Assembly: GCF_002900975.1 (NCBI RefSeq)
Contig: NZ_PJON01000004.1
Coordinates: 186,001-250,000, forward strand
Source: Tabrizicola aquatica
GTDB taxonomy: Bacteria; Pseudomonadota; Alphaproteobacteria; Rhodobacterales; Rhodobacteraceae
DNA: 64,000 bases
Direction: 5' to 3'
Numbering within the stretch: the first letter of the stretch is position 1; the number at the start of each line of letters is the position of its first letter. The notes beneath the pieces are model-generated. The model saw nothing but the letters and a program-made list of their open reading frames with translations, was not told the DNA's origin and did not search any database. The position numbers and the translations under genes are program-made. Shown here in pieces: positions 1 to 64,000 of the stretch.

Positions 1-459
1 GACAACCATCAGCGCCAGCGGCAGCAGCGCCACCGCCCCTGGCGCGGCGATCAGTGCCAACCCACCCAGCGCCACCATAGAACCGGCCCAGCGTCGCGGC
101 GGAACAACCTCGCGCGCGGCAAGCGCACCGGCGAACATGGTGACCTGCACCGCCCCGAACAGGACCAAGGCGCCGGTGCCCGCATCCAACCCGCGATAGG
201 CCAGCGAAAAGCCCATCAGATAGGCCGACAGCCCCAGCACTCCGGCCAGCCGACCGCGCCTGCCGGGCCAGGCCCAGCCGCCACGCTGCCACAGCACCAG
301 CGCCAGCAGGACCACCGCCCCGGCCACCAGCCGGATCAGCGCAAACTCCACCGCACCGATATGGCCGGACCCGACCGCCCAGCGGTTCAGGACGGAATTG
401 GCCGCGAAGGCCAGCATCGTCAGGGCGGTCAGCAGGAACAGGCGCATGGGCGCGACCAT
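1..459 (-). CDS. DMT/EamA-family transporter, N-terminal part (runs off the window)
   Basis: The minus-strand frame is open from an ATG at 459 to the window edge, 153 codons with no stop. The residues read as alternating hydrophobic helices separated by short Arg-rich loops (a first helix LFLLTALTMLAFAANSVLNR, then FALIRLVAGAVVLLALVLW). This is the pattern of the EamA/DMT drug-and-metabolite transporters, which usually have ten helices in about 290 residues, so roughly half is present. It is an inner-membrane protein of unknown substrate. The start could also be the second Met at 447 (MRLFLL). It is the next minus-strand gene after groEL, but the groEL terminator at 524-547 lies between them, so it probably has its own promoter. 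Confidence 0.72.
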   Translation of the reverse strand, partial: MVAPMRLFLLTALTMLAFAANSVLNRWAVGSGHIGAVEFALIRLVAGAVVLLALVLWQRGGWAWPGRRGRLAGVLGLSAYLMGFSLAYRGLDAGTGALVLFGAVQVTMFAGALAAREVVPPRRWAGSMVALGGLALIAAPGAVALLPLALMVV

Positions 460-484
460 GCGCGTCCTTGGCCCTGATGCGCAA

Positions 485-516
485 GCGTAGGGTGGGCGAT
501 ATCGCCCACCTTACGC
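485..516. repeat. 32-bp palindromic intergenic repeat, copy 1
   Basis: The left half (485-500) and right half (501-516) are reverse complements with one mismatch; the core is GGGTGGGCGAT/ATCGCCCACC. The motif GCGTAGGGTGGGCGAT recurs at 2250-2265 between groS and groL, so it is a dispersed element rather than a chance hairpin. It lies just past the groEL terminator. Confidence 0.7.
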
Positions 517-523
517 CCATGAA

Positions 524-547
524 AAAGGGCGCCCGAAGGCGCCCTTT
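524..547 (-). terminator. Rho-independent terminator of groESL
   Basis: Read on the minus strand it is a 10-bp stem AAAGGGCGCC/GGCGCCCTTT closed by a TTCG tetraloop, with the T run extending to 522. It lies 22 nt past the groEL stop codon. Confidence 0.9.
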
Positions 548-569
548 CCCGAACGTGGAAAGCGGTGGA

Positions 570-2240
<1,671 letters not shown>

Positions 2241-2247
2241 TCAGGAC

Positions 2248-2275
2248 AAGCGTAGGGTGGGCGATCCGCCCACCA
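2248..2275. repeat. Palindromic repeat copy 2, between groS and groL
   Basis: GCGTAGGGTGGGCGAT is shared with copy 1 at 485. Here the stem is GGTGGGCG (2256-2263) and CGCCCACC (2267-2274) with loop ATC. It sits inside the groESL transcript just after the groS stop codon, so it will be transcribed as a hairpin. Confidence 0.65.
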
Positions 2276-2279
2276 TTCC

Positions 2280-2567
2280 TCAGGCGATGATGCCGAGGAT
2301 GTCGCTTTCCTTCATGATCAGCAGCTCTTCGCCGTTCAGGGTCACTTCGGTGCCCGACCACTTGCCGAACAGCACGCGGTCGCCAGCCTTGACCGACGGT
2401 GCGATCAGCTCGCCCGAGTCCTTGCGCGCACCTTCGCCCACGGCGACGATCTCGCCCTCGGCGGGCTTTTCCTTGGCGGTGTCGGGAATGATCAGCCCGC
2501 CCTTGGTCTTTTCGTCAGAAGCGATACGCTTGACCAGAACGCGGTCGTGCAGCGGTTTGAAAGCCAT
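2280..2567 (-). CDS. groS: Co-chaperonin GroES (10 kDa)
   Basis: Seven-fold lid of the GroEL chamber. At 95 residues it has family-standard length. The start [14 protein letters not shown], the mobile loop [13 protein letters not shown] around residues 23-35 that docks on GroEL, and the [11 protein letters not shown] strand are clear. It is the first gene of the groESL operon; the CIRCE operator begins 38 nt upstream of the start codon, and a sigma-70 type promoter overlaps the upstream side. The gene upstream (TraB/GumN) is divergent. Confidence 0.98.
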
Positions 2568-2604
2568 CTGGGGTACTCCCTTGAGTTTCCAGGTTTGATC
2601 TCGA

Positions 2605-2631
2605 TTAGCACTCGCCCAATGTGAGTGCTAA
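2605..2631 (-). promoter_or_regulatory. CIRCE operator (HrcA binding site)
   Basis: A perfect copy of the CIRCE consensus: TTAGCACTC (2605-2613), 9 nt, GAGTGCTAA (2623-2631). It covers the predicted transcription start of groESL, the usual position for HrcA repression released by heat shock. Confidence 0.97.
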
Positions 2632-2639
2632 CGTCGGTT

Positions 2640-2668
2640 GAGTTAGGCAAAGACCGGGGCCGAGTCAA
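2640..2668 (-). promoter_or_regulatory. Sigma-70 type promoter of groESL
   Basis: On the minus strand a -35 TTGACT (2663-2668) and a -10 TAACTC (2640-2645) are 17 nt apart. The start would fall near 2633, at the edge of CIRCE. No convincing RpoH-type box was seen in addition. Confidence 0.7.
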
Positions 2669-2748
2669 CACCTGCCGGCGCGTGTTTTGATTTGCCTTTT
2701 GCCCCTCGCCTGCCACGATGGCCCCAGACACTCCTGACCCGGGCCCCC

Positions 2749-3741
2749 ATGACTCGCCTTCTGACCCTTCTTGCCGCCGCCGTCCTGTCCCTTGCCGGCC
2801 CACTGAACGCGCAATGCGCCGGAACCAACCTTCTGGCCGAGATGGAGCCCGCCCAGCGCGATGCCATCGTCGCCGCCGCCGATGCCGTGCCCTTTCCACG
2901 CGGCAACTACTGGCGCGCGACCCGGGGGGAGGAGGTGATCACCATGGTCGGCACCTACCATTTCGACGACCCGCGCCACGCTCCGACACTGGCCACCATC
3001 GCACCCGCGATCCAGTCGGCCAGCACCGTCCTGGTCGAAGCCGGCCCCGAAGAGGAGAAGGCGCTGAAAGACCTGATCGGCCGCGACCCCTCGACCCTGA
3101 TGATCACCACCGGCCCGACCCTTCTGGAACAGCTCCCGCCCGAGGTCTGGGCCCAGCTGAGCGAGGCGCTCGCCAAGCGTGGCGTACCCGGCTTCATGGC
3201 GGCAAAGTTGCAGCCCTGGTATGTCACCGTCATGCTGGCGATCCCGCCCTGCGCCATGGCGCAGATGCAGGACCCCAAGGGCCTGGACGGCATGGTGGTC
3301 GACACCGCCGAAGCCGCCGGCGTGCCGGTTCGGGGCCTGGAGCCCTTTGACACCGTGTTCAAGATCTTTGGCGCCATGACGCACCAGGAAATGGTCGCCA
3401 TGATCCAGTCCACCCTTGCCGTCGAGGACCGGTCCGAGGATTACTCCGCCACCCTCGCCGACAGCTATTTCGCCGGGGAAAGCCGGGTGATCTGGGAATA
3501 CATGCGCGAGGTGTCCTATGGCATGCCCGGCTACAGCCGCGAACAGGTGGACGCCGAATTCGCCCGCCTGGAAGAACTGCTGATGAACATGCGCAACCGC
3601 GCCTGGATTCCGGTCCTGACCGAAGCCGCCGCCGATGGCCCGGTCTTTGCCGCCTTCGGGGCCCTGCACCTGTCGGGTCAGGAAGGCGTGCTGAACCTCT
3701 TGCAGCAGGAAGGCTTCACGCTGGAACAGTTGCCGCTGTGA
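2749..3741 (+). CDS. TraB/GumN family protein, secreted
   Basis: Predicted 330-residue exported protein. The start at 2749 gives a clean signal peptide (MTRLLTLLAAAVLSLAGPLNA, then a Cys); the frame extends upstream to 2692 but would put 19 non-signal residues in front. The TraB/GumN (PF01963-like) signature is the N-terminal VGTYHFDDPRH, with a Glu-rich turn VLVEAGPEEEKAL downstream and the C-terminal FGALHLSGQEGVL. The family is thought to contain metal-dependent peptidase-like proteins; the substrate is unknown. It is divergent from groES and its stop overlaps the start of the next gene (GTGA), so the two are probably cotranscribed. Confidence 0.85.
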   Translation: MTRLLTLLAAAVLSLAGPLNAQCAGTNLLAEMEPAQRDAIVAAADAVPFPRGNYWRATRGEEVITMVGTYHFDDPRHAPTLATIAPAIQSASTVLVEAGPEEEKALKDLIGRDPSTLMITTGPTLLEQLPPEVWAQLSEALAKRGVPGFMAAKLQPWYVTVMLAIPPCAMAQMQDPKGLDGMVVDTAEAAGVPVRGLEPFDTVFKIFGAMTHQEMVAMIQSTLAVEDRSEDYSATLADSYFAGESRVIWEYMREVSYGMPGYSREQVDAEFARLEELLMNMRNRAWIPVLTEAAADGPVFAAFGALHLSGQEGVLNLLQQEGFTLEQLPL

Positions 3742-4469
3742 TCCTGCCCGGCCGCCTGACCCGCCTGACCATCCTTGACCTTGGCCTGTTCGAGGTCCGG
3801 GGCGGCGAACGCCTGATCGGCATTCCGGCCTACCTTCTGCAAACCGACCGTGGCGCCAACATCCTGTTCGACACCGGCTTTCCGCCCGCATACCTGACCG
3901 ACCCCGACCGCCCGGCGCAGGACGGCCTGCCGCGCTTTGGCCGGCTTCTGGACTTCACCGCCGCGCAGACGGCCCAGGGCGCACTCGCCGCCCTTGGCCT
4001 TCAGCCCCGCGACATTGACCTGACCATCCTGTCGCACGGCCATATCGACCACGTCGGCTCCCTTCCCCTTTTCACCCACGCGCCCATCCTGATGACCGGG
4101 CATGAGCGGGCCGATCCGCAGCCCAGCTACTTTGGCAGCGCCCGCCCGATGGACTGGCCCAAGGCCCGCTATCACCTGATCGACACCGACACCCCGGTCT
4201 GCGACGGCCTGACCCTGATCCCCACCCCCGGCCACACCCCCGGCCACCTGTCGGCCCTGCTGGACCTGCCCCACACCGGCCCGGTGATCCTTGCCGCTGA
4301 CGCGATCAACCGCGCCTCCGAACCGGAGGAGGACTTCGCCGACGCCCAGGACCCCACCGCCGCAAGAACCTCGGCCGACCGCCTCCTGGCGCTGCCCGGC
4401 CTCTTGATCTATGGCCACGACCCCGCGCAATGGCCAACCCTGCGCAAGGCCCCGGCCTTCTACGACTGA
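3738..4469 (+). CDS. Metallo-beta-lactamase-fold hydrolase (lactonase-like)
   Basis: 243 residues starting at a GTG that overlaps the TraB/GumN stop by 3 nt. The zinc-binding motif SHGHIDHVG supplies His100, His102, Asp104 and His105; GHTPGH (166-170), an Asp at 188 in LAADAI, and His227 in YGHDP complete a two-metal site. This layout fits the branch of the superfamily that includes N-acyl homoserine lactonases, but the substrate cannot be read from sequence. No signal peptide, so cytosolic. Its last 10 nt overlap the convergent toxin gene. Confidence 0.85.
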   Translation: MILPGRLTRLTILDLGLFEVRGGERLIGIPAYLLQTDRGANILFDTGFPPAYLTDPDRPAQDGLPRFGRLLDFTAAQTAQGALAALGLQPRDIDLTILSHGHIDHVGSLPLFTHAPILMTGHERADPQPSYFGSARPMDWPKARYHLIDTDTPVCDGLTLIPTPGHTPGHLSALLDLPHTGPVILAADAINRASEPEEDFADAQDPTAARTSADRLLALPGLLIYGHDPAQWPTLRKAPAFYD

Positions 4470-4735
4470 CGATAGACCTCGCCCCGGTGGCCGACCCCGA
4501 TCACGATAACGGTGACCACTTCGTCCTTGATCTGCACCAGGATCCGGTAATCCCCCACGCGATAGCGCCAAAGCCCGCCCAGCCGCGCGCCCTGCAAGGC
4601 GTCGCCAAGCTGGCGCGGGTTGTCCAGAACTGCAATTCTGGTGCGCAGAAAGCTCGTAATCCGCTTGGCTTCCGTGCGTCCCATCTTGGCCAGTTGCTTC
4701 TTGGCCGCGTCGGAAACCTCAATCTGCCAAACCAA
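4460..4735 (-). CDS. RelE/ParE-family toxin of a type II toxin-antitoxin pair
   Basis: About 91 residues. The core matches the RelE fold: WQIEVSDAAKKQLAKM at the start, then LGDALQGARLGGLWRYRVGDYRILVQI and the C-terminal GHRGEVYR. Members are mRNA interferases or gyrase poisons; which applies here is not readable. The preferred start is TTG at 4735 because GGAG lies 7 nt upstream and homologues begin Met-x-Trp; an in-frame ATG at 4750 lacks a good ribosome site. It overlaps the antitoxin gene by 17 nt, which suggests translational coupling. A frame running further upstream to 4825 is read-through of the antitoxin region. Confidence 0.85.
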   Translation of the reverse strand: MVWQIEVSDAAKKQLAKMGRTEAKRITSFLRTRIAVLDNPRQLGDALQGARLGGLWRYRVGDYRILVQIKDEVVTVIVIGVGHRGEVYRQS

Positions 4736-4943
4736 GCTCGCGCTCCACATCAGCCAGCGGCGTAGTCTTCTCCTCGCCGCTCGCAAGACGCTCCACCACC
4801 GTCTCGGCAAGATAAACGTCTTCAAGATGCTCGATCTTGTCGATCAGCGCCTCGCGCACATAATAGGTCTTGCTGCGCCCCGTGGCCTTGGCCAAGGCGT
4901 CCAGCCGCCGTTCCAAATCTTCCGGCAATCTCACCGACAGCAT
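4719..4943 (-). CDS. Ribbon-helix-helix antitoxin
   Basis: About 74 residues. The N-terminal MLSVRLPEDLERRLDALAKA, then GRSKTYYVREAL, is a textbook ribbon-helix-helix DNA-binding domain (residues 1-45). The acidic C-terminus (LASGEEKTTPLADVERELGL) would wrap the toxin. The start at 4943 is chosen because GGGAGG lies 6 nt upstream; the ATG at 4964 falls inside the operator. It is first gene of the pair and presumably represses the promoter through the inverted repeat at 4956-4980, with the toxin as co-repressor, as in other relBE-type loci. Confidence 0.85.
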   Translation of the reverse strand: MLSVRLPEDLERRLDALAKATGRSKTYYVREALIDKIEHLEDVYLAETVVERLASGEEKTTPLADVERELGLAD

Positions 4944-4955
4944 CGACAGCCTCCC

Positions 4956-4980
4956 GTCATACACGCACTACATGTATGAC
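4956..4980 (-). promoter_or_regulatory. Toxin-antitoxin operator (inverted repeat)
   Basis: GTCATACA (4956-4963) and TGTATGAC (4973-4980) form an exact 8-bp inverted repeat with a 9-nt spacer. It overlaps the predicted -10 region of the antitoxin promoter and ends 13 nt upstream of the antitoxin start codon, the expected position for an autoregulatory ribbon-helix-helix site. Confidence 0.7.
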
Positions 4981-4999
4981 AGAACGCTGCCAAATGCAA
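4971..4999 (-). promoter_or_regulatory. Putative promoter of the toxin-antitoxin pair
   Basis: Minus strand -35 TTGCAT (4994-4999) and a weak -10 TACATG (4971-4976), 17 nt apart, with the -10 inside the operator. Confidence 0.45.
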
Positions 5000-5010
5000 C
5001 CTGCCCCCGC

Positions 5011-5039
5011 GTGACAATCCCCACGCCCTCGCCTATACC
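5011..5039 (+). promoter_or_regulatory. Putative promoter of ppaC
   Basis: -35 GTGACA (5011-5016) and -10 TATACC (5034-5039) with a 17-nt spacer, about 27 nt before the likely transcript start-to-ATG leader of ppaC. Confidence 0.5.
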
Positions 5040-5072
5040 GCGCGCGAACCCAACCTCCCGCGAGTCCTCCCC

Positions 5073-5990
5073 ATGACCACCCTTGTTTTCGGCCACAAAT
5101 CCCCCGACACCGATTCCACCGGCTCTCCGATCATCTGGGCCTGGTACCTGACCGAGACCGGCACCCCGGCGAAACCCGTCCTTCTGGGCGAGCCGAACAC
5201 CGAAGCCGCCTTCGTGCTGAAGCATTGGGGCCTGGAAAAGCCCGCGATCATTTCCGACGTGACCGCCGACGACAAGGTCGTGATCGTCGACACCAACAAT
5301 CCCGCCGAACTGCCCCCCTCGATCAACGAGGCCAAGATCCAGGGCATCATCGACCATCACCTGCTGGTCGGTGGCATCAAGACCAAGACCCCGATCGACA
5401 TCACCATCCGCCCGCTGGCCTGCACCGCCACCATCATGCACGACCTGATGGGCGACACGCTGGCCAAGGCACCGAAGGCGATCAAGGGCGCGATGCTGTC
5501 CTGCATCGTCTCCGACACGCTGGAGTTCCGCTCGCCCACCACCACGCCCCACGACCGCGCCGTCGCCGAAAAGCTGGCCGCCGACCTGGGCGTGTCGATC
5601 AACGACCTTGCGACCGCGATGTTCGAGGCCAAGTCCGACGTCTCGGCCTTCTCGGACGCTGAACTCCTCCGCATGGACTCCAAGGAATATACCGTCGCCG
5701 GCAAGGAACTGCGCGTCTCGGTCCTGGAAACCACCGCGCCCAAGGTCGTGCTGGACCGCAAGGACAGCCTGATGCGCTCGATGGAGGGCGTGGCGAAAGA
5801 GGACGGCGCCGATCAGGTCCTCCTTTTCGTCGTCGACATCATCAAGGAAGAGGCGACGCTTCTGGTCCCGAACGATCTGGTCAAGCAACTGGCCGAGGCG
5901 TCCTTTGGCTGCACCGTCACCGGCGACACAGTGGTCCTGCCCGGCATCATGAGCCGCAAGAAGCAGATCATCCCGGCGCTGAAACTCTGA
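5073..5990 (+). CDS. ppaC: Manganese-dependent inorganic pyrophosphatase (family II)
   Basis: Hydrolyses pyrophosphate to two phosphates in the cytosol and so drives biosynthetic reactions. At 305 residues it matches the family II enzymes of the DHH superfamily. Metal ligands are in place: GHKSPDTDS (His8, Asp12, Asp14), Asp73 in VIVDTNNP, and the DHH motif at 94-96. The C-terminal SRKKQIIP is the substrate-binding SRKKQ signature. No CBS or DRTGG insert, so the short, unregulated form. It is monocistronic by appearance, with a promoter upstream and a large palindrome immediately downstream. Confidence 0.96.
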   Translation: MTTLVFGHKSPDTDSTGSPIIWAWYLTETGTPAKPVLLGEPNTEAAFVLKHWGLEKPAIISDVTADDKVVIVDTNNPAELPPSINEAKIQGIIDHHLLVGGIKTKTPIDITIRPLACTATIMHDLMGDTLAKAPKAIKGAMLSCIVSDTLEFRSPTTTPHDRAVAEKLAADLGVSINDLATAMFEAKSDVSAFSDAELLRMDSKEYTVAGKELRVSVLETTAPKVVLDRKDSLMRSMEGVAKEDGADQVLLFVVDIIKEEATLLVPNDLVKQLAEASFGCTVTGDTVVLPGIMSRKKQIIPALKL

Positions 5991-6003
5991 CCTTCGTTGC
6001 GCA

Positions 6004-6037
6004 ACCGTCCGTGCATACGCGCGTATGCATGGACGGT
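6004..6037. repeat. 34-bp near-perfect palindrome after ppaC
   Basis: The left arm (6004-6020) and right arm (6021-6037) are complementary with one mismatch, with no loop. There is no T run, so it is not a standard terminator. It may act as a bidirectional hairpin or a protein-binding site. The string GCATGGACG recurs at 55795-55803 next to another GC-rich dyad. Confidence 0.6.
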
Positions 6038-6091
6038 ATACGCAAAGCAGACGGGTCGTAGACCGCCGTTTCTGTCCCGAAAGGACCCCGA

Positions 6092-6982
6092 ATGACCCAG
6101 ATCATCCGCTCCCTCGCCGACCTTGCCGGCCGCTACGACGCCGTTTTCTGCGACCTCTGGGGCTGCCTGCACAATGGCAAGACTGCCTTTCCGGCGGCGG
6201 TGGCGGCGTTGCAGGGCTATCGCGCGACGGGCGGAAAGGTGGTCCTTCTGACCAATGCGCCGCGCCCGAAATCCAGCGTGATCAAGCAGTTGGACGCGCT
6301 TGGCGTGCCCCGCGACGCCTGGGATATCGTCGTGACTTCGGGCGATGCGGCGCAGATGGGGATGCTGTCCGGCGCGGCGGGGCGTCGGGTCCACCACATC
6401 GGCGCGCTGAAGGATGAACCTTTCTTCACCGATTTCGCCGAGGATCTGGCCGCCTATGCCGCAAGCCAGCCGCCCATCACCCGCGTCGCCCTGAAAGACG
6501 CCGAGGGGATCGTCTGCACCGGCCTGGCCGACGACCTGACCGAAACGCCAGACGACTACCGCGCCGCGCTGCTTTTGGGGAAAACTCTCGGTTTGCCAAT
6601 GATTTGCGCCAACCCGGATATCGTCGTCGACATGGGCGACAAGCGGCTTTACTGCGCCGGGGCGCTGGCGCAGATGTATGAAGAGATGGGCGGCACCGCA
6701 CTCTATTTCGGCAAGCCGCACCCCCCGATCTACGACCTCGCCCGCCGCCGGCTTGCCGAATCGGGTGCAGCTTCGGACCCGCAGATCCTGTGCATCGGAG
6801 ACGGCATCCGCACCGACGTGCAGGGCGGTATCGGTGAGGGGCTGGACACCCTGTTCATCACCGGCGGGCTGGAGGCCGAGCGTTTCGGTGCCGATGTCGA
6901 AGCGCCCGAGGCCGGTCTGCTTCTGCCCTGGCTGGAGGGAGAGCAGCTTTCGCCGACCTATGCGATGGGTCGGCTTCGCTGA
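6092..6982 (+). CDS. HAD-superfamily hydrolase, class IIA (TIGR01459-like)
   Basis: 296-residue cytosolic phosphatase-like protein. Motif I FCDLWGCLHNG (Asp21) has the Trp-Gly variant typical of the TIGR01459 subgroup in place of the usual second Asp; motif II VVLLTNAPRP and motif IV LCIGDGIRTDVQGG are present. Class IIA HAD enzymes carry a cap between motifs II and III, here about residues 60-200, and act on small phosphorylated metabolites; the substrate is not known for this group. GAAAGG lies 8 nt before the ATG. It stands between a palindrome and a hairpin and appears to be a single-gene unit. Confidence 0.85.
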   Translation: MTQIIRSLADLAGRYDAVFCDLWGCLHNGKTAFPAAVAALQGYRATGGKVVLLTNAPRPKSSVIKQLDALGVPRDAWDIVVTSGDAAQMGMLSGAAGRRVHHIGALKDEPFFTDFAEDLAAYAASQPPITRVALKDAEGIVCTGLADDLTETPDDYRAALLLGKTLGLPMICANPDIVVDMGDKRLYCAGALAQMYEEMGGTALYFGKPHPPIYDLARRRLAESGAASDPQILCIGDGIRTDVQGGIGEGLDTLFITGGLEAERFGADVEAPEAGLLLPWLEGEQLSPTYAMGRLR

Positions 6983-6998
6983 CGACCGGATAACATTC

Positions 6999-7014
6999 GT
7001 GCCGCTCGCGGCAC
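6999..7014. terminator. Small hairpin after the HAD hydrolase gene
   Basis: GTGCCG (6999-7004), loop CTCG, CGGCAC (7009-7014), followed by AATATT rather than a T run. It may be a weak terminator or simply an mRNA-stabilising stem. Confidence 0.35.
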
Positions 7015-7041
7015 AATATTGAACAATTCTTGCGCAGCCGA

Positions 7042-7070
7042 TTGTGCTGCGCTGCAGCATGTGCTAGTGT
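7042..7070 (+). promoter_or_regulatory. Putative promoter of the MaoC-family gene
   Basis: -35 TTGTGC (7042-7047), 17-nt spacer, -10 TAGTGT (7065-7070). Transcription would begin near 7077, which argues for translation from the ATG at 7101 rather than 7077. Confidence 0.45.
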
Positions 7071-7100
7071 CCCACCATGCAAGGTAGGGATTCGGAAACC

Positions 7101-7544
7101 ATGCTCGACAACATGCCCCGTGGCACGATCTGCATCGAGGACATCGAAATCGGCATGTCCCGCCACCTGTCAAAGGTCGTAACCGACCGGGATATCGAGC
7201 TTTTTGCCGAAGTCTCCACTGACCGGAACCCCGTCCACCTGGACGAACAATACGCCCAGGACACCATATTCGAAGGCCGGATCGCCCATGGGATGCTGAC
7301 TGCCGGCCTCATCTCGGCTGTCATCGGCGAACAGCTTCCCGGCCACGGCACCGTCTATCTTGGGCAAAGCCTGAAGTTCATGGCCCCCGTCCGCCCCGGC
7401 GACATGGTCCGGGCCGAGGTGACAGTCACCGCCATCGACCACGCCAAGCGCCGAGTCACCCTTGAAACCCTGGCCTCGGTGGGTAAAACCGTTGTGTTGA
7501 AGGGTGAGGCGCTGGTTCTGGCGCCCAGCCGCAAGTTCGACTGA
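7101..7544 (+). CDS. MaoC-family (R)-specific enoyl-CoA hydratase
   Basis: About 147 residues, single hot-dog fold. The hydratase-2 catalytic dyad is visible as FAEVSTDRNPVHLD (Asp41, His46), followed by the acyl-pocket segment GRIAHGMLTAGLIS and the strand YLGQSLKFMAPVRPGDMVRAEV. Such PhaJ-like enzymes hydrate enoyl-CoA to (R)-3-hydroxyacyl-CoA, feeding polyhydroxyalkanoate or lipid metabolism; some members have other acyl substrates. The start at 7101 is preferred over 7077 because AGGTAGGGA lies just upstream and the promoter would start transcription at about 7077. ribF follows after 35 nt. Confidence 0.85.
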   Translation: MLDNMPRGTICIEDIEIGMSRHLSKVVTDRDIELFAEVSTDRNPVHLDEQYAQDTIFEGRIAHGMLTAGLISAVIGEQLPGHGTVYLGQSLKFMAPVRPGDMVRAEVTVTAIDHAKRRVTLETLASVGKTVVLKGEALVLAPSRKFD

Positions 7545-7579
7545 CGGGATACGGGCATTCTTGGCCCGCAAAGGGCAGG

Positions 7580-8503
7580 ATGCAGCAGCATTTTCACTGG
7601 CAGGGCCTCGACCCGTCCACCCGCGGCGCCTCGGTCGCGATGGGCAATTTCGACGGCGTGCATCGCGGCCACCAGTCGGTGATCGACCTTGCCCGTGGCC
7701 CCGCACCCCTGGGCATCATCACCTTCGAGCCCCACCCCCGCCAGTTCTTCGCCCCCGATACCGCGCCCTTCCGCCTGATGAACGCCGAAGCCCGCGCCAA
7801 CCGCCTGGCCCGCCTTGGGGTCCAGCACCTGTTCCAGCTACCGTTCGACGCCACCCTTGCCGGCCTGACGCCCGAGGGCTTTGTCACCGAAGTCCTGTCG
7901 GATGGCCTTGGCATCGCCCATGTCGTCGTCGGTGCCGACTTCTGCTTCGGCAAGGGCCGCAAAGGCACCGCGCAGGACCTTGCAACCCTTTGTGCCACCA
8001 AGGGAATCCGCACCACCATCGCCCCCCTCGTCGCCGACAACGGGACCGAGATCTCGTCCACCAACATCCGCCGCGCCTTGACCGAAGGCCGTCCCCGCGA
8101 TGCCGCCGCGATGCTGGGCCACTGGCACCGGATCGAGGGCGAGGTCCTCCACGGCGAAAAGCGCGGGCGTGAGCTTGGCTATCCGACCGCCAACATGTCG
8201 GTCGACGGCCTGCACCTGCCCAAGCTGGGGGTATATGCCGTCCTCGTCGACATCCTGACCGGACCGCAGGCGGGCAGTTACGACGGCGCGGCCAGCCTTG
8301 GGGTGCGGCCCATGTTCGGCGAGAACCGCCCGAACCTTGAAACCTTCCTCTTCGACTTCAAGGGCGACCTTTACGGCCAGCACCTTTCGGTCGCGCTGGT
8401 CGACTTCCTGCGCCCCGAGTTGAAGTTCGACGGCCTGCCCGCGCTGATTACCCAGATGGACGCCGACTGCACCAAGGCCCGCAACATCCTTTCCGCGCTG
8501 TGA
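7580..8503 (+). CDS. ribF: Bifunctional riboflavin kinase / FAD synthetase
   Basis: Makes FMN from riboflavin and FAD from FMN in the cytosol. The 307-residue length is normal. The N-terminal nucleotidyltransferase domain carries ASVAMGNFDGVHRGH (HxGH at its end) and the second signature STNIRRAL; the C-terminal riboflavin kinase domain starts near residue 185 with EVLHGEKRGRELGYPTANM, where the PTAN motif binds ATP-Mg. It lies in a compact plus-strand series with the MaoC gene before it and the YcgN gene after it (40-nt gap), probably one transcript. Confidence 0.97.
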   Translation: MQQHFHWQGLDPSTRGASVAMGNFDGVHRGHQSVIDLARGPAPLGIITFEPHPRQFFAPDTAPFRLMNAEARANRLARLGVQHLFQLPFDATLAGLTPEGFVTEVLSDGLGIAHVVVGADFCFGKGRKGTAQDLATLCATKGIRTTIAPLVADNGTEISSTNIRRALTEGRPRDAAAMLGHWHRIEGEVLHGEKRGRELGYPTANMSVDGLHLPKLGVYAVLVDILTGPQAGSYDGAASLGVRPMFGENRPNLETFLFDFKGDLYGQHLSVALVDFLRPELKFDGLPALITQMDADCTKARNILSAL

Positions 8504-8543
8504 CCCCTTCCCTTTTCCCACCCGCCGGACCACCTTGGCGCGC

Positions 8544-8996
8544 ATGACGAACCTTCGCCCCCGCTTCTGGGAAACCGTTCCCCTGACCAAGATGACCCAG
8601 GCCGAGTGGGAGGCCCTCTGCGACGGCTGCGGCAAGTGCTGCCTGAACAAGCTGGAGTATGAGGACACCGGCGAGGTCGCCTATACCCGCATCTCCTGCC
8701 GGCTGTTCGATGGCGACACCTGCCAGTGCCGCGACTATCCGAACCGCAAGTTGCATGTGCCGGAATGCGTGGTCCTGACGCCCAAGACCTTGCCGAAGAT
8801 CGCCTACTGGATGCCCGCGACCTGCGCCTACAAGCTGCTGTTCCAGAAAAGGAAACTGCCCGACTGGCATCCGCTGCTGACCGGCGATCCCGAAAGCACG
8901 CACAAGTCCGGGCAGTCCATCATGGGACTTACCATCCCGGAAACCCAGGTCCCCGAGGATGATTGGGAAGACTATCTGATCGAGGAAACCCCCTGA
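8544..8996 (+). CDS. YcgN-family cysteine cluster protein (UPF0260)
   Basis: 150 residues. The N-terminal MTNLRPRFWETVPL and the cluster LCDGCGKCCLNKLE, followed by Cys-rich SCRLFDGDTCQCRDYPNR, identify the UPF0260/YkgJ zinc- or iron-binding family. Biochemical function is unknown. An in-frame TTG at 8535 could add three residues, but the ATG at 8544 matches the family start. The stop TGA overlaps the ATG of the next gene by one base, so the two are translationally coupled. Confidence 0.9.
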   Translation: MTNLRPRFWETVPLTKMTQAEWEALCDGCGKCCLNKLEYEDTGEVAYTRISCRLFDGDTCQCRDYPNRKLHVPECVVLTPKTLPKIAYWMPATCAYKLLFQKRKLPDWHPLLTGDPESTHKSGQSIMGLTIPETQVPEDDWEDYLIEETP

Positions 8997-10014
8997 TGCG
9001 CTTTGCCTCTGACAACACCTCTGGCGCCGCGCCCGAGGTCATGGCCGCGATCCTGAAGGCGAACGAGGGGTATGAACGGTCCTACGGCGCCGATGCCGCG
9101 ATGGCCCGTGTAACCGACCTTGTGCGTGAGATCTTCGAGGCCCCGCAGGCTGTCGTCCACCTTGTCGCCACTGGCACCGCCGCGAACGCCCTTGCCATCG
9201 CGACCCATTGCCCGCCCTGGGGCGCTGTGTTCTGCCACCAGCACGCCCACATCGCCGAGGATGAGTGCAACGCGCCCGAGTTCTACTCTGGTGCCAAGCT
9301 GGTCCTTGTCCCCGGCGCACATGGCAAGATCACCCCGGAGACCCTGGGCCAGGCTCTCTCCACCACCGGCGAAAGCGGGGTCCACGGCGTGCAACGCGGG
9401 ATGCTGTCCCTGACCAACGTGACCGAGGCGGGAACGGTCTATACCCCCGCCGAAATTGTCGCCCTGACCGCATTGGCCAAGGCCAAGGGCCTGCCCTGCC
9501 ACCTGGACGGCGCGCGCTTTGCCAATTCCCTGGTCACCACTGGCGCGACCCCGGCCCAGATGACATGGAAAGCCGGGATCGACGTGCTGTCGCTGGGCGG
9601 CACCAAGAACGGCTGCCTGGGGGTCGAAGGAGTTGTCCTTTTCAACCCCGAAAAGGCCTGGGAACTGGAACTTCGTCGCAAGCGCGGCGGGCATCTCTTC
9701 TCGAAGCACCGTTTCCTCTCGGCGCAGATGGAGGCGTATCTGACCGACGGTCTCTGGCTGCGCCTTGCCGCGCAGGCCAATGCCATGGGCCAACGGCTGG
9801 TCCAGGGCCTGCGCGACCGGCAGGCCCATGTTCCCCCGGCTGATGCCAACATGCTGTTCCCCGAATGGCCCATCGGCCACCATGACCGGCGCTTGAAGCT
9901 GCGGGTGCCGCCTACTACCGCTTTCCGGCCCCCGAAGGCCGCGAACGCGCCCGGCTCGTCGCGTCGTGGTCCACGACCGAGGTCGATGTCGACCGCTTCC
10001 TGGACGCCTTCTGA
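8996..10014 (+). pseudogene. ltaE: Low-specificity L-threonine aldolase, frameshifted near the C-terminus
   Basis: PLP enzyme cleaving L-threonine to glycine and acetaldehyde. From the ATG at 8996 the frame reads a normal beta-eliminating-lyase-fold protein: MRFASDNTSGAAPEVMAAI, the HLDGARFANSL strand, and SLGGTKNG with the PLP lysine at about residue 204. After ANMLFPEWPIGHH the frame breaks around 9886-9893: the family C-terminus (AGAAYYRFPAPEGRE, then LVASWSTTEVDVDRFLDAF and TGA at 10012) continues in another frame, one base lost or two gained. In the original frame translation would run to 10087 with an unrelated Arg/Pro-rich tail. The catalytic core is intact, so this may be a sequencing error, a real mutation, or a protein with an altered tail. 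Confidence 0.8.
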
Positions 10015-10042
10015 CCCTATTGCGTCACAGCGCAGGATTTTC

Positions 10043-10084
10043 GCACCGTTAGCGGTGCCGGGCGTTTGCAACCGCAAAACCCGG
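10043..10084 (+). terminator. Tandem hairpins between ltaE and prs
   Basis: GCACCG/CGGTGC with loop TTAG (10043-10058), immediately followed by CCGGG/CCCGG (10058-10084) enclosing TTTGC/GCAAA. No T run. It may terminate the upstream operon or fold in the prs leader. Confidence 0.4.
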
Positions 10085-10127
10085 TGATAAGCGACACGCA
10101 TCCCGAATCCGCTGCCCCGGAGCCCCC

Positions 10128-11147
10128 ATGCCCGCCGTCACCGAACCGAAGCTGATCGCCGGAAACGCCAACCTGTCTCTGGCGAAGTCCATTGCCCGCC
10201 GCATGTCCATGCACCGGGGGATGAGCGTGAACCTCGTGGACGCCCGCGTGGAACGGTTCAACGACCAGGAAATTTTCGTCGAGGTGTTCGAGAATGTCCG
10301 GGGCGAGGACATGTATGTCATCCAGTCCACCTCGAACCCGGCGAACGACAACCTGATGGAATTGCTGATCATGACCGACGCGCTGCGCCGGTCCTCGGCC
10401 AGCCGCATCACCGCCGTGATCCCCTATTTCGGCTATGCCCGCCAGGACCGCCGCGCCAAGGCCCGCACGCCGATCAGCGCCAAGCTGGTGGCCAACCTGA
10501 TCGAGACCGCGGGCGTCGACCGCGTGCTGACCCTCGACCTGCACGCGGCACAGATTCAGGGCTTCTTCGACATTCCGGTCGACAACCTTTACGCCAGCCC
10601 GGTCTTTGCGCTGGACATCGAACACCACTTCCGCGGCCAGCTGGACGAGCTGATGATCATCTCGCCCGACGTGGGCGGCGTCGCCCGGGCGCGCGAACTG
10701 GCCAAGCGAATCAACGCCCCCCTCGCCATCGTCGACAAACGCCGCGAGAAGGCGGGCGAGATTGCCGGAATGACCGTGATCGGCGACGTCCGCGGCCGCA
10801 AGTGCATCATCGTCGACGACATCTGCGACACGGCCGGCACGCTGTGCAAAGCCGCCGAGACCCTGATGGAGGCCGGCGCGACCGAGGTCCACAGCTATAT
10901 CACCCACGGCGTCCTTTCCGGCCCGGCGGTGGAGCGCGTGTCGAATTCGGTCATGAAGTCGCTGGTGATCACCGATTCCATCGAGCAGGGCGACAAGGTC
11001 AAGGGCGCCGGCAATATCCGCATCGTCCCCACCGCCCCGATGTTTGCCCAGGCGATCCTGAACATCTGGGGCGGCATGTCCGTCTCCAGCCTGTTCGAGA
11101 CCGACACCCTGGTGCCCATCTACGAGGGGCTGTACCAGCGCAGCTGA
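10128..11147 (+). CDS. prs: Ribose-phosphate pyrophosphokinase (PRPP synthetase)
   Basis: Makes PRPP from ribose 5-phosphate and ATP for purine, pyrimidine, histidine, tryptophan and NAD synthesis. The 339-residue protein shows the ATP/flexible loop region [12 protein letters not shown], the metal-binding [19 protein letters not shown], and the PRPP loop [13 protein letters not shown]. It is somewhat longer than the usual 310-320, with the extra residues around 275-300. GGAG is placed 6-7 nt before the ATG. It ends at a hairpin that overlaps its own stop codon. PRPP made here also feeds HisG, encoded further along the window. Confidence 0.97.
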
Positions 11148-11180
11148 ATTTCCCGAGATCGGTGAAATTCAGCCCATTTT
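11143..11180 (+). terminator. Terminator of prs
   Basis: GCTGAATTTC (11143-11152) and GAAATTCAGC (11164-11173) form a 10-bp stem, followed by CCATTTT. The stem includes the TGA stop codon of prs. Confidence 0.65.
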
Positions 11181-11231
11181 AGGCCGCAATTCCTCGGCAG
11201 AACCCACATTGTTCAACAAGTGTGGCGGATC

Positions 11232-12296
11232 ATGCGGTCAGTTTCCGTAGAGCAGGGTAGAGCGTTGGGGCCAGTGCTGCGGCGCCATGGGATGTTGATC
11301 GCGATCGTCGCTGGATATTGCGCAATCGCCTGGTGGATCGCCAGCCAGTACACGTTCAACGTGACTGGCGACAAGATCGGCGCCTTGCTGCGCAGCTTCG
11401 GCAAGAAGGTGCCCCAGATGATCTTTCTGGTGCTTTTTGCCCGGCTGCTTTACCTGACCTACGTCAAACGGGTCGATGATCGGATCGGGGTTCTGAAGGC
11501 AGATATCCGGTCTTTCCTGACGGACCGCGACCGGATGCTCAGCGGCCTGCTGGCCTTCCTGCTTATGTCCTTGACACTTATCGCTTTTGCGCAGTTGAAG
11601 AACCTGATCCCCGAGATCAACCCATTCGCCTGGGACGAGGCGTTCATGCAGCTGGATCGCACCCTGCATTTCGGCGCCTTGCCGCATGAATTCCTGCATG
11701 CGGTGTTTGGCGGGCACTACATGATCTCGCTCTTCACCGGGCTCTACAACATCTGGCTTTTCATGATGTATTTCGTGCTGGTCATGGCCTGTTTCATGCG
11801 GCCAGACAGCGCGGTGCGGATGCAATATCTGATCGCGTTCCTGTTCACCTGGGCCATTGGCGGCAACCTCTTCGCCACCCTGTTCTCCTCGGCTGGGCCG
11901 GTCTACTACGCTGACCTCGGGTTGGGCGACGCTTACGCCAGCCTGATGCAGCGCCTGCACGATCATGCAGCCACCGGCGCACTTACCGTCGTCGACACGC
12001 AGTATCTGTTGTGGGAGATGTACTCGCGTCCTGAACTGATCAACGCCATTTCGGCCTTCCCCAGCATGCACGTCGGCTCGTCCGTCCTGATGGCGATCTT
12101 TGCCTGGCGTGTATCCCGGATGGCTGGCTACCTTGCCTGGACCTTTGCGCTGCTGATCATGATCGGCTCGGTCCTGCTGGCCTGGCACTATGCCGTGGAT
12201 GGCTATGTCGGGGGTCTGGTGGCGGGGTTCAGCTGGTTCCTGGCCGGGCTTATCGTCCGCGCAAGGTCCGAAGACTTTTCCCCCGTCCGCAGCTGA
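11232..12296 (+). CDS. PAP2 superfamily membrane phosphatase / phosphotransferase (Aur1/Ipt1-like)
   Basis: About 354 residues with six or more hydrophobic segments (for instance GMLIAIVAGYCAIAWWIA and LLAFLLMSLTLIAFA). The C-terminal half has the PAP2 catalytic motifs in the form seen in inositolphosphotransferase-like proteins: SAFPSMHVGSS and LLAWHYAVDGYVGG with the two catalytic His. The active site would face the periplasmic side. It could dephosphorylate or transfer a lipid-linked phosphate head group; the substrate is unknown. Start uncertain: a GTG at 11220 is in frame, and neither has a clear ribosome site. Its stop abuts the stop of the convergent lectin gene. Confidence 0.8.
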   Translation: MRSVSVEQGRALGPVLRRHGMLIAIVAGYCAIAWWIASQYTFNVTGDKIGALLRSFGKKVPQMIFLVLFARLLYLTYVKRVDDRIGVLKADIRSFLTDRDRMLSGLLAFLLMSLTLIAFAQLKNLIPEINPFAWDEAFMQLDRTLHFGALPHEFLHAVFGGHYMISLFTGLYNIWLFMMYFVLVMACFMRPDSAVRMQYLIAFLFTWAIGGNLFATLFSSAGPVYYADLGLGDAYASLMQRLHDHAATGALTVVDTQYLLWEMYSRPELINAISAFPSMHVGSSVLMAIFAWRVSRMAGYLAWTFALLIMIGSVLLAWHYAVDGYVGGLVAGFSWFLAGLIVRARSEDFSPVRS

Positions 12297-12644
12297 TCAG
12301 GTCACGTCCCAGTCATCCTCGTCCCGGGTCGCGCCGATCGCCATCCAGTCGGCGCGAATGCGGGCCACCCGGGTATCGGCCCAGGTGCGGAACACGATAT
12401 CGAAGCCCTGGGCCGTAATGTTCTCGGCCGCGATGTCGATACGCGAGTTTGTCCGGTGGTCGATGTCCCACATCGAAATGCCGACCGTCACGGCGGGGAT
12501 GTCCAGAAAGGGTTCGCGGAAAAGTTGCGCCTGCCGGACCTCACGCGGGCCCGCGCCGGTCCACATCGGTCCGTCATGGGCAAAATCGTTGAACAGGATC
12601 GTCGACCCCTGCTCGACCCCGACCACTCCACCAATTCGCCGCAT
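12297..12644 (-). CDS. H-type lectin domain protein
   Basis: About 115 residues. Segments such as GSTILFNDFAHDGPMW, VGISMWDIDHRTNSRIDI and ENITAQGFDIVFRTWADTRVARIRADWMAIG match the small H-type (discoidin/Helix pomatia-like) lectin domain, which in bacteria occurs as short cytosolic or surface carbohydrate-binding proteins of unknown role. No signal peptide. The start at 12644 is chosen since GGA lies 6 nt upstream; an ATG two codons earlier overlaps that site. It follows the atp terminator, so it must have its own promoter or rely on read-through. Confidence 0.75.
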   Translation of the reverse strand: MRRIGGVVGVEQGSTILFNDFAHDGPMWTGAGPREVRQAQLFREPFLDIPAVTVGISMWDIDHRTNSRIDIAAENITAQGFDIVFRTWADTRVARIRADWMAIGATRDEDDWDVT

Positions 12645-12706
12645 CGTCATTCCACACGTCCACACCCAAACGCATCTTGCCCGATTCGGCAGCAAAAGGG
12701 GTTAGC

Positions 12707-12739
12707 AAAAAAGAAAAGGCCCCGAAAAATCGGGGCCTT
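12707..12739 (-). terminator. Rho-independent terminator of the atp operon
   Basis: Minus-strand stem AAGGCCCCGA/TCGGGGCCTT (12730-12739 with 12716-12725), loop of four T, followed by a T-rich run to 12707. It lies about 20 nt past the atpC stop. Confidence 0.92.
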
Positions 12740-12759
12740 CATCCGCGCTAGGGCCAGGA

Positions 12760-13152
12760 TCAGATCCCGGCCTGGGCGCGCATCGCGTAAAGGTCGGCCA
12801 CCGCCTTGTCGGCCGTGTCCTTGTCGGCATTGACCGCCGCCGCTTCGCAGGCGTCCGCCACCAGGGCGTCCATCTGCGCCGGGGTCATCTCGTCCAGCGG
12901 GACGGCCTGTTCAGCCAGGACCGACACGCCAGTCGCGCTGATCTCGGCGAAGCCGCCGGTCACGACATAGGCCTTCACGCCGTCCGCCGAGACCACTTTC
13001 AGCAGGCCCGGCCGCAGCGAGGTGATGGTGGGGGTATGCCCCTCCATCGCCGTCAGGTCGCCCTGGGCGCCCGGAATCTGGACCTCGGTCGCCGGATAGG
13101 ACGCGAGGCGCCGCTCCGGGCTGACCAGGTCGAATTGCACCGTGCTGGCCAT
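12760..13152 (-). CDS. atpC: F1 ATP synthase subunit epsilon
   Basis: Part of the central stalk; couples rotation to catalysis and inhibits ATP hydrolysis. 130 residues. The beta-sandwich start [15 protein letters not shown], the segment [22 protein letters not shown] and the [17 protein letters not shown] strand are typical. The C-terminal helical part (residues 90-130, rich in Ala and Asp) is present but short, as in related alphaproteobacteria. It is the last gene of the operon, 9 nt behind atpD, followed by a strong terminator. Confidence 0.96.
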
Positions 13153-13161
13153 TTCGCCCCC

Positions 13162-14667
<1,506 letters not shown>

Positions 14668-15417
14668 TCAGGTGGCATCGAACCACCCGCCGCCAAAGGC
14701 GACCCGTCCGGTGACGCAATGGAAGATGCGTCCCGGAAAGTACCGCCGGTATTTCGCCCGGAACTGGTTCCGGATTTGGGCAAAGCTTTCATCCGCACGG
14801 GCCTGGCCCTTGTGCAGAAGGTGGAAGTCGATCGCATAGGACCGGCCGCCCAGGAATTCGGCCTGCAGGCAGAGGTCGGCCCCGTAGTAGTGGAAACCGG
14901 CCATGTCGTACGAGTTCAGCACCGGCTTCAGCCGCCGCATGACGATGAAACATTCGTCCAGCGATTCCACCCGCGCCGGGACCTGACCCAGCCGGCGGTC
15001 CTGGCCAAAGACATCGCTGATGTGCAGCGCCTGCGCCGTGACCGAGTGGTTCAGCGGCCGCCAGGGGCTGCCCGCGACGCCGGCGACCAGCCACTGCGGA
15101 TCGGCCGCCTCCAGCGCGTCGATCCGGGCGACCAGATCGTCAAAGCCGCAGTCCACCAGTTCCACATCCTCGTGGCAGAAGATCACATAGCGGCCCCGGA
15201 CCTGGGGCCACATGTGCTTGTGCCAGTTGAACCCGTCGAACTGGTTGCCCTTGCGATTGTCGGCCGCCAGAAACTCGCTGTTGTCGGGGGTGAACCCGTG
15301 CGCAGCAAAGCTTTCCAGCAGCCGGTCGTACTTCGCCTGATCCCGCACCAGCGAGCATACCGAGAAGACAAGATCGCTCTCGTCCCGGTTCTGCACATAT
15401 GTCGGCTGCGGGATCAT
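14668..15417 (-). CDS. Gene X of the atp operon: glycosyltransferase-like protein of unknown function
   Basis: 249 residues between atpG (3-nt gap) and atpD. There is a Rossmann-like start (DLVFSVCSLVRDQAKYDRLL), then LAADNRKGNQFDGFNW, an acidic turn YVIFCHEDVELVDCGFDDL resembling the metal-binding region of GT-A glycosyltransferases, and DMAGFHYYGADLCLQAEFLG, which resembles the acceptor-side acidic motif of that fold. No signal peptide or transmembrane segment. From memory, an unassigned reading frame between gamma and beta was described in the atp operon of Rhodopseudomonas blastica, a close relative; whether it is the same family needs checking. It has no obvious role in ATP synthase; the glycosyltransferase label is inference. 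Confidence 0.7.
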   Translation of the reverse strand: MIPQPTYVQNRDESDLVFSVCSLVRDQAKYDRLLESFAAHGFTPDNSEFLAADNRKGNQFDGFNWHKHMWPQVRGRYVIFCHEDVELVDCGFDDLVARIDALEAADPQWLVAGVAGSPWRPLNHSVTAQALHISDVFGQDRRLGQVPARVESLDECFIVMRRLKPVLNSYDMAGFHYYGADLCLQAEFLGGRSYAIDFHLLHKGQARADESFAQIRNQFRAKYRRYFPGRIFHCVTGRVAFGGGWFDAT

Positions 15418-15420
15418 GGG

Positions 15421-16287
15421 TCAGAGGGCCTCGGCACCCGAGATGATCTCGATCAGTTCCTTGGTGATCGCGGCCTGACGGCTCCGGTTGTACTGGATCG
15501 TCAGCTTGTTGATCATGTCGCCGGCATTGCGGGTCGCGTTGTCCATGGCGGACATCCGCGCGCCCTGCTCCGACGCGCCGTTTTCCAACAGAGCCGTGAA
15601 GATCTGCGTCGCCACGCCGCGCGGCAGAAGGTCGGCCAGGATCGCCTCTTCCGAGGGTTCGTAGTCATACAGCGCCGTCGAGGCGGTGGCTTCGAACTTG
15701 GCCGGGATCACCTGCTGCGCGGTCGGAACCTGGCTGATCACCGACTGGAAGCGGTTGTAGAAGATCGTGACCACGTCCGCTTCGCCAGCCTCGAAGGCCG
15801 CCATGACTTCCCGCGCGATGCCTTGCGCGTTGGCATAGCCCACGCGCTTGACTTCGCCCAGGTCGACGTGACCCACGAAGGCGCTGGACCAGTCGCGCTT
15901 CAGCTGCTCGCGGCCCTTCTTGCCGACGGTCAGGATCTTGACCGTCTTGCCCGCCGCCACCAGCTCGTTCGCCCGCAGGCGCGCCAGCTTGACGATCGAC
16001 GAGTTGAAGCCGCCGCAAAGCCCCCGCTCCGAGGTCATCACGACCAGAAGATGCACCTGGTCCTTGCCGTTTCCAGCCAGAAGCTTCGGTGCGCCTTCCC
16101 CGGTTCCGACGCCGGCCGCAAGGGCCGACATCACCGCTGTCATCCGCTCGGCAAACGGCCGGGCGGCTTCGGCAGCCTCTTGTGCGCGGCGCAGTTTCGC
16201 CGCGGCGACCATCTGCATCGCCTTCGTGATCTTCCGCGTGTTCTTCACGCTTCCGATCCGGTTCTTCAGGTCCTTAAGGCTGGGCAT
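15421..16287 (-). CDS. atpG: F1 ATP synthase subunit gamma
   Basis: Rotor shaft of F1. 288 residues. The N-terminal coiled-coil helix ([24 protein letters not shown], residues 1-24, then [10 protein letters not shown]) and C-terminal helix ([31 protein letters not shown]) that form the shaft are conserved, as is the [11 protein letters not shown] segment. It lies 19 nt after atpA. Confidence 0.98.
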
Positions 16288-16306
16288 CTGCCTATTCCTT
16301 CAGGGC

Positions 16307-17845
16307 TCAGGCGAAGTCTTTGGCGAAGGCGTCCAGTTCCGCGCGGATCGCTTTCTCCAGGTCGCCCGCCACTTTGCGGTCGTTCTTGGTGATGTCTTCC
16401 AGCAGAGCTTTGCCCGTCGTGCGCAGGTGCTTCAAAAGCCCCGCCTCGAACCGGCCGACGTCCTTGACCGCGATCTTGTCCAGGTAGCCGCTGGTCCCGG
16501 CATAGATCACCACGACGATTTCCGCGTTGGTCATCGGCGAGTACTGGTTCTGCTTCATCAGCTCGGTCAGGCGCGCGCCGCGGTTCAGAAGCGCCTGGGT
16601 CGAAGCGTCAAGGTCCGAACCGAACTGGGCGAAGGCCGCCATTTCGCGGTACTGCGCCAGTTCCAGCTTCACCTTGCCGGCCACCGACTTCATCGCGCTG
16701 GTCTGCGCCGAAGAGCCGACGCGCGACACCGACAGACCGGTGTTCACGGCCGGGCGGATGCCCTGGTAGAACAGTTCGGTTTCCAGGAAGATCTGGCCGT
16801 CGGTGATCGAGATCACGTTCGTCGGGATATAGGCCGACACGTCGCCCGCCTGGGTTTCGATGATCGGCAGCGCGGTCAGCGAGCCGGCGCCGAAATCCTC
16901 GTTCAGCTTGGCCGAACGCTCCAAGAGACGCGAGTGCAGGTAGAACACGTCGCCCGGATAGGCTTCACGCCCCGGCGGACGGCGCAGCAGCAGCGACATC
17001 TGACGGTAGGCAACGGCCTGCTTCGACAGGTCATCATAGATGATCAGGGCGTGGCGGCCGTTGTCGCGGAAGAATTCCGCCATCGCGGTCGCCGAATAGG
17101 GCGCCAGGAACTGCATCGGCGCCGGGTCAGAGGCGGTCGCGGCCACGACGATGGTGTAGGCCATCGCACCGGTTTCTTCCAGCTTCTTCACCAGCTGCGC
17201 CACGGTCGAGCGCTTCTGCCCGATGGCGACATAGATGCAGTACAGCTTCTTCGATTCGTCCGAACCGGCGGCGTCGTTATAGGCCTTCTGGTTCAGGATA
17301 GTGTCCAGCGCCACGGCGGTCTTGCCGGTCTGGCGGTCGCCGATGATCAGTTCGCGCTGGCCGCGGCCAACCGGGATCATCGCGTCGATGGCCTTGAGGC
17401 CGGTCGCCATCGGCTCATGCACCGATTTGCGCGGGATGATGCCGGGGGCTTTCACGTCGGCGATCCGACGCTCGGTCGCGGCGATCGGGCCCTTGCCGTC
17501 GATCGGGTTGCCCAGACCGTCCACGACGCGGCCCAGCAGCTCGTTGCCGGCGGGCACGTCCACGATGGACTTGGTGCGCTTGACGGTGTCGCCTTCCTTG
17601 ATGTCCTGGTCGGACCCGAAGATAACGATACCGACGTTGTCGACTTCCAGGTTCAGGGCCATCCCGCGGATGCCGCCGGGGAATTCCACCATCTCGCCGG
17701 CCTGGACGTTGTCCAGACCGTGAACACGGGCAATCCCGTCGCCGACCGACAGCACGCGGCCAACTTCGGCCACTTCGGCGTCCTTGCCGAAATTCTTGAT
17801 CTGCTCTTTCAGGATCGCAGAGATCTCAGCAGCCTGAATTCCCAT
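16307..17845 (-). CDS. atpA: F1 ATP synthase subunit alpha
   Basis: Non-catalytic nucleotide-binding subunit of the F1 head, 512 residues. [20 protein letters not shown] is a standard start; Walker [15 protein letters not shown] and the signature [17 protein letters not shown] with the catalytic arginine are present. The ATG at 17845 shares its A with the atpH stop (TGATG), so translation is coupled; a GTG one codon upstream is also open but falls within the atpH stop. AGGTTGGG precedes it as ribosome site. Confidence 0.98.
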
Positions 17846-18405
17846 CACCCAACCTCTTTCATTGCATTTTGCAGGGCCGCGAGCTTTGCCTTGATCGACG
17901 TGTCGATCATGGTCGAGCCCAGCTTCACGACTAGACCGCCGATGAGGGACTCATCGACGGTGGTTTTCAGTTTCACGGTCTTGCCGACGCGGGCCTTCAG
18001 CGTCTCGGCAAGCTTTTTCGATTGGGCGGCCGACAGCGCGCGGGCGGCGGTGACCTCGGCGGTCATCTCACCCTTCTCGGTGGCGATCATGTCGGTCAGC
18101 GCGGTCAGAAGCTGCGGCAGCACGAACAGGCGCCGCTTTTCGGCCATCAGGGCCAGCGTGTTGGCCATCAGCGCGCTGACGCCCAGCCTGGCGCCGATTG
18201 CTGCGATCACCTTGCCCTGGTCCTCGCGGGTGACCACCGGCGAGGCGATCACGTCGCGCAGCTCGGCGCTGGCGGCCAGGGTTTCCGACAATGCAGCAGT
18301 ATCGGCTTCCAGCGCCTTCAGCGCCTTGTCGTCCTTGGCCAGGTCGAACAACGCCGATGCGTAACGCGAGGCAATGCCCAGAGAGATCGAAGCCGGTTCT
18401 GACAC
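17845..18405 (-). CDS. atpH: F1 ATP synthase subunit delta (OSCP)
   Basis: Peripheral-stalk subunit joining F1 to the b subunits. The true start is GTG at 18405 ([23 protein letters not shown]), giving 186 residues, the family length; GGAAGG is 7 nt upstream. The frame stays open to 19011 but that extension is not coding in character. Conserved C-terminal [26 protein letters not shown]. First gene of the F1 operon; the F0 genes (atpB, E, F) are not in the window, as expected for alphaproteobacteria where F0 and F1 operons are separate. Confidence 0.96.
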
Positions 18406-18820
18406 GTCAACCCTTCCGCTTTTTCTTGCCCTGGGCTCTCGCGAACCGGGCTTTTCTTCGGCGCACACCTCACCCGTCGACTGGGGGGCGCACCATCCGT
18501 CGCGGGCGTCCTTAGCAGAGGCGTATCCACCCCGCAACCGGGTTGCAGGCCGTTTTGTGATCCAACTTGTCGCGGATCGCGCGGGCCGGAAGGCAGCCCG
18601 GCAAGCCGACCGCTTTCCAGCGCCCAGACCGGACGGATCGGGCCACCTGCCCCCGGCCTGCCGGGCAGGGGATCCAAGGGGGCATTCCCCGCGTTGACCG
18701 GCGGTCGGGGCGTGCGGACACAACCTCCCTGCCGGATCAAGCCAACCCGCTGATCCGACCGGCGCCTTGCAGTCCGGGCGGCCGGCGACCAGCCCAAAGC
18801 GGCAGGAAGGAGACAGCCAG
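18406..18820. promoter_or_regulatory. 415-bp divergent intergenic region (atpH / DUF2254)
   Basis: No gene supported here. The best minus-strand promoter for the F1 operon is -35 TTGCGG (18532-18537) and -10 TAAGGA (18509-18514), 17 nt apart, which would give a leader of about 95 nt. Several GC-rich dyads are seen around 18570-18680 (for example GCCCCCGGCCTGCCGGGC). On the plus strand AGGAAGGAG at 18805-18815 is the ribosome site of the DUF2254 gene. Confidence 0.4.
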
Positions 18821-20107
18821 ATGTCCAGGATCCAGTGGCTGCTCTCCCGTCTGCGCAAGACGCTTTGGGTCAGGGTTTCCCTGTTCGCCCTATTCGGGGT
18901 TCTCGTGGCAGGCCTGGCTTCGCTGTCGAACCGGCTGTTCCCGGGCGCGATGCCGTTCGACATCTCGACCGACGCGATCGACAGCCTTCTGACAATCATC
19001 GCGTCCAGCATGTTGGCGGTGACGACCTTCTCGGTCGGCGCGCTGACGGCGGCCTACAGCTCTGCCACCTCACACGGGACGGCCCGCGCGACTCAGCTCC
19101 TGACCGAGGACCGCGTGGTGCAGACGTCGCTGGCGACCTTCGTCGGGTCTTTCCTGTTCAGCATCGTCGGACTTATTGCCCTGAAGCTCAGCGCCTATGG
19201 GCCCGAGGGGCGCGCGGTCCTGTTTGCGGTCACCCTTGGGATGATCGCCCTGATCGTGCTGGCGCTCTTGCGCTGGATCAACCAGCTGACCCGACTGGGC
19301 CGCGTCTCGGATACGGTCGGACGGATCGAGCAAGAGACCAGGGACGCCATGGAGGCCCGGTTGACCCTGCCCTTTCTCGGTGGCGCCCCGCTTCCCGCCA
19401 CCTTGACGGCCAGCGGTCTGGGGACGGGCGTGATGACGACGGACCTGGGCTATGTCGCCTTCATCGACACGGCCGGACTTTCGGAACGGGCCGAGACGGC
19501 GGACTGCCGGATCGACATCCTCGTCCTGCCCGGAACCTTCGTCTATGCGGATACGATGCTGGCCAGGATCACCAGTCCGGGCGACCCGCCGGACGACCTC
19601 GTCGACGCGGTGCGGTCGGCCTTCACCATCGCCGCGTCACGCAACTTCGACCAGGATCCGCGGTTTGGCCTGGTCGTGCTGACCGAAGTTGCACTGCGCG
19701 CCCTGTCCCCGGCGGTCAATGATCCCGGCACCGCAATCGACGTGATCGGACGGCACACCCGCCTGCTAAGCTTCTGGGCCGAGCGGTGGGAGGCTGCCTG
19801 CACAAAGCCACCGGAATTTCCCCGCCTGCGCGTGCCCGCGCTGGATTATGGCGACCTCTTCGACGACGCCTTCACCCTTATCGCACGCGACGGGGCCGGC
19901 CAGATCGACGTGATGCTCTGCATTGCACGGGCGCTTGCCGCCTTGTCCCGGATCGGCCCGGACGCATCGCGGCAGGCAGCCCGCGATCAGTTGCAACTCG
20001 CCCTGCATCGCGCGACCGCCGCACTTGCGGCCGAGGCCGACCGCCGCCGCCTGCAAGCGGCGGTAGACGGCATCGTCGCCCTCAAGTTCCCGGTTCACAC
20101 CTTATGA
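18821..20107 (+). CDS. DUF2254 family inner-membrane protein
   Basis: 428 residues. Four hydrophobic segments in the first 160 residues ([76 protein letters not shown]), then a soluble domain with the family motif [19 protein letters not shown]. Function unknown. The start is set at 18821 because AGGAAGGAG precedes it; the frame is open 18 codons further upstream. Divergent from the atp operon. Confidence 0.85.
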
Positions 20108-20199
20108 CATGCGCGTCAGTCGGGCTGCGCGCGGGTTGACCTTCCCCGCCTTGCACCGGAAGCCTGCCGCCGCAACGAAGCAACAGAAAGGCAGGCAGC

Positions 20200-20745
20200 A
20201 TGACACTTACTCGACGCGGGCTTCTGGGCGCGACCCTTGGCGCGACGGTTCTTGCAACTGCGGCCCGGGCCAATACCAGCGCGGTGCGCAACAATGTCTC
20301 GGGCTTCGTCATGCAGGACTGGCGCGACCATTTCGACAGCCTCGGCAAGGCGACCATCGTGGCCGACACCGCCTCGCGCGCGTTGCACTACTGGAGCGGC
20401 GATGGCACCGACTACCGGATCTTTCCCACCTCGGTCCCGCTGACCGACGAGCTGACCAAGCGCGGCTACACCGAAATCGTGCGCAAGAAGGTCGGTCCCA
20501 GCTGGACCCCGACGCCTTCGCAGATGGAGCGCTACCCGGACTGGAAGCCGATCGGCCCGGGGCCCGAGAACCCGCTGGGGACCCATGCCATGTATCTGTC
20601 CTGGCCGGCCTACATCATCCACGGCACCCACGACACCCGGAAGATCGGCCGCCGCTCTTCGGATGGCTGCATCGGCCTGTTCAACGAGAACATCGCCGAG
20701 TTGTTCGAACTCTGCCCGGTCGGCACCCAGGTCCGCGTGATCTAG
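20200..20745 (+). CDS. L,D-transpeptidase (YkuD domain), Tat-exported
   Basis: 181 residues. The N-terminus LTRRGLLGATLGATVLATAARA is a twin-arginine-type signal (RRGLL) ending in Ala-x-Ala. The YkuD domain follows, with YIIHGTHDTRKIGRRSSDGCIGLFN: the His and the catalytic Cys of the HG...S-x-GC motif are present, though Asp replaces the usual His before Gly-Cys and Gly replaces the usual Arg after. Such enzymes form 3-3 peptidoglycan cross-links or attach proteins to the wall in the periplasm. Single gene, convergent with the methyltransferase gene. Confidence 0.88.
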   Translation: MTLTRRGLLGATLGATVLATAARANTSAVRNNVSGFVMQDWRDHFDSLGKATIVADTASRALHYWSGDGTDYRIFPTSVPLTDELTKRGYTEIVRKKVGPSWTPTPSQMERYPDWKPIGPGPENPLGTHAMYLSWPAYIIHGTHDTRKIGRRSSDGCIGLFNENIAELFELCPVGTQVRVI

Positions 20746-20759
20746 TCCGCCCACCGTCC

Positions 20760-21509
20760 CTACCCCCGGTTCAGGGCCGGTTTCGCGCTGCCCACCCCTT
20801 CCAGCACCCGCAGCGGCCGCTTCACCGCCGCCCGCAGCCCGCCCTGGGTCGGCGCATAGACCTGCTTGGACGCCTCGACCATCAGCACCCCGCCCGCCAG
20901 CCAGGGCATCCGCCGCCCGAACCCCTCCCAGAAATCCGCCGACCGCAGCCAGAACCGCGTGCCGGAGGGTGGCGCGAACAGGACCGAGCAGCTGCGTTCC
21001 GGCGTGAACCCGTGCCGCTTCAACTGCGCCTCAAGCTGGGCCACCGAATAAGGCCGGCCAAAGCCGAAGGGCGTCGCATCCCGCCGCGACCACAGGCCCG
21101 CCCGGTTCGGCACGATGAACAGCGCCCGGCCCCCCGGTCCCAGCACCCGCGCGGATTCGTCCAGCACCGCCGTGGGGTTCTCGGAGGTTTCCAGCCCATG
21201 CATCAGCACCAGCCGGTCGACCAGCCCGGTGGGCAAGGGCCAGGCCGTGTCCTCGCACAGCACGCTGACATTCGCCATTCCCGCCGGCCAGGGCATCACC
21301 CCCTGCGGCCCCGGCATCAGCCCCACCACCCGCCGCGCCTCGGTCAGATAGGGGCGCAACAGCGGCACCGCAAAGCCGAAGCCCGCCACCGTCTCGCCCG
21401 CCTTCGGCGGCCAAAGCCGCACCACCTGATCCCGGATCGCCCGCTGCGCGACCCGACCCAACTGGGTGCGATAGTAGAAATTCCTCAGATCCAGCACATC
21501 AAGGTGCAT
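20760..21509 (-). CDS. Class I SAM-dependent methyltransferase
   Basis: About 249 residues. The fold is recognisable from [19 protein letters not shown] (motif I, with an unusual GFGFAVP loop), [23 protein letters not shown] (motif II/IV), and [17 protein letters not shown] (motif V), as in UbiE/Methyltransf_11 proteins. The substrate is unknown. The ATG at 21509 is preferred; one at 21533 would add eight Ala-rich residues. It is divergent from gloB, 59 nt away, and this pairing may reflect shared control. Confidence 0.8.
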
Positions 21510-21568
21510 TGCGGCCGCCGCCCGTTGGGTCAATCCTGCCCATCATACCTTCGGAAAGGCCAAAGACC

Positions 21569-22327
21569 ATGCTTCAGCTTCTCACCATCCCCTGCCTGTC
21601 CGACAACTATGCCTATCTCCTGCACGACCCCGCCTCGGGCGAGACCGCCGTCATCGACGTCCCCGAGGCCGCGCCGATCCTGCGCGCCCTGGCCGACCAG
21701 GGCTGGAAGCTGACGCAGATCTGGCTGACCCACCACCACGGCGACCATATCGACGGCGTGCGCGAGTTGCGGACGGCCACCGGCGCCCGCGTGTTCGGCG
21801 CCGCCGCCGATGCCCACCGCCTGCCACCCCTGGACGTGGCCCTGCCCGAAGAGGGGCACCTGACCCTTGGCGGGCACCCCATCCACAGCTTCCCCGTCCC
21901 CGGCCACACGCTTGGCCACATCGCCTTTGTCGCCCCCGGCCATGCCTTCACCGGCGACAGCCTGATGTCGGGCGGCTGCGGCCGCTTGTTCGAAGGCACC
22001 CCCGCCCAGATGCACGCCAGCCTGGCCCGCCTTGCCGCCCTGCCCCCAGACACGCTGATCTGCTCGGGCCACGAATACACCGCCTCGAACCTGCGTTTCG
22101 CCGCGACCCTTGAACCCGACAATCCACGGCTTATCTCTCGCATCGCCGAGGTCGCGAACCACCGCGCCGAAGGCCGCGCCACCGTCCCGGTTCCCCTGCG
22201 GACCGAGCTTGAGACAAACCCCTACCTGCGGGCCCACTTGCCCGCGCTGAAGACAGCGGTCGGCCTGCCAGATGCCGACGATGTCGCCGTGTTCGCCGAA
22301 ATCCGGGCCAGAAAAGACACGTTCTAG
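21569..22327 (+). CDS. gloB: Hydroxyacylglutathione hydrolase (glyoxalase II)
   Basis: Hydrolyses S-lactoylglutathione to lactate and glutathione, second step of methylglyoxal detoxification. 252 residues. The metal motif LTHHHGDHIDG (His55, His57, Asp59, His60), PGHTLGH, the TGDSLMSGGCGRLFEGT segment and SGHEYTASNLRFA are all family hallmarks. The start at 21569 (MLQLLTIPCLSDNYAYLL) has GGAAAGG upstream; the open frame reaches back to 21509. It precedes clpA by 158 nt. Confidence 0.95.
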   Translation: MLQLLTIPCLSDNYAYLLHDPASGETAVIDVPEAAPILRALADQGWKLTQIWLTHHHGDHIDGVRELRTATGARVFGAAADAHRLPPLDVALPEEGHLTLGGHPIHSFPVPGHTLGHIAFVAPGHAFTGDSLMSGGCGRLFEGTPAQMHASLARLAALPPDTLICSGHEYTASNLRFAATLEPDNPRLISRIAEVANHRAEGRATVPVPLRTELETNPYLRAHLPALKTAVGLPDADDVAVFAEIRARKDTF

Positions 22328-22485
22328 GCTTAGGCCATCACGAAATGCGTGATCGCCCGGACGGAACCGCAAAATCTGGAAGATTGCGCTTGAAGTGCGG
22401 TCAAGAAAACCGAACTTTAAGTTTATGAGGCCACGGTTGGTGTGGGCGCTCGTGCCCCACTGACCTGCAGGACAGGAGCACTGAA

Positions 22486-24804
22486 GTGCCATCGTTTTCG
22501 ACAACCCTTGAACAGGCAATCCACAGCGCCCTGGCCCTGGCCAATTCGCGCCGCCATGAACTGGCAACCCTTGAACACCTGCTGCTGGCGCTCATCGACG
22601 AACCCGATGCCGCCCGCGTCATGAAGGCCTGCGCCGTCGACCTGGATGAGTTGCGCAAGACCCTCAGCGATTTCATCGACGACGACCTCTCGACCCTCGT
22701 CACCGATGTCGAGGGGAGTGAGGCCGTCCCCACCGCCGCCTTCCAGCGCGTGATCCAGCGCGCGGCGATCCACGTCCAGTCGTCGGGGCGGACCGAGGTG
22801 ACCGGCGCCAACGTCCTGGTCGCGATCTTCGCCGAACGGGAATCGAACGCCGCCTACTTCCTGCAGGAACAGGACATGACCCGCTACGACGCGGTCAACT
22901 TCATCGCGCATGGCGTGGCGAAGGACCCGTCCTATGGCGAAGCCCGCCCCGTCCAAGGGGCCGAGGAACAGCACGAAACGCCCAAGGCCGAGGCTGGGGA
23001 GGCCAAGGAATCCGCGCTGTCGAAATACTGCGTCGACCTGAACGTGAAGGCCCGCAAGGGCGACGTCGACCCCCTCATCGGCCGCGAGCCCGAGGTGGAG
23101 CGTGCAATCCAGGTCCTCTGCCGCCGCCGCAAGAACAACCCGCTTCTGGTGGGCGACCCCGGCGTCGGCAAGACTGCTATCGCCGAGGGCCTGGCCCGCA
23201 AGATCGTCAACGGCGAGACGCCCGAAGTTCTGTCCAAGGCGACCATCTTCAGCCTCGACATGGGCGCGCTTCTGGCCGGCACCCGCTATCGCGGCGACTT
23301 CGAGGAACGGCTGAAGCAGGTCGTCAAGGAACTTGAAGACCACCCCGACGCGATCCTTTTCATCGACGAGATTCACACCGTCATCGGCGCTGGTGCCACC
23401 AGCGGCGGCGCGATGGATGCGTCGAACCTGCTGAAACCCGCGCTGCAGGGCGGCAAGCTGCGCTGCATGGGGTCCACCACCTACAAGGAATTCCGTCAGC
23501 ACTTCGAAAAGGACCGGGCGCTTTCCCGGCGCTTCCAGAAGATCGACGTGAATGAACCTTCGGTGCCGGATGCGATCAAGATCCTCATGGGTCTGAAACC
23601 GCATTTCGAGGAACACCACGACCTGAAATACACCAACGACGCGATCAAGTCGGCGGTGGAACTGGCCGCGCGCTATATCCATGACCGCAAGCTGCCCGAC
23701 AGCGCCATCGACGTGATCGACGAAGCCGGCGCCGCACAGCACCTGGTGGCGGAATCGAAGCGCCGGAAATCGCTGGGTGTGAAAGAGATCGAGGCCGTCG
23801 TTGCCAAGATCGCCCGCATCCCGCCGAAAACCGTGTCGAAGGACGATGCCGAAACCCTGCGCGATCTTGAGAAAACCCTCAAGCGCGTCGTGTTCGGCCA
23901 GGACAAGGCGGTCACCGCGCTCTGCTCGGCCATCAAACTGGCTCGTGCCGGCCTGCGCGAACCCGAAAAGCCCATCGGCAACTATCTCTTCGCCGGGCCG
24001 ACCGGTGTGGGCAAGACCGAGGTGGCCAAGCAGCTTGCCTCCTCGCTGGGGGTGGAACTGATCCGCTTCGACATGTCGGAATACATGGAAAAGCACGCCG
24101 TTTCCCGCCTGATCGGCGCGCCTCCCGGCTATGTCGGGTTTGACCAGGGCGGGATGCTGACCGATGCCATCGACCAGCACCCGCATTGCGTCCTGCTGCT
24201 GGACGAAATGGAAAAGGCGCACCCGGATGTCTACAACATCCTCTTGCAGGTGATGGACCACGGCAAGCTGACCGACCACAACGGCCGGACGGTGGATTTC
24301 CGCAACGTGATCCTGATCATGACCTCGAACGCCGGGGCCTCGGACATGGCCAAGGCCGCGATCGGCTTTGGTCGCGACCGTCGTACCGGTGAGGATACCG
24401 CCGCGATCGAGCGGACCTTCACGCCGGAATTCCGCAACCGTCTGGATGCGGTGATCAACTTCGCGCCCCTGGGCAAGGAGGTGATCTTCCAGGTGGTCGA
24501 AAAGTTCGTCCTGCAACTGGAAGCGCAGCTTATGGACCGCGGCGTCCACATCGAACTGACCCCGGAAGCCGGCACTTGGCTGGGCGAAAAGGGCTATGAC
24601 GACAAGATGGGCGCCCGCCCGCTGGCCCGTGTCATCCAGGAGCATATCAAGAAGCCCCTGGCGGAAGAGCTGCTGTTCGGCAAGCTGGTGAAAGGCGGCG
24701 TGGTGCGGGTCAACGTCAAGGACGACGCCATCGTCCTCGACATCGAGGAACCGCAGAAACCGCGCCTCACCGGCCAGAAGCCCCCGCTCCTGACCGCCGA
24801 GTAA
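22486..24804 (+). CDS. clpA: ATP-dependent Clp protease ATP-binding subunit ClpA
   Basis: AAA+ unfoldase that feeds proteins to ClpP. 772 residues from a GTG with AGGAG 8 nt upstream. The N-domain (residues 1-140) has FSTTLEQAIHSALALA and HELATLEHLLLALIDEPDA; NBD1 Walker A GDPGVGKTAIAEG is near residue 222, NBD2 GPTGVGKTEVAK near 503; there is no long coiled-coil middle domain, which separates it from ClpB. Sequence HDLKYTNDAIKSAVEL and the C-terminal arrangement are ClpA-like. The adaptor clpS, often next to clpA, is not in the window. A strong terminator follows. Confidence 0.97.
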   Translation: MPSFSTTLEQAIHSALALANSRRHELATLEHLLLALIDEPDAARVMKACAVDLDELRKTLSDFIDDDLSTLVTDVEGSEAVPTAAFQRVIQRAAIHVQSSGRTEVTGANVLVAIFAERESNAAYFLQEQDMTRYDAVNFIAHGVAKDPSYGEARPVQGAEEQHETPKAEAGEAKESALSKYCVDLNVKARKGDVDPLIGREPEVERAIQVLCRRRKNNPLLVGDPGVGKTAIAEGLARKIVNGETPEVLSKATIFSLDMGALLAGTRYRGDFEERLKQVVKELEDHPDAILFIDEIHTVIGAGATSGGAMDASNLLKPALQGGKLRCMGSTTYKEFRQHFEKDRALSRRFQKIDVNEPSVPDAIKILMGLKPHFEEHHDLKYTNDAIKSAVELAARYIHDRKLPDSAIDVIDEAGAAQHLVAESKRRKSLGVKEIEAVVAKIARIPPKTVSKDDAETLRDLEKTLKRVVFGQDKAVTALCSAIKLARAGLREPEKPIGNYLFAGPTGVGKTEVAKQLASSLGVELIRFDMSEYMEKHAVSRLIGAPPGYVGFDQGGMLTDAIDQHPHCVLLLDEMEKAHPDVYNILLQVMDHGKLTDHNGRTVDFRNVILIMTSNAGASDMAKAAIGFGRDRRTGEDTAAIERTFTPEFRNRLDAVINFAPLGKEVIFQVVEKFVLQLEAQLMDRGVHIELTPEAGTWLGEKGYDDKMGARPLARVIQEHIKKPLAEELLFGKLVKGGVVRVNVKDDAIVLDIEEPQKPRLTGQKPPLLTAE

Positions 24805-24817
24805 GCGCAAGACCTGC

Positions 24818-24843
24818 AAACCCCCGCCCCACGGCGGGGGTTT
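24818..24843 (+). terminator. Rho-independent terminator of clpA
   Basis: AAACCCCCGCC (24818-24828), loop CCAC, GGCGGGGGTTT (24833-24843), followed by CGCTTT. It begins 13 nt after the stop codon. Confidence 0.93.
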
Positions 24844-24886
24844 CGCTTTGCGCCCCCCACTGGCCGAACCCAAGCCCTTTCATCTT

Positions 24887-24910
24887 TGCCCAAACATCCC
24901 CGCCGGAGGC
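24887..24910. repeat. Partial copy of the GGATATTT-type dispersed repeat
   Basis: CCAAACATCCCCGCCGGAGG here is the near match of the right part of the 32.6-kb element (AAATATCCCCGCCGGAGGC at 32612-32630). Confidence 0.5.
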
Positions 24911-24957
24911 CCCGCCCGGCCAAGACCACCCAGGCTGCCCTGAAAGCGCCCCTCCGG

Positions 24958-25021
24958 CCCGCTCGTCGATGACTTCGTCACTCCTCGCCACGCGACGAGA
25001 AGACGAAGTCGCACGAGGAGC
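24958..25021. repeat. Hairpin-forming dispersed repeat, copy A
   Basis: It begins CCCGCTCGTCGATGACTTCG and ends GACGAAGTCGCACGAGGAGC. The same sequence, inverted and with a 5-base length difference in the loop, is at 44314-44383. The arms GACTTCGTC and GACGAAGTC make each copy a long imperfect hairpin. Confidence 0.75.
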
Positions 25022-25107
25022 CGCAGCCAAAGGTCAAGAAATCCTGAAAGCCCAAGCCCAAGCGATTGAAACGGAAGGCGTCCAACACCTGTCCACCGGG
25101 AGCAGGC

Positions 25108-26688
25108 TCACCGCTCGGTCAGCTTCAACTCGATCCGCCGGTTCTGTGCCCGCGCTGCCTCATCCGCGCCCAGCGCGACTGGCCGGTACTCGCCGAACCC
25201 CGTCGCCGCCATCCTTTCCGGCGGGAAGCCCAATTCGTCCTGCATGAACCGCACCACCGACAATGCCCGGGCCTGGCTCAGTTCCCAGTTGTCCTGGAAC
25301 GCCCCACCCCCGGACAGCGGCAGGTTGTCCGTGTGCCCGTCGACCCGGATGATCCAGTCGATCTCGTCCGGGATCTCGGCCCGCACCTCATCCAGGATCC
25401 GCACCACGCCTGCGATTTGCAACCGCCCCTCCAGCGCCAGGTCGGCCGAGCCGGGGTTGAACAGCACTTCCGAGGAAAAGACGAATCGATCCCCCACGAC
25501 CCGCACCCCTTCGCGGTCCTGAAGCAGCGTGGACAACTGCCCGAAGAATTCCGACCGAAAGCGCGACAGATCGCGGTTTTCCTCGGCCAGACGGGCGGCC
25601 TCGGCGGCCTCCAACTCGGCCCGGCGGCGCTGTTCAGCGGCAACCTGGGCCAAGGCGGCGTTCAACTCGGTGCCCAGGCTGTCCAGCTGGACCTGCGCCG
25701 CCTCGTCCTTGGCGCGTGCCTCATCCAGGACGGCTTGCAGGCTGCCCAACTGCCCCCGCAGCGCGGCGATCTGCTGGTTCAGAAGCTCCACCTCCCGCGC
25801 GGCCGACAGCGCCTTTTCCTGTTCGGCCAGCAAGGCCGTCTCGGCCGCCTCCAGCGCGGCATCCTTCTCGCCCGCCGCTTCCGCCGTGATCCGCGCCGCG
25901 GCCAGCAGGGTCAGCGTCTCTTCGGCGCGCTTGCGTTCCGCTTCCAGCGCCAGGGTCATCGCCGTCAACTCGGTGTCCGATTGCGCCAGCCGCGCGCGCA
26001 GCGCCTCCAGCGCGGCGGCGTCGGCCAGACGGGCGGCCTCGGCCTCGCTCACCTGCGCCGTCGCCTCGGCCGCAGCAGCGGCGCTGGCGGCCTCCCGGTT
26101 GCGCAGGTCGGCGATCAGCGCCTGCAGGGCCTCGCGCCGTGCGGCGGCAAGGCGGGCTTCCTCGGCTGCCGCGTCAAGCTCATCCCGCGCCTTGGCAAGC
26201 GCCAGGTTCATTGCCTCGGCTTCGTCCAGCAGCCGGTTCCGTTCGCCCTCCAGCCCCGCGACCGCGCCCCGGGCCGCATCCCGCTCCAGGATCAGGGCGG
26301 CGACCTGGGCCTCGAAATCCGTGATCCGGGACGAGGCGGCGGCAAGTTCCCCTTCGCGCGCCGCAAGGTCGGCGGTCAGGCTGGCGACCAGGCCCGCCTG
26401 ACGCTCGCCCTCGGCCTGGGCCGCCGCCAGACTGCTGCGCAGCGCGCCAATCTCGGTCTCCAGGCTGGTCGCCCGCGCCCGCTCCAGCCCCAGCGCGCCG
26501 GCCAGATCGGCGACCTGGGCGGTCAGCGCGTCCAGTTCGGTGCTTTGGGTGGTCAACTGATCGCGCAGCACCGACTGCATGACGGTGAAGATGGTCAGCA
26601 CGAACATCAGCACCATCAACAGCGTCGTCACCGCATCGACGAACCCCGGCCAGATCAGCGAGGAATCCCGGCGGCGAGAGCTGGCCAT
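25108..26688 (-). CDS. OmpA/MotB-like envelope protein with long coiled coil
   Basis: 526 residues. One N-terminal membrane helix PGFVDAVTTLLMVLMFVLTI with an Asp (residue 18) where MotB has its proton-binding Asp; then about 320 residues of Ala/Glu/Arg heptads (coiled coil, roughly 45-370); then an OmpA-type peptidoglycan-binding domain with VRVDGHTDNLPL and the terminal QNRRIELKL. Its ATG overlaps the stop of the upstream MotA/ExbB-like gene (TGATG), so the pair should form one complex: an ion channel driving or sensing a wall-anchored rod. Function is unknown. No Zorya partner genes (zorC, zorD, zorE) are near, and the pair lies among host envelope genes. Confidence 0.85.
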   Translation of the reverse strand: MASSRRRDSSLIWPGFVDAVTTLLMVLMFVLTIFTVMQSVLRDQLTTQSTELDALTAQVADLAGALGLERARATSLETEIGALRSSLAAAQAEGERQAGLVASLTADLAAREGELAAASSRITDFEAQVAALILERDAARGAVAGLEGERNRLLDEAEAMNLALAKARDELDAAAEEARLAAARREALQALIADLRNREAASAAAAAEATAQVSEAEAARLADAAALEALRARLAQSDTELTAMTLALEAERKRAEETLTLLAAARITAEAAGEKDAALEAAETALLAEQEKALSAAREVELLNQQIAALRGQLGSLQAVLDEARAKDEAAQVQLDSLGTELNAALAQVAAEQRRRAELEAAEAARLAEENRDLSRFRSEFFGQLSTLLQDREGVRVVGDRFVFSSEVLFNPGSADLALEGRLQIAGVVRILDEVRAEIPDEIDWIIRVDGHTDNLPLSGGGAFQDNWELSQARALSVVRFMQDELGFPPERMAATGFGEYRPVALGADEAARAQNRRIELKLTER

Positions 26689-27851
26689 CAGCGCCCCCCG
26701 CTGCGGGCCAGCTGCTTCACCGCATTGGTCAGCGCCGCAAGGTCGGCCTTCAGGTCCGCGGTGCTTTCCTGCCGCCCGGCCGACATTTCCTCAAGTATCC
26801 GCAGAAGTTGCACGTCGATCGACCGCAGGCGCATCCGGCTTTCCGCATCGCCGCCGCCCATCCCTTCACCCGACAGCGCCGCGACCAGCCGGTCCTGCCC
26901 CTCGGCGATCCGCTGCAACAGCGCGGCACTGGGCCCCGCCTCTTGCCGGTCGCCCAGGCGCGCCAGGCTTTGCGACAGTTCCGCGATCCGCATCTCGAAG
27001 GTCGCGCGGCCGGCTTCAGCCTGTTCATGCATGGCCTGCAACTGCTCGACCTGCAGGGCCATGTGGTCGATCATCGAGGCCACAGCCGATTGGTCGCCCG
27101 TATCCCCCTCGCCCGAGAAACTGATCCGCGTGATCGACGACAGCCATTCCTCCAACTCGCGGGTAAAGCGGTTCTGCCCGTGGCCGGCGAACAGTTCCAG
27201 AAGGCCCAGCACCAGCGACCCCGCCAGACCCAGAAGCGAGGAGGAGAACGCCGTCCCCATCCCGCCAAGCTGGCTTTCCAGGCCCCCCATCAGCTTGCCG
27301 AACACGTCCAACCCCGATTCGCCCTCTTGCGGGGCCAGGCTGCGGATCGTCTCGACCACGGCCGGAACCGTGGTGGCCAGGCCCCAGAAGGTGCCCAGAA
27401 GTCCCAGGAAAACCAGAAGATTGATCAGATAGCGCGTGATGTCCCGCGCTTCGTCGATCCGTTGGACGACCGAATCCTGGATCGACCGGGACGAGGTGGC
27501 CGAGATCGACATCCGCGCCGTCCGGGTTCGCAACAGGGCGGCAAGCGGGGCCAGCAGCAGGGGGGGGCGGTCGCTCTCGGTCCCCGGAGTGGCGCGCACG
27601 AAATTCTCGATCCAGTAGACCGACTGCGCCAGAATCCAGACCTGCCAGAAGCAGGTCAGCACGCCGATCAGAAAGACAAAGGCGATCAGCCCGTTCAAAA
27701 GCGTGTTGGCGCGCAGGATGTCGATGATCTGGCCGTGGATCGCCCAGGCCCCGGCGCCGACCAGAAGGCAGACCAGCAGCATCTGGGTGATGGCCCGGAT
27801 CGGCTGGCTGAAGGTCGTGGTGACGGAAGCCTGTTGGTATGTCTGGGACAT
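26688..27851 (-). CDS. MotA/TolQ/ExbB-like proton channel protein
   Basis: 387 residues. Two N-terminal helices (ITQMLLVCLLVGAGAWAIHG; LIAFVFLIGVLTCFWQVWIL), then YLINLLVFLGLLGTFWGLAT and AFSSSLLGLAGSLVLGLLEL, the last two matching the channel-forming helices 3 and 4 of MotA/ExbB with the GTFWGL motif. The C-terminal 150 residues are soluble and helix-rich. The start at 27851 (MSQTYQQ) is preferred; the frame is open to 27911. It is the partner of the overlapping OmpA-like gene. Known relatives use proton flow to power movement across the envelope; the process served here is not known. Confidence 0.85.
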   Translation of the reverse strand: MSQTYQQASVTTTFSQPIRAITQMLLVCLLVGAGAWAIHGQIIDILRANTLLNGLIAFVFLIGVLTCFWQVWILAQSVYWIENFVRATPGTESDRPPLLLAPLAALLRTRTARMSISATSSRSIQDSVVQRIDEARDITRYLINLLVFLGLLGTFWGLATTVPAVVETIRSLAPQEGESGLDVFGKLMGGLESQLGGMGTAFSSSLLGLAGSLVLGLLELFAGHGQNRFTRELEEWLSSITRISFSGEGDTGDQSAVASMIDHMALQVEQLQAMHEQAEAGRATFEMRIAELSQSLARLGDRQEAGPSAALLQRIAEGQDRLVAALSGEGMGGGDAESRMRLRSIDVQLLRILEEMSAGRQESTADLKADLAALTNAVKQLARSGGR

Positions 27852-27915
27852 GCCTGCCCTCTGGTTCGCTGTTGCGGGCAGACTAGCAGGTGAGCCGCGC
27901 CTGCCAAGCAAAAGG

Positions 27916-28446
27916 TCAGGTCAGGCGGCGGACCTGATCCGCCAGCCACTCCAGATCCGCATCGCCGATGCCAAGTTCGGCCAGATGGGCGACGGTGGAC
28001 CACAGGTAATCCCGGTTCGGCCCGCGCCCGCCCGTCGCCCCGGCGATGATGCGCGCCTGTTCATCCAGGGACAGGCCGCCGCAGTACTGCACATGGTCGG
28101 GGTCGATCACATAGGTCAGCGCCTGCACCGCGCCGGCGTCGGTCGTGACGGTCAGCACCCGCTCCAGATAGGCCGAGGAGACAAGCTCCCGCTCGCGCAG
28201 CGCCGCCAGCGTCGCGCCCTCGGCCCCCGGTTCCACCCGGAAGGCAACGCCCTGGCAGCTTGCGCCCGGTGCCGCATCCAGTGCCAGGACCAGGCCCGGC
28301 TGCTCGACCGTGCCGCGATGGTGGATCGAGCGCATGCAGAAGCTGCGGTGCCAGCCCGCGACCCGGCCGATCCGGCGTTCCGCCACCGGAAAACCGGGGT
28401 CCCAGATCAGCGATCCATAGCCGAAGACCCAAAGTGGTTGCTGCAT
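27916..28446 (-). CDS. ChaC-type gamma-glutamylcyclotransferase
   Basis: 176 residues. The N-terminal WVFGYGSLIWDPGFPV is the substrate-binding loop of the ChaC family, followed by AGWHRSFCMRSIHHRGT, and ALRERELVSSAYLERVL containing the catalytic Glu region. These enzymes cleave glutathione to 5-oxoproline and Cys-Gly in the cytosol. The start is set at 28446 (MQQPLWVFGYG); an upstream ATG at 28479 would add 11 unconserved residues. Sits 64 nt upstream of the MotA-like gene's start side on the same strand, divergent from the DUF2125 gene. Confidence 0.9.
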   Translation of the reverse strand: MQQPLWVFGYGSLIWDPGFPVAERRIGRVAGWHRSFCMRSIHHRGTVEQPGLVLALDAAPGASCQGVAFRVEPGAEGATLAALRERELVSSAYLERVLTVTTDAGAVQALTYVIDPDHVQYCGGLSLDEQARIIAGATGGRGPNRDYLWSTVAHLAELGIGDADLEWLADQVRRLT

Positions 28447-28509
28447 GGCTGGTCCTTGTCCCTGCCGCCCTGTAAACACGGGGCTGCGGGCAAAGAAAAG
28501 GGCTGCCGG

Positions 28510-29532
28510 ATGCGCAAACTGCTTGTCCTTCTGCTGGTGGGGTCGGCCCTATGGTCGGGCTACTGGTTCGTGGGGTCGAACGCCATCCGCCAGGGGGCCG
28601 AGGACTGGTTCGCCCAGGCTGCATCGCAGGGGCTGGAGGCCGAGACAGCGTCGCTGGACGTGGTCGGCTTTCCCAACCGCTTCGACCTGAAGCTGACCGG
28701 GGTTTCGTTGCGCGACCCGGCGCAGGGGATCGGCTGGCAGGCCCCCTTCGCCGAGGTCTATGCCATGACCTGGAAACCCTGGCACATCATCGCCGCCCTG
28801 CCGCCCGAACAGGTGGTGACCCTGCCCGACCAGGCGGTCACCCTGGCGGCCGAGGGGCTTTTGGCCAGCGTCCGCGCCCGGCCCGCGACCGATGTGCCGC
28901 TGGCGGCAGTGGTCGTGGAAAGTGGGGCGTTCCAGGCCCGGTCCACCGCCGGCTGGACCGCCGGGGCGGCCCGCGCCGTCGCCTCGATCAGCGCGGATGA
29001 AGAGGTGCCGGGCGCCGGCGATGCGCCGAACACCTATGTCCTGTCACTGACCCTGACCGACCTGGCCCCCGATCCCGCCGCAATCCAGAAGATCGTCGCC
29101 GAAGCCGGCCTGCCGCCGCAGATCGCCACGGTCCGCTTGGTGGCGACGGCCACCCTGACCGCGCCGCTTGACCGGTTCTCGGGTCAGACCAACCCCCGCC
29201 TGGCGACGCTGGACCTGACCGACAGCCTGGTGGCCTGGGGCGACCTTTCCATCACCGCGACCGGGGCGATTGCCCCGGATGACGAAGGCTTTGCCGCGGG
29301 CCGCATCGACTTTGCGGTGACGAACTACCAGCGTCTGGTCCCGGCCCTGGTCGCGGCCGGGGCGATCAAGCCGGAAATCGCACAGACGGTGGAAAACATG
29401 CTGGCCGCCTTGGCGCAGGAAACCGGCGACCCTAACCTGTTGCAACTGCCGCTGATCCTGGAAGGGGGGCGCGTCTCGCTTGGCCCCCTGCCCCTGGGTC
29501 CGGCCCCGCTCCTGATCGGCCCCACCGGCTAG
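28510..29532 (+). CDS. DUF2125 domain protein, exported
   Basis: 340 residues. The N-terminus MRKLLVLLLVGSALWSGYWF is a signal anchor, followed by SNAIRQGAEDWFAQAASQGLEAE, typical of the DUF2125 family of alphaproteobacterial periplasmic proteins. The repeated FPNRFDLKLTGVSLRDP-like beta segments resemble AsmA-type lipid-facing folds. Function unknown. The last four bases overlap the stop of the convergent extensin-like gene. Confidence 0.85.
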   Translation: MRKLLVLLLVGSALWSGYWFVGSNAIRQGAEDWFAQAASQGLEAETASLDVVGFPNRFDLKLTGVSLRDPAQGIGWQAPFAEVYAMTWKPWHIIAALPPEQVVTLPDQAVTLAAEGLLASVRARPATDVPLAAVVVESGAFQARSTAGWTAGAARAVASISADEEVPGAGDAPNTYVLSLTLTDLAPDPAAIQKIVAEAGLPPQIATVRLVATATLTAPLDRFSGQTNPRLATLDLTDSLVAWGDLSITATGAIAPDDEGFAAGRIDFAVTNYQRLVPALVAAGAIKPEIAQTVENMLAALAQETGDPNLLQLPLILEGGRVSLGPLPLGPAPLLIGPTG

Positions 29533-30386
29533 CGGCAGTAGGACCCGCCGCTGCGCGCCGAGGTGTCGAAGTGGAAGTGGTCCTCGTGATACCCGTCCGA
29601 GCCGGGGCCAAGCGTGGTGCGGAAATAAGGGCAGGCCGCCTTGTAGATCCGCCGCAGGATCTTGTTGTAATTGTCCTGCACGGTCAAAATCTTGCCATTG
29701 GTCAGCACGAAGGCCGAGATGTCGATTGCACGGCCCTTGCCATGTTCGCTGATCTTCGCGCCCTTCACGTTGTTGCGGCCGCGACAGATGTAATGCGCCG
29801 CCACCCGCAACTCGGACAGCTTGCCGTCGAACGCCGGTTGCGCCACCTCGTCGACCCAGGCGTTCAGGCTTTTGGCGATGCTGCAATCCACCGTCGCCGC
29901 CTGGCTTAGCCGCACGCCCGAGATCGAGGTCACCCGCACCGCCTCGGCAACGCCACAGCCCCGGACCTTGGATGAAATCGGCGCGATCGGCTCGCCCTTG
30001 ATTGCGGCCACCCCACAGACAGCGCCCTCCATCGACGCCAGTTCGCGCTTTTTCTTCCGGCGTTCCTTGCGGGTCGGCGGCTCTGCCGCGGCCAGTTCGG
30101 GCTCGGGCGCGGCGACCGAGGACAAGTCCAACCCGCTTTCCTGCGACGCGGCCTTCAACTCGGCCATCCGGCGGACCAGCGCCTCGGGCCTGGGCATGGG
30201 GCGCAATGACCGCCCTGCGGGAACCTCCACAGCAGCCTCGACCGGCGCAACCTCGGCCACGACAGTTGGCTGGGGCGCAGGCGCGACGGCGGTCAGCGGA
30301 TTCGGCAGCGGCCGGGGCGAGGTCTTGGGCGCCTCGGCCAGGGCAGGCCCGGCCAAGCACAACAACAGAATCAGCGCGCGCCGCAC
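29529..30386 (-). CDS. Extensin-like C-terminal domain protein, exported
   Basis: 285 residues. Signal peptide MRRALILLLCLAGPALA, a Pro/Ala-rich linker to about residue 110, then an extensin-like domain (PF06904 type) with CGVAAIKGEPIAPISSKV, a second Cys, HYICRGRNNVKGAKISEHGKG, and the C-terminal HEDHFHFDTSARSGGSYC. The His/Asp pattern SEHGKGRAIDI...HEDHFHFD is that of D-Ala-D-Ala-carboxypeptidase (LAS)-type zinc peptidases, so a peptidoglycan hydrolase is plausible. Periplasmic. Stands 5 nt after tyrC on the same strand. Confidence 0.88.
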   Translation of the reverse strand: MRRALILLLCLAGPALAEAPKTSPRPLPNPLTAVAPAPQPTVVAEVAPVEAAVEVPAGRSLRPMPRPEALVRRMAELKAASQESGLDLSSVAAPEPELAAAEPPTRKERRKKKRELASMEGAVCGVAAIKGEPIAPISSKVRGCGVAEAVRVTSISGVRLSQAATVDCSIAKSLNAWVDEVAQPAFDGKLSELRVAAHYICRGRNNVKGAKISEHGKGRAIDISAFVLTNGKILTVQDNYNKILRRIYKAACPYFRTTLGPGSDGYHEDHFHFDTSARSGGSYCR

Positions 30387-30391
30387 CAGCC

Positions 30392-31312
30392 CTAGCCCTC
30401 TTTCGCGGGCGGAGGCGCCCGGCCAAAGTCCGGCGCGGCAGTGTCCTGCCCGGCCTCGATGATCCCGCGACGAATCGCGCGGGTGCGGGTGAAATAGGCG
30501 TGCAGATGCTCACCATCCCCCATGCGGATCGCGCGTTGCAGGACGAACAGCTCTTCGGCAAAGCGGCCCAGGATATCCAGCACAGCGTCCTTGTTGGTCA
30601 GGAACACGTCGCGCCACATGGTTGGGTCGCTGGCCGCGATCCGGGTAAAGTCGCGGAAGCCGGCGGCGGAATACTTGATGACCTCGGACTGCGAAACGCG
30701 GCGCATGTGGTCGGCCACGCCCACCATCGTATAGGCAATCGCATGCGGCACATGGCTGACCACCGCGACCACCAGGTCATGGTGCGCCACGTCCATCGTG
30801 TCGACCTTGGCCCCCATCGCCTCGATCAGCTGGCGCAGCCGGGCCAGGGCCTGCGCATCGCACTCCTCGGCCGGAGTCAGCAGCCACCAGCGGTTCTGAT
30901 ACAGCGTCGCAAACCCCGAGCGCGGCCCGGAATATTCCGTCCCCGCCATCGGGTGACCGGGGATGAAATGCACGCCGGCCGGCAAATGCGGCGCCACGGC
31001 ATCGACCACCGCCTGCTTGACCGAGCCGACATCCGTGACCGTCGCCCCCGGCTTCAGATGCGGCCCGATCTCGGCCGCAATCGCCCCCATCGCGCCCACC
31101 GGCACGGCCAGCACCACCAGATCGGCCCCCGCCACCGCTTCGGCCGCCGTGTCGCAGACCCGGTCGCAGAACAGCTCTTTCGCCACCGCCCGCGTCTCGG
31201 CAGACTTGGCGTAGCCCACGATCTCACCGGCCAACCCGCCCGCCCGCATCGCATGCGCCATCGAGGACGCGATCAGCCCCAGGCCGATCAGGGCGACGCG
31301 GCCGTAGATCAT
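30392..31312 (-). CDS. tyrC: Prephenate/arogenate dehydrogenase family protein
   Basis: 306 residues. Oxidative decarboxylation of prephenate or arogenate on the way to tyrosine, NAD(P)-dependent. N-terminal Rossmann motif [30 protein letters not shown], then the catalytic [15 protein letters not shown] with the conserved His, and the helical C-terminal domain. There is no ACT domain, so no obvious tyrosine feedback site. The ATG overlaps the hisC stop by 4 nt (ATGA); this hisC-tyrC order is usual in the group, and HisC may also transaminate aromatic keto acids. Which substrate is preferred cannot be read. Confidence 0.92.
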
Positions 31313-32394
31313 TTGACCCCCTTGAACTGCGCCACCGCATGGGCGACCTGGCGGCAGCTCGCCTCGTCACCGATGGTGATGCGCAGGCAGTGCGGCAACT
31401 TGTAACCCGCCACCCGGCGCACGATCAGGCCCTGCTTCTGCAGGAAGGCGTCACAGGCCTCGGCCTCTTCCTGGCTGGCGAACCGCGCCAGGATGAAATT
31501 CGCCATCGAGGTGTCCGACGGCACGCCGATCTCAGCCAAGGCATTGGCCAGCCAGGACCGCATCCGGGTGTTTTCCGTGCGGCACTTGGCCACGAAATCC
31601 TGGTCGCGCACGGCGGCCTCGGCGGCCTCCAGCTGCGTGGTGGACAGGTTGAACGGCCCCCGGATGCGGTTCAGCACGTCGATGACGTGCTTCGGACCAT
31701 AGCCCCAACCGATCCGCAGGCCCCCCAACCCATAGACCTTCGAGAAAGTCCGCGTCATCACCACATTGTCGCGCGCATCGACCAGCGCGGCCCCGCCGTC
31801 ATAGCCTTCGACATATTCGGCATAGGCCCCATCCAGGACCAGCAGCGCCTGCGGCGGCAGGTTCTCGGCCAGCCGCGCAATCTCGGCGGCCGAGACCATC
31901 GTGCCGGTCGGATTGTTCGGATTGGCCAGGAACACCAGCTTCGTGCGCCGGTTGCAGGCCGCAAGGATCGCGTCCACATCCGCCGTCCGCTCGCGTTCGG
32001 CCACCTCGACCGGCGTCGCACCGACAGCCATGGACGAGATGCGGTACATCAGGAATCCATGCTCGGTGAACACCACCTCATCGCGCGGCCCGGCATAGGC
32101 CTGGCAGAGGAACGTGATGATCTCATCCGACCCCGCGCCGCAGATGATGCGGGATGCGTCCAGCCCATGCACCTCGGCAATCGCCGCGCGCAGGTCGGCG
32201 TGATCGGTGACCGGATAGCGGTGCAGCGTGTGGACGGTGCGCGAGAAGGCCTCTTTCGCCCTGTCCGAGGGGCCGAACGGGTTTTCGTTCGACGACAGCT
32301 TCACCACATTGGCCACACCGGCCACATGCGCCTTGCCGCCCTCATACAGAGCGATGTCAAGAATGCCTGGCTGCGGCTTGATCTGGTCGTTCAT
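31309..32394 (-). CDS. hisC: Histidinol-phosphate aminotransferase
   Basis: 361 residues, fold-type I PLP enzyme. [54 protein letters not shown] and the PLP-lysine motif [16 protein letters not shown] are present. It converts imidazole acetol phosphate to histidinol phosphate and in this lineage may also work on aromatic amino acids, as suggested by its overlap with tyrC. The start at 32394 ([14 protein letters not shown]) is preferred over an open frame to 32466. Upstream lies the large nested inverted repeat. Confidence 0.96.
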
Positions 32395-32706
32395 CCTGGC
32401 CCCCGGAAGTCCCGCCCCATTTACCCGGCCCCGGCGCACAAGGCCAGAGCCTTCCACCCGGACCACCGCTTGTCAGATAGCGCGCGTTCCGCGCAAGTCT
32501 TTTGTCTCGTCGTCGGGGCTTGCGCCCTCCTCCTCGGCTGATGGGGGTTTCACCCCCAAACCCCCAGGATATTTGGGGGACAGAAAATGAGTTTGGGCAT
32601 TTTCTGTCTGGAAATATCCCCGCCGGAGGCACCGAGGAGGAGGGCGCAAGCCCCGACGACGAGACAAGAAACCTGCGCGGAACGCGCTCCTTTTGAAAGG
32701 CCTCGG
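32395..32706. other. Intergenic stretch between hss and hisC holding a giant inverted repeat
   Basis: 312 bases without a credible gene. Short open frames exist on both strands but are mirror images produced by the inverted repeat (for instance both strands encode an MSRRRGLRPPPR peptide). The hisC promoter should lie in 32395-32480; no clear -35/-10 pair was found. Confidence 0.7.
32482..32687. repeat. 206-bp nested inverted repeat containing two head-to-head GGATATTT units
   Basis: The outer arms, 32482-32537 and 32632-32687, are 56 nt each and complementary except for three mismatches. Inside, GGATATTT...GACAGAAAATG (32568-32590) faces its inverted copy CATTTTCTGTCTGGAAATAT (from 32599), with a small GGGGG/CCCCC stem before it. 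The right arm starts 20 nt past the homospermidine synthase stop codon. In RNA it would fold into one very long hairpin. Confidence 0.9.
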
Positions 32707-34122
32707 TCAGACCGCCAGGAAGTTGGTGAACTGCCAGGGATCGTCCTCGTCCCGGTCCTCGGCAAAGCTGTTGATGCGGCTCTGCAAGGGCGTCCAGTCG
32801 GTGTAGTGGCACTCGACCGACCCAAGGTAGGGGCGCTGGACCTCCAGGCAGCGGACGTGGTCCATCTCGTCGGCTTCCACGAAACCTTCGTTCGGGTTCT
32901 CGGCCGCCCAGACCATTGCTGCCAGCACCGCACTGGTCACCTGCATCCCCGTCGCGTTCTGATAGGGCGCCAGGCGCCGCGCTTCCTCGCACGAAAGGCG
33001 CGAGCCGTACCACATCGCGCCCTTGGCGTGACCATACAGCAGCACGCCCAGGTCATCCCCGCCCGAGGTGATTTCGTCCACGGTCAGGATATGCTGCGCC
33101 TCGGGCAGTTTTCCTGCGCCGTTGATTTCGTGCAGCGACAGGATCGCATCATTGCAGGGGTGATAGGCGTAATGGCAGGTCGGGCGATAGGCCGCGCGGT
33201 CCCCGTCCCAGACCGTATAGTAATCCGGGATCGACAGCGCCTCGTTATGGGTGACGACAAAGCCGTATTGCGGCCCGACACCGGGGCACCAGGACCGCAC
33301 CCGGGTATCCGCGCCGGGCCGGTCGATCCAGATCGCATAGCCCGGCCCGTGGTCGAAGGCATGACCTTGCGGCGGCAGCTTCTTTTCATGCGTGCCCCAG
33401 CCCAGTTCGGCGGGCTGATAGCCTTCGGACAACAGCCCATCCACCGACCAGGTGTTTACAAAGACCCCCGGCGGTTTCGGCTTGGCCGAAACCTGGGTGT
33501 CGCGCTCGGCGACATGGATGCCCTTGACCCCCAGGCCCTGCATCAGCGCCGCCCAGTCCGCGCGCGACTTCGGATCGGCCTGCACGCCGGTATCCGCCGC
33601 CAGCCGCAGCAGCGCCTCTTTCAGCAGCCAGCTGACCATGCCCGGGTTCGCGCCACAGCACGACACCGCCGTCGGGCCACCGACATAGGACTTGCCCAAC
33701 TCGCGCACCCGTTCCCGGAGCGGATAGTTGGTCCGGTCCGCGTTCGGCAGCGTGGAGCCGAAGTAGAACCCCGGCCAGGGCTCGACCACCGTGTCGATGT
33801 ACTGGACCCCCATCTCCTGGGCCAGCTTCATCAGTTCCACCGAATCCACGTCCACCGACAGGTTGACGATCATCCCCCCGCCCACCGGGAACAGGCTGCG
33901 CAGCACATCGGCGAAATTGTCCGGCGTCAGCGCCACCTGCAGGTGCCGGATCCCGTGATCGCGCAGGATATGCGCATGATCAGCCGACGGCTCGATCACC
34001 GTGAACCGAGACCGGTCGAAATCGATGTGCCGCTCGATCAACGGCAAGGTGCCGCGCCCGATCGAGCCGAAGCCGATCATCACCAGCGACCCGTTGATGC
34101 GGGCATGGACGGAGTTGGTCAT
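32707..34122 (-). CDS. hss: Homospermidine synthase
   Basis: 471 residues. Makes sym-homospermidine from two putrescines (or putrescine and spermidine) with NAD as cofactor, cytosolic. Saccharopine-dehydrogenase-like Rossmann start LVMIGFGSIGRGTLPLIERH, then QYIDTVVEPWPGFYF, PTAVSCCGANPGMVSWLLKEAL and the C-terminal NPNEGFVEADEMDHVRC are all typical of alphaproteobacterial Hss. Strong ribosome site (GAGGAGAAAGCG). The upstream UPF0114 gene ends 10 nt before it, so the two are likely cotranscribed. Transcription probably ends in the giant inverted repeat. Confidence 0.95.
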   Translation of the reverse strand: MTNSVHARINGSLVMIGFGSIGRGTLPLIERHIDFDRSRFTVIEPSADHAHILRDHGIRHLQVALTPDNFADVLRSLFPVGGGMIVNLSVDVDSVELMKLAQEMGVQYIDTVVEPWPGFYFGSTLPNADRTNYPLRERVRELGKSYVGGPTAVSCCGANPGMVSWLLKEALLRLAADTGVQADPKSRADWAALMQGLGVKGIHVAERDTQVSAKPKPPGVFVNTWSVDGLLSEGYQPAELGWGTHEKKLPPQGHAFDHGPGYAIWIDRPGADTRVRSWCPGVGPQYGFVVTHNEALSIPDYYTVWDGDRAAYRPTCHYAYHPCNDAILSLHEINGAGKLPEAQHILTVDEITSGGDDLGVLLYGHAKGAMWYGSRLSCEEARRLAPYQNATGMQVTSAVLAAMVWAAENPNEGFVEADEMDHVRCLEVQRPYLGSVECHYTDWTPLQSRINSFAEDRDEDDPWQFTNFLAV

Positions 34123-34132
34123 CGCTTTCTCC

Positions 34133-34666
34133 TCACTTGTAGGACCTGGCCTGCAGCCAATCCATCAGCGCCATCAGCACGCCCGAAACCACGAAGGTCA
34201 GATGGATCGTCACCAGCCAGAACATCTCGGTCTCGCCGAAGGTGGTCGCGGTCTCCAGGTCGCTGATCTCCATGAACCGCTTCAACAGATGGATGCCGGA
34301 AATCGCCACGATCGACGCGATCAGCTTCATCTTCAGCCCGCCGAAGTCGACCTTGCCCATCCAGCCCGGCTTGTCCGCGCCCGTGTCGAAGTCGAACTTC
34401 GAGACAAAACTTTCATAGCCGGAAAACATCACGATCAGCAGCAGGTTAGCCGCCAACGTCAGATCGATCAGCGTCAGCGCCACCAGGATCATCTTTTCCG
34501 CGGACAACTCCAGAACCTGCGGCAGATAGTAGACCAGTTCCTTGAGGAAGATCAGCGTCAGCATCGCCAGCGCGACCGCCAGGCCAAGATACATCGGCGC
34601 CATCAGCCAGCGGCTGGCGAAGAGGCCTTTCTCGAAAGACGTCTCGACAGAGTACTTCTCGGACAT
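34133..34666 (-). CDS. UPF0114 / YqhA family inner-membrane protein
   Basis: About 177 residues with three to four helices (LGLAVALAMLTLIFLKELVYY; MILVALTLIDLTLAANLLLIV; LIASIVAISGIHLL; LVTIHLTFVVSGVLMALMDW). FSGYESFVSK and GGLKMKLIASIVAISGIHLLKRFM are hallmarks of the TIGR00645 group. Function unknown. The start at 34666 has GGAG 8 nt upstream; a GTG two codons earlier is also open. Positioned between the rpsD terminator and hss. Confidence 0.9.
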   Translation of the reverse strand: MSEKYSVETSFEKGLFASRWLMAPMYLGLAVALAMLTLIFLKELVYYLPQVLELSAEKMILVALTLIDLTLAANLLLIVMFSGYESFVSKFDFDTGADKPGWMGKVDFGGLKMKLIASIVAISGIHLLKRFMEISDLETATTFGETEMFWLVTIHLTFVVSGVLMALMDWLQARSYK

Positions 34667-34691
34667 GAACACACTCCGGGGCTGGAAACGG

Positions 34692-34717
34692 AAAAGGCCC
34701 GCCGGATGTGGCGGGCC
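34692..34717 (-). terminator. Rho-independent terminator of rpsD
   Basis: Minus-strand stem GGCCCGCC (34710-34717) / GGCGGGCC (34696-34703), followed by TTTT (34692-34695). It lies about 40 nt past the rpsD stop. Confidence 0.9.
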
Positions 34718-34756
34718 CCTCTCTGCCGTTTCTGATCGAAAGAACTGGGGGCAGTC

Positions 34757-35377
34757 TTAGTTCTTTGCGTAGTATTCGACGACCAGGTTCGGTTCCATCT
34801 GCACCGGATAGGGAACGTCGCCCAGGCCGGGGGTGCGGACGAACTTGACGACCTTCTTGTTGGTGTCGACTTCCAGGTAATCCGGGATGTCGCGCTCGGT
34901 CAGCGACAGGGCTTCCAGAACCAGGGCCATCTGCTTGGACTTCTCGCGCACTTCAATCACGTCGCCTTCCGACACGCGGTAGGACGCGATGTTCACGCGC
35001 TTGCCGTTCACGGTCACATGGCCGTGGTTCACGAACTGGCGGGCGGCGAAGATGGTCGGGACCAGCTTGGCGCGGTAGACCACCGCATCCAGCCGGCGCT
35101 CCAGCAGGCCGATCAGCATCTCGCCGGTGTCGCCGCGCACACGCTCGGCTTCGCCATAGATCTTGCGGAACTGCTTTTCGGTCAGGTCGCCGTAATAGCC
35201 CTTCAGCTTCTGCTTGGCGCGCAGCTGCGTACCGAAGTCCGACAGCTTGTTCTTGCGGCGCTGGCCGTGCTGGCCGGGGCCATATTCGCGCTTGTTCACC
35301 GGGGACTTCGGACGGCCCCAGATGTTTTCGCCCATGCGGCGGTCGATCTTGTACTTGGCAGAGGTGCGTTTGGTCAC
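34757..35377 (-). CDS. rpsD: 30S ribosomal protein S4
   Basis: Primary 16S rRNA-binding protein that starts assembly of the 30S body; 206 residues. [38 protein letters not shown], the S4 RNA-binding domain [39 protein letters not shown] and the ending [10 protein letters not shown] are canonical. It lies alone, not in the alpha operon, as usual in this group. Strong promoter about 120 nt upstream and a hairpin right at the transcript's 5' end suggest possible autoregulation, which is inference. Confidence 0.98.
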
Positions 35378-35466
35378 CGCTGATCTCCTTCTTGCGTTGC
35401 GAAGGGCGTTGTCCTTTGACCTTGCGGTCCGACAGGCATCCCCTTGCGGGGGCCACCAACACCAAT

Positions 35467-35491
35467 GAAAAGCCCCGGAATCGCTTCCGGG
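35467..35491 (-). promoter_or_regulatory. Terminator-like hairpin in the rpsD leader
   Basis: On the minus strand CCCGGAA (35485-35491), loop GCGA, TTCCGGG (35474-35480), then GC and TTTT. It forms within the first 30 nt of the predicted rpsD transcript. Confidence 0.55.
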
Positions 35492-35500
35492 ACTGGCGGG

Positions 35501-35528
35501 CTTATAGAGGACACACCGGGGGAGTCAA
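35501..35528 (-). promoter_or_regulatory. Promoter of rpsD
   Basis: -35 TTGACT (35523-35528), 16-nt spacer, -10 TATAAG (35501-35506). Near-consensus, in keeping with a ribosomal protein gene. Predicted start near 35494, leader about 117 nt. Confidence 0.8.
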
Positions 35529-35847
35529 CAGCGCCTGCCGCCAAGGCAAGGATGCTGCGGCGCATCCCCGCAGGTCGCAGCCTGCCCGGACTTCCCGGAC
35601 CACCCGCCAATCATACCCGGTAATCCTGGGGCTGCACACTTCCCGTTCAGGTTGCGCCATAAACCAAAGCTTGCATCTGCATTACTTTACTTTCGCAAAA
35701 GGCGATGTTAGCAAGTAAAAGCCTGCCATCACTGAAATCACGTTAAGAATGCCTGACATTTGCGCAGGATGGGATTTCGGTGCAAGCCCGCCCTTTTTTA
35801 CTGCCTGCCTTGTTGATGATGCAACCTGAAACCTTGGAGATCAGACC
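35529..35847. other. 319-bp intergenic region upstream of the tyrosinase gene
   Basis: No gene supported. The composition changes from GC-rich to visibly AT-richer at about 35620, toward the tyrosinase gene, suggesting the border of acquired DNA. A dyad with ends TTTACTT (35687-35693) and AAGTAAA (35713-35719) could be a regulator site. GGAG at 35836 is a plausible ribosome site for the tyrosinase. Confidence 0.5.
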
Positions 35848-37434
35848 ATGAATCCGCCCCGGAAGCGCCGATCCATTAGCGATATACAGGCCGACTATGA
35901 TCGGGGCGAAACGGCCGAACTTGAAACGCTGATGCGCGCGTGGAAGGGTATCAAGGAACTTCCCATCAGCGACTCTAATTCTTTCTTCAAGCTTGGCGGT
36001 TTCCATGGCGAGCCGTTTCGCGGACCGGGTGCCAAGACGAATGCCTGGTGGGGTGGATACTGCCAGCATGGCACCGTTCTGTTTCCGACCTGGCACCGCG
36101 TCTACCTTCACAAGCTGGAAAAGGCGCTTCAAAGCATTCCGGGTTGCGAAACCGTCATGCTGCCTTTCTGGGATGAGTGCAGCGAGGACTCTAAGACAAA
36201 GGGTATTCCCCGCGCCCTGACGGATGAAAAATTCATGCTGGATGGCGTCCTGATCGACAACCCCCTGCGGTCATTCGTGTTGCCAACGGCAATCGTCGAC
36301 AATGTCGCCGAGGATTCGGGCACCGATCCCAACTCTCCCAATTACAGCAAGCCTGCGGGATATGAGACCGTGCGTTACCCATTGTCAGGGCTTGTCGGAA
36401 CCGAAGCCGACAGGGCAACAACCCAGGCGCATAACGCGAAATTTCCCAACTATGCCAAGAACGTCTCGATTCTTGACGACAACATCATGGCCTGGCTGAA
36501 ACTGCCGGTCGTGACGGGCGGTGTGACGCGCGGCCTGGTCATCAAGAAGTTCTCCGACTGCATGGATGCTCCAACGTATACGCTGTTCTCGAATACCACC
36601 TCGGCGACGGCCTGGAACAATGCCAACAAGGATCAGCCGGTCGTCCCGCTCGAATCCCCTCACAATTACATGCATCTTGCCGTCGGCGGATTTGACATTC
36701 CGAATTACGACGCGTCGCCGATCACGGGCGCGAATGGCGACATGGGCGAGAATGACACGGCCGGGCTTGATCCGATCTTCTACTTTCACCACTGCTTCAT
36801 CGATTATGCGTTCTGGACATGGCAGCGGCGTCATAATGCCACCCAGGCACTGACGATTGACAGTGACGATCCGGGCGCATCTTACGCGGGGAACCAGCCG
36901 CCCGCCGGTGCCAATCCGGGCGACCAGCTGTCAATGCTGACACCTCTTGTTCCGTTCCAAAAATCAGACGGCGCATACTTCGACAGCAGGGATTGCGTCG
37001 ATATCGAGGGGCAGCTTGGGTACACCTACGGACCTGGATCGCTCGACCATTTTGCCAATGCGCCCCTTGCCACTTTGGCCGTTGGAGACACCCCAACGAC
37101 ACAGATTCTGGTCAGCCATATCGACCGAACCAAGATCTCGGGCTCGTTCATCGTCGCCGTTTATGCCGAGGTCGACGGCGAGCACCGCCTTATTGGGGCA
37201 GAGCCCGTCCTCAGCCGATGGAACGTCACAGGTTGCGCGAATTGCCAGACCAAACTGCGGGTCAGCAGCAGTTTCCACGTGCCGACCGCAAGTCTCGGTG
37301 ATGCCAATATCAAGGTGGCGATCCACACACGCAAAGGTGTGCTAGGCGACAAAGCTCCAGCGATGGTTTCTGCAGGCCAGTTGCGGGCCACGGACAGCGC
37401 CGGCGAAGTCCCCTTCAAGGTGGAAATCCGCTAG
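35848..37434 (+). CDS. Tyrosinase / polyphenol oxidase family copper protein
   Basis: 528 residues. Type-3 copper site: CuA His53, His74 and His83 (GGFHGEPF; YCQHGTVLFPTWHRVYLHKLE) and CuB His272, His276 (SPHNYMHLAVGG) and His314/315 (DPIFYFHHCFIDYAFW). Cys72, two residues before His74, is the position that forms a Cys-His thioether in fungal and plant enzymes. The catalytic domain ends near residue 350; the last 170 residues form a separate beta-rich domain that may shield the site. No signal peptide; no caddie (MelC1-like) gene nearby. Oxidises phenols to quinones; the physiological substrate is unknown. Codon use is more AT-tolerant than the neighbours, so it is probably acquired. Ends at a good terminator-like hairpin. 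Confidence 0.9.
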   Translation: MNPPRKRRSISDIQADYDRGETAELETLMRAWKGIKELPISDSNSFFKLGGFHGEPFRGPGAKTNAWWGGYCQHGTVLFPTWHRVYLHKLEKALQSIPGCETVMLPFWDECSEDSKTKGIPRALTDEKFMLDGVLIDNPLRSFVLPTAIVDNVAEDSGTDPNSPNYSKPAGYETVRYPLSGLVGTEADRATTQAHNAKFPNYAKNVSILDDNIMAWLKLPVVTGGVTRGLVIKKFSDCMDAPTYTLFSNTTSATAWNNANKDQPVVPLESPHNYMHLAVGGFDIPNYDASPITGANGDMGENDTAGLDPIFYFHHCFIDYAFWTWQRRHNATQALTIDSDDPGASYAGNQPPAGANPGDQLSMLTPLVPFQKSDGAYFDSRDCVDIEGQLGYTYGPGSLDHFANAPLATLAVGDTPTTQILVSHIDRTKISGSFIVAVYAEVDGEHRLIGAEPVLSRWNVTGCANCQTKLRVSSSFHVPTASLGDANIKVAIHTRKGVLGDKAPAMVSAGQLRATDSAGEVPFKVEIR

Positions 37435-37441
37435 ATTGAAA

Positions 37442-37477
37442 GGGGGGCGGGGCCTAAAGACCACCATCCCGCCCCCC
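37442..37477 (+). terminator. Terminator-like hairpin after the tyrosinase gene
   Basis: GGGGGGCGGG (37442-37451) and CCCGCCCCCC (37468-37477), 16-nt loop, followed by TTAAC. Stem is strong but the T run is short. Confidence 0.6.
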
Positions 37478-37534
37478 TTAACAAATCCCTAACGCCCGCG
37501 ATCAAGCCATTGAAATAACTTATATATCCCATTT

Positions 37535-37549
37535 TGTCCACCGTGGACA
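37535..37549. repeat. 15-bp perfect palindrome between tyrosinase and acuI
   Basis: TGTCCAC, one central C, GTGGACA. Lies in an AT-rich patch just past the acuI stop codon. No T run on either side, so more like a protein-binding dyad than a terminator. Confidence 0.4.
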
Positions 37550-37553
37550 GGCC

Positions 37554-38543
37554 TCAGGCGTTCACGTCCACCACCACCCGGCCCTGCACGCCCCCCTTCA
37601 GGATCGCCGCCCCCAGCGCGGGCAGGTCCGCCAGCCCCGCCGGCCGCACCATCGCCTCCAGCTTTTCCATCGGCAGGTCGCGGACCAGCCGCCCCCAGGC
37701 CGCCACCCGCCGCTCATAGGGGGCGTTGACCGAGTCGATGCCCAGCAGGTTCACCCCCCGCAGCAGGAACGGGATCACGCTGGCCGGAAGGTTCGCCCCC
37801 CCCGCCAGCCCCACCGCCGCGACCGAGCCGCCGTATTTCAGCTGCCCCAGCACCCGCGCCAGCATCGCCCCCCCGACGGCATCCACACAGCCCGCCCAGG
37901 TCTCGCTCTCCATGGGCCGCTTCACCGTCTCGGCCAGCTCCTCCCGCGGCACGATCCGGGCCGCCCCAAGGTCGCGCAGATACCCCTCCGTCTCCGCCCG
38001 CCCCGTCACCGCCGCGACCTGATAGCCAAGACCAGCCAGCAAGGCGACCGCCACTGACCCGACGCCCCCCGCCGCGCCCGTCACCAGCACCTCGCCCTTC
38101 TCCGGCGTCAGCCCATGCTCCTCCAGCGCCATCACCGCCAGCATCGCCGTGAAACCGGCCGTCCCCACCGCCATCGCCTGCCGCGTCGTCAGCCCCGCAG
38201 GCAGCGGCACCAGCCAGTCCGCCTTGACCCGCGCCTTCTGGGCGTACCCGCCCCAGTGGACCTCCCCCACCCGCCAGCCAGTCAGCACCACCTTGTCGCC
38301 CTGCCGATACCGACCATCCGATGACGCCTCGACAGTTCCCGCAAAGTCGATCCCGCCGACATGCGGCCAGCTCCGCACGATACCGCCCCCGTTCGGCGAC
38401 AACGCCAGCCCGTCCTTGTAATTCAGCGTCGAATACTCGACCGCGACCGTCACATCCCCCGCCGGCAGCGCGCTGTCGTCCAGCTCCCGCACCCGGGCCA
38501 CGGCTGCATCGCCTTCCTTCTCCAGAACCAGTGCGCGGAACAT
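37554..38543 (-). CDS. acuI: Acrylyl-CoA reductase family MDR oxidoreductase
   Basis: 329 residues, zinc-independent medium-chain reductase. The start MFRALVLEKEGDAAVARVRELD, STLNYKDGLAL (substrate-pocket Tyr/Lys), the NADPH motif VLVTGAAGGVGSVAVALLAGLGY and the ending GGVQGRVVVDVNA match the AcuI/YhdH subgroup. AcuI reduces acryloyl-CoA to propionyl-CoA with NADPH, important in DMSP and 3-hydroxypropionate metabolism; YhdH-like members have wider acrylate-detoxification roles. No dmdA or acuR gene is near, so the DMSP link is not supported here. Confidence 0.9.
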   Translation of the reverse strand: MFRALVLEKEGDAAVARVRELDDSALPAGDVTVAVEYSTLNYKDGLALSPNGGGIVRSWPHVGGIDFAGTVEASSDGRYRQGDKVVLTGWRVGEVHWGGYAQKARVKADWLVPLPAGLTTRQAMAVGTAGFTAMLAVMALEEHGLTPEKGEVLVTGAAGGVGSVAVALLAGLGYQVAAVTGRAETEGYLRDLGAARIVPREELAETVKRPMESETWAGCVDAVGGAMLARVLGQLKYGGSVAAVGLAGGANLPASVIPFLLRGVNLLGIDSVNAPYERRVAAWGRLVRDLPMEKLEAMVRPAGLADLPALGAAILKGGVQGRVVVDVNA

Positions 38544-38640
38544 CTTCGGTCTCCCATTTTGCTTCCCCCAAGTCGTCCCTTAGGAAGCCGGATTGTCAAC
38601 CCGCGCGCCCTGCCGCACTCTGCCCGCAAAGGAGACCCCA

Positions 38641-39525
38641 ATGACCCAGGAACACATCGGCTTCATCGGCACCGGCCTGATGGGCCACGGCATGGCGAAG
38701 AACATCGTGACGAAGGGCTACCCCCTGACCGTCACCGCCCACCGCAACCGCGCGCCCGTCGATGACCTGCTTACAAGGGGCGCAACCGAGGCGACCATCG
38801 AAGACCTCGCCGCCCGCGCGACGATCATCTTCCTCACCCTCCCCGGCTCACCGCAGGTCGCCGAGGCCGTGGCACGGATGACCCCGTACCTCAAGCCCGG
38901 CACGGTGATCGTCGACTGCTCCACCTCCGACCCCACCGTCACCGAACGCCTTGCCACCGACCTTGGCTCACGCGGCATCCACTTCGCCGACGCCCCCTTG
39001 AGCCGCACGCCGAAAGAGGCGTGGGAGGGCACGCTTGACTGCATGGTCGGCTCGGACCCGGAGACCTTCCAACGCATCCAGCCCGTCATCGCCACCTGGG
39101 CCGGGAAGATTGTCCACATCGGCCGCGTCGGCGACGGCCACCGGATGAAGCTTCTGAACAACTTCCTCTCCCTCGGCTACGCCGCGATCTATGCCGAGGC
39201 GCTGGCCGTGGCCGCCAAGGTCGGCATCTCCACCGCCACGTTCGACAGCGTGATCCGCGGCGGCCGGATGGACTGCGGCTTTTACCAGACCTTCATGGGC
39301 TACGCGCTGGAGGGCAACCGCGAGGCCCACCGCTTCACCCTGTCGAACGCCTACAAGGACCTGCGCTACCTGGAGTCGATGGCCAACGCCGCCACCGTCA
39401 CCACCACGATGGCAAGCGCTGCGAAGAACAGCTTTGCCGGGGCCGTGGCGCAGGGCGGTGCGGGGCCGGAGGACTATGTGCCGCACCTGACGGATTTCGT
39501 GGCGCGGGCGAACGGGGTGAAGTGA
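38641..39525 (+). CDS. NAD(P)-dependent beta-hydroxyacid dehydrogenase (3-hydroxyisobutyrate dehydrogenase family)
   Basis: 294 residues. Rossmann start IGFIGTGLMGHGMAKNIV, FLTLPGSPQVAEAVARM, the substrate motif FADAPLSRTPKEAWEGTL and GDGHRMKLLNNFLSLGYAAIYAEAL with the catalytic Lys. Family members oxidise 3-hydroxyisobutyrate, tartronate semialdehyde or gamma-hydroxybutyrate; the replacement of the usual DAPVSGG by DAPLSRT is unusual and points away from classical MmsB. The ATG at 38641 has AAGGAG 6 nt upstream. Divergent from acuI. Confidence 0.9.
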   Translation: MTQEHIGFIGTGLMGHGMAKNIVTKGYPLTVTAHRNRAPVDDLLTRGATEATIEDLAARATIIFLTLPGSPQVAEAVARMTPYLKPGTVIVDCSTSDPTVTERLATDLGSRGIHFADAPLSRTPKEAWEGTLDCMVGSDPETFQRIQPVIATWAGKIVHIGRVGDGHRMKLLNNFLSLGYAAIYAEALAVAAKVGISTATFDSVIRGGRMDCGFYQTFMGYALEGNREAHRFTLSNAYKDLRYLESMANAATVTTTMASAAKNSFAGAVAQGGAGPEDYVPHLTDFVARANGVK

Positions 39526-39570
39526 CCAGTTAGAATTTCTCCGTAGCTGGGCACTCACTCGCTTATGGGT

Positions 39571-40473
39571 CTACTTCTGCTGATGGTTCGGAAAATCTCT
39601 ATCCCACCCCACAAGGCCCCGGATGCCAAATACCGGGGATAGTGGGGCCTCAGCTTCAGATTCTATTTTAGTCCAAGTTTCAACTATTTCTTCTGGGGAT
39701 GCAATTCCTGCAGTAAAGGCATTTGTGATCACGCCACCACGGATCTCGTCCTTAAAACCTGAAATCCGAGTGATAGGCAGCAACCCATAAAAAATATCGT
39801 TACGAACTCTAAGACTGCCCCAAAGATCAACTGGTACCTTCCTGCCATGGCCGTTGTCCAAGTGAGGAGAGTCCCCAAAAACACGAACTTTATCGTGATC
39901 GCCGGGTTCGATCGGTAAATCACCATTATTCCACTTTTCAATCAATATCTCAAAGGGTGTACCCAGTGCTTCCCCATCTTTGTTGAAGACCTGATTTGCG
40001 AACTGAAAATCGTAGGGTAGTGTGAATGGTAGCGGTACGCTCACCGAAAGACCAAAACTCAGGGCAGCACGTCTAAAGTCGCAGATTGCAGGTACCTTTG
40101 CCCTAGCAGTCCACTTGTGCGGATCGGTGTCTACCGGGCTATATAGATCAATCTGCAGCCCTTCTGCACGTATTTTAGCAGTGCCGGTGAAGCCCGCAGG
40201 GCAAACTAAAACACCTTTCTGTGCGCCAACATCATCGAGAAGCCCGTAGAACTCCTCTACAGACTTCACGTCGGCTGGATTCTTGTAATCCTTACAGTCA
40301 ATAACAATTTGAATCTCATACTGACCAATTCTATCGCGAACCAAAACGTCAATCTGCCGTTTCCGCCCGGACTTTCTTCCGAGTAAGTATTGGTTGTGGA
40401 GGACCTTGGCATTCGGCGCCAACTGTCGTTGAATACTGGCTACTAGCGTCTCAAGATCGCGAAAGTCCGACAA
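39571..40473 (-). CDS. Mrr-like restriction endonuclease-fold protein
   Basis: 300 residues. The first 100 residues form an Mrr_cat-type PD-(D/E)xK nuclease: LLGRKSGRKRQIDVLV (Asp42), YEIQIVIDCKDYKNPADVKSVEEF (Asp59-x-Lys61) and AQKGVLVCPAGFTGTA. The next 200 residues are beta-rich and unrecognised. It stands alone, with no methyltransferase or partner genes, in visibly AT-richer DNA than the nrdJ and dehydrogenase genes at its sides, so it is probably acquired. A role in defence (modification-dependent restriction or another DNA target) is plausible but unproven. Low-complexity promoter region not resolved. Confidence 0.8.
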   Translation of the reverse strand: MSDFRDLETLVASIQRQLAPNAKVLHNQYLLGRKSGRKRQIDVLVRDRIGQYEIQIVIDCKDYKNPADVKSVEEFYGLLDDVGAQKGVLVCPAGFTGTAKIRAEGLQIDLYSPVDTDPHKWTARAKVPAICDFRRAALSFGLSVSVPLPFTLPYDFQFANQVFNKDGEALGTPFEILIEKWNNGDLPIEPGDHDKVRVFGDSPHLDNGHGRKVPVDLWGSLRVRNDIFYGLLPITRISGFKDEIRGGVITNAFTAGIASPEEIVETWTKIESEAEAPLSPVFGIRGLVGWDRDFPNHQQK

Positions 40474-40509
40474 TTAACAACTCTCCAAAAGGTATTTCAG
40501 AGTTCTTCC

Positions 40510-42780
40510 TCACCCACACTTCGAATGCCCACACGACCCACAGGTCAGGCACCCCTCCACCATCCGCAGGTCATAGCTGCCGCAGGACGGGCAGGCCTTG
40601 CCGCGTGGAGCCTCTCCGACCCGCATCACCTCGGCCTTGGGGTCGGATTTCAGGCCCAGCCCCTCGCCCTCGATGAAGCCGATGTCGATCAGGTGGCGTT
40701 CGATCACTCCGCCGATGGCGGCGAGGATCGAGGGGATGTAGCGCCCCTCCATCCAGGCCCCGCCGCGGGGGTCGAAGACGGCTTTCAATTCCTCGACCAC
40801 GAAGGAAATATCCCCGCCCCGCCGGAACACCGCACTGATCATCCGGGTCAGGGCCACGGTCCAGGCGAAATGCTCCATGTTCTTGGAGTTGATGAAGACC
40901 TCGAACGGCCGGCGGTGGCCGGCGATGACGATGTCGTTGATGGTGATGTAAAGCGCGTGTTCCGACCCCGGCCATTTGACCTTGTAGGTCTGGCCTTCAA
41001 GTGCTGCAGGCCGGTCCAGCGGGTCCGACAGATACACCACCTCGCCCCCCGTCACCGGCTGCGAGGCCACGGGGGCGGTCTGCTTTTCGCTGACGGTCAG
41101 CACCGACCCTGTCACGTCATTCGGACGGTAGGTCGTGCAGCCTTTGCAGCCCTGATCCCAGGCGGCCATGTAGACCTCTTTGAAGGCGTCAAAGCTGATG
41201 TCCTCGGGGCAGTTGATCGTCTTGGATATCGAGGAATCCACCCACTTCTGCGCCGCCGCCTGCATGCGGACGTGGTCCAGGGGCGGCAGGGTCTGGGCGT
41301 TGACGAAATGGTCGGGCAGCGGCGCATCGCCGTGCTTTTCGCGCCAGAGGCGGACGGCGTAGTCGACGACCTCTTCCTCGGTGCGGGAGCCGTCCTTCTG
41401 CAGGACCTTGCGGGTGTAGGCATAGGCGAAGACCGGCTCGATCCCCGAACTGACGTTCCCGGCATATAGCGAGATCGTCCCCGTGGGTGCGACAGAGGTC
41501 AGAAGGGCGTTGCGGATGCCGTGCTGGGCGATGGCCTCGCGGACGTCGGCATCCATTTGCTGCATGTTTCCGCTGGCAAGGTAGCCTTGGGCGTCGAACA
41601 AAGGAAACGCGCCCTTTTCCTTGGCGAGGTCCACGCTGGCAAGGTAGGCCGCCCGCGCAATTGCCTTCATCCAGACTTCGGTCATGCAGGCGGCATCAGC
41701 CGACCCATAGCGCAGGCCGACCATGAGGAGGGCATCGGCAAGGCCGGTGACACCAAGGCCGATCCGCCGCTTGGCCTTCGCCTCGGCCTGCTGTTCGGGC
41801 AATGGGAAGCGCGAGGCGTCGACCACATTGTCCATCGCGCGGACGGCAACGCGGACCAGATGGTCCAGCGCCTGCATGTCCATCGCGGACCCGGCCTCGA
41901 AGGCCCTGAGCACCAGCGTCGGCAGGTTGATCGACCCAAGGAGGCAGGCACCGTAAGGCGGCAGCGGCTGCTCGCCGCAGGGGTTGGTGGCGGCGATGGT
42001 CTCGACATAGCCAAGGTTGTTCATCGCATTGATGCGGTCGATGAAGATCACCCCCGGCTCGGCATAGTCGAAGGTCGACCGCATGATCTTGTTCCACAGA
42101 TCGCGGGCCTCGACCGTGCGGTAGACCTTGCCGCCGAAGACCAGTTCCCACGGGCCATCAGCCTTGACTGCGGCCATGAAAGCGTCGGTGACCAGGACCG
42201 AAAGGTTGAACATCCGCAGCCGGGCCGGGTCGCGCTTGGCCTCGATGAAGGCCTCGATATCCGGGTGGTCGCAGCGCATCGTTGCCATCATCGCACCGCG
42301 ACGGCTGCCCGCGGACATGATCGTGCGGCACATCGCGTCCCAGACATCCATGAACGACAGCGGCCCCGAAGCATCGGCCGCCACCCCCTTCACCTCGGCC
42401 CCGCGCGGGCGGATGGTCGAGAAGTCATAGCCGATCCCACCACCCTGCTGCATCGTCAGCGCGGCCTCTTTCAACCCGGTGAAGATGCCCTCCATCGTGT
42501 CGGGGATCGTGCCCATGACGAAGCAGTTGAACAGGGTCACAGAACGCCCCGTCCCCGCCCCCGCCGTGATCCGCCCGGCGGGGAGGAACTTGAAGCCCTC
42601 CAGCGCCGCGTAGAACTCGGCCTCCCACTTGGCCGGGTCCGCCTCGACCTCCGCCAGCGCCCGCGCGATCCGCCGCCAGCTGTCCTCGACCGTGCCGTCG
42701 ATGGGGGTGCCGTCCGCTTCCTTGAAGCGGTACTTCATGTCCCAGATGGCTTCGGCGATGGGGGCTTGGAATCGCGACAT
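40510..42780 (-). CDS. nrdJ: Adenosylcobalamin-dependent ribonucleotide reductase (class II)
   Basis: 756 residues. Makes deoxyribonucleotides using a B12-generated thiyl radical, with or without oxygen. MKYRFKEADGTPIDGTVEDSW, SVTLFNCFVMGTIPDTM, GGGIGYDFSTIRPRGAEV, the radical-site loop NPCGEQPLPPYGACLLGSINL and TINCPEDISFDAF are diagnostic; the C-terminus ends with a Cys-rich zinc-ribbon-like tail CPSCGSYDLRMVEGCLTCGSCGHSKCG that may shuttle electrons. Its leader carries a good promoter and a perfect DnaA box. No cobalamin riboswitch was recognised upstream. Confidence 0.96.
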   Translation of the reverse strand: MSRFQAPIAEAIWDMKYRFKEADGTPIDGTVEDSWRRIARALAEVEADPAKWEAEFYAALEGFKFLPAGRITAGAGTGRSVTLFNCFVMGTIPDTMEGIFTGLKEAALTMQQGGGIGYDFSTIRPRGAEVKGVAADASGPLSFMDVWDAMCRTIMSAGSRRGAMMATMRCDHPDIEAFIEAKRDPARLRMFNLSVLVTDAFMAAVKADGPWELVFGGKVYRTVEARDLWNKIMRSTFDYAEPGVIFIDRINAMNNLGYVETIAATNPCGEQPLPPYGACLLGSINLPTLVLRAFEAGSAMDMQALDHLVRVAVRAMDNVVDASRFPLPEQQAEAKAKRRIGLGVTGLADALLMVGLRYGSADAACMTEVWMKAIARAAYLASVDLAKEKGAFPLFDAQGYLASGNMQQMDADVREAIAQHGIRNALLTSVAPTGTISLYAGNVSSGIEPVFAYAYTRKVLQKDGSRTEEEVVDYAVRLWREKHGDAPLPDHFVNAQTLPPLDHVRMQAAAQKWVDSSISKTINCPEDISFDAFKEVYMAAWDQGCKGCTTYRPNDVTGSVLTVSEKQTAPVASQPVTGGEVVYLSDPLDRPAALEGQTYKVKWPGSEHALYITINDIVIAGHRRPFEVFINSKNMEHFAWTVALTRMISAVFRRGGDISFVVEELKAVFDPRGGAWMEGRYIPSILAAIGGVIERHLIDIGFIEGEGLGLKSDPKAEVMRVGEAPRGKACPSCGSYDLRMVEGCLTCGSCGHSKCG

Positions 42781-42802
42781 GACGGCGAATCTTCCTTGAA
42801 CT

Positions 42803-42811
42803 TGTGGATAA
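42803..42811 (-). promoter_or_regulatory. Perfect DnaA box in the nrdJ leader
   Basis: On the minus strand TTATCCACA, the consensus DnaA box, between the -10 hexamer (42828-42833) and the nrdJ ATG (42780). DnaA could act as a repressor or activator of nrdJ, as described for nrdAB in E. coli. A 9-mer can occur by chance, so this is suggestive only. Confidence 0.45.
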
Positions 42812-42827
42812 GGTGGACGAAGGGCCC

Positions 42828-42856
42828 AAGATACGCCCCTGCCCCCCTCGGGTCAA
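42828..42856 (-). promoter_or_regulatory. Promoter of nrdJ
   Basis: -35 TTGACC (42851-42856), 17-nt spacer, -10 TATCTT (42828-42833), placed about 48 nt upstream of the nrdJ start codon. Confidence 0.7.
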
Positions 42857-42892
42857 CTTGAAGCCCCCGCCAAGCGGCTTATGATTGGCTCC

Positions 42893-43315
42893 ATGATCAA
42901 TCTCCTGAAACTCTGCGTTGGCGCCGACTCGGTCGAGGACCTTCTTGACTGGCAACGCAGCCAGCGGTCCCACTGGCCCGAAGGCAAAGCCATCCACGTC
43001 ACCCGCATGTGGCCCAAGCGCGAGGCCGAGGTGCTGGAGGGCGGATCGCTGTACTGGGTCATCAAAGGCGTGATTCTGGCCCGGCAACGGGTCGTCGATC
43101 TGCAGGAGGTGAACCTGGGCGACGGCATCCCCCGCTGCGCGCTGGTCCTGGACCAGGAGGTCATCCGCACCGAAGCCGCGCCCCGCCGCCCGTTCCAGGG
43201 CTGGCGCTACCTGGATCCGAAGGACTCCCCCCGCGATCTGCCGAAGGGCCGCGGCAAGGATGATCCCCTGCCCCCCGCCCTGGCCCAGGCGCTGGCGGAA
43301 CTGGGTCTGCACTGA
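42893..43315 (+). CDS. DUF1489 family protein
   Basis: 140 residues. MINLLKLCVGADSVEDLLDWQ, THVTRMWPKR-type segment (VTRMWPKREAEVLEGGSLYWVIKG) and the ending RRPFQGWRYLDPKDSPRDL are conserved in this alphaproteobacterial family of unknown function. The start at 42893 is preferred over an ATG four codons earlier. Divergent from nrdJ, which lies 112 nt away. Confidence 0.9.
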   Translation: MINLLKLCVGADSVEDLLDWQRSQRSHWPEGKAIHVTRMWPKREAEVLEGGSLYWVIKGVILARQRVVDLQEVNLGDGIPRCALVLDQEVIRTEAAPRRPFQGWRYLDPKDSPRDLPKGRGKDDPLPPALAQALAELGLH

Positions 43316-43338
43316 ACCCTGACAGTTCGATCAGAATT

Positions 43339-43394
43339 GTCTTTCTCTTCGCCAAATATCCCACGGGGAGCGCGAGGGGTGTGAAACCCCTCGC
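43339..43394. repeat. Copy of the GGATATTT-type repeat plus hairpin
   Basis: CTTCGCCAAATATCCCACGG (from 43347) is the inverse of the GGATATTT core, followed by a 9-bp stem GCGAGGGGT (43372-43380) / ACCCCTCGC (43386-43394). It lies between DUF1489 and the EamA gene and may terminate DUF1489. Confidence 0.6.
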
Positions 43395-43456
43395 TCCGAC
43401 GGCGCCATTCGAACCGGGCTCTGGCAACTGCGCGCAAAACTGGCCATGAACGGCGC

Positions 43457-44314
43457 ATGTCCCGCCCCCTTCTCCTCGCCGCGCCGATCATCTTCCTGCT
43501 TCTTTGGTCGGCAGGCTTCGCCATCGCCAAGATCGGCCTTCAGCACGCGGGACCCTTCACGCTGCTGGCGCTGCGCTACTCGATCGCCGTCCTCGTCCTC
43601 CTCCCCCTCGTCCCCCTCCTGAAACCCGCTTTCCCAAAGGGCCGCGCCGCCCTGGACATCGCGGTCGTCGGTTTCCTGATCCAGGTCGCGTATTTTGGCC
43701 TGTGCTACATCGCTTTCAAATCCGGCGTCTCGGCGGGTGGGGTGGCGATCATCGTGTGCCTGCAACCCATCCTGGTCAGCCTGATTGCGCCCTGGATGGT
43801 CGGCGAAACCGTCAGCCGCCTGCGCTGGATCGGCCTGGCGCTTGGCCTTGGCGGAGCGGTCACCGTGATCCTCGCCCGCTCGGGCGTCGCGCATGAGCCG
43901 CCCCTTGGCGTGCTGGCCGCAGTCGGCGGCCTGATCGGCATGACCGCCGCGACATTGTACGAAAAGCGCTTCGGCATCAGCACCCATCCGGTGCCATCCA
44001 ACCTGATCCAGTATGCCGTCGGCGCGATCTTCACCCTACCCCTGGCCGTCGCGGTCGAGGGGATGCAGGCCGACTGGACACCCGCGCTCTGGGCGACCCT
44101 CGCCTATCTGGTGATCGGCAATTCGCTGATCTCGATCACCCTTCTCCTCGCGATGATCCGCGCCGGAGAGGTCGCCCGCGTTTCCGCCCTGTTCTATCTG
44201 GTCCCGCCGCTGTCGGCCCTGTTCGCCTGGCCGCTGCTGGGCGAAGCCATGCCACCGCTGGCCTGGGCCGGGATGGCGCTGGCGGGCATCGGGGTCATGC
44301 TGGCGCGACGCTAG
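43457..44314 (+). CDS. EamA/DMT-family transporter
   Basis: 285 residues, ten predicted helices in two EamA repeats (for example APIIFLLLWSAGFAIAKIGL; LVIGNSLISITLLLAMIRAG). Inner-membrane exporter or importer of amino-acid-like or drug-like metabolites; the substrate is unknown. Its stop codon (TAG 44312-44314) is the first base of repeat copy B, which ends exactly before the stop codon of the convergent hisG, so the repeat may serve as a two-way terminator. Confidence 0.9.
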   Translation: MSRPLLLAAPIIFLLLWSAGFAIAKIGLQHAGPFTLLALRYSIAVLVLLPLVPLLKPAFPKGRAALDIAVVGFLIQVAYFGLCYIAFKSGVSAGGVAIIVCLQPILVSLIAPWMVGETVSRLRWIGLALGLGGAVTVILARSGVAHEPPLGVLAAVGGLIGMTAATLYEKRFGISTHPVPSNLIQYAVGAIFTLPLAVAVEGMQADWTPALWATLAYLVIGNSLISITLLLAMIRAGEVARVSALFYLVPPLSALFAWPLLGEAMPPLAWAGMALAGIGVMLARR

Positions 44315-44383
44315 CTCCTCGTTCGACTTCGTCTCCTCGTCGCGTGGGGGCAGCGAGGAGTGACGAAGTCATCGACGAGCGGG
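44314..44383. repeat. Hairpin-forming dispersed repeat, copy B
   Basis: Reverse complement of the 24958-25021 element, with a 5-base longer loop and two or three substitutions. Arms GACTTCGTC (44327-44335) and GACGAAGTC (44362-44370). It fills the whole space between two convergent stop codons. Confidence 0.8.
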
Positions 44384-45082
44384 TCAGAACGGCCGCGCCG
44401 CAACCCCAAGCTTCGCCGCCAAGGCCGAATAGGCCGCGCGGTCCGCCGCCGTCCACTCTGCCACCCGGCTGGCCCATAGCACCGCCTGGCTGGAATGGAT
44501 CAGCCCATCCGACAGGATGCGCAGGTGGTTCGCCCGAAGCGTCTCGCCTGACGAGGTGATGTCCGCGATGCACTCGGCCGTGCCGTTCTTCACCGTGCCT
44601 TCGGTCGCACCCTGGCTGTCGACCAGCTGGTAATCTGCAACCCCTTGCGCTTGCAGGAAATCCCGCACCAACCGGTGATACTTGGTCGCGATCCGCAGCC
44701 GGTGCCCGTGCGCCTTGCGGAACGCGGCGGCTGCAGCGTCCAGGTCGTCCACCGTCTCGACGTCGATCCAGACGTTCGGCACCGCGATGATAAGGTCCGC
44801 CGCCCCGAAGCCCAGCTTCGCGACCTCGGCCACCTCATCCTCGCCAAGTTGCTCGCGCACCAGGTCGGACCCCGTCACCCCCAGATGAATCCGCCCCGCC
44901 GCCAGCTCACGCGGGATTTCGCCGGCCGACAGCAGCACCGGGACCGCACCGTCGACACCCTCGATCACGCCGGAATATTCCCGGTCCGATCCCGACCGGC
45001 GCATGACCACGCCGCGCGCGCCGAACCAGTCAAAGCAGTCCTGCATCAGCCGCCCCTTGGACGGCACCCCCACCCGGATCAT
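44384..45082 (-). CDS. hisG: ATP phosphoribosyltransferase, short form
   Basis: First step of histidine synthesis (ATP + PRPP). 232 residues, the short HisG that lacks the C-terminal regulatory domain and needs HisZ. IRVGVPSKGRLMQDCFDWF, VTGSDLVREQ, LIIAVPNVWIDVETVDDLDAAA, and the PRPP-loop region DITSSGETLRANHLRIL are conserved. The ATG overlaps the hisZ stop by 4 nt. Convergent with the EamA gene. Confidence 0.97.
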   Translation of the reverse strand: MIRVGVPSKGRLMQDCFDWFGARGVVMRRSGSDREYSGVIEGVDGAVPVLLSAGEIPRELAAGRIHLGVTGSDLVREQLGEDEVAEVAKLGFGAADLIIAVPNVWIDVETVDDLDAAAAAFRKAHGHRLRIATKYHRLVRDFLQAQGVADYQLVDSQGATEGTVKNGTAECIADITSSGETLRANHLRILSDGLIHSSQAVLWASRVAEWTAADRAAYSALAAKLGVAARPF

Positions 45083-46176
45083 GCCACCGCCCCTTTCAGC
45101 CGCGCGACCAGACCAGGCCGGATCACCCCGCCCACCGCCGGGATGAAGGCACCCGCCCCCAGCACCGCCGTCAGCGCATCATAGCGGCCACCGCTGGCGA
45201 CCGGAGGCATCCCGTCGCCCAGGAAGCTGAAGACGAACCCGTCGTAGTACTCCAGCGCCGTGCGCCCGTGGCTTGCCTCGAAGGCCAGTGTCGCCACATC
45301 CACCCCGCGCGCCGCCAGCGCGTCCAGCCGAACCGCAAAACGGTCCACCGCCGGGCCAATCGCGGGCAGCATCGGGGTAATCCCGCGCAGATGGCTAAGG
45401 GCATGGGCCGCCGGGGCCTCCAGGCTCAGCAGATCGTACAGCAGCGCCGCCTCGGTCGCCTTGATCGGTGGCGTCTCGGCATCGGCGACCAAGGCCTCGG
45501 CCCGGGCCGCGATCTCCTCTGGGCTGCGCAGACCGACAAAGGTCCCCGCCTCCTCGATCAGCTGCGCCGGCGTCCCCGCCTTCAGGCGCTCCAGCAGCGC
45601 AAGCCGCCCCGCCGGCACCGGCGCGCGCCCCGCGAACCGGTCAAGCAGCGCCTTGAACCGCACCGGCCGCCAGACATGCCGCAGCAACGCCGCCTTGCGC
45701 CGGTCGGAGGTTTCCAACCCCCGGACTGCCGCCATCAGGATGCCGATATCTCCGGTCACCGGTCGCAGGCCCAGCCCTGAAAGCAGGTCCCGGAACAGGG
45801 CAAAGACCTCGGCATCCGCCGCTTCGGGCGAGGCGCGGTCAAAGACCTCATACCCGACCTGCAAATACTCGCTGGCACGGCCCGAGCCGCGCATCTGCTT
45901 GCGGAACACCTCGCCCAGATAGGCATATCTTGCAGGTTCCGCCCCATGCGCCATATGCGCCTGCACCACCGGCACGGTGAAATCCGGCCGCAGCATCATC
46001 TCGCCCCGGATCGGGTCATCGGTCACATAGGCCCGCGCCCGGATATCCTCGCCATAGAGGTCCAGCAATGTGCCCGCCGGTTGCAGGATGTCGGCCTCGA
46101 CCGGCACCGCCCCTGCCTGCACGAAGGCCGCCAGCAGCCGCTCGCCTTCGGCCCGGATCGCCGCCTTGGGGGTCAT
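45079..46176 (-). CDS. hisZ: ATP phosphoribosyltransferase regulatory subunit HisZ
   Basis: 365 residues, class II aminoacyl-tRNA-synthetase-like fold without catalytic competence; forms the hetero-octamer with short HisG and passes on histidine feedback. DIRARAYVTDDPIRGEMMLRPDFTVPVVQAHM, YAYLGEVFRKQ and the C-terminal ASGGRYDALTAVLGAGAFIPAVGGVIRPG are diagnostic. The ATG at 46176 is used; an open frame extends to 46257. It lies 88 nt after hisS on the same strand. Confidence 0.94.
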   Translation of the reverse strand: MTPKAAIRAEGERLLAAFVQAGAVPVEADILQPAGTLLDLYGEDIRARAYVTDDPIRGEMMLRPDFTVPVVQAHMAHGAEPARYAYLGEVFRKQMRGSGRASEYLQVGYEVFDRASPEAADAEVFALFRDLLSGLGLRPVTGDIGILMAAVRGLETSDRRKAALLRHVWRPVRFKALLDRFAGRAPVPAGRLALLERLKAGTPAQLIEEAGTFVGLRSPEEIAARAEALVADAETPPIKATEAALLYDLLSLEAPAAHALSHLRGITPMLPAIGPAVDRFAVRLDALAARGVDVATLAFEASHGRTALEYYDGFVFSFLGDGMPPVASGGRYDALTAVLGAGAFIPAVGGVIRPGLVARLKGAVA

Positions 46177-46264
46177 GCCACTGCCCTCTGGTACCATCGC
46201 CCGACACGCGGTGCCGTCGCTTCCCTTGTGTCGGAAGGAAAGGCAAGTGGGGGGCACGCCAGCC

Positions 46265-47737
46265 TCATCGCCCGAGCATCCGCTTTACCGCCGCGACCAG
46301 CTCTGATCGGGGCACCTCGACCTGCGCGGGCCGGTCCTTCCACTCTTCCAAAGTCGCGCTCTCGGCGATCTTGGCGCCCAGGATCAGGTCCTTCAGGATC
46401 ACCGTCCCGGCTGCCGCCTCGTTGCCACCCTGGATCACCGCCACCGGCGAGGCGCGCTTGTCGGCATACTTCAGCTGGTTGCCGAAGTTCTTCGGGTTGC
46501 CAAGGTAAACCTCGGCCCGGATACCGGCCTGGCGCAACTCGCCCACCATGCCCATGTAATCCGCCATCCGGTCCCGGTCCATGACGGTCACGACCACCGG
46601 CCCCGCCGTCTCACCCGTGCTGCGCCCCTTGGCCCTCAGAGCTGCAAGCAACCGGTCCACCCCGATGGAGACCCCCGTCGCCGGCACATCCTGCCCGGTG
46701 AACCGCTTCACCAGCCCATCATACCGCCCACCCCCGGCAACCGAGCCGAACTGCCGTTTGCGACCCTTCTCGTCCAGGATCTCGAAGGTCAACTCCGCCT
46801 CGTAGACCGGCCCGGTATAGTAACCAAGGCCGCGGACGACCCCTGGGTCCAGGACGATCCGGTCGGGGCCGTAACCCTGCGCTTCGAGCAGTGCGGCAAT
46901 GGCTTCAAGTTCCGAGACCCCCTCGGCCCCGATCACCGACGCCCCAACCAGTTCCCGCAGCCGGGCGACCGTCTCCGCCCCCGTGTCGCGTTTGGCAGTG
47001 GTGAAGCCCATCACGACTTCCGCCTGTTCCGAGTTGAGACCGGCTCCCTTGGTGAAGTCGCCGCTGTCATCCTTCCGACCCGCGCCCAGCAGCGCCCGGA
47101 CTCCCTCCGGTCCCAGACGGTCGATCTTGTCGATGGCCCGCAGGACGATGCCGCGTTTTGCGTCCTTGTCGTCTCCCGACAGGCCCGCGACCTCCATCAC
47201 GCCGTTCAGGACCTTCCGGTTGTTCACCTTCACCACGTAGTCGCCGCGGGGGATGCCCACCTCTTCCAGGGCGTCGGCCAGCATGGCGCAGATTTCGGCG
47301 TCGGCCGCCACAGAGGCTGACCCCACCGTGTCGGCGTCGCATTGGTAGAACTGGCGGAACCTACCCGGACCCGGCTTCTCGTTCCGCCAGACGGGGCCCA
47401 TCGCGAAGCGGCGGTAGGGGGAGGGGAGGTCGTTGCGGTACTGGGCGGCGACGCGCGCGAGGGGGGCGGTGAGGTCGTACCGCAGGGCCAGCCAGTCGGC
47501 GTCCTCATCCTGCCAGGCGAAGACGCCCTCGTTGGGGCGGTCGACGTCGGGGAGGAACTTGCCGAGGGCCTCGACGGTCTCCACGGCTGAGGTCTCCAGC
47601 GGGTCGAACCCGTACCGGTGGTAGACGGCGGCGATGCGGTCGAGCATGGACTTCCGTTCGGTGACCTCGGCCCCGAAGTAGTCGCGGAATCCCTTCGGGG
47701 TCTCGGCGCGGGGGCGGCGGGGGGGCTTGTCGGCCAT
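46265..47737 (-). CDS. hisS: Histidyl-tRNA synthetase
   Basis: 490 residues, class II synthetase charging tRNA-His. Motif 1 region [31 protein letters not shown], motif 2 region [28 protein letters not shown], and the HisA motif [13 protein letters not shown]; motif 3 [12 protein letters not shown], and a C-terminal anticodon-binding domain. It shares the longer alphaproteobacterial insertion around residues 165-235. The start at 47737 ([22 protein letters not shown]) is preferred. Heads the hisS-hisZ-hisG block and is divergent from slyX. Confidence 0.96.
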
Positions 47738-47807
47738 GGGGAGGACCTTCGCTTTTGATCGGGGTCCGTGTATCGGATGGGGGGAGAGGCGGCAAGCGGG
47801 GGGTCCC

Positions 47808-48005
47808 ATGAACTCGGTCGATCTGGAAGAGAAGGTGGCCCACCTGATCCGGGCGGTGGAGGACCTGTCGGACGTGGTGGCCCGGCAGGCGACCGAGATC
47901 GCGGGGCTGGAGCGGCGGGTTCGGCTGCTGATGGAGAGGGCAGCGGAGGAGGAGGCCCTGGGGGGAGCATCCCCGGACGCGAACGTCCGCCCGCCTCACT
48001 GGTGA
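47808..48005 (+). CDS. slyX: SlyX family protein
   Basis: 65 residues: a single amphipathic coiled coil ([24 protein letters not shown], residues 4-27, then [14 protein letters not shown]) and the Pro-Pro-His-Trp ending typical of SlyX. Function unknown. Short, but coiled-coil pattern, C-terminal motif and clean ATG agree. Divergent from hisS (70 nt). Downstream the GC content falls, at the border of the AT-richer 846-residue gene. Confidence 0.8.
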
Positions 48006-48114
48006 GGGGTGTCCACGCAGGACAGGGTGGAGGCCGCAAAGGATTCCAAGGGGTTAGTCGTGGGCGTTAGGGGTTTGTTAAGGTGTTCAACAGACGCGCC
48101 CCGAAAGATTGGAG

Positions 48115-50655
48115 CTAGTGTGGAAGGCCGTGGATGAGCTCCGGTGTCTTCGAAAGTTTAACTACCTCACAATCCACACCAAGCGGCAAAGCAGCTTCCA
48201 GTGACGACTGTATGCTATCCAATTGTCGCTTACTTGCTGCACCGCAAACTACCAGAACCTTGTCTGGCCGAGCTCTCTCTGCAAACATCGCAAGTTTGCC
48301 AACTTCCTGAGGGGAAAGACTGCTTGCTGTAGTCGCCTCCACAGCAACAACCTCACCATTCACGATAGCCAGAAGATCAATTTCGCAATCATTGGACCGG
48401 TCCTCGCTGTATCCACTTGTCCAGAGCTTGATGGCTGGAACGAAATAGAAGCTTTTCACATTCCACTGCTTAAGCAGATACCCCAAAGCGTAAACCACTG
48501 GCTCCGCTCCATGACTGCCATATGCATTCGTCAACACCTTGTTCAAAACAAAATGCCACTCACCATCGACCATAGCAGCGCGGGTCCTTCCACAAACTTC
48601 ACACCCCAAAACTGAATCGAGCGAAGTGATTGAAGTCCAGTTATCGTGGTAACAATATGAGCATTTCCAATCAACTCCCTGAAAAAGAACTTTCCTCTGA
48701 CATAGAAAGGAAATTGATCGAACTATTTCGGCCTCCAGGTCGGGTTTCATTTCTCCTAAGTTTTCAGCATTTGCTTCGACCGTAGCCTGCCACCTTTGCC
48801 GAAGATCAGAGAATTTTAGGAACCTCCGCCCTCTCCTTATGGTGGACGCTGCCTGAATAGACTTACGCGCAACGTCCTCATGACCTGCACCAGATGAAAT
48901 GTTCCAGTCACCCTGTCCAAACTTCTTCCTTAAAGTCGCAGTCAACCTTTCCACTAACGCGGGGTCATTTACAGCAGAATCGGCCCCAAGTTCGCGAAAC
49001 ACTTTGCTCCAAAATGAGTTCAACAATACATCCACAGCTTCGTTCACTCCCTGAAACTGATGTATTAAGCCTAGAAAGTAGCGCCCCTTATCGCTATAGC
49101 GAACATCCGTAAACCGCTGTCGACGCGTAGGACCGCCCTGCTTAGGTGCCGGCCACTCAAACTGAGACGTCAGTGCTCCACGGATTGCGCGCTCATCGGA
49201 AGGGCAATCAAGAGTGAGTGACTGCAAGTTGGAACAAAGTGACAAGGAGAGTTGGCCGTTGGAATTTACTCTTGAAGTGACAAAGTTTGAGAGTCCAAAC
49301 CCGGATCTCCAAGTCCGCTCTATGTGGAAGAAACGATCAATCCGCAGCCTACGAGGCAAATGCCAGTGATGATTGACGTTTGCATAGGGGCTATGGTCCT
49401 CTGCACGATCAATCGTGAAGTCCACCATCCAGTTTCCCGCAGAGACTGATGTGGGCCCCTGACCTTCCGACACGTGCCAAGGTCTAATCAGGGGGACCGA
49501 ACTCCTATTGCCGTCATACTCCCAAGATAAAGTCTGGACAGGTTCGTTGAAGATTCCAGTCGTGAAATAGTGACTATTCTCATGGAAGTCTGGAACTACT
49601 GCCGCTCCACTTGGGACCACTCTGCACGCAACCCTTTTATAAGGTTGATCCTTTGGAACCAACCTCGACGCAATTTCCTTCAGATCATCCAACGGAAGTG
49701 AGCAGGAGGCTATTGACGCGTATGGCCCATGTTGGTGATCTCGAACACCTTTGTTGTCGATAAGCCTCCAGACTGCGGCAAGGAGATTATCATCCTTGGA
49801 CTGCTGCTGGCTAAGATAGATAGTGCATATCTCACCAGTTCTCGGGCGGTCGTACTTAGATATCACATTCCAAGCAGAAACCCTGTCATCAAATGTGTCG
49901 CCGACAAAGACAGTCACGCCTTGATCCTGAAGAGGATCTTTGGGTCTCACATAGTGTGCGAATGCGTCAGACAGAAGGGATACGGAGAGAATCGATCTAT
50001 TACTTGCGATCTCCTCCAGAAGTTCAGTTTCGCTTGTGATGTAGTCTGCATTTCTAGATTTGGCTGAAGAGCGATTTTCAAGGGATGCCTTCGATATAAG
50101 CGTCTTACAAGAAAATAGCGTCGGCTCAATTCGGCCAATCTGAACGTTCGAAGAAGTGTCCGATATGAACCCAAAATTGTTTTCAATGAACTCAGAATGG
50201 GACTTGTCCCAGAAGCGATCTACGATGAATAATTTGTCAATCGGATCGATGCGGCTCTGCAGGTGTCGCTTTACCATCGGAATCACGGAAACGCTGTGGA
50301 GAGGTTCCAGTGGCAGGGAGACCCTCAGCCGCCTCCAGTCTTCTGCACTACCTGCTAGGTAGTGCAGAACAAGGTCGCCCGGAGTAAACCGTTCATGAAA
50401 ATCCAGGATGGCTGCGTCGGTAAGATCAACGTAGCTGTAAACTACATCTGGATCATAGACTTCCAGCCATTTGGAGTAAACTTCTTCGACTCCGTCACGC
50501 GTCGCTGGTATTATCGGTGATCGTCGACCACCCCAACGTCCAAACGCACTCCTCGAAATAGCGGTCATCTGGTCGTTAATGCTAATTTCTCGATCTACAA
50601 GATATGCAACCCTGAGCGGACGAGCGGTCGCGATGATTTTCTTGTTTCTCTGCAC
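48115..50655 (-). CDS. 846-residue protein of unknown function with zinc ribbon and nuclease-like C-terminus
   Basis: A single large gene in DNA clearly richer in A+T than both sides. Start GTG at 50655 (alternatives lie further in). The N-terminal 150 residues look alpha/beta (RPLRVAYLVDREIS; YDPDVVYSYVDLTDAAILDFHERF; GDLVLHYLAG); the middle (200-650) is mixed and unrecognised. A zinc ribbon follows: Cys665, Cys668, Cys685, Cys688. Then a PD-(D/E)xK-like pattern: CEIDLLAIVNGEVVAVEATT, with Asp760 and Glu773 but Thr775 in place of the usual Lys, and KVLVVCGAAS after it. No signal peptide or membrane segment. No partner gene; ParB-like gene upstream on the same strand, hisS/slyX downstream. 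A defence role is a hypothesis: location, composition and a zinc ribbon plus nuclease-like end fit, but nothing proves it. Confidence 0.75.
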   Translation of the reverse strand: MQRNKKIIATARPLRVAYLVDREISINDQMTAISRSAFGRWGGRRSPIIPATRDGVEEVYSKWLEVYDPDVVYSYVDLTDAAILDFHERFTPGDLVLHYLAGSAEDWRRLRVSLPLEPLHSVSVIPMVKRHLQSRIDPIDKLFIVDRFWDKSHSEFIENNFGFISDTSSNVQIGRIEPTLFSCKTLISKASLENRSSAKSRNADYITSETELLEEIASNRSILSVSLLSDAFAHYVRPKDPLQDQGVTVFVGDTFDDRVSAWNVISKYDRPRTGEICTIYLSQQQSKDDNLLAAVWRLIDNKGVRDHQHGPYASIASCSLPLDDLKEIASRLVPKDQPYKRVACRVVPSGAAVVPDFHENSHYFTTGIFNEPVQTLSWEYDGNRSSVPLIRPWHVSEGQGPTSVSAGNWMVDFTIDRAEDHSPYANVNHHWHLPRRLRIDRFFHIERTWRSGFGLSNFVTSRVNSNGQLSLSLCSNLQSLTLDCPSDERAIRGALTSQFEWPAPKQGGPTRRQRFTDVRYSDKGRYFLGLIHQFQGVNEAVDVLLNSFWSKVFRELGADSAVNDPALVERLTATLRKKFGQGDWNISSGAGHEDVARKSIQAASTIRRGRRFLKFSDLRQRWQATVEANAENLGEMKPDLEAEIVRSISFLCQRKVLFQGVDWKCSYCYHDNWTSITSLDSVLGCEVCGRTRAAMVDGEWHFVLNKVLTNAYGSHGAEPVVYALGYLLKQWNVKSFYFVPAIKLWTSGYSEDRSNDCEIDLLAIVNGEVVAVEATTASSLSPQEVGKLAMFAERARPDKVLVVCGAASKRQLDSIQSSLEAALPLGVDCEVVKLSKTPELIHGLPH

Positions 50656-50741
50656 AACTTCGCTCGCTCAATAAACCATTCAGGTGCAGCAATAGCTTCG
50701 CAGATGTTTAGCATTACGGCAATCCACCGATATGCAGATGC

Positions 50742-51563
50742 TCACACCTCCCCAAACCACTCCTCCACCTTGTCCAGCACGTCGTCGATCAGCCCTGACC
50801 TCGCCTGAGGCCCGCTGAACCGCAGGAGCCAGCCGGAGGGCGTCGGCTCCCGCGTGATCGTCAGGCCCTGGCGGAGCTTCAACAGCCTTCGTGGGCGGCG
50901 GGTGGTGGGGTTGGTGGGCTCTCGCAGCACATCCTGCAGGACGGGGCGGAGGGTGGACCATTGGGTCTCGCTCCCCTGGCCCATGACGGGGTGGAGGGTG
51001 GCGGTGAGGAGATCCTCGTGCCCCGACTGGAGTGCTGCGGCGAGGGTGTCGAGTTGGCGGGTGGTGAGGTGGGTCGGGTCGGTGAGGAGGGGGGCGAGGC
51101 CTTCGACCACGGACACATGGTTGCGGATGCGGGTGCGGGTGGTGCGGGGGAGGGCGGGGAAGAGGGCGGCGATGGCGGTATCGGGGGTGTCGAAGTGGCC
51201 CTCATGGATGGCGTTCAGGATGAGGGTGGCCTTTTCCCACGGGGTGACGGGTTCGCGGATCTCGTTTTCGGTCACCATCGAGGCGAGGGCCTGGGCGATG
51301 GTTTGCGGGGCGCGGAGGAAGGCGGGGATCGTCGTGTGGCCCAGGGCGCGGCAGGCGGTGAGGCGGCGGAGGCCGGAGATGAGGCCGTAGGTGTGGCCGT
51401 GCTTCGGGGTGGAGAGGCGCCAGACCTCGATGGGGGTGCGGAGGCCCTCGGTCGCGATGGAGTGCTGGAGGAGGTGGAGGGCGGCGGGGTCCAGCGCGGT
51501 GCGGTCGCGGAGGAGGGCGTGGGGGGCGATTTCCGGGATGGGGAGGTGGTGGAGGGGGTCCAT
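50742..51563 (-). CDS. ParB/RepB-type N-terminal domain protein, orphan
   Basis: 273 residues. The ParB N-terminal domain is visible: LPIPEIAPHALLRDR, LQHSIATEGLRTPIEVWRL, YGLISGLRRLTACRALG (the nucleotide/box II GxRR motif), TIPAFLR, then a helix-turn-helix middle region VTENEIREPVTPWEKATLIL with the plasmid-type arrangement. It is not the chromosomal partition ParB, as no parA neighbour and no typical ParB C-terminus occur. It may be a transcription factor or a remnant of a plasmid partition system. Lies 93 nt after dnaE. Confidence 0.8.
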   Translation of the reverse strand: MDPLHHLPIPEIAPHALLRDRTALDPAALHLLQHSIATEGLRTPIEVWRLSTPKHGHTYGLISGLRRLTACRALGHTTIPAFLRAPQTIAQALASMVTENEIREPVTPWEKATLILNAIHEGHFDTPDTAIAALFPALPRTTRTRIRNHVSVVEGLAPLLTDPTHLTTRQLDTLAAALQSGHEDLLTATLHPVMGQGSETQWSTLRPVLQDVLREPTNPTTRRPRRLLKLRQGLTITREPTPSGWLLRFSGPQARSGLIDDVLDKVEEWFGEV

Positions 51564-51656
51564 GGGCGTTCTCCTTTGCGGGGAGGGAACGCGGTTTGGG
51601 TTAGGGAGTGGTGAGGGGGGCGTGCGGGGGTCGGGGGGGGGCCAGTTTGCGGGGGG

Positions 51657-54600
51657 CTAGATTTCCTCGACCGCGAGGACGCCGTGCATGGCCTTGATCG
51701 CGCCCTTGATCTGGGGGGTGACGGGGTATTGGCCGGGGAGGTCGATGTCGATCTCGCGGCCTTGGGGGTCGGTGACGCAGAGGGTGATGGCGGCGCGCTG
51801 GCGGCCTTCGACCTTGGCGAGAAGGGAGGCGAGGGAGAGGGCGGCCTCGGGCCTTGCGAGGTGGATGCGGAGGTCTTGCGCGCCGGCGGTGGCGGTGGCG
51901 GCGTCGACGGGGGTGATGGCTTGGGCGAGGAGCTTGAGGGTTTCGCCTTCGAGTTCGGCTTTCACCGTCAGGACGACGTTGGAGCCGGCGTCGAGGTGGT
52001 CGCGGGAGGCCTCCAGCACGTCGGAGAAGCAGGTGACTTCGTAAAGGCCGGTGGGGTCGGAGAGCTGGATGAAGGCGTAGCGGTTGCCCTTGGCGGATTT
52101 GCGTTCCTGTCTTGACGACACGCTGCCCGCCAGTTTGGCGATACAGGGGCCGCGTTCGGCTTTGAGGGTGACCTGGGCGAGGGTCTCGACCCCCTTCTTG
52201 CGCAGGGCGGACATGTAGTCGTCGAGGGGGTGGCCGGAGAGGTAGAAGCCGATGGCCTGGTGTTCCTGGGCCAGGCGTTCGACCGGGAGCCAGTCGTCGC
52301 GGAAGGGCAGGCGGGGTTCCGGGATGTCGGCGCCGGCGCTGCCGAAGAGCGAGACCTGGGAGGAGGCGGCGGCTTCGTGGATGGCGGCGGAGTAGGCGAC
52401 GAGGGGGTCGAGCGCCTCGAACACGCGGGCGCGGTTGGGGTCGAGTTGGTCGAAGGCCCCTGCCCTTGCGAGCATTTCGAGGGGGCGCTTGCCGATGCGT
52501 TTCAGGTCCACGCGGCGGGCGAAGTCGAAGAGGGTGGCGAAGGGGCGGTCCTCGTGGCTCTCCTCCAGCCTGGCGGCTTTCGTTGTGCCCTCGTCCCGGG
52601 GGACGCGGCGGGCGTTCACGATCAGTTGCATGGCATCGACGCCGACGTTCTTCAGCGCGCCGAGGCCATAGACGATGGCGCCGTCGCGGACGGTGAAGGT
52701 GGCGAGGGAGGCATTGACGCAAGGGGCCACGGTCTTGAGGCCAAGCTTGTCAACCTCACGCTTGTAGACCGCCAGCTTGTCGGTGAGGTGGATATCGCAG
52801 TTCATCACGGCGGCCATGAACTCGGCCGGGTAGTTCGCTTTCAGGTAGGCGGTCTGGTAGCTGACCACGGCATAGGCGGCGGCGTGGGATTTGTTGAAGC
52901 CGTAGTTGGCGAACTTTTCCAGAAGGTCGAACACCTCACCGGCCTTGGCGGCGGGGATGTTGTGGGTGGCCTTCGCGCCTTCGATGAACTTCGGGCGTTC
53001 GCGGGCCATTTCCTCGGGGTTCTTCTTGCCCATTGCACGCCGCAACAGGTCGGCGCCGCCAAGCGAATACCCGGCCATGACCTGGGCGATCTGCATCACC
53101 TGTTCCTGATAGACGATGATGCCCTGCGTCTCGGCGAGGATGTGGTCGATGGTCGGATGGATCGATTCAAGGTCCTTGAGACCGTTCTTCACCTCGCAAT
53201 AGGTCGGGATATTCTCCATCGGGCCGGGGCGATAGAGGGCCACGAGGGCGACGATATCCTCGATGCAGGTGGGCTTCATGCGCCGCAGCGCGTCCATCAT
53301 GCCCGAGCTTTCGACCTGGAAAACCGCCACGGTCTTGGCGGCGGCGTAGAGGTCGTAGCTGGGCTTGTCGTCCAGCGGGATGAGGTTGATGTCAAAGCTG
53401 ATGCCGCGCAGGGCGAGAAGGTCCATCGCGTTCTGGATCACGGTCAGGGTCTTGAGGCCGAGGAAGTCGAACTTTACCAGGCCTGCGGCTTCGACCCATT
53501 TCATGTTGAACTGGGTGGCGGGCATGTCGGACCGGGGGTCGCGGTAAAGCGGCACCAACTGGTCCAAAGGCCGGTCGCCGATCACCACCCCGGCGGCGTG
53601 GGTGGAGGCGTTGCGGTAAAGACCCTCGATCTTTTCGGCATAGTCGAGAAGGCGGGCGACAACCTCTTCCTTCTTCGCCTCGCGCAGGCGGGGTTCATCG
53701 GCCAGCGCCTTGGTGATGCTGACGGGCTTTACCCCTTCAACCGGGATCATCTTCGACAGCTTGTCGACCTGGCCGTAGGAGAGTTGCAGCACGCGGCCCA
53801 CGTCGCGGACGGCGGCCTTGGACAGAAGCGCGCCGAAGGTGATGATCTGGGCCACCTTGTCGCGGCCGTACTTGTTCTGGACGTAACTGATCACCTCTTC
53901 CCGGCGGTCCATGCAGAAGTCGATGTCGAAGTCGGGCATCGACACACGTTCGGGGTTCAGGAAGCGTTCGAAGAGAAGCGCATAGCGCAGGGGATCAAGG
54001 TCGGTGATCGTCAGCGCATAGGCGACAAGGGAACCTGCGCCCGACCCCCGGCCCGGACCAACGGGAATGTTGTGGTCCTTGGCCCATTTGATGAAGTCCG
54101 ACACGATCAGGAAATAGCCGGGGAAGCCCATCTTTTCGATGATCCCAAGCTCGAAATCCAGGCGGGCCTGGTATTCCTCGGGCGTGGCGGAATGGGGGAT
54201 GACCTTCAGGCGGGCCTGTAGCCCCTCGTTCGCCTGGCGGCGAAGTTCGTTCACCTCGTCATCGGCGAATTTCGGCAGGATCGGTTTGCGTTTGGAGACG
54301 GCGTAGGCGCAGCGTTTGGCAATCTCGACCGTGTTTTCCAGCGCCTCGGGCAGGTCGGCGAAGAGGGCGACCATCTCGGCTTCGGATTTGAAGTAGTGCT
54401 GCGGGGTCAGGCGGCGGCGAGGCTGCTGCTGGTCAACGTAAGCGCCTTCCGCGATGCAGATGAGGGCGTCGTGGGCCTCATACATCTCGGTCTTGGGGAA
54501 GTAGACGTCGTTGGTGGCGACGATGGGCAGGTTCAGTTCATAGGCCAGGTCGATGGCGCCGCGTTCGGCAAGGGCTTCCTGTTCCGCCAGCGCGCCGCCG

Positions 54601-55157
54601 GGGCCAGGGTGGCGCTGGAGTTCGACGTAAAGGCGGTTCGGGTAGATTGATGCCAGACGTTCCAGAAGGGCGCGCGCCTTGGCCTGCTGGCCGGTGGCGT
54701 GGAAGCGGCCCAGCGGGCCATCGGGGCCGCCGCTGAGGCAGATCAGGCCGTCACTGTAGCGGGCGAGTTCGTCGAGGGTCACTTGTGGCAGGTTGGCGGA
54801 CCCGCACATCGCGCCGTCGATGTAGAGATGCGTGTTGAGCCGCATCAGGTTCATGTAGCCCTGTTCGGTCTGCGCCAGAAGGACGATGGGCGCGGGCTGG
54901 CGCGGCTTTTCCCCCGGCTGGGCAGGGTCGTGGGCGATGGAAACCTGGCAGCCGACGATGGGCTGGACCCCTGCCCCCATGGCGGTGACCGAGAACTCCA
55001 GCGCGGCGAACATGTTGTTCGTATCGGTCACCGCCACGGCGGGCATGTTCTGCGCGGTGCAGAGGCCGACGAGTTTCTTCACCGGCACCGCGCCTTCGAG
55101 AAGCGAGTGTTCGGTATGGGTGCGAAGGTGGATGAATCGAGGATTTGCGCCGGGCAT
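51657..55157 (-). CDS. dnaE: DNA polymerase III subunit alpha
   Basis: Replicative polymerase, 1166 residues, normal length. PHP domain at the start ([35 protein letters not shown]), the catalytic [20 protein letters not shown], the [16 protein letters not shown] loop, [13 protein letters not shown], and the C-terminal OB-fold after residue 980 are in place. No error-prone DnaE2 features. It is the only large replication gene in the window. The next gene on the strand is the ParB-like one. Confidence 0.98.
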
Positions 55158-55198
55158 GGGGAAGGGTTACCCGGCCCGGCGCGTGCTGTGAAGGGCCG

Positions 55199-55738
55199 TC
55201 AGACGGTCGCGCGCGGGATCGGACGCAGGGCGGCCAGCGCGGCAAGGGCGATGATCCCGCCGATGCCGCCGAATACGGCAAAGTCGCTCCATGAGGGTTT
55301 GACCACCATCAGGAAGACGATGGCAAACTGGACGGAGTAGTCCAGCATCGCCAACCGCTGGACGCGGCGGAGAGAGGGGATCGCGGCCTCGGCCCCGTGG
55401 GTGTCGGCGAGTTTCAGCGCGCCTTCGCAGGAGGGGCCAAGGACAAGGGCGCCGAAGCTGGCGGTGAAGAGGATGCCCGCCAGCCCGAGGACCGTGAACG
55501 GCTGCCAGCCCCAGCCGGCGACGAAGAGGAGGGCGACTCCGGTCGCGAGGGTCAGGATCGAGGCGGGGATGAACAGGCGCGGGGCCAGCAGGGTGACGGC
55601 CTGCACGATGGCAAGCTGGGTCTGGGCGGTGGAGCGGCCGGCCAGCACGATGCCTGCGAGGATGGTGGCAAAACCGCCGCCGACCCACAGGACGGCGGCG
55701 AGAACGTGAGCGAATTTGAGAATGGTTGCGAAGTCCAT
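55199..55738 (-). CDS. DUF2269-like integral membrane protein
   Basis: About 179 residues, four or five helices: FAHVLAAVLWVGGGFATILA, LFIPASILTLATGVALLFVA, FTVLGLAGILFTASFGALVL, and YSVQFAIVFLMVVKPSW plus FGGIGGIIALAALAAL. HVLAAVLWVGG is the heme-binding-like His motif of the DUF2269/CopD-like membrane family; binding is not established. Start uncertain between 55738 and 55750. Function unknown. Follows a leader with a GC dyad at 55773-55790. Confidence 0.7.
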   Translation of the reverse strand: MDFATILKFAHVLAAVLWVGGGFATILAGIVLAGRSTAQTQLAIVQAVTLLAPRLFIPASILTLATGVALLFVAGWGWQPFTVLGLAGILFTASFGALVLGPSCEGALKLADTHGAEAAIPSLRRVQRLAMLDYSVQFAIVFLMVVKPSWSDFAVFGGIGGIIALAALAALRPIPRATV

Positions 55739-55863
55739 GGGAAAATCCATTTGTGTGTATGCTAACAGTGCGGCGCGTATATATGCGCGCCTTTGCATGG
55801 ACGAGTAGGGATTGCCTTACCTTAACGTCAGCCTGAGCGGGGCGGTTCGGGTGGCGCAATTTT

Positions 55864-55897
55864 CGGCAAAAGCTGCAAACAGCTTCGCATTTTGCCG
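55864..55897 (+). promoter_or_regulatory. Nested stem-loop upstream of xdhA
   Basis: CGGCAAA (55864-55870) / TTTGCCG (55891-55897) enclose AGCTG / CAGCT (55871-55884). Located 140 nt before the xdhA start. It could be a regulator site or a leader structure. No clear -35/-10 was found beside it. Confidence 0.4.
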
Positions 55898-56036
55898 ACA
55901 AGTTTGTTCTTGCCTTGAATCGGCGGGGCCTTCTTGATGGAATGATAACCAGAACAAGGGGCGCGAGGATCGTTTTACGCCGCATCGGGCGATCCCGCAG
56001 AATGCTCCAACCGGGGAGAAGGCGGCGGACAGACGT

Positions 56037-57428
56037 ATGACTGTAGCGTTTCTGTTGAACGGAACGCCGGTTCGCATCGAGGGGGAAGCCCCGACGCGGA
56101 CCCTTCTGGACTGGCTGCGCGAGGCGCGCGGGCTGACCGGGACCAAGGAAGGCTGCAACGAGGGCGACTGCGGGGCCTGCACGGTGATGGTCACCGATGC
56201 CGAGGGCTCGAAGGCGCTGAACGCCTGCATCCTGTTCTTGGCCCAACTGCACGGCAAGGCGGTGCGGACGGTCGAGGGTGTGTCGGGGCCGGAGGGTCAG
56301 ATGCACCCGGTTCAGGCGGCGATGGTGGCGCATCATGGGTCGCAGTGCGGGTTCTGCACGCCCGGTTTCGTGGTCAGCATGGCGGTGGCGCATCTGAACG
56401 GGGCGCGGGATCACGACGACCAGTTGGCGGGAAACCTGTGCCGCTGCACGGGCTATGCTCCGATCATCCGGGCGGCGGAAGCGGCGGCGTCGGAGGCGGT
56501 GCCGGAGTGGATGCACGCTGATCAGCTTTCTCTTCCCCAAATATCCTCGGGGGTCCGGGGGCAGACGGCCCCCGGCGCTTTCAGCCCGCGCGACAGTGAT
56601 GAACTGGCAGAGTGGTATGTGGCCAACCCCGACGCGGTTCTGGTGGCGGGCGCGACGGATGTGGGGCTTTGGGTCACGAAGCAGCTGCGCGAGTTGCGGC
56701 CGGTGGCATTCCTGGGCGGCGTCGATGATCTGAAGGGGATCGAGGTGCAGGGCGGGCAGTTGCATGTCGGGGCCTGTGTGACGATCTCGGCCCTGCGGGA
56801 TGCGGTGGCGGAACGCTTGCCGTCGTTCGGCGAGCTTCTGCGGCGGTACGCGTCGGTACAGGTGCGGAATGCGGCGACGATCGGGGGGAACATCGCGAAT
56901 GGCTCTCCCATCGGGGACGGGCCGCCGGCGCTGATCGCCTTGGGCGCGACGTTGCATCTGCGGCGCGGGGACGAGATGCGGTCGCTGCCGCTGGAAGATT
57001 TCTTTCTGGAGTATCGCAAGCAGGACCGGAAGCCGGGGGAGTTCGTGGCCGGGGTATCGTTCCCGGAGTTCGCCCCTGCCCTGCGCTGCTACAAGATTTC
57101 CAAGCGGTTCGATCAGGACATCAGTGCGGTCTGCGGGTGTTTCAACGTGACGGCTGAGGGGGGCGTCGTGCGCGCGGCCCGGATCGCCTTTGGCGGGATG
57201 GCGGGGGTGCCGAAACGGGCGTCCTTGGCTGAGGCGGCTTTGGTTGGGCAAGAGTGGACCGAGGCCACGGTGGACGGGGCGGCAGAGGCGATGGCGGGGG
57301 ATTTCGCGCCCTTGTCGGATATGCGGGCGAGTGCCGGGTATCGGATGCTGACGGCGCAGAACCTGCTGCGGCGGTATTTCCATGATCTGAACGGCGTGCC
57401 CGTCTCGGTGCTGGAGGTGTCGCCATGA
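56037..57428 (+). CDS. xdhA: Xanthine dehydrogenase small subunit (2Fe-2S and FAD)
   Basis: 463 residues. The [2Fe-2S] domain I has [14 protein letters not shown] and the second cluster domain has [15 protein letters not shown] and [14 protein letters not shown]; the FAD domain follows from residue 190 ([45 protein letters not shown]). It receives electrons from the molybdenum subunit and passes them to NAD. The linker (residues about 163-182) contains an in-frame copy of the dispersed GGATATTT-type repeat (56529-56578). It overlaps xdhB by 4 nt and is the first gene of the operon. Confidence 0.96.
56529..56578. repeat. GGATATTT-type repeat inside xdhA
   Basis: CCCCAAATATCCTCGGGGGT (from 56535) then CCGGGGGCAGACGGCCCCCGG-type stem. 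It is the inverse orientation of the copy in xdhB. In frame it encodes a short linker between the iron-sulfur and FAD domains. Confidence 0.75.
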
Positions 57429-59860
57429 GCATGGGCAAACCCCTTCCGCATGATGCAGCACCGCTGCATGTGACCGGGCAGGCGCGGTATATCGACGATC
57501 TGTCGTTCCCGGCCAATGCGCTGCATCTGGCGTTCGGGTTGTCCAGCGTGGCGCATGGCGAGATCATCGGGATCGACCTTTCCGCCGTGAAGGCCGCGCC
57601 GGGCGTGGTGGCGGTGCTGTCGGCGGCGGACTTCCCGGACATGCCGGATTGCTCGCCCTCGGCAGCGGACGAGCCGTTGCTGGCCGTGGGGAAGGTCCAC
57701 TACGTCGGCCAGCCGGTGTTTCTGGTCATTGCCGACAGCCATCTGGCAGCGCGGAAGGCGGCGCGGTTGGGGAAGGTTTCCTATCGCGAGTTGCCGGCGC
57801 TGTTGACCGTCGATGACGCGCTGGCGGCGAACAGCCGGTTCGAGCAGGGGCCGGTGGTCTGGGCGAAGGGGGATGCTTCTCGGGCCATCGCGGCGGCTCC
57901 GCGCGTGGTTGAAGGGTCGTTCGAGGTGGGGGGGCAGGAGCACTTCTATCTTGAGGGGCAGGTCGCGGCGGCGCTGCCGCAGGAGGGGGGGGATATGGTT
58001 GTCCACTCCTCGACCCAGCATCCGACCGAGGTGCAGCACAAGGTGGCCCATGCCTTGCATCTGCCGATGAGTTCGGTGCGTGTCGAAGTGCGCCGGATGG
58101 GCGGCGGGTTTGGGGGCAAGGAGTCGCAGGGGAACGCGCTGGCGATTGCCTGTGCGGTGGCGGCGCGTCTGACCGGGCGGCCGTGCCGGATGCGCTATGA
58201 CCGGGATGACGACATGGTCATCACGGGGAAGCGGCATGATCTGCGGATCCTGTACCGGGCCGGGGTGGATGATCAGGGGCGTATCCTGGGGCTGGAGTTC
58301 ACGCATCTGTTCCGCTGCGGCTGGTCGCAGGATTTGAGCCTGCCGGTGGCGGACCGGGCGATGCTGCATGCGGACAACTGCTATCACCTGCAGCATGTGC
58401 GGATTGAATCGCACCGGCTGAAAACCAACACCTGCAGCGCGACGGCCTATCGCGGGTTCGGGGGCCCTCAGGGGATGGTGGGGATCGAGCGGGTTCTCGA
58501 TCACGTGGCGTTCGTGGTCGGCCGCGAGCCGCTGGAGGTGCGCAAGGCCAACTTCTATCGCGGGATGGCCAGCCCCGGGGGCGCTTCGCCCCCCGGACCC
58601 CCCGAGGATATTTCCGGACAGAAAATGTCGAAGGGCGCGAAGGATGGGGAAGTTGACCTTTCCTCGCGCGGCGCTGCGGTTCCGGTGGGGTCGCATGAGG
58701 TGCCGACGGACGGGCGGGTGCAGACGACGCCGTATCATATGCCGGTGGAGGATTTCATCGGGCATGAGCTTGTGGCGGAGCTGGAGCGGACCTCGGACTA
58801 TCGGGCGCGGAAGGCGGAGATTGCGGAGTGGAATTCTCGCAGTCCGGTGCTGAAGCGGGGGATCGCGCTGACGCCGGTGAAGTTCGGGATTTCGTTCACG
58901 CTGACCTGGCTGAACCAGGCGGGGGCGCTGGTGCATGTGTATCAGGACGGGTCGATCGCGCTGAACCATGGCGGGACCGAGATGGGACAGGGGCTGTTCC
59001 AGAAGGTCGCGCAGGTCACGGCGTCGGTGTTCGGGGTGGATACCTCGGTGGTGAAGATCACGGCGACGGATACGGGGAAGGTGCCGAATACCTCGGCCAC
59101 GGCGGCCTCGTCGGGGTCGGACCTGAACGGGATGGCGGCGAAGGCGGCAGCGGAGACCATTCGCGGGCGGTTGGCGGAGTTCATTGCCGAGAAGCATCAG
59201 GTGGAGCCTGCGGCGGTGCGGTTCGTGGACGGGACGGTGCGGGTGGCGGGTGAGGTCTACGACTGGGCGCGGGTGGTGGCCTGGGCCTATCAGGCGCGTG
59301 TGAGCCTGTCGTCCACGGGCTATTACGCGACGCCGAAGATCATCTGGGACCGGGTGAAGGGGGTCGGGCGGCCGTTCTATTATTTCGCCTATGGCGCGGC
59401 GGTGACCGAGGTGGTGATCGACCGTTTGACCGGGGAGAACCGGATTTTGCGGGCGGATCTGCTGCACGACACGGGGACGTCGCTGAACCCGGCTTTGGAT
59501 ATTGGCCAGGTCGAGGGGGCTTACGTTCAGGGGGCCGGGTGGCTGACGACGGAGGAGCTGGTTTGGGACGCGAAGGGTCGGCTTTCGACGCATGCGCCGA
59601 GTACCTACAAGATCCCGGCCTGTTCGGACCGGCCCCGGGATTTCCGGGTGGCTTTGTGGGGGAAGGCAAACCGGGAGGACTCGGTCGGCAAATCGAAGGC
59701 GGTGGGCGAGCCGCCGTTCATGCTGGGCATTTCGGCGCTGTATGCGCTGTCGGATGCGGTGGCGGCTTGTGGGGATGGGACTGTGTATCCCGCGCTGGAT
59801 GCGCCTGCGACGGCAGAGCGGGTGCTGATGGCGGTTCGGCGGGTGGAAGGCCATGTTTGA
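57425..59860 (+). CDS. xdhB: Xanthine dehydrogenase large subunit (molybdenum cofactor)
   Basis: 811 residues, ATGA overlap with xdhA. Oxidises hypoxanthine and xanthine to urate. [71 protein letters not shown] and the C-terminal [20 protein letters not shown] with the catalytic Glu are all present. The Rhodobacter capsulatus subunit is, from memory, about 777 residues; the excess here coincides with an insert after KANFYRGM (residues about 383-415) created by an in-frame repeat copy. The insert is Gly/Pro-rich and may form an exposed loop. It overlaps xdhC by 8 nt. Confidence 0.96.
58572..58627. repeat. GGATATTT-type repeat inside xdhB
   Basis: CCCCGGGGGCGCTTCGCCCC stem, then GAGGATATTTCCGGACAGAA. 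It is in frame and adds residues [18 protein letters not shown] to the large subunit. Confidence 0.85.
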
Positions 59861-60791
59861 CCTTTCGGGATTGGCGGCGGCTTTGCAGGCGCACGGGCGA
59901 GTGGCGCGGGTGGTGATTGCGGGGGTGGAGGGGTCTTCTCCTCGTGAGGTCGGGGCGTCGATGCTGGTCTTTGCGGACGGGCAGTCGGGGACGATTGGCG
60001 GCGGGGCGCTGGAGTTCGAGGCGGCGGCGAAGGCGCGGTTGATGTTGGCGGAGGGCATCGTCGGCACGACTGGTGCGCCTTGGATCGAGCGAGTTTCTCT
60101 GGGGCCCAGCCTTGGCCAGTGCTGTGGGGGGGCGGTGACGCTTTGGACCGAGGTGTTCGAGGCGGTGCCGGAGGCTGTGGCGGGGGTTGTGGCTCGGGGT
60201 GTGGGAGACATGCCTTTGGCGGTGAAGCGGGTGCTGGCGGCGGCGCGGGGGCAAGGGGTGCGGCCATCGCCCGGGCTGGTGGCGGGGTGGCTGGTGGAGC
60301 CGGTCATGGAGGCGAAGCGGCAGGTTTGGGTCTGGGGAGCAGGGCATGTGGGGCGGGCCTTGGTGTCCGTGCTGGCCCCCCTGCCGGGGATTGCGGTGAC
60401 CTGGGTGGATGTTGGGGTTGAGCGTTTTCCGGACGGCGTGCCAGAGGGGGTGACCGTGGTCCCTGCCAGCGATCCGGCGGTTCTGGCGGATCATGCGCCG
60501 GTGGGGGCGGAGCATTTGGTGCTGACCTATTCCCATGCGCTGGACCTGGAGCTGTGCCATCGGTTGTTGCTGCGGGGCTTTCGGTCCTGCGGGCTGATCG
60601 GGTCGGCGACGAAGTGGGGGCGCTTCCGGTCCCGGCTGAAGGCGCTGGGGCATGGGGCGCAGGACGTGGCGCGGATCCGGTGTCCGATTGGCGATCCGAC
60701 CTTGGGCAAGCATCCGCAGGCGATTGCGATTGGGGTGGTGGCGGAGATGTTGAAAGCGCCCAAGACGGCGGCAAGGGAGATGCGGGCATGA
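59853..60791 (+). CDS. xdhC: Xanthine dehydrogenase accessory protein XdhC
   Basis: 312 residues. XdhC binds molybdenum cofactor and adds the terminal sulfur needed for xanthine dehydrogenase, then delivers it to XdhB. The N-terminal EGSSPREVGASMLVF, GGGALEFEAAAKARL and GPSLGQCCGGAVTLWTEVFE motif with a Cys pair, and the Rossmann-type C-terminal part (VWVWGAGHVGRALVSVL; GLIGSATKWGRFRSRL) are typical. Overlaps both xdhB (8 nt) and the ABC transporter gene (4 nt), so it is within the operon. Confidence 0.95.
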   Translation: MFDLSGLAAALQAHGRVARVVIAGVEGSSPREVGASMLVFADGQSGTIGGGALEFEAAAKARLMLAEGIVGTTGAPWIERVSLGPSLGQCCGGAVTLWTEVFEAVPEAVAGVVARGVGDMPLAVKRVLAAARGQGVRPSPGLVAGWLVEPVMEAKRQVWVWGAGHVGRALVSVLAPLPGIAVTWVDVGVERFPDGVPEGVTVVPASDPAVLADHAPVGAEHLVLTYSHALDLELCHRLLLRGFRSCGLIGSATKWGRFRSRLKALGHGAQDVARIRCPIGDPTLGKHPQAIAIGVVAEMLKAPKTAAREMRA

Positions 60792-62314
60792 CGCGACCGG
60801 AATTGCTGCGCGTGGAGGGGATCACCAAAGCCTATCCGGGGGTGGTGGCGAACTCGGATGTTTCGTTTTCGATTGGCGAGGGGGAGATCCATGCCCTGCT
60901 TGGTGAGAACGGGGCGGGGAAGTCGACCATGGTCAAGATGATCTATGGTCTGGTGCGGCCTGACTCGGGTCAGATGACTTTGCGGGGGGTGCCCTATCAG
61001 CCGGGCAAGCCCGCGGAGGCGCGGCGGCTGGGCGTGGCGATGGTGTTCCAGCACTTCAGCCTGTTCGAGGCGCTGAACGTGGCGGAGAACGTGGCGTTGG
61101 GGATGGAGAACCCGCCGCCGATGCGGGAGCTGGCGGCGAAGATCCGGGCGGTGTCGGAGGAGTATGGGCTGCCGCTGGACCCGTCGCGGATGGTGGGGGA
61201 CCTGTCGGCGGGCGAGCGGCAGCGGGTGGAGATCATCCGGTGTCTGCTGCAGGACCCGAAGCTGCTGATCATGGATGAACCCACCAGCGTGCTGACGCCG
61301 CAGGAGGTGGAGATCCTGTTCAAGACGCTGCGGCAGTTGTCCAGCGAAGGGACGGCGATCCTGTATATTTCCCACAAGCTGGAGGAGATCAAATCGCTTT
61401 GCGACGAGGCGACGATCCTGCGGCGGGGCAAGGTCGTGGCGACCTGCACCCCGCGCGACCGGACGGCGCGGGAGATGGCGGAGTTGATGGTTGGCCAGGC
61501 GCTTAAGACGCCGGAGCGGCGGTTGGGCGCCAAGGGAGAGGTGGCGCTGGGGGTGTCGGACCTGTCGGTAGCCTCACCCATTCCATTCGGGACCGCGTTG
61601 AAAGGGGTCAGCTTCACCGTGGCGAAGGGCGAGGTTCTTGGGATCGCCGGGGTTGCGGGGAACGGCCAGGATGAGCTGTTGCTGGCCCTGTCGGGCGAGT
61701 TGAAGTCGGCGCCGGACAAAGTGCGTATCCTGAGCCAGCCGGTCGGTGATCTGGGGCCAGTGGAGCGGCGGCGCGCGGGGCTGGTGGCGGCGCCGGAGGA
61801 CCGGTATGGGCACGCGGCCGCGCCGGACATGTCGCTGGTCGAGAATGCCTTTCTGACGGCGGGGGTGCGCAAGGGCCTGACGAAGAACGGGTTCGTGGAC
61901 TGGGCGGGCACGCGCAAGTTCGCCGAGGAGATCATCGCGGCTTATGACGTGCGGACTCCGGGACCGGATGTGGCGGCGCGGGCACTGTCGGGGGGGAACC
62001 TGCAGAAATTCCTGATGGGGCGCGAGTTGATGCAGGGGGCTTCGGTCATCGTCATCAACCAGCCGACCTGGGGGGTGGATGCGGCGGCGGCGGCGCAGAT
62101 CCGGCAGTCGATCCTGGACCGGGCAGGGGAAGGCGCGGCGGTCGTGGTGATTTCGCAGGACCTGGATGAGTTGCTGGAAGTGGCGGACAGCTTTGCGGTC
62201 TTGAACGAGGGGCGGCTGACGAAGCCCCGGCCGACCGAGGGGCTGACGATGGACGAGATCGGGCTGATGATGGGCGGCGCCCACGGCATGGAGGTCGCGC
62301 ATCATGTGGCATAG
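60788..62314 (+). CDS. ABC transporter ATP-binding protein, purine-nucleoside type
   Basis: 508 residues with two ATPase domains. NBD1: GENGAGKSTMVKMIYGL (Walker A), LSAGERQRVEIIRCLLQ, LLIMDEPTSVLT. NBD2: degenerate Walker A (IAGVAGNGQDELLLAL) but signature LSGGNLQKFLMGREL and Walker-B-like INQPTWGVDAAAA, as in the YufO/RbsA-type ATPases of BMP-family nucleoside or sugar importers. Placed directly after xdhC (ATGA) it likely serves purine-nucleoside or nucleobase uptake. A 164-nt gap with three dyads separates it from the permease gene. Confidence 0.93.
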   Translation: MTRPELLRVEGITKAYPGVVANSDVSFSIGEGEIHALLGENGAGKSTMVKMIYGLVRPDSGQMTLRGVPYQPGKPAEARRLGVAMVFQHFSLFEALNVAENVALGMENPPPMRELAAKIRAVSEEYGLPLDPSRMVGDLSAGERQRVEIIRCLLQDPKLLIMDEPTSVLTPQEVEILFKTLRQLSSEGTAILYISHKLEEIKSLCDEATILRRGKVVATCTPRDRTAREMAELMVGQALKTPERRLGAKGEVALGVSDLSVASPIPFGTALKGVSFTVAKGEVLGIAGVAGNGQDELLLALSGELKSAPDKVRILSQPVGDLGPVERRRAGLVAAPEDRYGHAAAPDMSLVENAFLTAGVRKGLTKNGFVDWAGTRKFAEEIIAAYDVRTPGPDVAARALSGGNLQKFLMGRELMQGASVIVINQPTWGVDAAAAAQIRQSILDRAGEGAAVVVISQDLDELLEVADSFAVLNEGRLTKPRPTEGLTMDEIGLMMGGAHGMEVAHHVA

Positions 62315-62318
62315 GGGC

Positions 62319-62362
62319 CAAAACTCTTTGAAGAGTTTTGCAAATTCCTTCGAAGGAATTTG
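62319..62362. repeat. Twin palindromes downstream of the ABC ATPase gene
   Basis: CAAAACTCTT (62319-62328), loop TG, AAGAGTTTTG (62331-62340), immediately followed by a perfect 22-bp palindrome at 62341-62362 with centre TTCGAA. The two stems are adjacent with no gap. Both are within the transporter operon. Confidence 0.85.
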
Positions 62363-62418
62363 TCGTGTGGCGCACGGTAGCTTTGCCAGTGACACGGCAT
62401 GCTTGGGGATACTGCGGA

Positions 62419-62468
62419 GCGGGGGGCCAGCCCCCCACACCCCCCGGGATACTTGTGGACAGAAAATG
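62419..62468. repeat. GGATATTT-type repeat next to the permease start
   Basis: GGGGGGCCAGCCCCCC stem then GGGATACTTGTGGACAGAAA and ATG. It ends 11 nt before the GTG start of the permease gene, so its right end may supply part of the translation initiation region. Confidence 0.8.
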
Positions 62469-62478
62469 GGGTGTGGTC

Positions 62479-63558
62479 GTGCTGAGGCTTGAGAAGCGAC
62501 CGACCCCGAGCCGGTTCTGGCTGTATGCGACACCGCCCGTGGCGGTGATCCTGACGATGATCGCGGGGGGCATCCTGTTCGCCGCGATGGGGAAGAACCC
62601 GTTCGAGGTGATCCGCACGATCTTCTGGGACCCCTTGTTCGGCGAGTTCGCCTTCTATCTGCGCGGGCAGCTGCTGGTGAAGGCGGGGCCGCTGATCCTG
62701 ATCGCCATTGGCCTGGCGCTGGGCTTCCGGGCGGGGATCTGGAACATCGGGGCCGAGGGGCAGTACATCATGGGCGCCATCATCGGCGCCTCGGTCGGGC
62801 TGGCGGTGTTTCCGACGGAAAGCCGGTGGATCTTTCCGGCGATGGTGGTGGCGGGGGCCTTTGGTGGCTGGGCTTGGGCGATGATCCCGGCGATCCTGAA
62901 GACGCGGTTCAACACGAACGAAATTCTTGTCAGCCTCATGCTGGTCTATGTGGCCGAGACGATCTTGGCCAAGGCCTCGACCGGGTTTCTGAAGAACCCC
63001 GAGGGGATGGGGTTTCCGGGGAGCCGGAACTTCTCCAGCTATCCGGCGGCGCAGAACGCGTTCATCTATGAGCCGCTGGGCCTGCACTGGGGCGGCGTGG
63101 CGGCTCTGGTCACGGCGGTCTTGGCCTATATTCTGTTGACGCGGCATCAGGCGGGGTTCCAGATCCGGCTGGCCGGGCAGGCCCCCAGGGCGGCGCGGTT
63201 CCATGGGGTGTCACCGGCACGGCTGGTGGTGTTGTGCATGGGGCTGTCCGGTGCGCTGGCGGGGCTGGCGGGGATGTTCGAGGTGACGGGGCCGGCGGGG
63301 CAGATCAGCATCGACTTCAATACGGGCTACGGGTTCACGGCGATCATCGTGGCGTTCCTGGGCCGGCTGAACCCCTTGGGGATCGTGCTGGCGGGGTTCC
63401 TGATGGCACTGACCTATGTGGGGGGCGAGATGGCCTCGACCAACCTTGGGCTGCCGGATGCGGCGATCCAGGTGTTCCAGGGGATGCTGTTGTTCTTCCT
63501 TCTGGCGGTGGATGTGCTGACGAATTATCGGTTCAGGCTGGCTGTGGGGGCGCATTGA
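62479..63558 (+). CDS. ABC transporter permease (BMP-type nucleoside importer), first subunit
   Basis: 359 residues, eight or more helices. The GTG start at 62479 (VLRLEKRPTPSRFW) is preferred because homologues begin at the LRLEKRP segment; a frame open to 62338 and a GTG at 62473 are alternatives. FRAGIWNIGAEGQYIMGAIIGA and the C-terminal GYGFTAIIVAFLGRLNPLGIVLAGFLMAL are the signature region of the branched-chain-amino-acid/nucleoside permease family (YufP-like). It pairs with the next permease (TGATG overlap). Confidence 0.9.
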   Translation: MLRLEKRPTPSRFWLYATPPVAVILTMIAGGILFAAMGKNPFEVIRTIFWDPLFGEFAFYLRGQLLVKAGPLILIAIGLALGFRAGIWNIGAEGQYIMGAIIGASVGLAVFPTESRWIFPAMVVAGAFGGWAWAMIPAILKTRFNTNEILVSLMLVYVAETILAKASTGFLKNPEGMGFPGSRNFSSYPAAQNAFIYEPLGLHWGGVAALVTAVLAYILLTRHQAGFQIRLAGQAPRAARFHGVSPARLVVLCMGLSGALAGLAGMFEVTGPAGQISIDFNTGYGFTAIIVAFLGRLNPLGIVLAGFLMALTYVGGEMASTNLGLPDAAIQVFQGMLLFFLLAVDVLTNYRFRLAVGAH

Positions 63559-64000
63559 TGGACTTCTTGGGCGGTATCAATCCGGTCATCCTGATCGCCA
63601 CGCTGATGGCCAGTGCGGTGCCGATCCTGATGGCGGCGCTGGGCGAGACGGTGGTCGAACGCGCGGGCGTCTTGAACCTGGGCGTCGAGGGGATGATGGT
63701 CATCGGCGCGCTGGGTGGGTTCATCGTGGCGGTCGAGACGGGCAGCCCGGTGCTTGGCTTCATCGGGGGCGCGGCGGCGGGGGCGGCGCTGAGTTTGATC
63801 TTTGCGCTCCTGACGCAGGTTTTTCTGGCGAACCAGGTGGCAACGGGGCTGGCGCTGACGCTGTTCGGGCTGGGGGTCAGTTCACTGGGCGGGCAGGGCT
63901 ACAACGGGATCAAGCCGCCGGCGACCGGGCAGCTTTTGCCGGATGCGCTGGCGGATTTGCCGGTGGTGGGGCCGATCGTCTTTGGGCATGACTGGATGGT
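63558..64000 (+). CDS. ABC transporter permease, second subunit (runs off the window)
   Basis: At least 147 residues in frame, no stop before the window edge. ATLMASAVPILMAALGETVVERAGVLNLGVEGMMVIGALGGF is the YufQ-like second permease start. It overlaps the first permease's stop by one base, so both are made from one message; together with the upstream ATPase and a periplasmic binding protein not in the window, this would make a complete nucleoside importer. Confidence 0.9.
   Translation, partial: MDFLGGINPVILIATLMASAVPILMAALGETVVERAGVLNLGVEGMMVIGALGGFIVAVETGSPVLGFIGGAAAGAALSLIFALLTQVFLANQVATGLALTLFGLGVSSLGGQGYNGIKPPATGQLLPDALADLPVVGPIVFGHDWM

What the first reader, a model, noticed from the sequence alone, without database searches (positions are those of the whole stretch)
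48115..50655. Solitary 846-residue protein with zinc ribbon and nuclease-like end in AT-richer DNA: candidate single-gene defence system
Seen: a long uninterrupted gene in DNA clearly more A+T rich than slyX/hisS on one side and parB/dnaE on the other; no partner; four Cys in two CxxC pairs (665/668, 685/688) near the C-terminus, then Asp760...Glu773-Ala-Thr775, resembling a PD-(D/E)xK site with the Lys replaced. The N-terminal 150 residues look alpha/beta and the centre is unrecognised. Known: large single genes with a nuclease-like end in acquired DNA are often anti-phage systems. Inference: defence or mobile-element function. The Thr in place of Lys may mean a variant site or loss of catalysis.
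Basis: partly seen in the sequence, partly recalled or inferred. Interest (0 to 1): 0.8.

Follow-up and report, generated by a model that had tools for sequence, protein, structure and literature searches.

The report
Acquired Card1-like nuclease, probable phage defence
This is a horizontally acquired single gene from an unnamed family of large proteins that end in a zinc ribbon and a nuclease domain; relatives sit in phage satellites, prophages and next to integrases, so it is probably an undescribed phage-defence gene, but nobody has tested it.

Summary
In detail: an intact 846-codon gene with 49% G+C at third positions (hisS and dnaE: 86-87%) sits alone between slyX and a parB-like gene. 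Pfam, NCBIfam, PADLOC and PHROGs have no family for it. Relatives occur sporadically in Proteobacteria and, more doubtfully, Streptomyces. Fourteen aligned members share four zinc-ribbon Cys, Asp760 and Glu773. Structure and profile comparisons put the C-terminal domain among PD-(D/E)XK nucleases, nearest the Card1/Can2 type. The catalytic Lys is kept in 11 of 14; the window protein and two Rhodobacteraceae relatives have Thr, plus Lys787 in the next helix, a migration reported for other families. dN/dS of 0.11 between those two relatives argues for function. Context suggests defence: an E. coli relative lies in the int-psu slot of a P4-like satellite, and in nine congeners the slyX|parB slot holds a different A+T-richer insert each; four of eight cargo proteins scanned match defence or candidate-defence models (OLD, PtuA-like, PDC-S06, PDC-S13), none of 11 core genes does. 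Most likely an infection-sensing N-terminal part switches on the nuclease; that is inferred, and no activity is shown. New variant of a known kind.

The parts
48115..50655 (-). 846-aa protein: N-terminal alpha/beta part, Rossmann-like part, zinc ribbon, PD-(D/E)XK-type nuclease domain
50386..50655 (-). residues 1-90, beta-alpha-beta start of the protein (G43 in 12 and D70 in 13 of 14 members); fold not resolved
   Evidence: model pLDDT under 50 for most of it
49594..49929 (-). residues 243-354, Rossmann-like alpha/beta unit with the family motif D257 ... W262-N263; proposed sensor
   Evidence: VIA-align rows spanning 243-354; W262 and N263 in 13 of 14 sequences; pLDDT mixed, about 38-85
48577..48687 (-). 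residues 657-693, zinc ribbon C665-x2-C668 ... C685-x2-C688
   Evidence: all four Cys in 14 of 14 sequences
48136..48516 (-). residues 714-840, restriction-endonuclease-like domain, E758-x-D760 ... E773-x-T775, Lys787 in the following helix
48331..48333 (-). codon of T775, the position that is Lys in 11 of 14 members
48295..48297 (-). codon of K787, candidate migrated catalytic Lys (helix 782-795)
   Evidence: precedent in PMC1913061, passages
48085..50741 (.). variable one-cargo slot: in nine congeneric genomes this interval holds unrelated, A+T-richer inserts
47997..48085 (+). conserved left border: terminator-like palindrome plus a dispersed repeat of the genus (97 matches in the genome, this one scoring best)
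47809..48005 (+). slyX, left flank of the slot
50742..51563 (-). ParB_N-domain protein, right flank of the slot

Best explanation
The gene is cargo: a single-gene, probably anti-phage effector that entered a one-cargo slot between slyX and the parB-like gene. Shown: the sequence family, its invariant residues, a nuclease-type C-terminal domain (by prediction and profile comparison), the mobile setting of many relatives, and the variable cargo of this slot. Inferred: by analogy with Card1/Can2 (Rossmann-type sensor plus PD-ExK nuclease), the N-terminal two thirds sense an infection cue, perhaps a small ligand; the zinc ribbon helps to hold nucleic acid; and the C-terminal domain then cuts DNA or RNA, stopping the phage and possibly cell growth. 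In the window lineage the catalytic Lys has probably moved from motif III (T775) to the next helix (K787); failing that, the domain binds without cutting.
For: Relatives as cargo: E. coli AR_0369 integrase / gene / psu in a P4-like satellite, ECZP248 ssrA / integrase / gene, G559 integrase / gene at 31% G+C, L010 downstream of a phage integrase gene, a Mu-like phage contig, a second phage contig beside an HTH gene, a B. glumae plasmid with three tandem tyrosine recombinases and one small gene upstream, and a Bradyrhizobium plasmid near an abortive-infection-family gene and next to a PrlF/YhaV pair. PMC9122126 (passages) describes the psu-int locus as a reservoir of anti-phage systems. Slot swapping: 10 genomes, 10 inserts with no shared cargo protein found; 4 of 8 scanned cargo proteins match PADLOC strongly, 0 of 11 core genes do. 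Nuclease: EcoT38I first in Foldseek, E 5e-3, prob 0.96; VIA-align Z 8.1 to VC1899 and Can2 with the window model, 11.1 to Card1 with a relative's model; best PDB chain for the 12-row profile is Can2, E 0.006; hhalign with a Card1 alignment gives 62.8% for the full length and 82.6%, score 46.1, for the C-terminal part, against a top score of 17.2 in 40 column shuffles. Selection: dN/dS 0.107 over the gene and 0.088 over zinc ribbon plus nuclease between L010 and L022, which have the Thr.
Against: No activity or protection is shown for any member. No PADLOC, Pfam, NCBIfam or confident PHROGs family. Part of the mobile setting is built in: seven relatives were found by searching plasmid and viral collections; of the ten loci found in whole genomes, six show an integrase next to or near the gene. 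Both structure models are poor overall (mean pLDDT 43 and 51), and a best Z of 7 to 8 is common for models without a clear match (note). The Can2 profile hit did not recur with the 9-row or 3-row profiles. The sensor region has no sequence similarity to Card1 (hhalign probability 0.1%). The window protein lacks the motif III Lys. Members are rare (2 of 295 genomes of the family; 2 of 5,426 E. coli in a nucleotide search with one subfamily). Four congeneric slots gave no clear defence match, one of them holding a Mu F-like phage gene, and G1025 was not scanned. L095 sits among ordinary genes with no mobile element seen.
Confidence: 0.55

Rival explanations
1. The E-x-T lineage has lost catalysis. 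The domain binds nucleic acid and serves as sensor, recruiter or decoy, originally for the NTPase partner seen in L010 and L022.
For: T775 in the window, L010 and L022; those two relatives have an NTPase gene ending 9 bp upstream, whose own N-terminal end looks REase-like to me, also with E-x-T (by eye).
Against: D760 and E773 are invariant; zinc ribbon plus nuclease dN/dS 0.088; Lys787 is in all three E-x-T sequences and in 1 of 11 E-x-K sequences; a published precedent reads Thr in motif III plus basic residues in the motif IV helix as a likely migrated active site (PMC1913061, passages).
Confidence: 0.22
2. It is the orphaned half of a two-gene NTPase-nuclease defence system and is now idle in this genome.
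For: The closest relatives carry the NTPase upstream; a third locus, L094, keeps only a remnant of it; the own genome gave no NTPase match.
Against: No such NTPase was annotated or noticed directly upstream in L002, L003, L009, L011, L016, L017, L018, L019, L086 or L095 (by annotation and eye, not by a search). The window ORF is intact over 846 codons although its composition is foreign. The own-genome search had no positive control.
Confidence: 0.15
3. It serves the mobile element (transposition, integration, plasmid upkeep) and not defence.
For: Tyrosine recombinases or integrases stand next to or near several members.
Against: The recombinases differ between loci, and the window, L009, L018, L019, L020, L086 and L095 show no recombinase directly beside the gene.
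Confidence: 0.12
4. It is a chromosomal repair nuclease.
For: EndoMS and a Pyrococcus repair endonuclease are among the VIA-align rows.
Against: Sporadic distribution and no similar cargo in the same slot of nine congeners.
Confidence: 0.03

Closest known systems
Card1 / Can2 / VC1899 (DUF1887, Pfam PF09002 Card1_endonuc)
   Same: C-terminal PD-ExK nuclease with E-x-D then E-x-K; a Rossmann-like part lies before the nuclease; best profile and VIA-align matches
   Different: About twice as long, has a zinc ribbon, no CARF similarity in sequence, no cas gene annotated in seven neighbourhoods, no PF09002 hit; the window lineage lacks the motif III Lys
EcoT38I and other PD-(D/E)XK restriction enzymes
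   Same: Endonuclease fold
   Different: No methylase beside the window gene; different N-terminal two thirds
Cargo systems of the P4 psu-int hotspot (Rousset et al. 2022, PMC9122126)
   Same: The E. coli homologue WP_086676113.1 occupies that slot in AR_0369
   Different: The passages I read do not describe this family; the supplementary tables were not open to me
DUF1626 and similar PD-(D/E)XK families with Thr in motif III (PMC1913061)
   Same: Thr for the motif III Lys with basic residues in the motif IV helix (passages)
   Different: No direct sequence comparison was made

Membership tests
PD-(D/E)XK nuclease superfamily | Restriction-endonuclease-like core fold | tested here: met
   Foldseek EcoT38I E 5e-3, prob 0.96; VIA-align Z 8.1, 101-115 residues, 2.8-3.9 A; pLDDT 76-90 for residues 761-830. 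By prediction only
PD-(D/E)XK nuclease superfamily | Acidic residues of motifs II and III | tested here: met
   D760 and E773 in 14 of 14 sequences
PD-(D/E)XK nuclease superfamily | Motif III Lys | tested here: not met
   T775 in the window, L010 and L022; Lys in the other 11 of 14. The superfamily has such variants (PMC1913061, passages)
PD-(D/E)XK nuclease superfamily | Migrated Lys in the motif IV helix | tested here: inconclusive
   K787 in all 3 E-x-T sequences and 1 of 11 others; one clade, so one event; no distance could be measured
Card1/Can2 (DUF1887) | Nuclease domain homologous to PF09002 | tested here: inconclusive
   hhalign 82.6% over 58 columns, score 46.1 against at most 17.2 in 40 shuffles, 62.8% for the full length; profile hit to Can2 E 0.006 with A5 but not with A1 or A9; no PF09002 hit by hmmscan
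Card1/Can2 (DUF1887) | N-terminal CARF domain | tested here: inconclusive
   Residues 243-354 give mostly generic Rossmann rows; no sequence similarity
Card1/Can2 (DUF1887) | Association with type III CRISPR | tested here: inconclusive
   No cas gene annotated in seven neighbourhoods; the plasmid gene tables are incomplete and whole genomes were not searched for cas genes
Any PADLOC 2.0 defence system | Match to a PADLOC model | tested here: not met
   0 hits for the window protein and for 10 relatives
Anti-phage defence system | Protects cells against phage | not testable with these tools
   needs a plaque assay
   Neither is among the rows listed; a family not listed is not excluded

The most novel reading that the evidence does not exclude
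A new class of stand-alone, ligand-gated defence nuclease: a Rossmann-type sensor that is not CARF and works outside CRISPR, joined through a zinc ribbon to a Card1-like nuclease, with a Rhodobacteraceae branch whose catalytic Lys has migrated to the next helix and which has gained or lost partner genes.
Probability: 0.22. Interest if true: 0.72.

Novelty: new variant of a known kind. Interest (0 to 1): 0.52.

Why it matters
It points out a family that the profile libraries searched here miss, gives a laboratory-tractable E. coli member in a known defence slot, and shows a one-cargo chromosomal slot in a Rhodobacteraceae genus that can be mined for further single-gene systems. The E-x-T branch is a direct test of catalytic-Lys migration inside one protein family.

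Tried and rejected
Single-protein scan of genome contigs with the window protein: nothing; the three-row alignment A4 gave only L021 and L022. Phage records: no match with three queries. The L011 protein: no plasmid match. Viral scans: A2 returned L009 again; P0006 and A8 gave nothing. BFVD structure search: no informative match. Mrr or VRR relationship: neither is listed, which does not exclude it.

The conserved 89-bp left border (palindrome plus GTTAGGGGTTTGTTAAG) first looked like an attachment site. A sequence model found 97 matches in the own genome. Among the best 30, 3 have a downstream 1.5 kb under 58% G+C and none an upstream one, against 8 of 125 sliding windows in the 64-kb window. 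I therefore treat it as a dispersed repeat with a terminator, not as an insertion signal. Rfam: no match at 47900-50800.

CARF identity of residues 243-354: not supported by sequence; the structure rows are mostly generic Rossmann folds. The first three Foldseek matches of the L086 model are Can2, but at 12 A rmsd over about 300 columns, so only the domain-wise VIA-align rows are used.

Rows dropped before the 14-sequence count: L093 (near copy of L012), L017 (same protein accession as L016), L013 and L054-L057 (fragments), L094 (truncated). L095 was used from an internal GTG, without about 75 N-terminal residues. Of 12 Card1-family ORFs, L142, L144 and L145 were left out of the hhalign alignment and the N-terminal ends of L137 and L139 were trimmed. 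Genomes left out of the slot count: G1033 (contig end), G1024 and G1035 (locus not conserved), G1036 and G1038 (fragments), G1023, G1027, G1029 and G1037 (no usable match).

Literature: searches listed no paper that, by title and abstract start, describes this family; of the listed papers only passages of PMC9122126 and PMC13092281 (no mention of the accession or of a zinc ribbon in the main text) were read. Supplementary files could not be read, so absence in print is not shown.

Full report
What is there. The 846-codon gene at 48115-50655 (-) is intact. Its G+C is 49% and its third-position G+C 49%, against 86-87% in dnaE and hisS. slyX/hisS flank it on one side and a ParB_N protein and dnaE on the other. 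The window lies in a 3.87-Mb genome with one match to the protein. The host belongs to the same family as Amylibacter (Paramylibacter) kogurei, because genome G565 of that family has the same 1,316,319-base contig as the named record of L021.

Relatives. Pfam, PADLOC, NCBIfam and PHROGs give no family for the window protein. tblastn finds three plasmid records of 72,556 and none of 50,697 phage records. Profile searches give 5 of 398 genomes in the phylum, 2 of 295 in the family, 4 of 274 in the class of G559 and 6 of 194 in the order of G565; these counts include genomes already in the query alignment, overlap in part, and hold some partial matches. The window protein alone found only itself in 385 genomes of the class. 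A nucleotide search with the G559 gene finds 2 of 5,426 complete E. coli genomes. More distant members lie on Photobacterium, Bradyrhizobium and Streptomyces plasmids (the Streptomyces match covers only 18% of the query at E 5e-4) and in two viral contigs.

Anatomy. In 14 aligned members, C665, C668, C685, C688, D760 and E773 are invariant; position 758 is Glu in 12 and Asp in 2; W262 and N263 are kept in 13. The window model is poor overall (mean pLDDT 43) but good at 761-830, with beta 757-765, beta 768-774, helix 782-795 and beta 799-804. Foldseek's first match is the restriction enzyme EcoT38I (E 5e-3, prob 0.96). VIA-align gives Z 8.1 (115 residues, 3.6 A) to VC1899 and 8.1 (115 residues, 3.9 A) to Can2. 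The model of the relative L086 (mean pLDDT 51) gives Z 11.1 (165 residues, 3.9 A) to Card1. The tool notes that a best Z of 7 to 8 is common for models without a clear match, so I also tested sequence. The 12-row profile's best PDB chain is Can2, E 0.006, but the 3-row and 9-row profiles do not list it. A Card1 alignment of nine sequences made from PF09002 hits matches the full-length family with hhalign probability 62.8% and the C-terminal part with 82.6% and score 46.1, while 40 column-shuffled controls reach at most 17.2 and the N-terminal 650 residues score 0.1%. PMC7969007 (passages) gives Glu276/Asp278 as Can2 active-site residues, the same E-x-D spacing as E758/D760.

The missing Lys. 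Position 775 is Lys in 11 of 14 members and Thr in the window, L010 and L022. L010 and L022 are 86% identical, with dN/dS 0.107 over the gene and 0.088 over zinc ribbon plus nuclease, so the Thr form is kept by selection in that pair. Lys787 is present in all three Thr members and in 1 of 11 others. PMC1913061 (passages) describes this for DUF1626: Thr often in motif III, with basic residues in the following helix when it is. Migration is therefore plausible but unproved, and the three Thr members are a single clade, hence one event.

Partners. L010 has a phage integrase gene, then a 1226-aa NTPase (weak AAA_16) ending 9 bp before the gene. L022 has the same pair, the NTPase being split by an in-frame stop into 1011 and 212 codons. 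L094 keeps a C-terminal remnant of the NTPase and 358 codons of the gene, next to what look like IS3-type transposase genes. L093, and in broken form L012, have a 441-aa gene upstream instead. The own genome gave no NTPase match (no positive control).

Mobile setting. Seventeen loci were inspected. Seven were found in the plasmid and viral collections (L002, L003, L018, L019, L020, L009, L086) and are mobile by construction. Of the ten found in whole genomes or E. coli chromosomes, six have an integrase next to or near the gene: L010, L011, L012, L016, L017, L093 (those of L012 and L093 named by eye). The window, L022 (contig edge), L094 and L095 show none beside an intact gene. In E. coli AR_0369 the order is integrase, gene, psu, ogr/Delta-like, the psu-int locus that PMC9122126 (passages) calls a reservoir of antiviral systems.

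The slot. In nine other genomes of the genus the slyX|parB interval could be read; in six both flanks lie on the locus, while G1030, G1034 and G1039 were recognised from one flank or a parB piece plus the left border. Lengths are 1.4-2.5 kb and G+C 48-57%, against 66-70% in seven hisS genes measured. Among stop-to-stop frames of 100 aa or more, no cargo protein is shared between the ten intervals; the blastn and four tblastn cross-matches all fall in repeat-like DNA near the parB end. One protein each from eight intervals was scanned; G1025 and second ORFs of G1032 and G926 were not. PADLOC gave Old 4e-61 (G1039), PtuA1 3.5e-25 (G1031), PDC-S06 1.7e-134 (G1030), PDC-S13 4.5e-14 (G1034), one weak HTH match (G1026, 0.004) and nothing for three (G1032, whose cargo is Mu F-like by Pfam, G926, G1028). 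Eleven core genes of the window gave none (6, 5). The slot is thus a variable cargo site that often holds defence-type genes; the sample is small. ATPase domains inflate PADLOC matches, but OLD is also supported by Pfam OLD-like_TOPRIM, 9.4e-20.

Judgement. An acquired, probably defensive, sensor-type nuclease is the best reading. The chain from sensing to cutting is inferred from Card1/Can2 and not shown. I call it Card1/Can2-like in its nuclease and do not file it as a member of that family: there is no PF09002 hit, the CARF and CRISPR tests are inconclusive, and the window lineage lacks the motif III Lys.

Noticed in passing
window 39571-40473 (-): Another A+T-richer gene: a 300-aa protein with an Mrr_cat restriction-endonuclease domain (Pfam 1.6e-11) and a weak PADLOC candidate match (PDC-S02, 2.9e-5).
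   Followed up: partly
window 35848-37434 (+): A+T-richer tyrosinase gene (Pfam 1.6e-41) next to a second copy of the 89-bp border repeat (37475-37565).
   Followed up: partly
window 47997-48085 and 37475-37565: Dispersed repeat: palindrome TGTCCACGGTGGACA or a variant, then a conserved 3' part ending near GTTAGGGGTTTGTTAAG; 97 matches in the genome at E 1e-3. Function unknown; the end fits TTAG-N7-TTAA, near the CtrA site spacing (recalled, not tested).
   Followed up: partly
window about 50000-51500: GC skew changes from mostly negative to positive here, so the slot may lie at a replichore boundary.
   Followed up: no
L058, L060-L065, L081, L083: slyX|parB slot of congeners with OLD, PtuA-like, PDC-S06, KilA-N/PDC-S13, HTH, Mu F-like and unknown cargo.
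   Followed up: partly
L010 6293-9973 and L022 318-3998: NTPase partner (no PADLOC match in L010) whose N-terminal end looks like an REase domain with E-x-T, like the nuclease itself (by eye).
   Followed up: partly
L094 8246-10514: Relative of the window gene that stops after 358 codons beside what look like IS3-type transposase genes.
   Followed up: partly
L093 10213-11538: 441-aa upstream partner without a Pfam or PADLOC match; broken in L012.
   Followed up: partly
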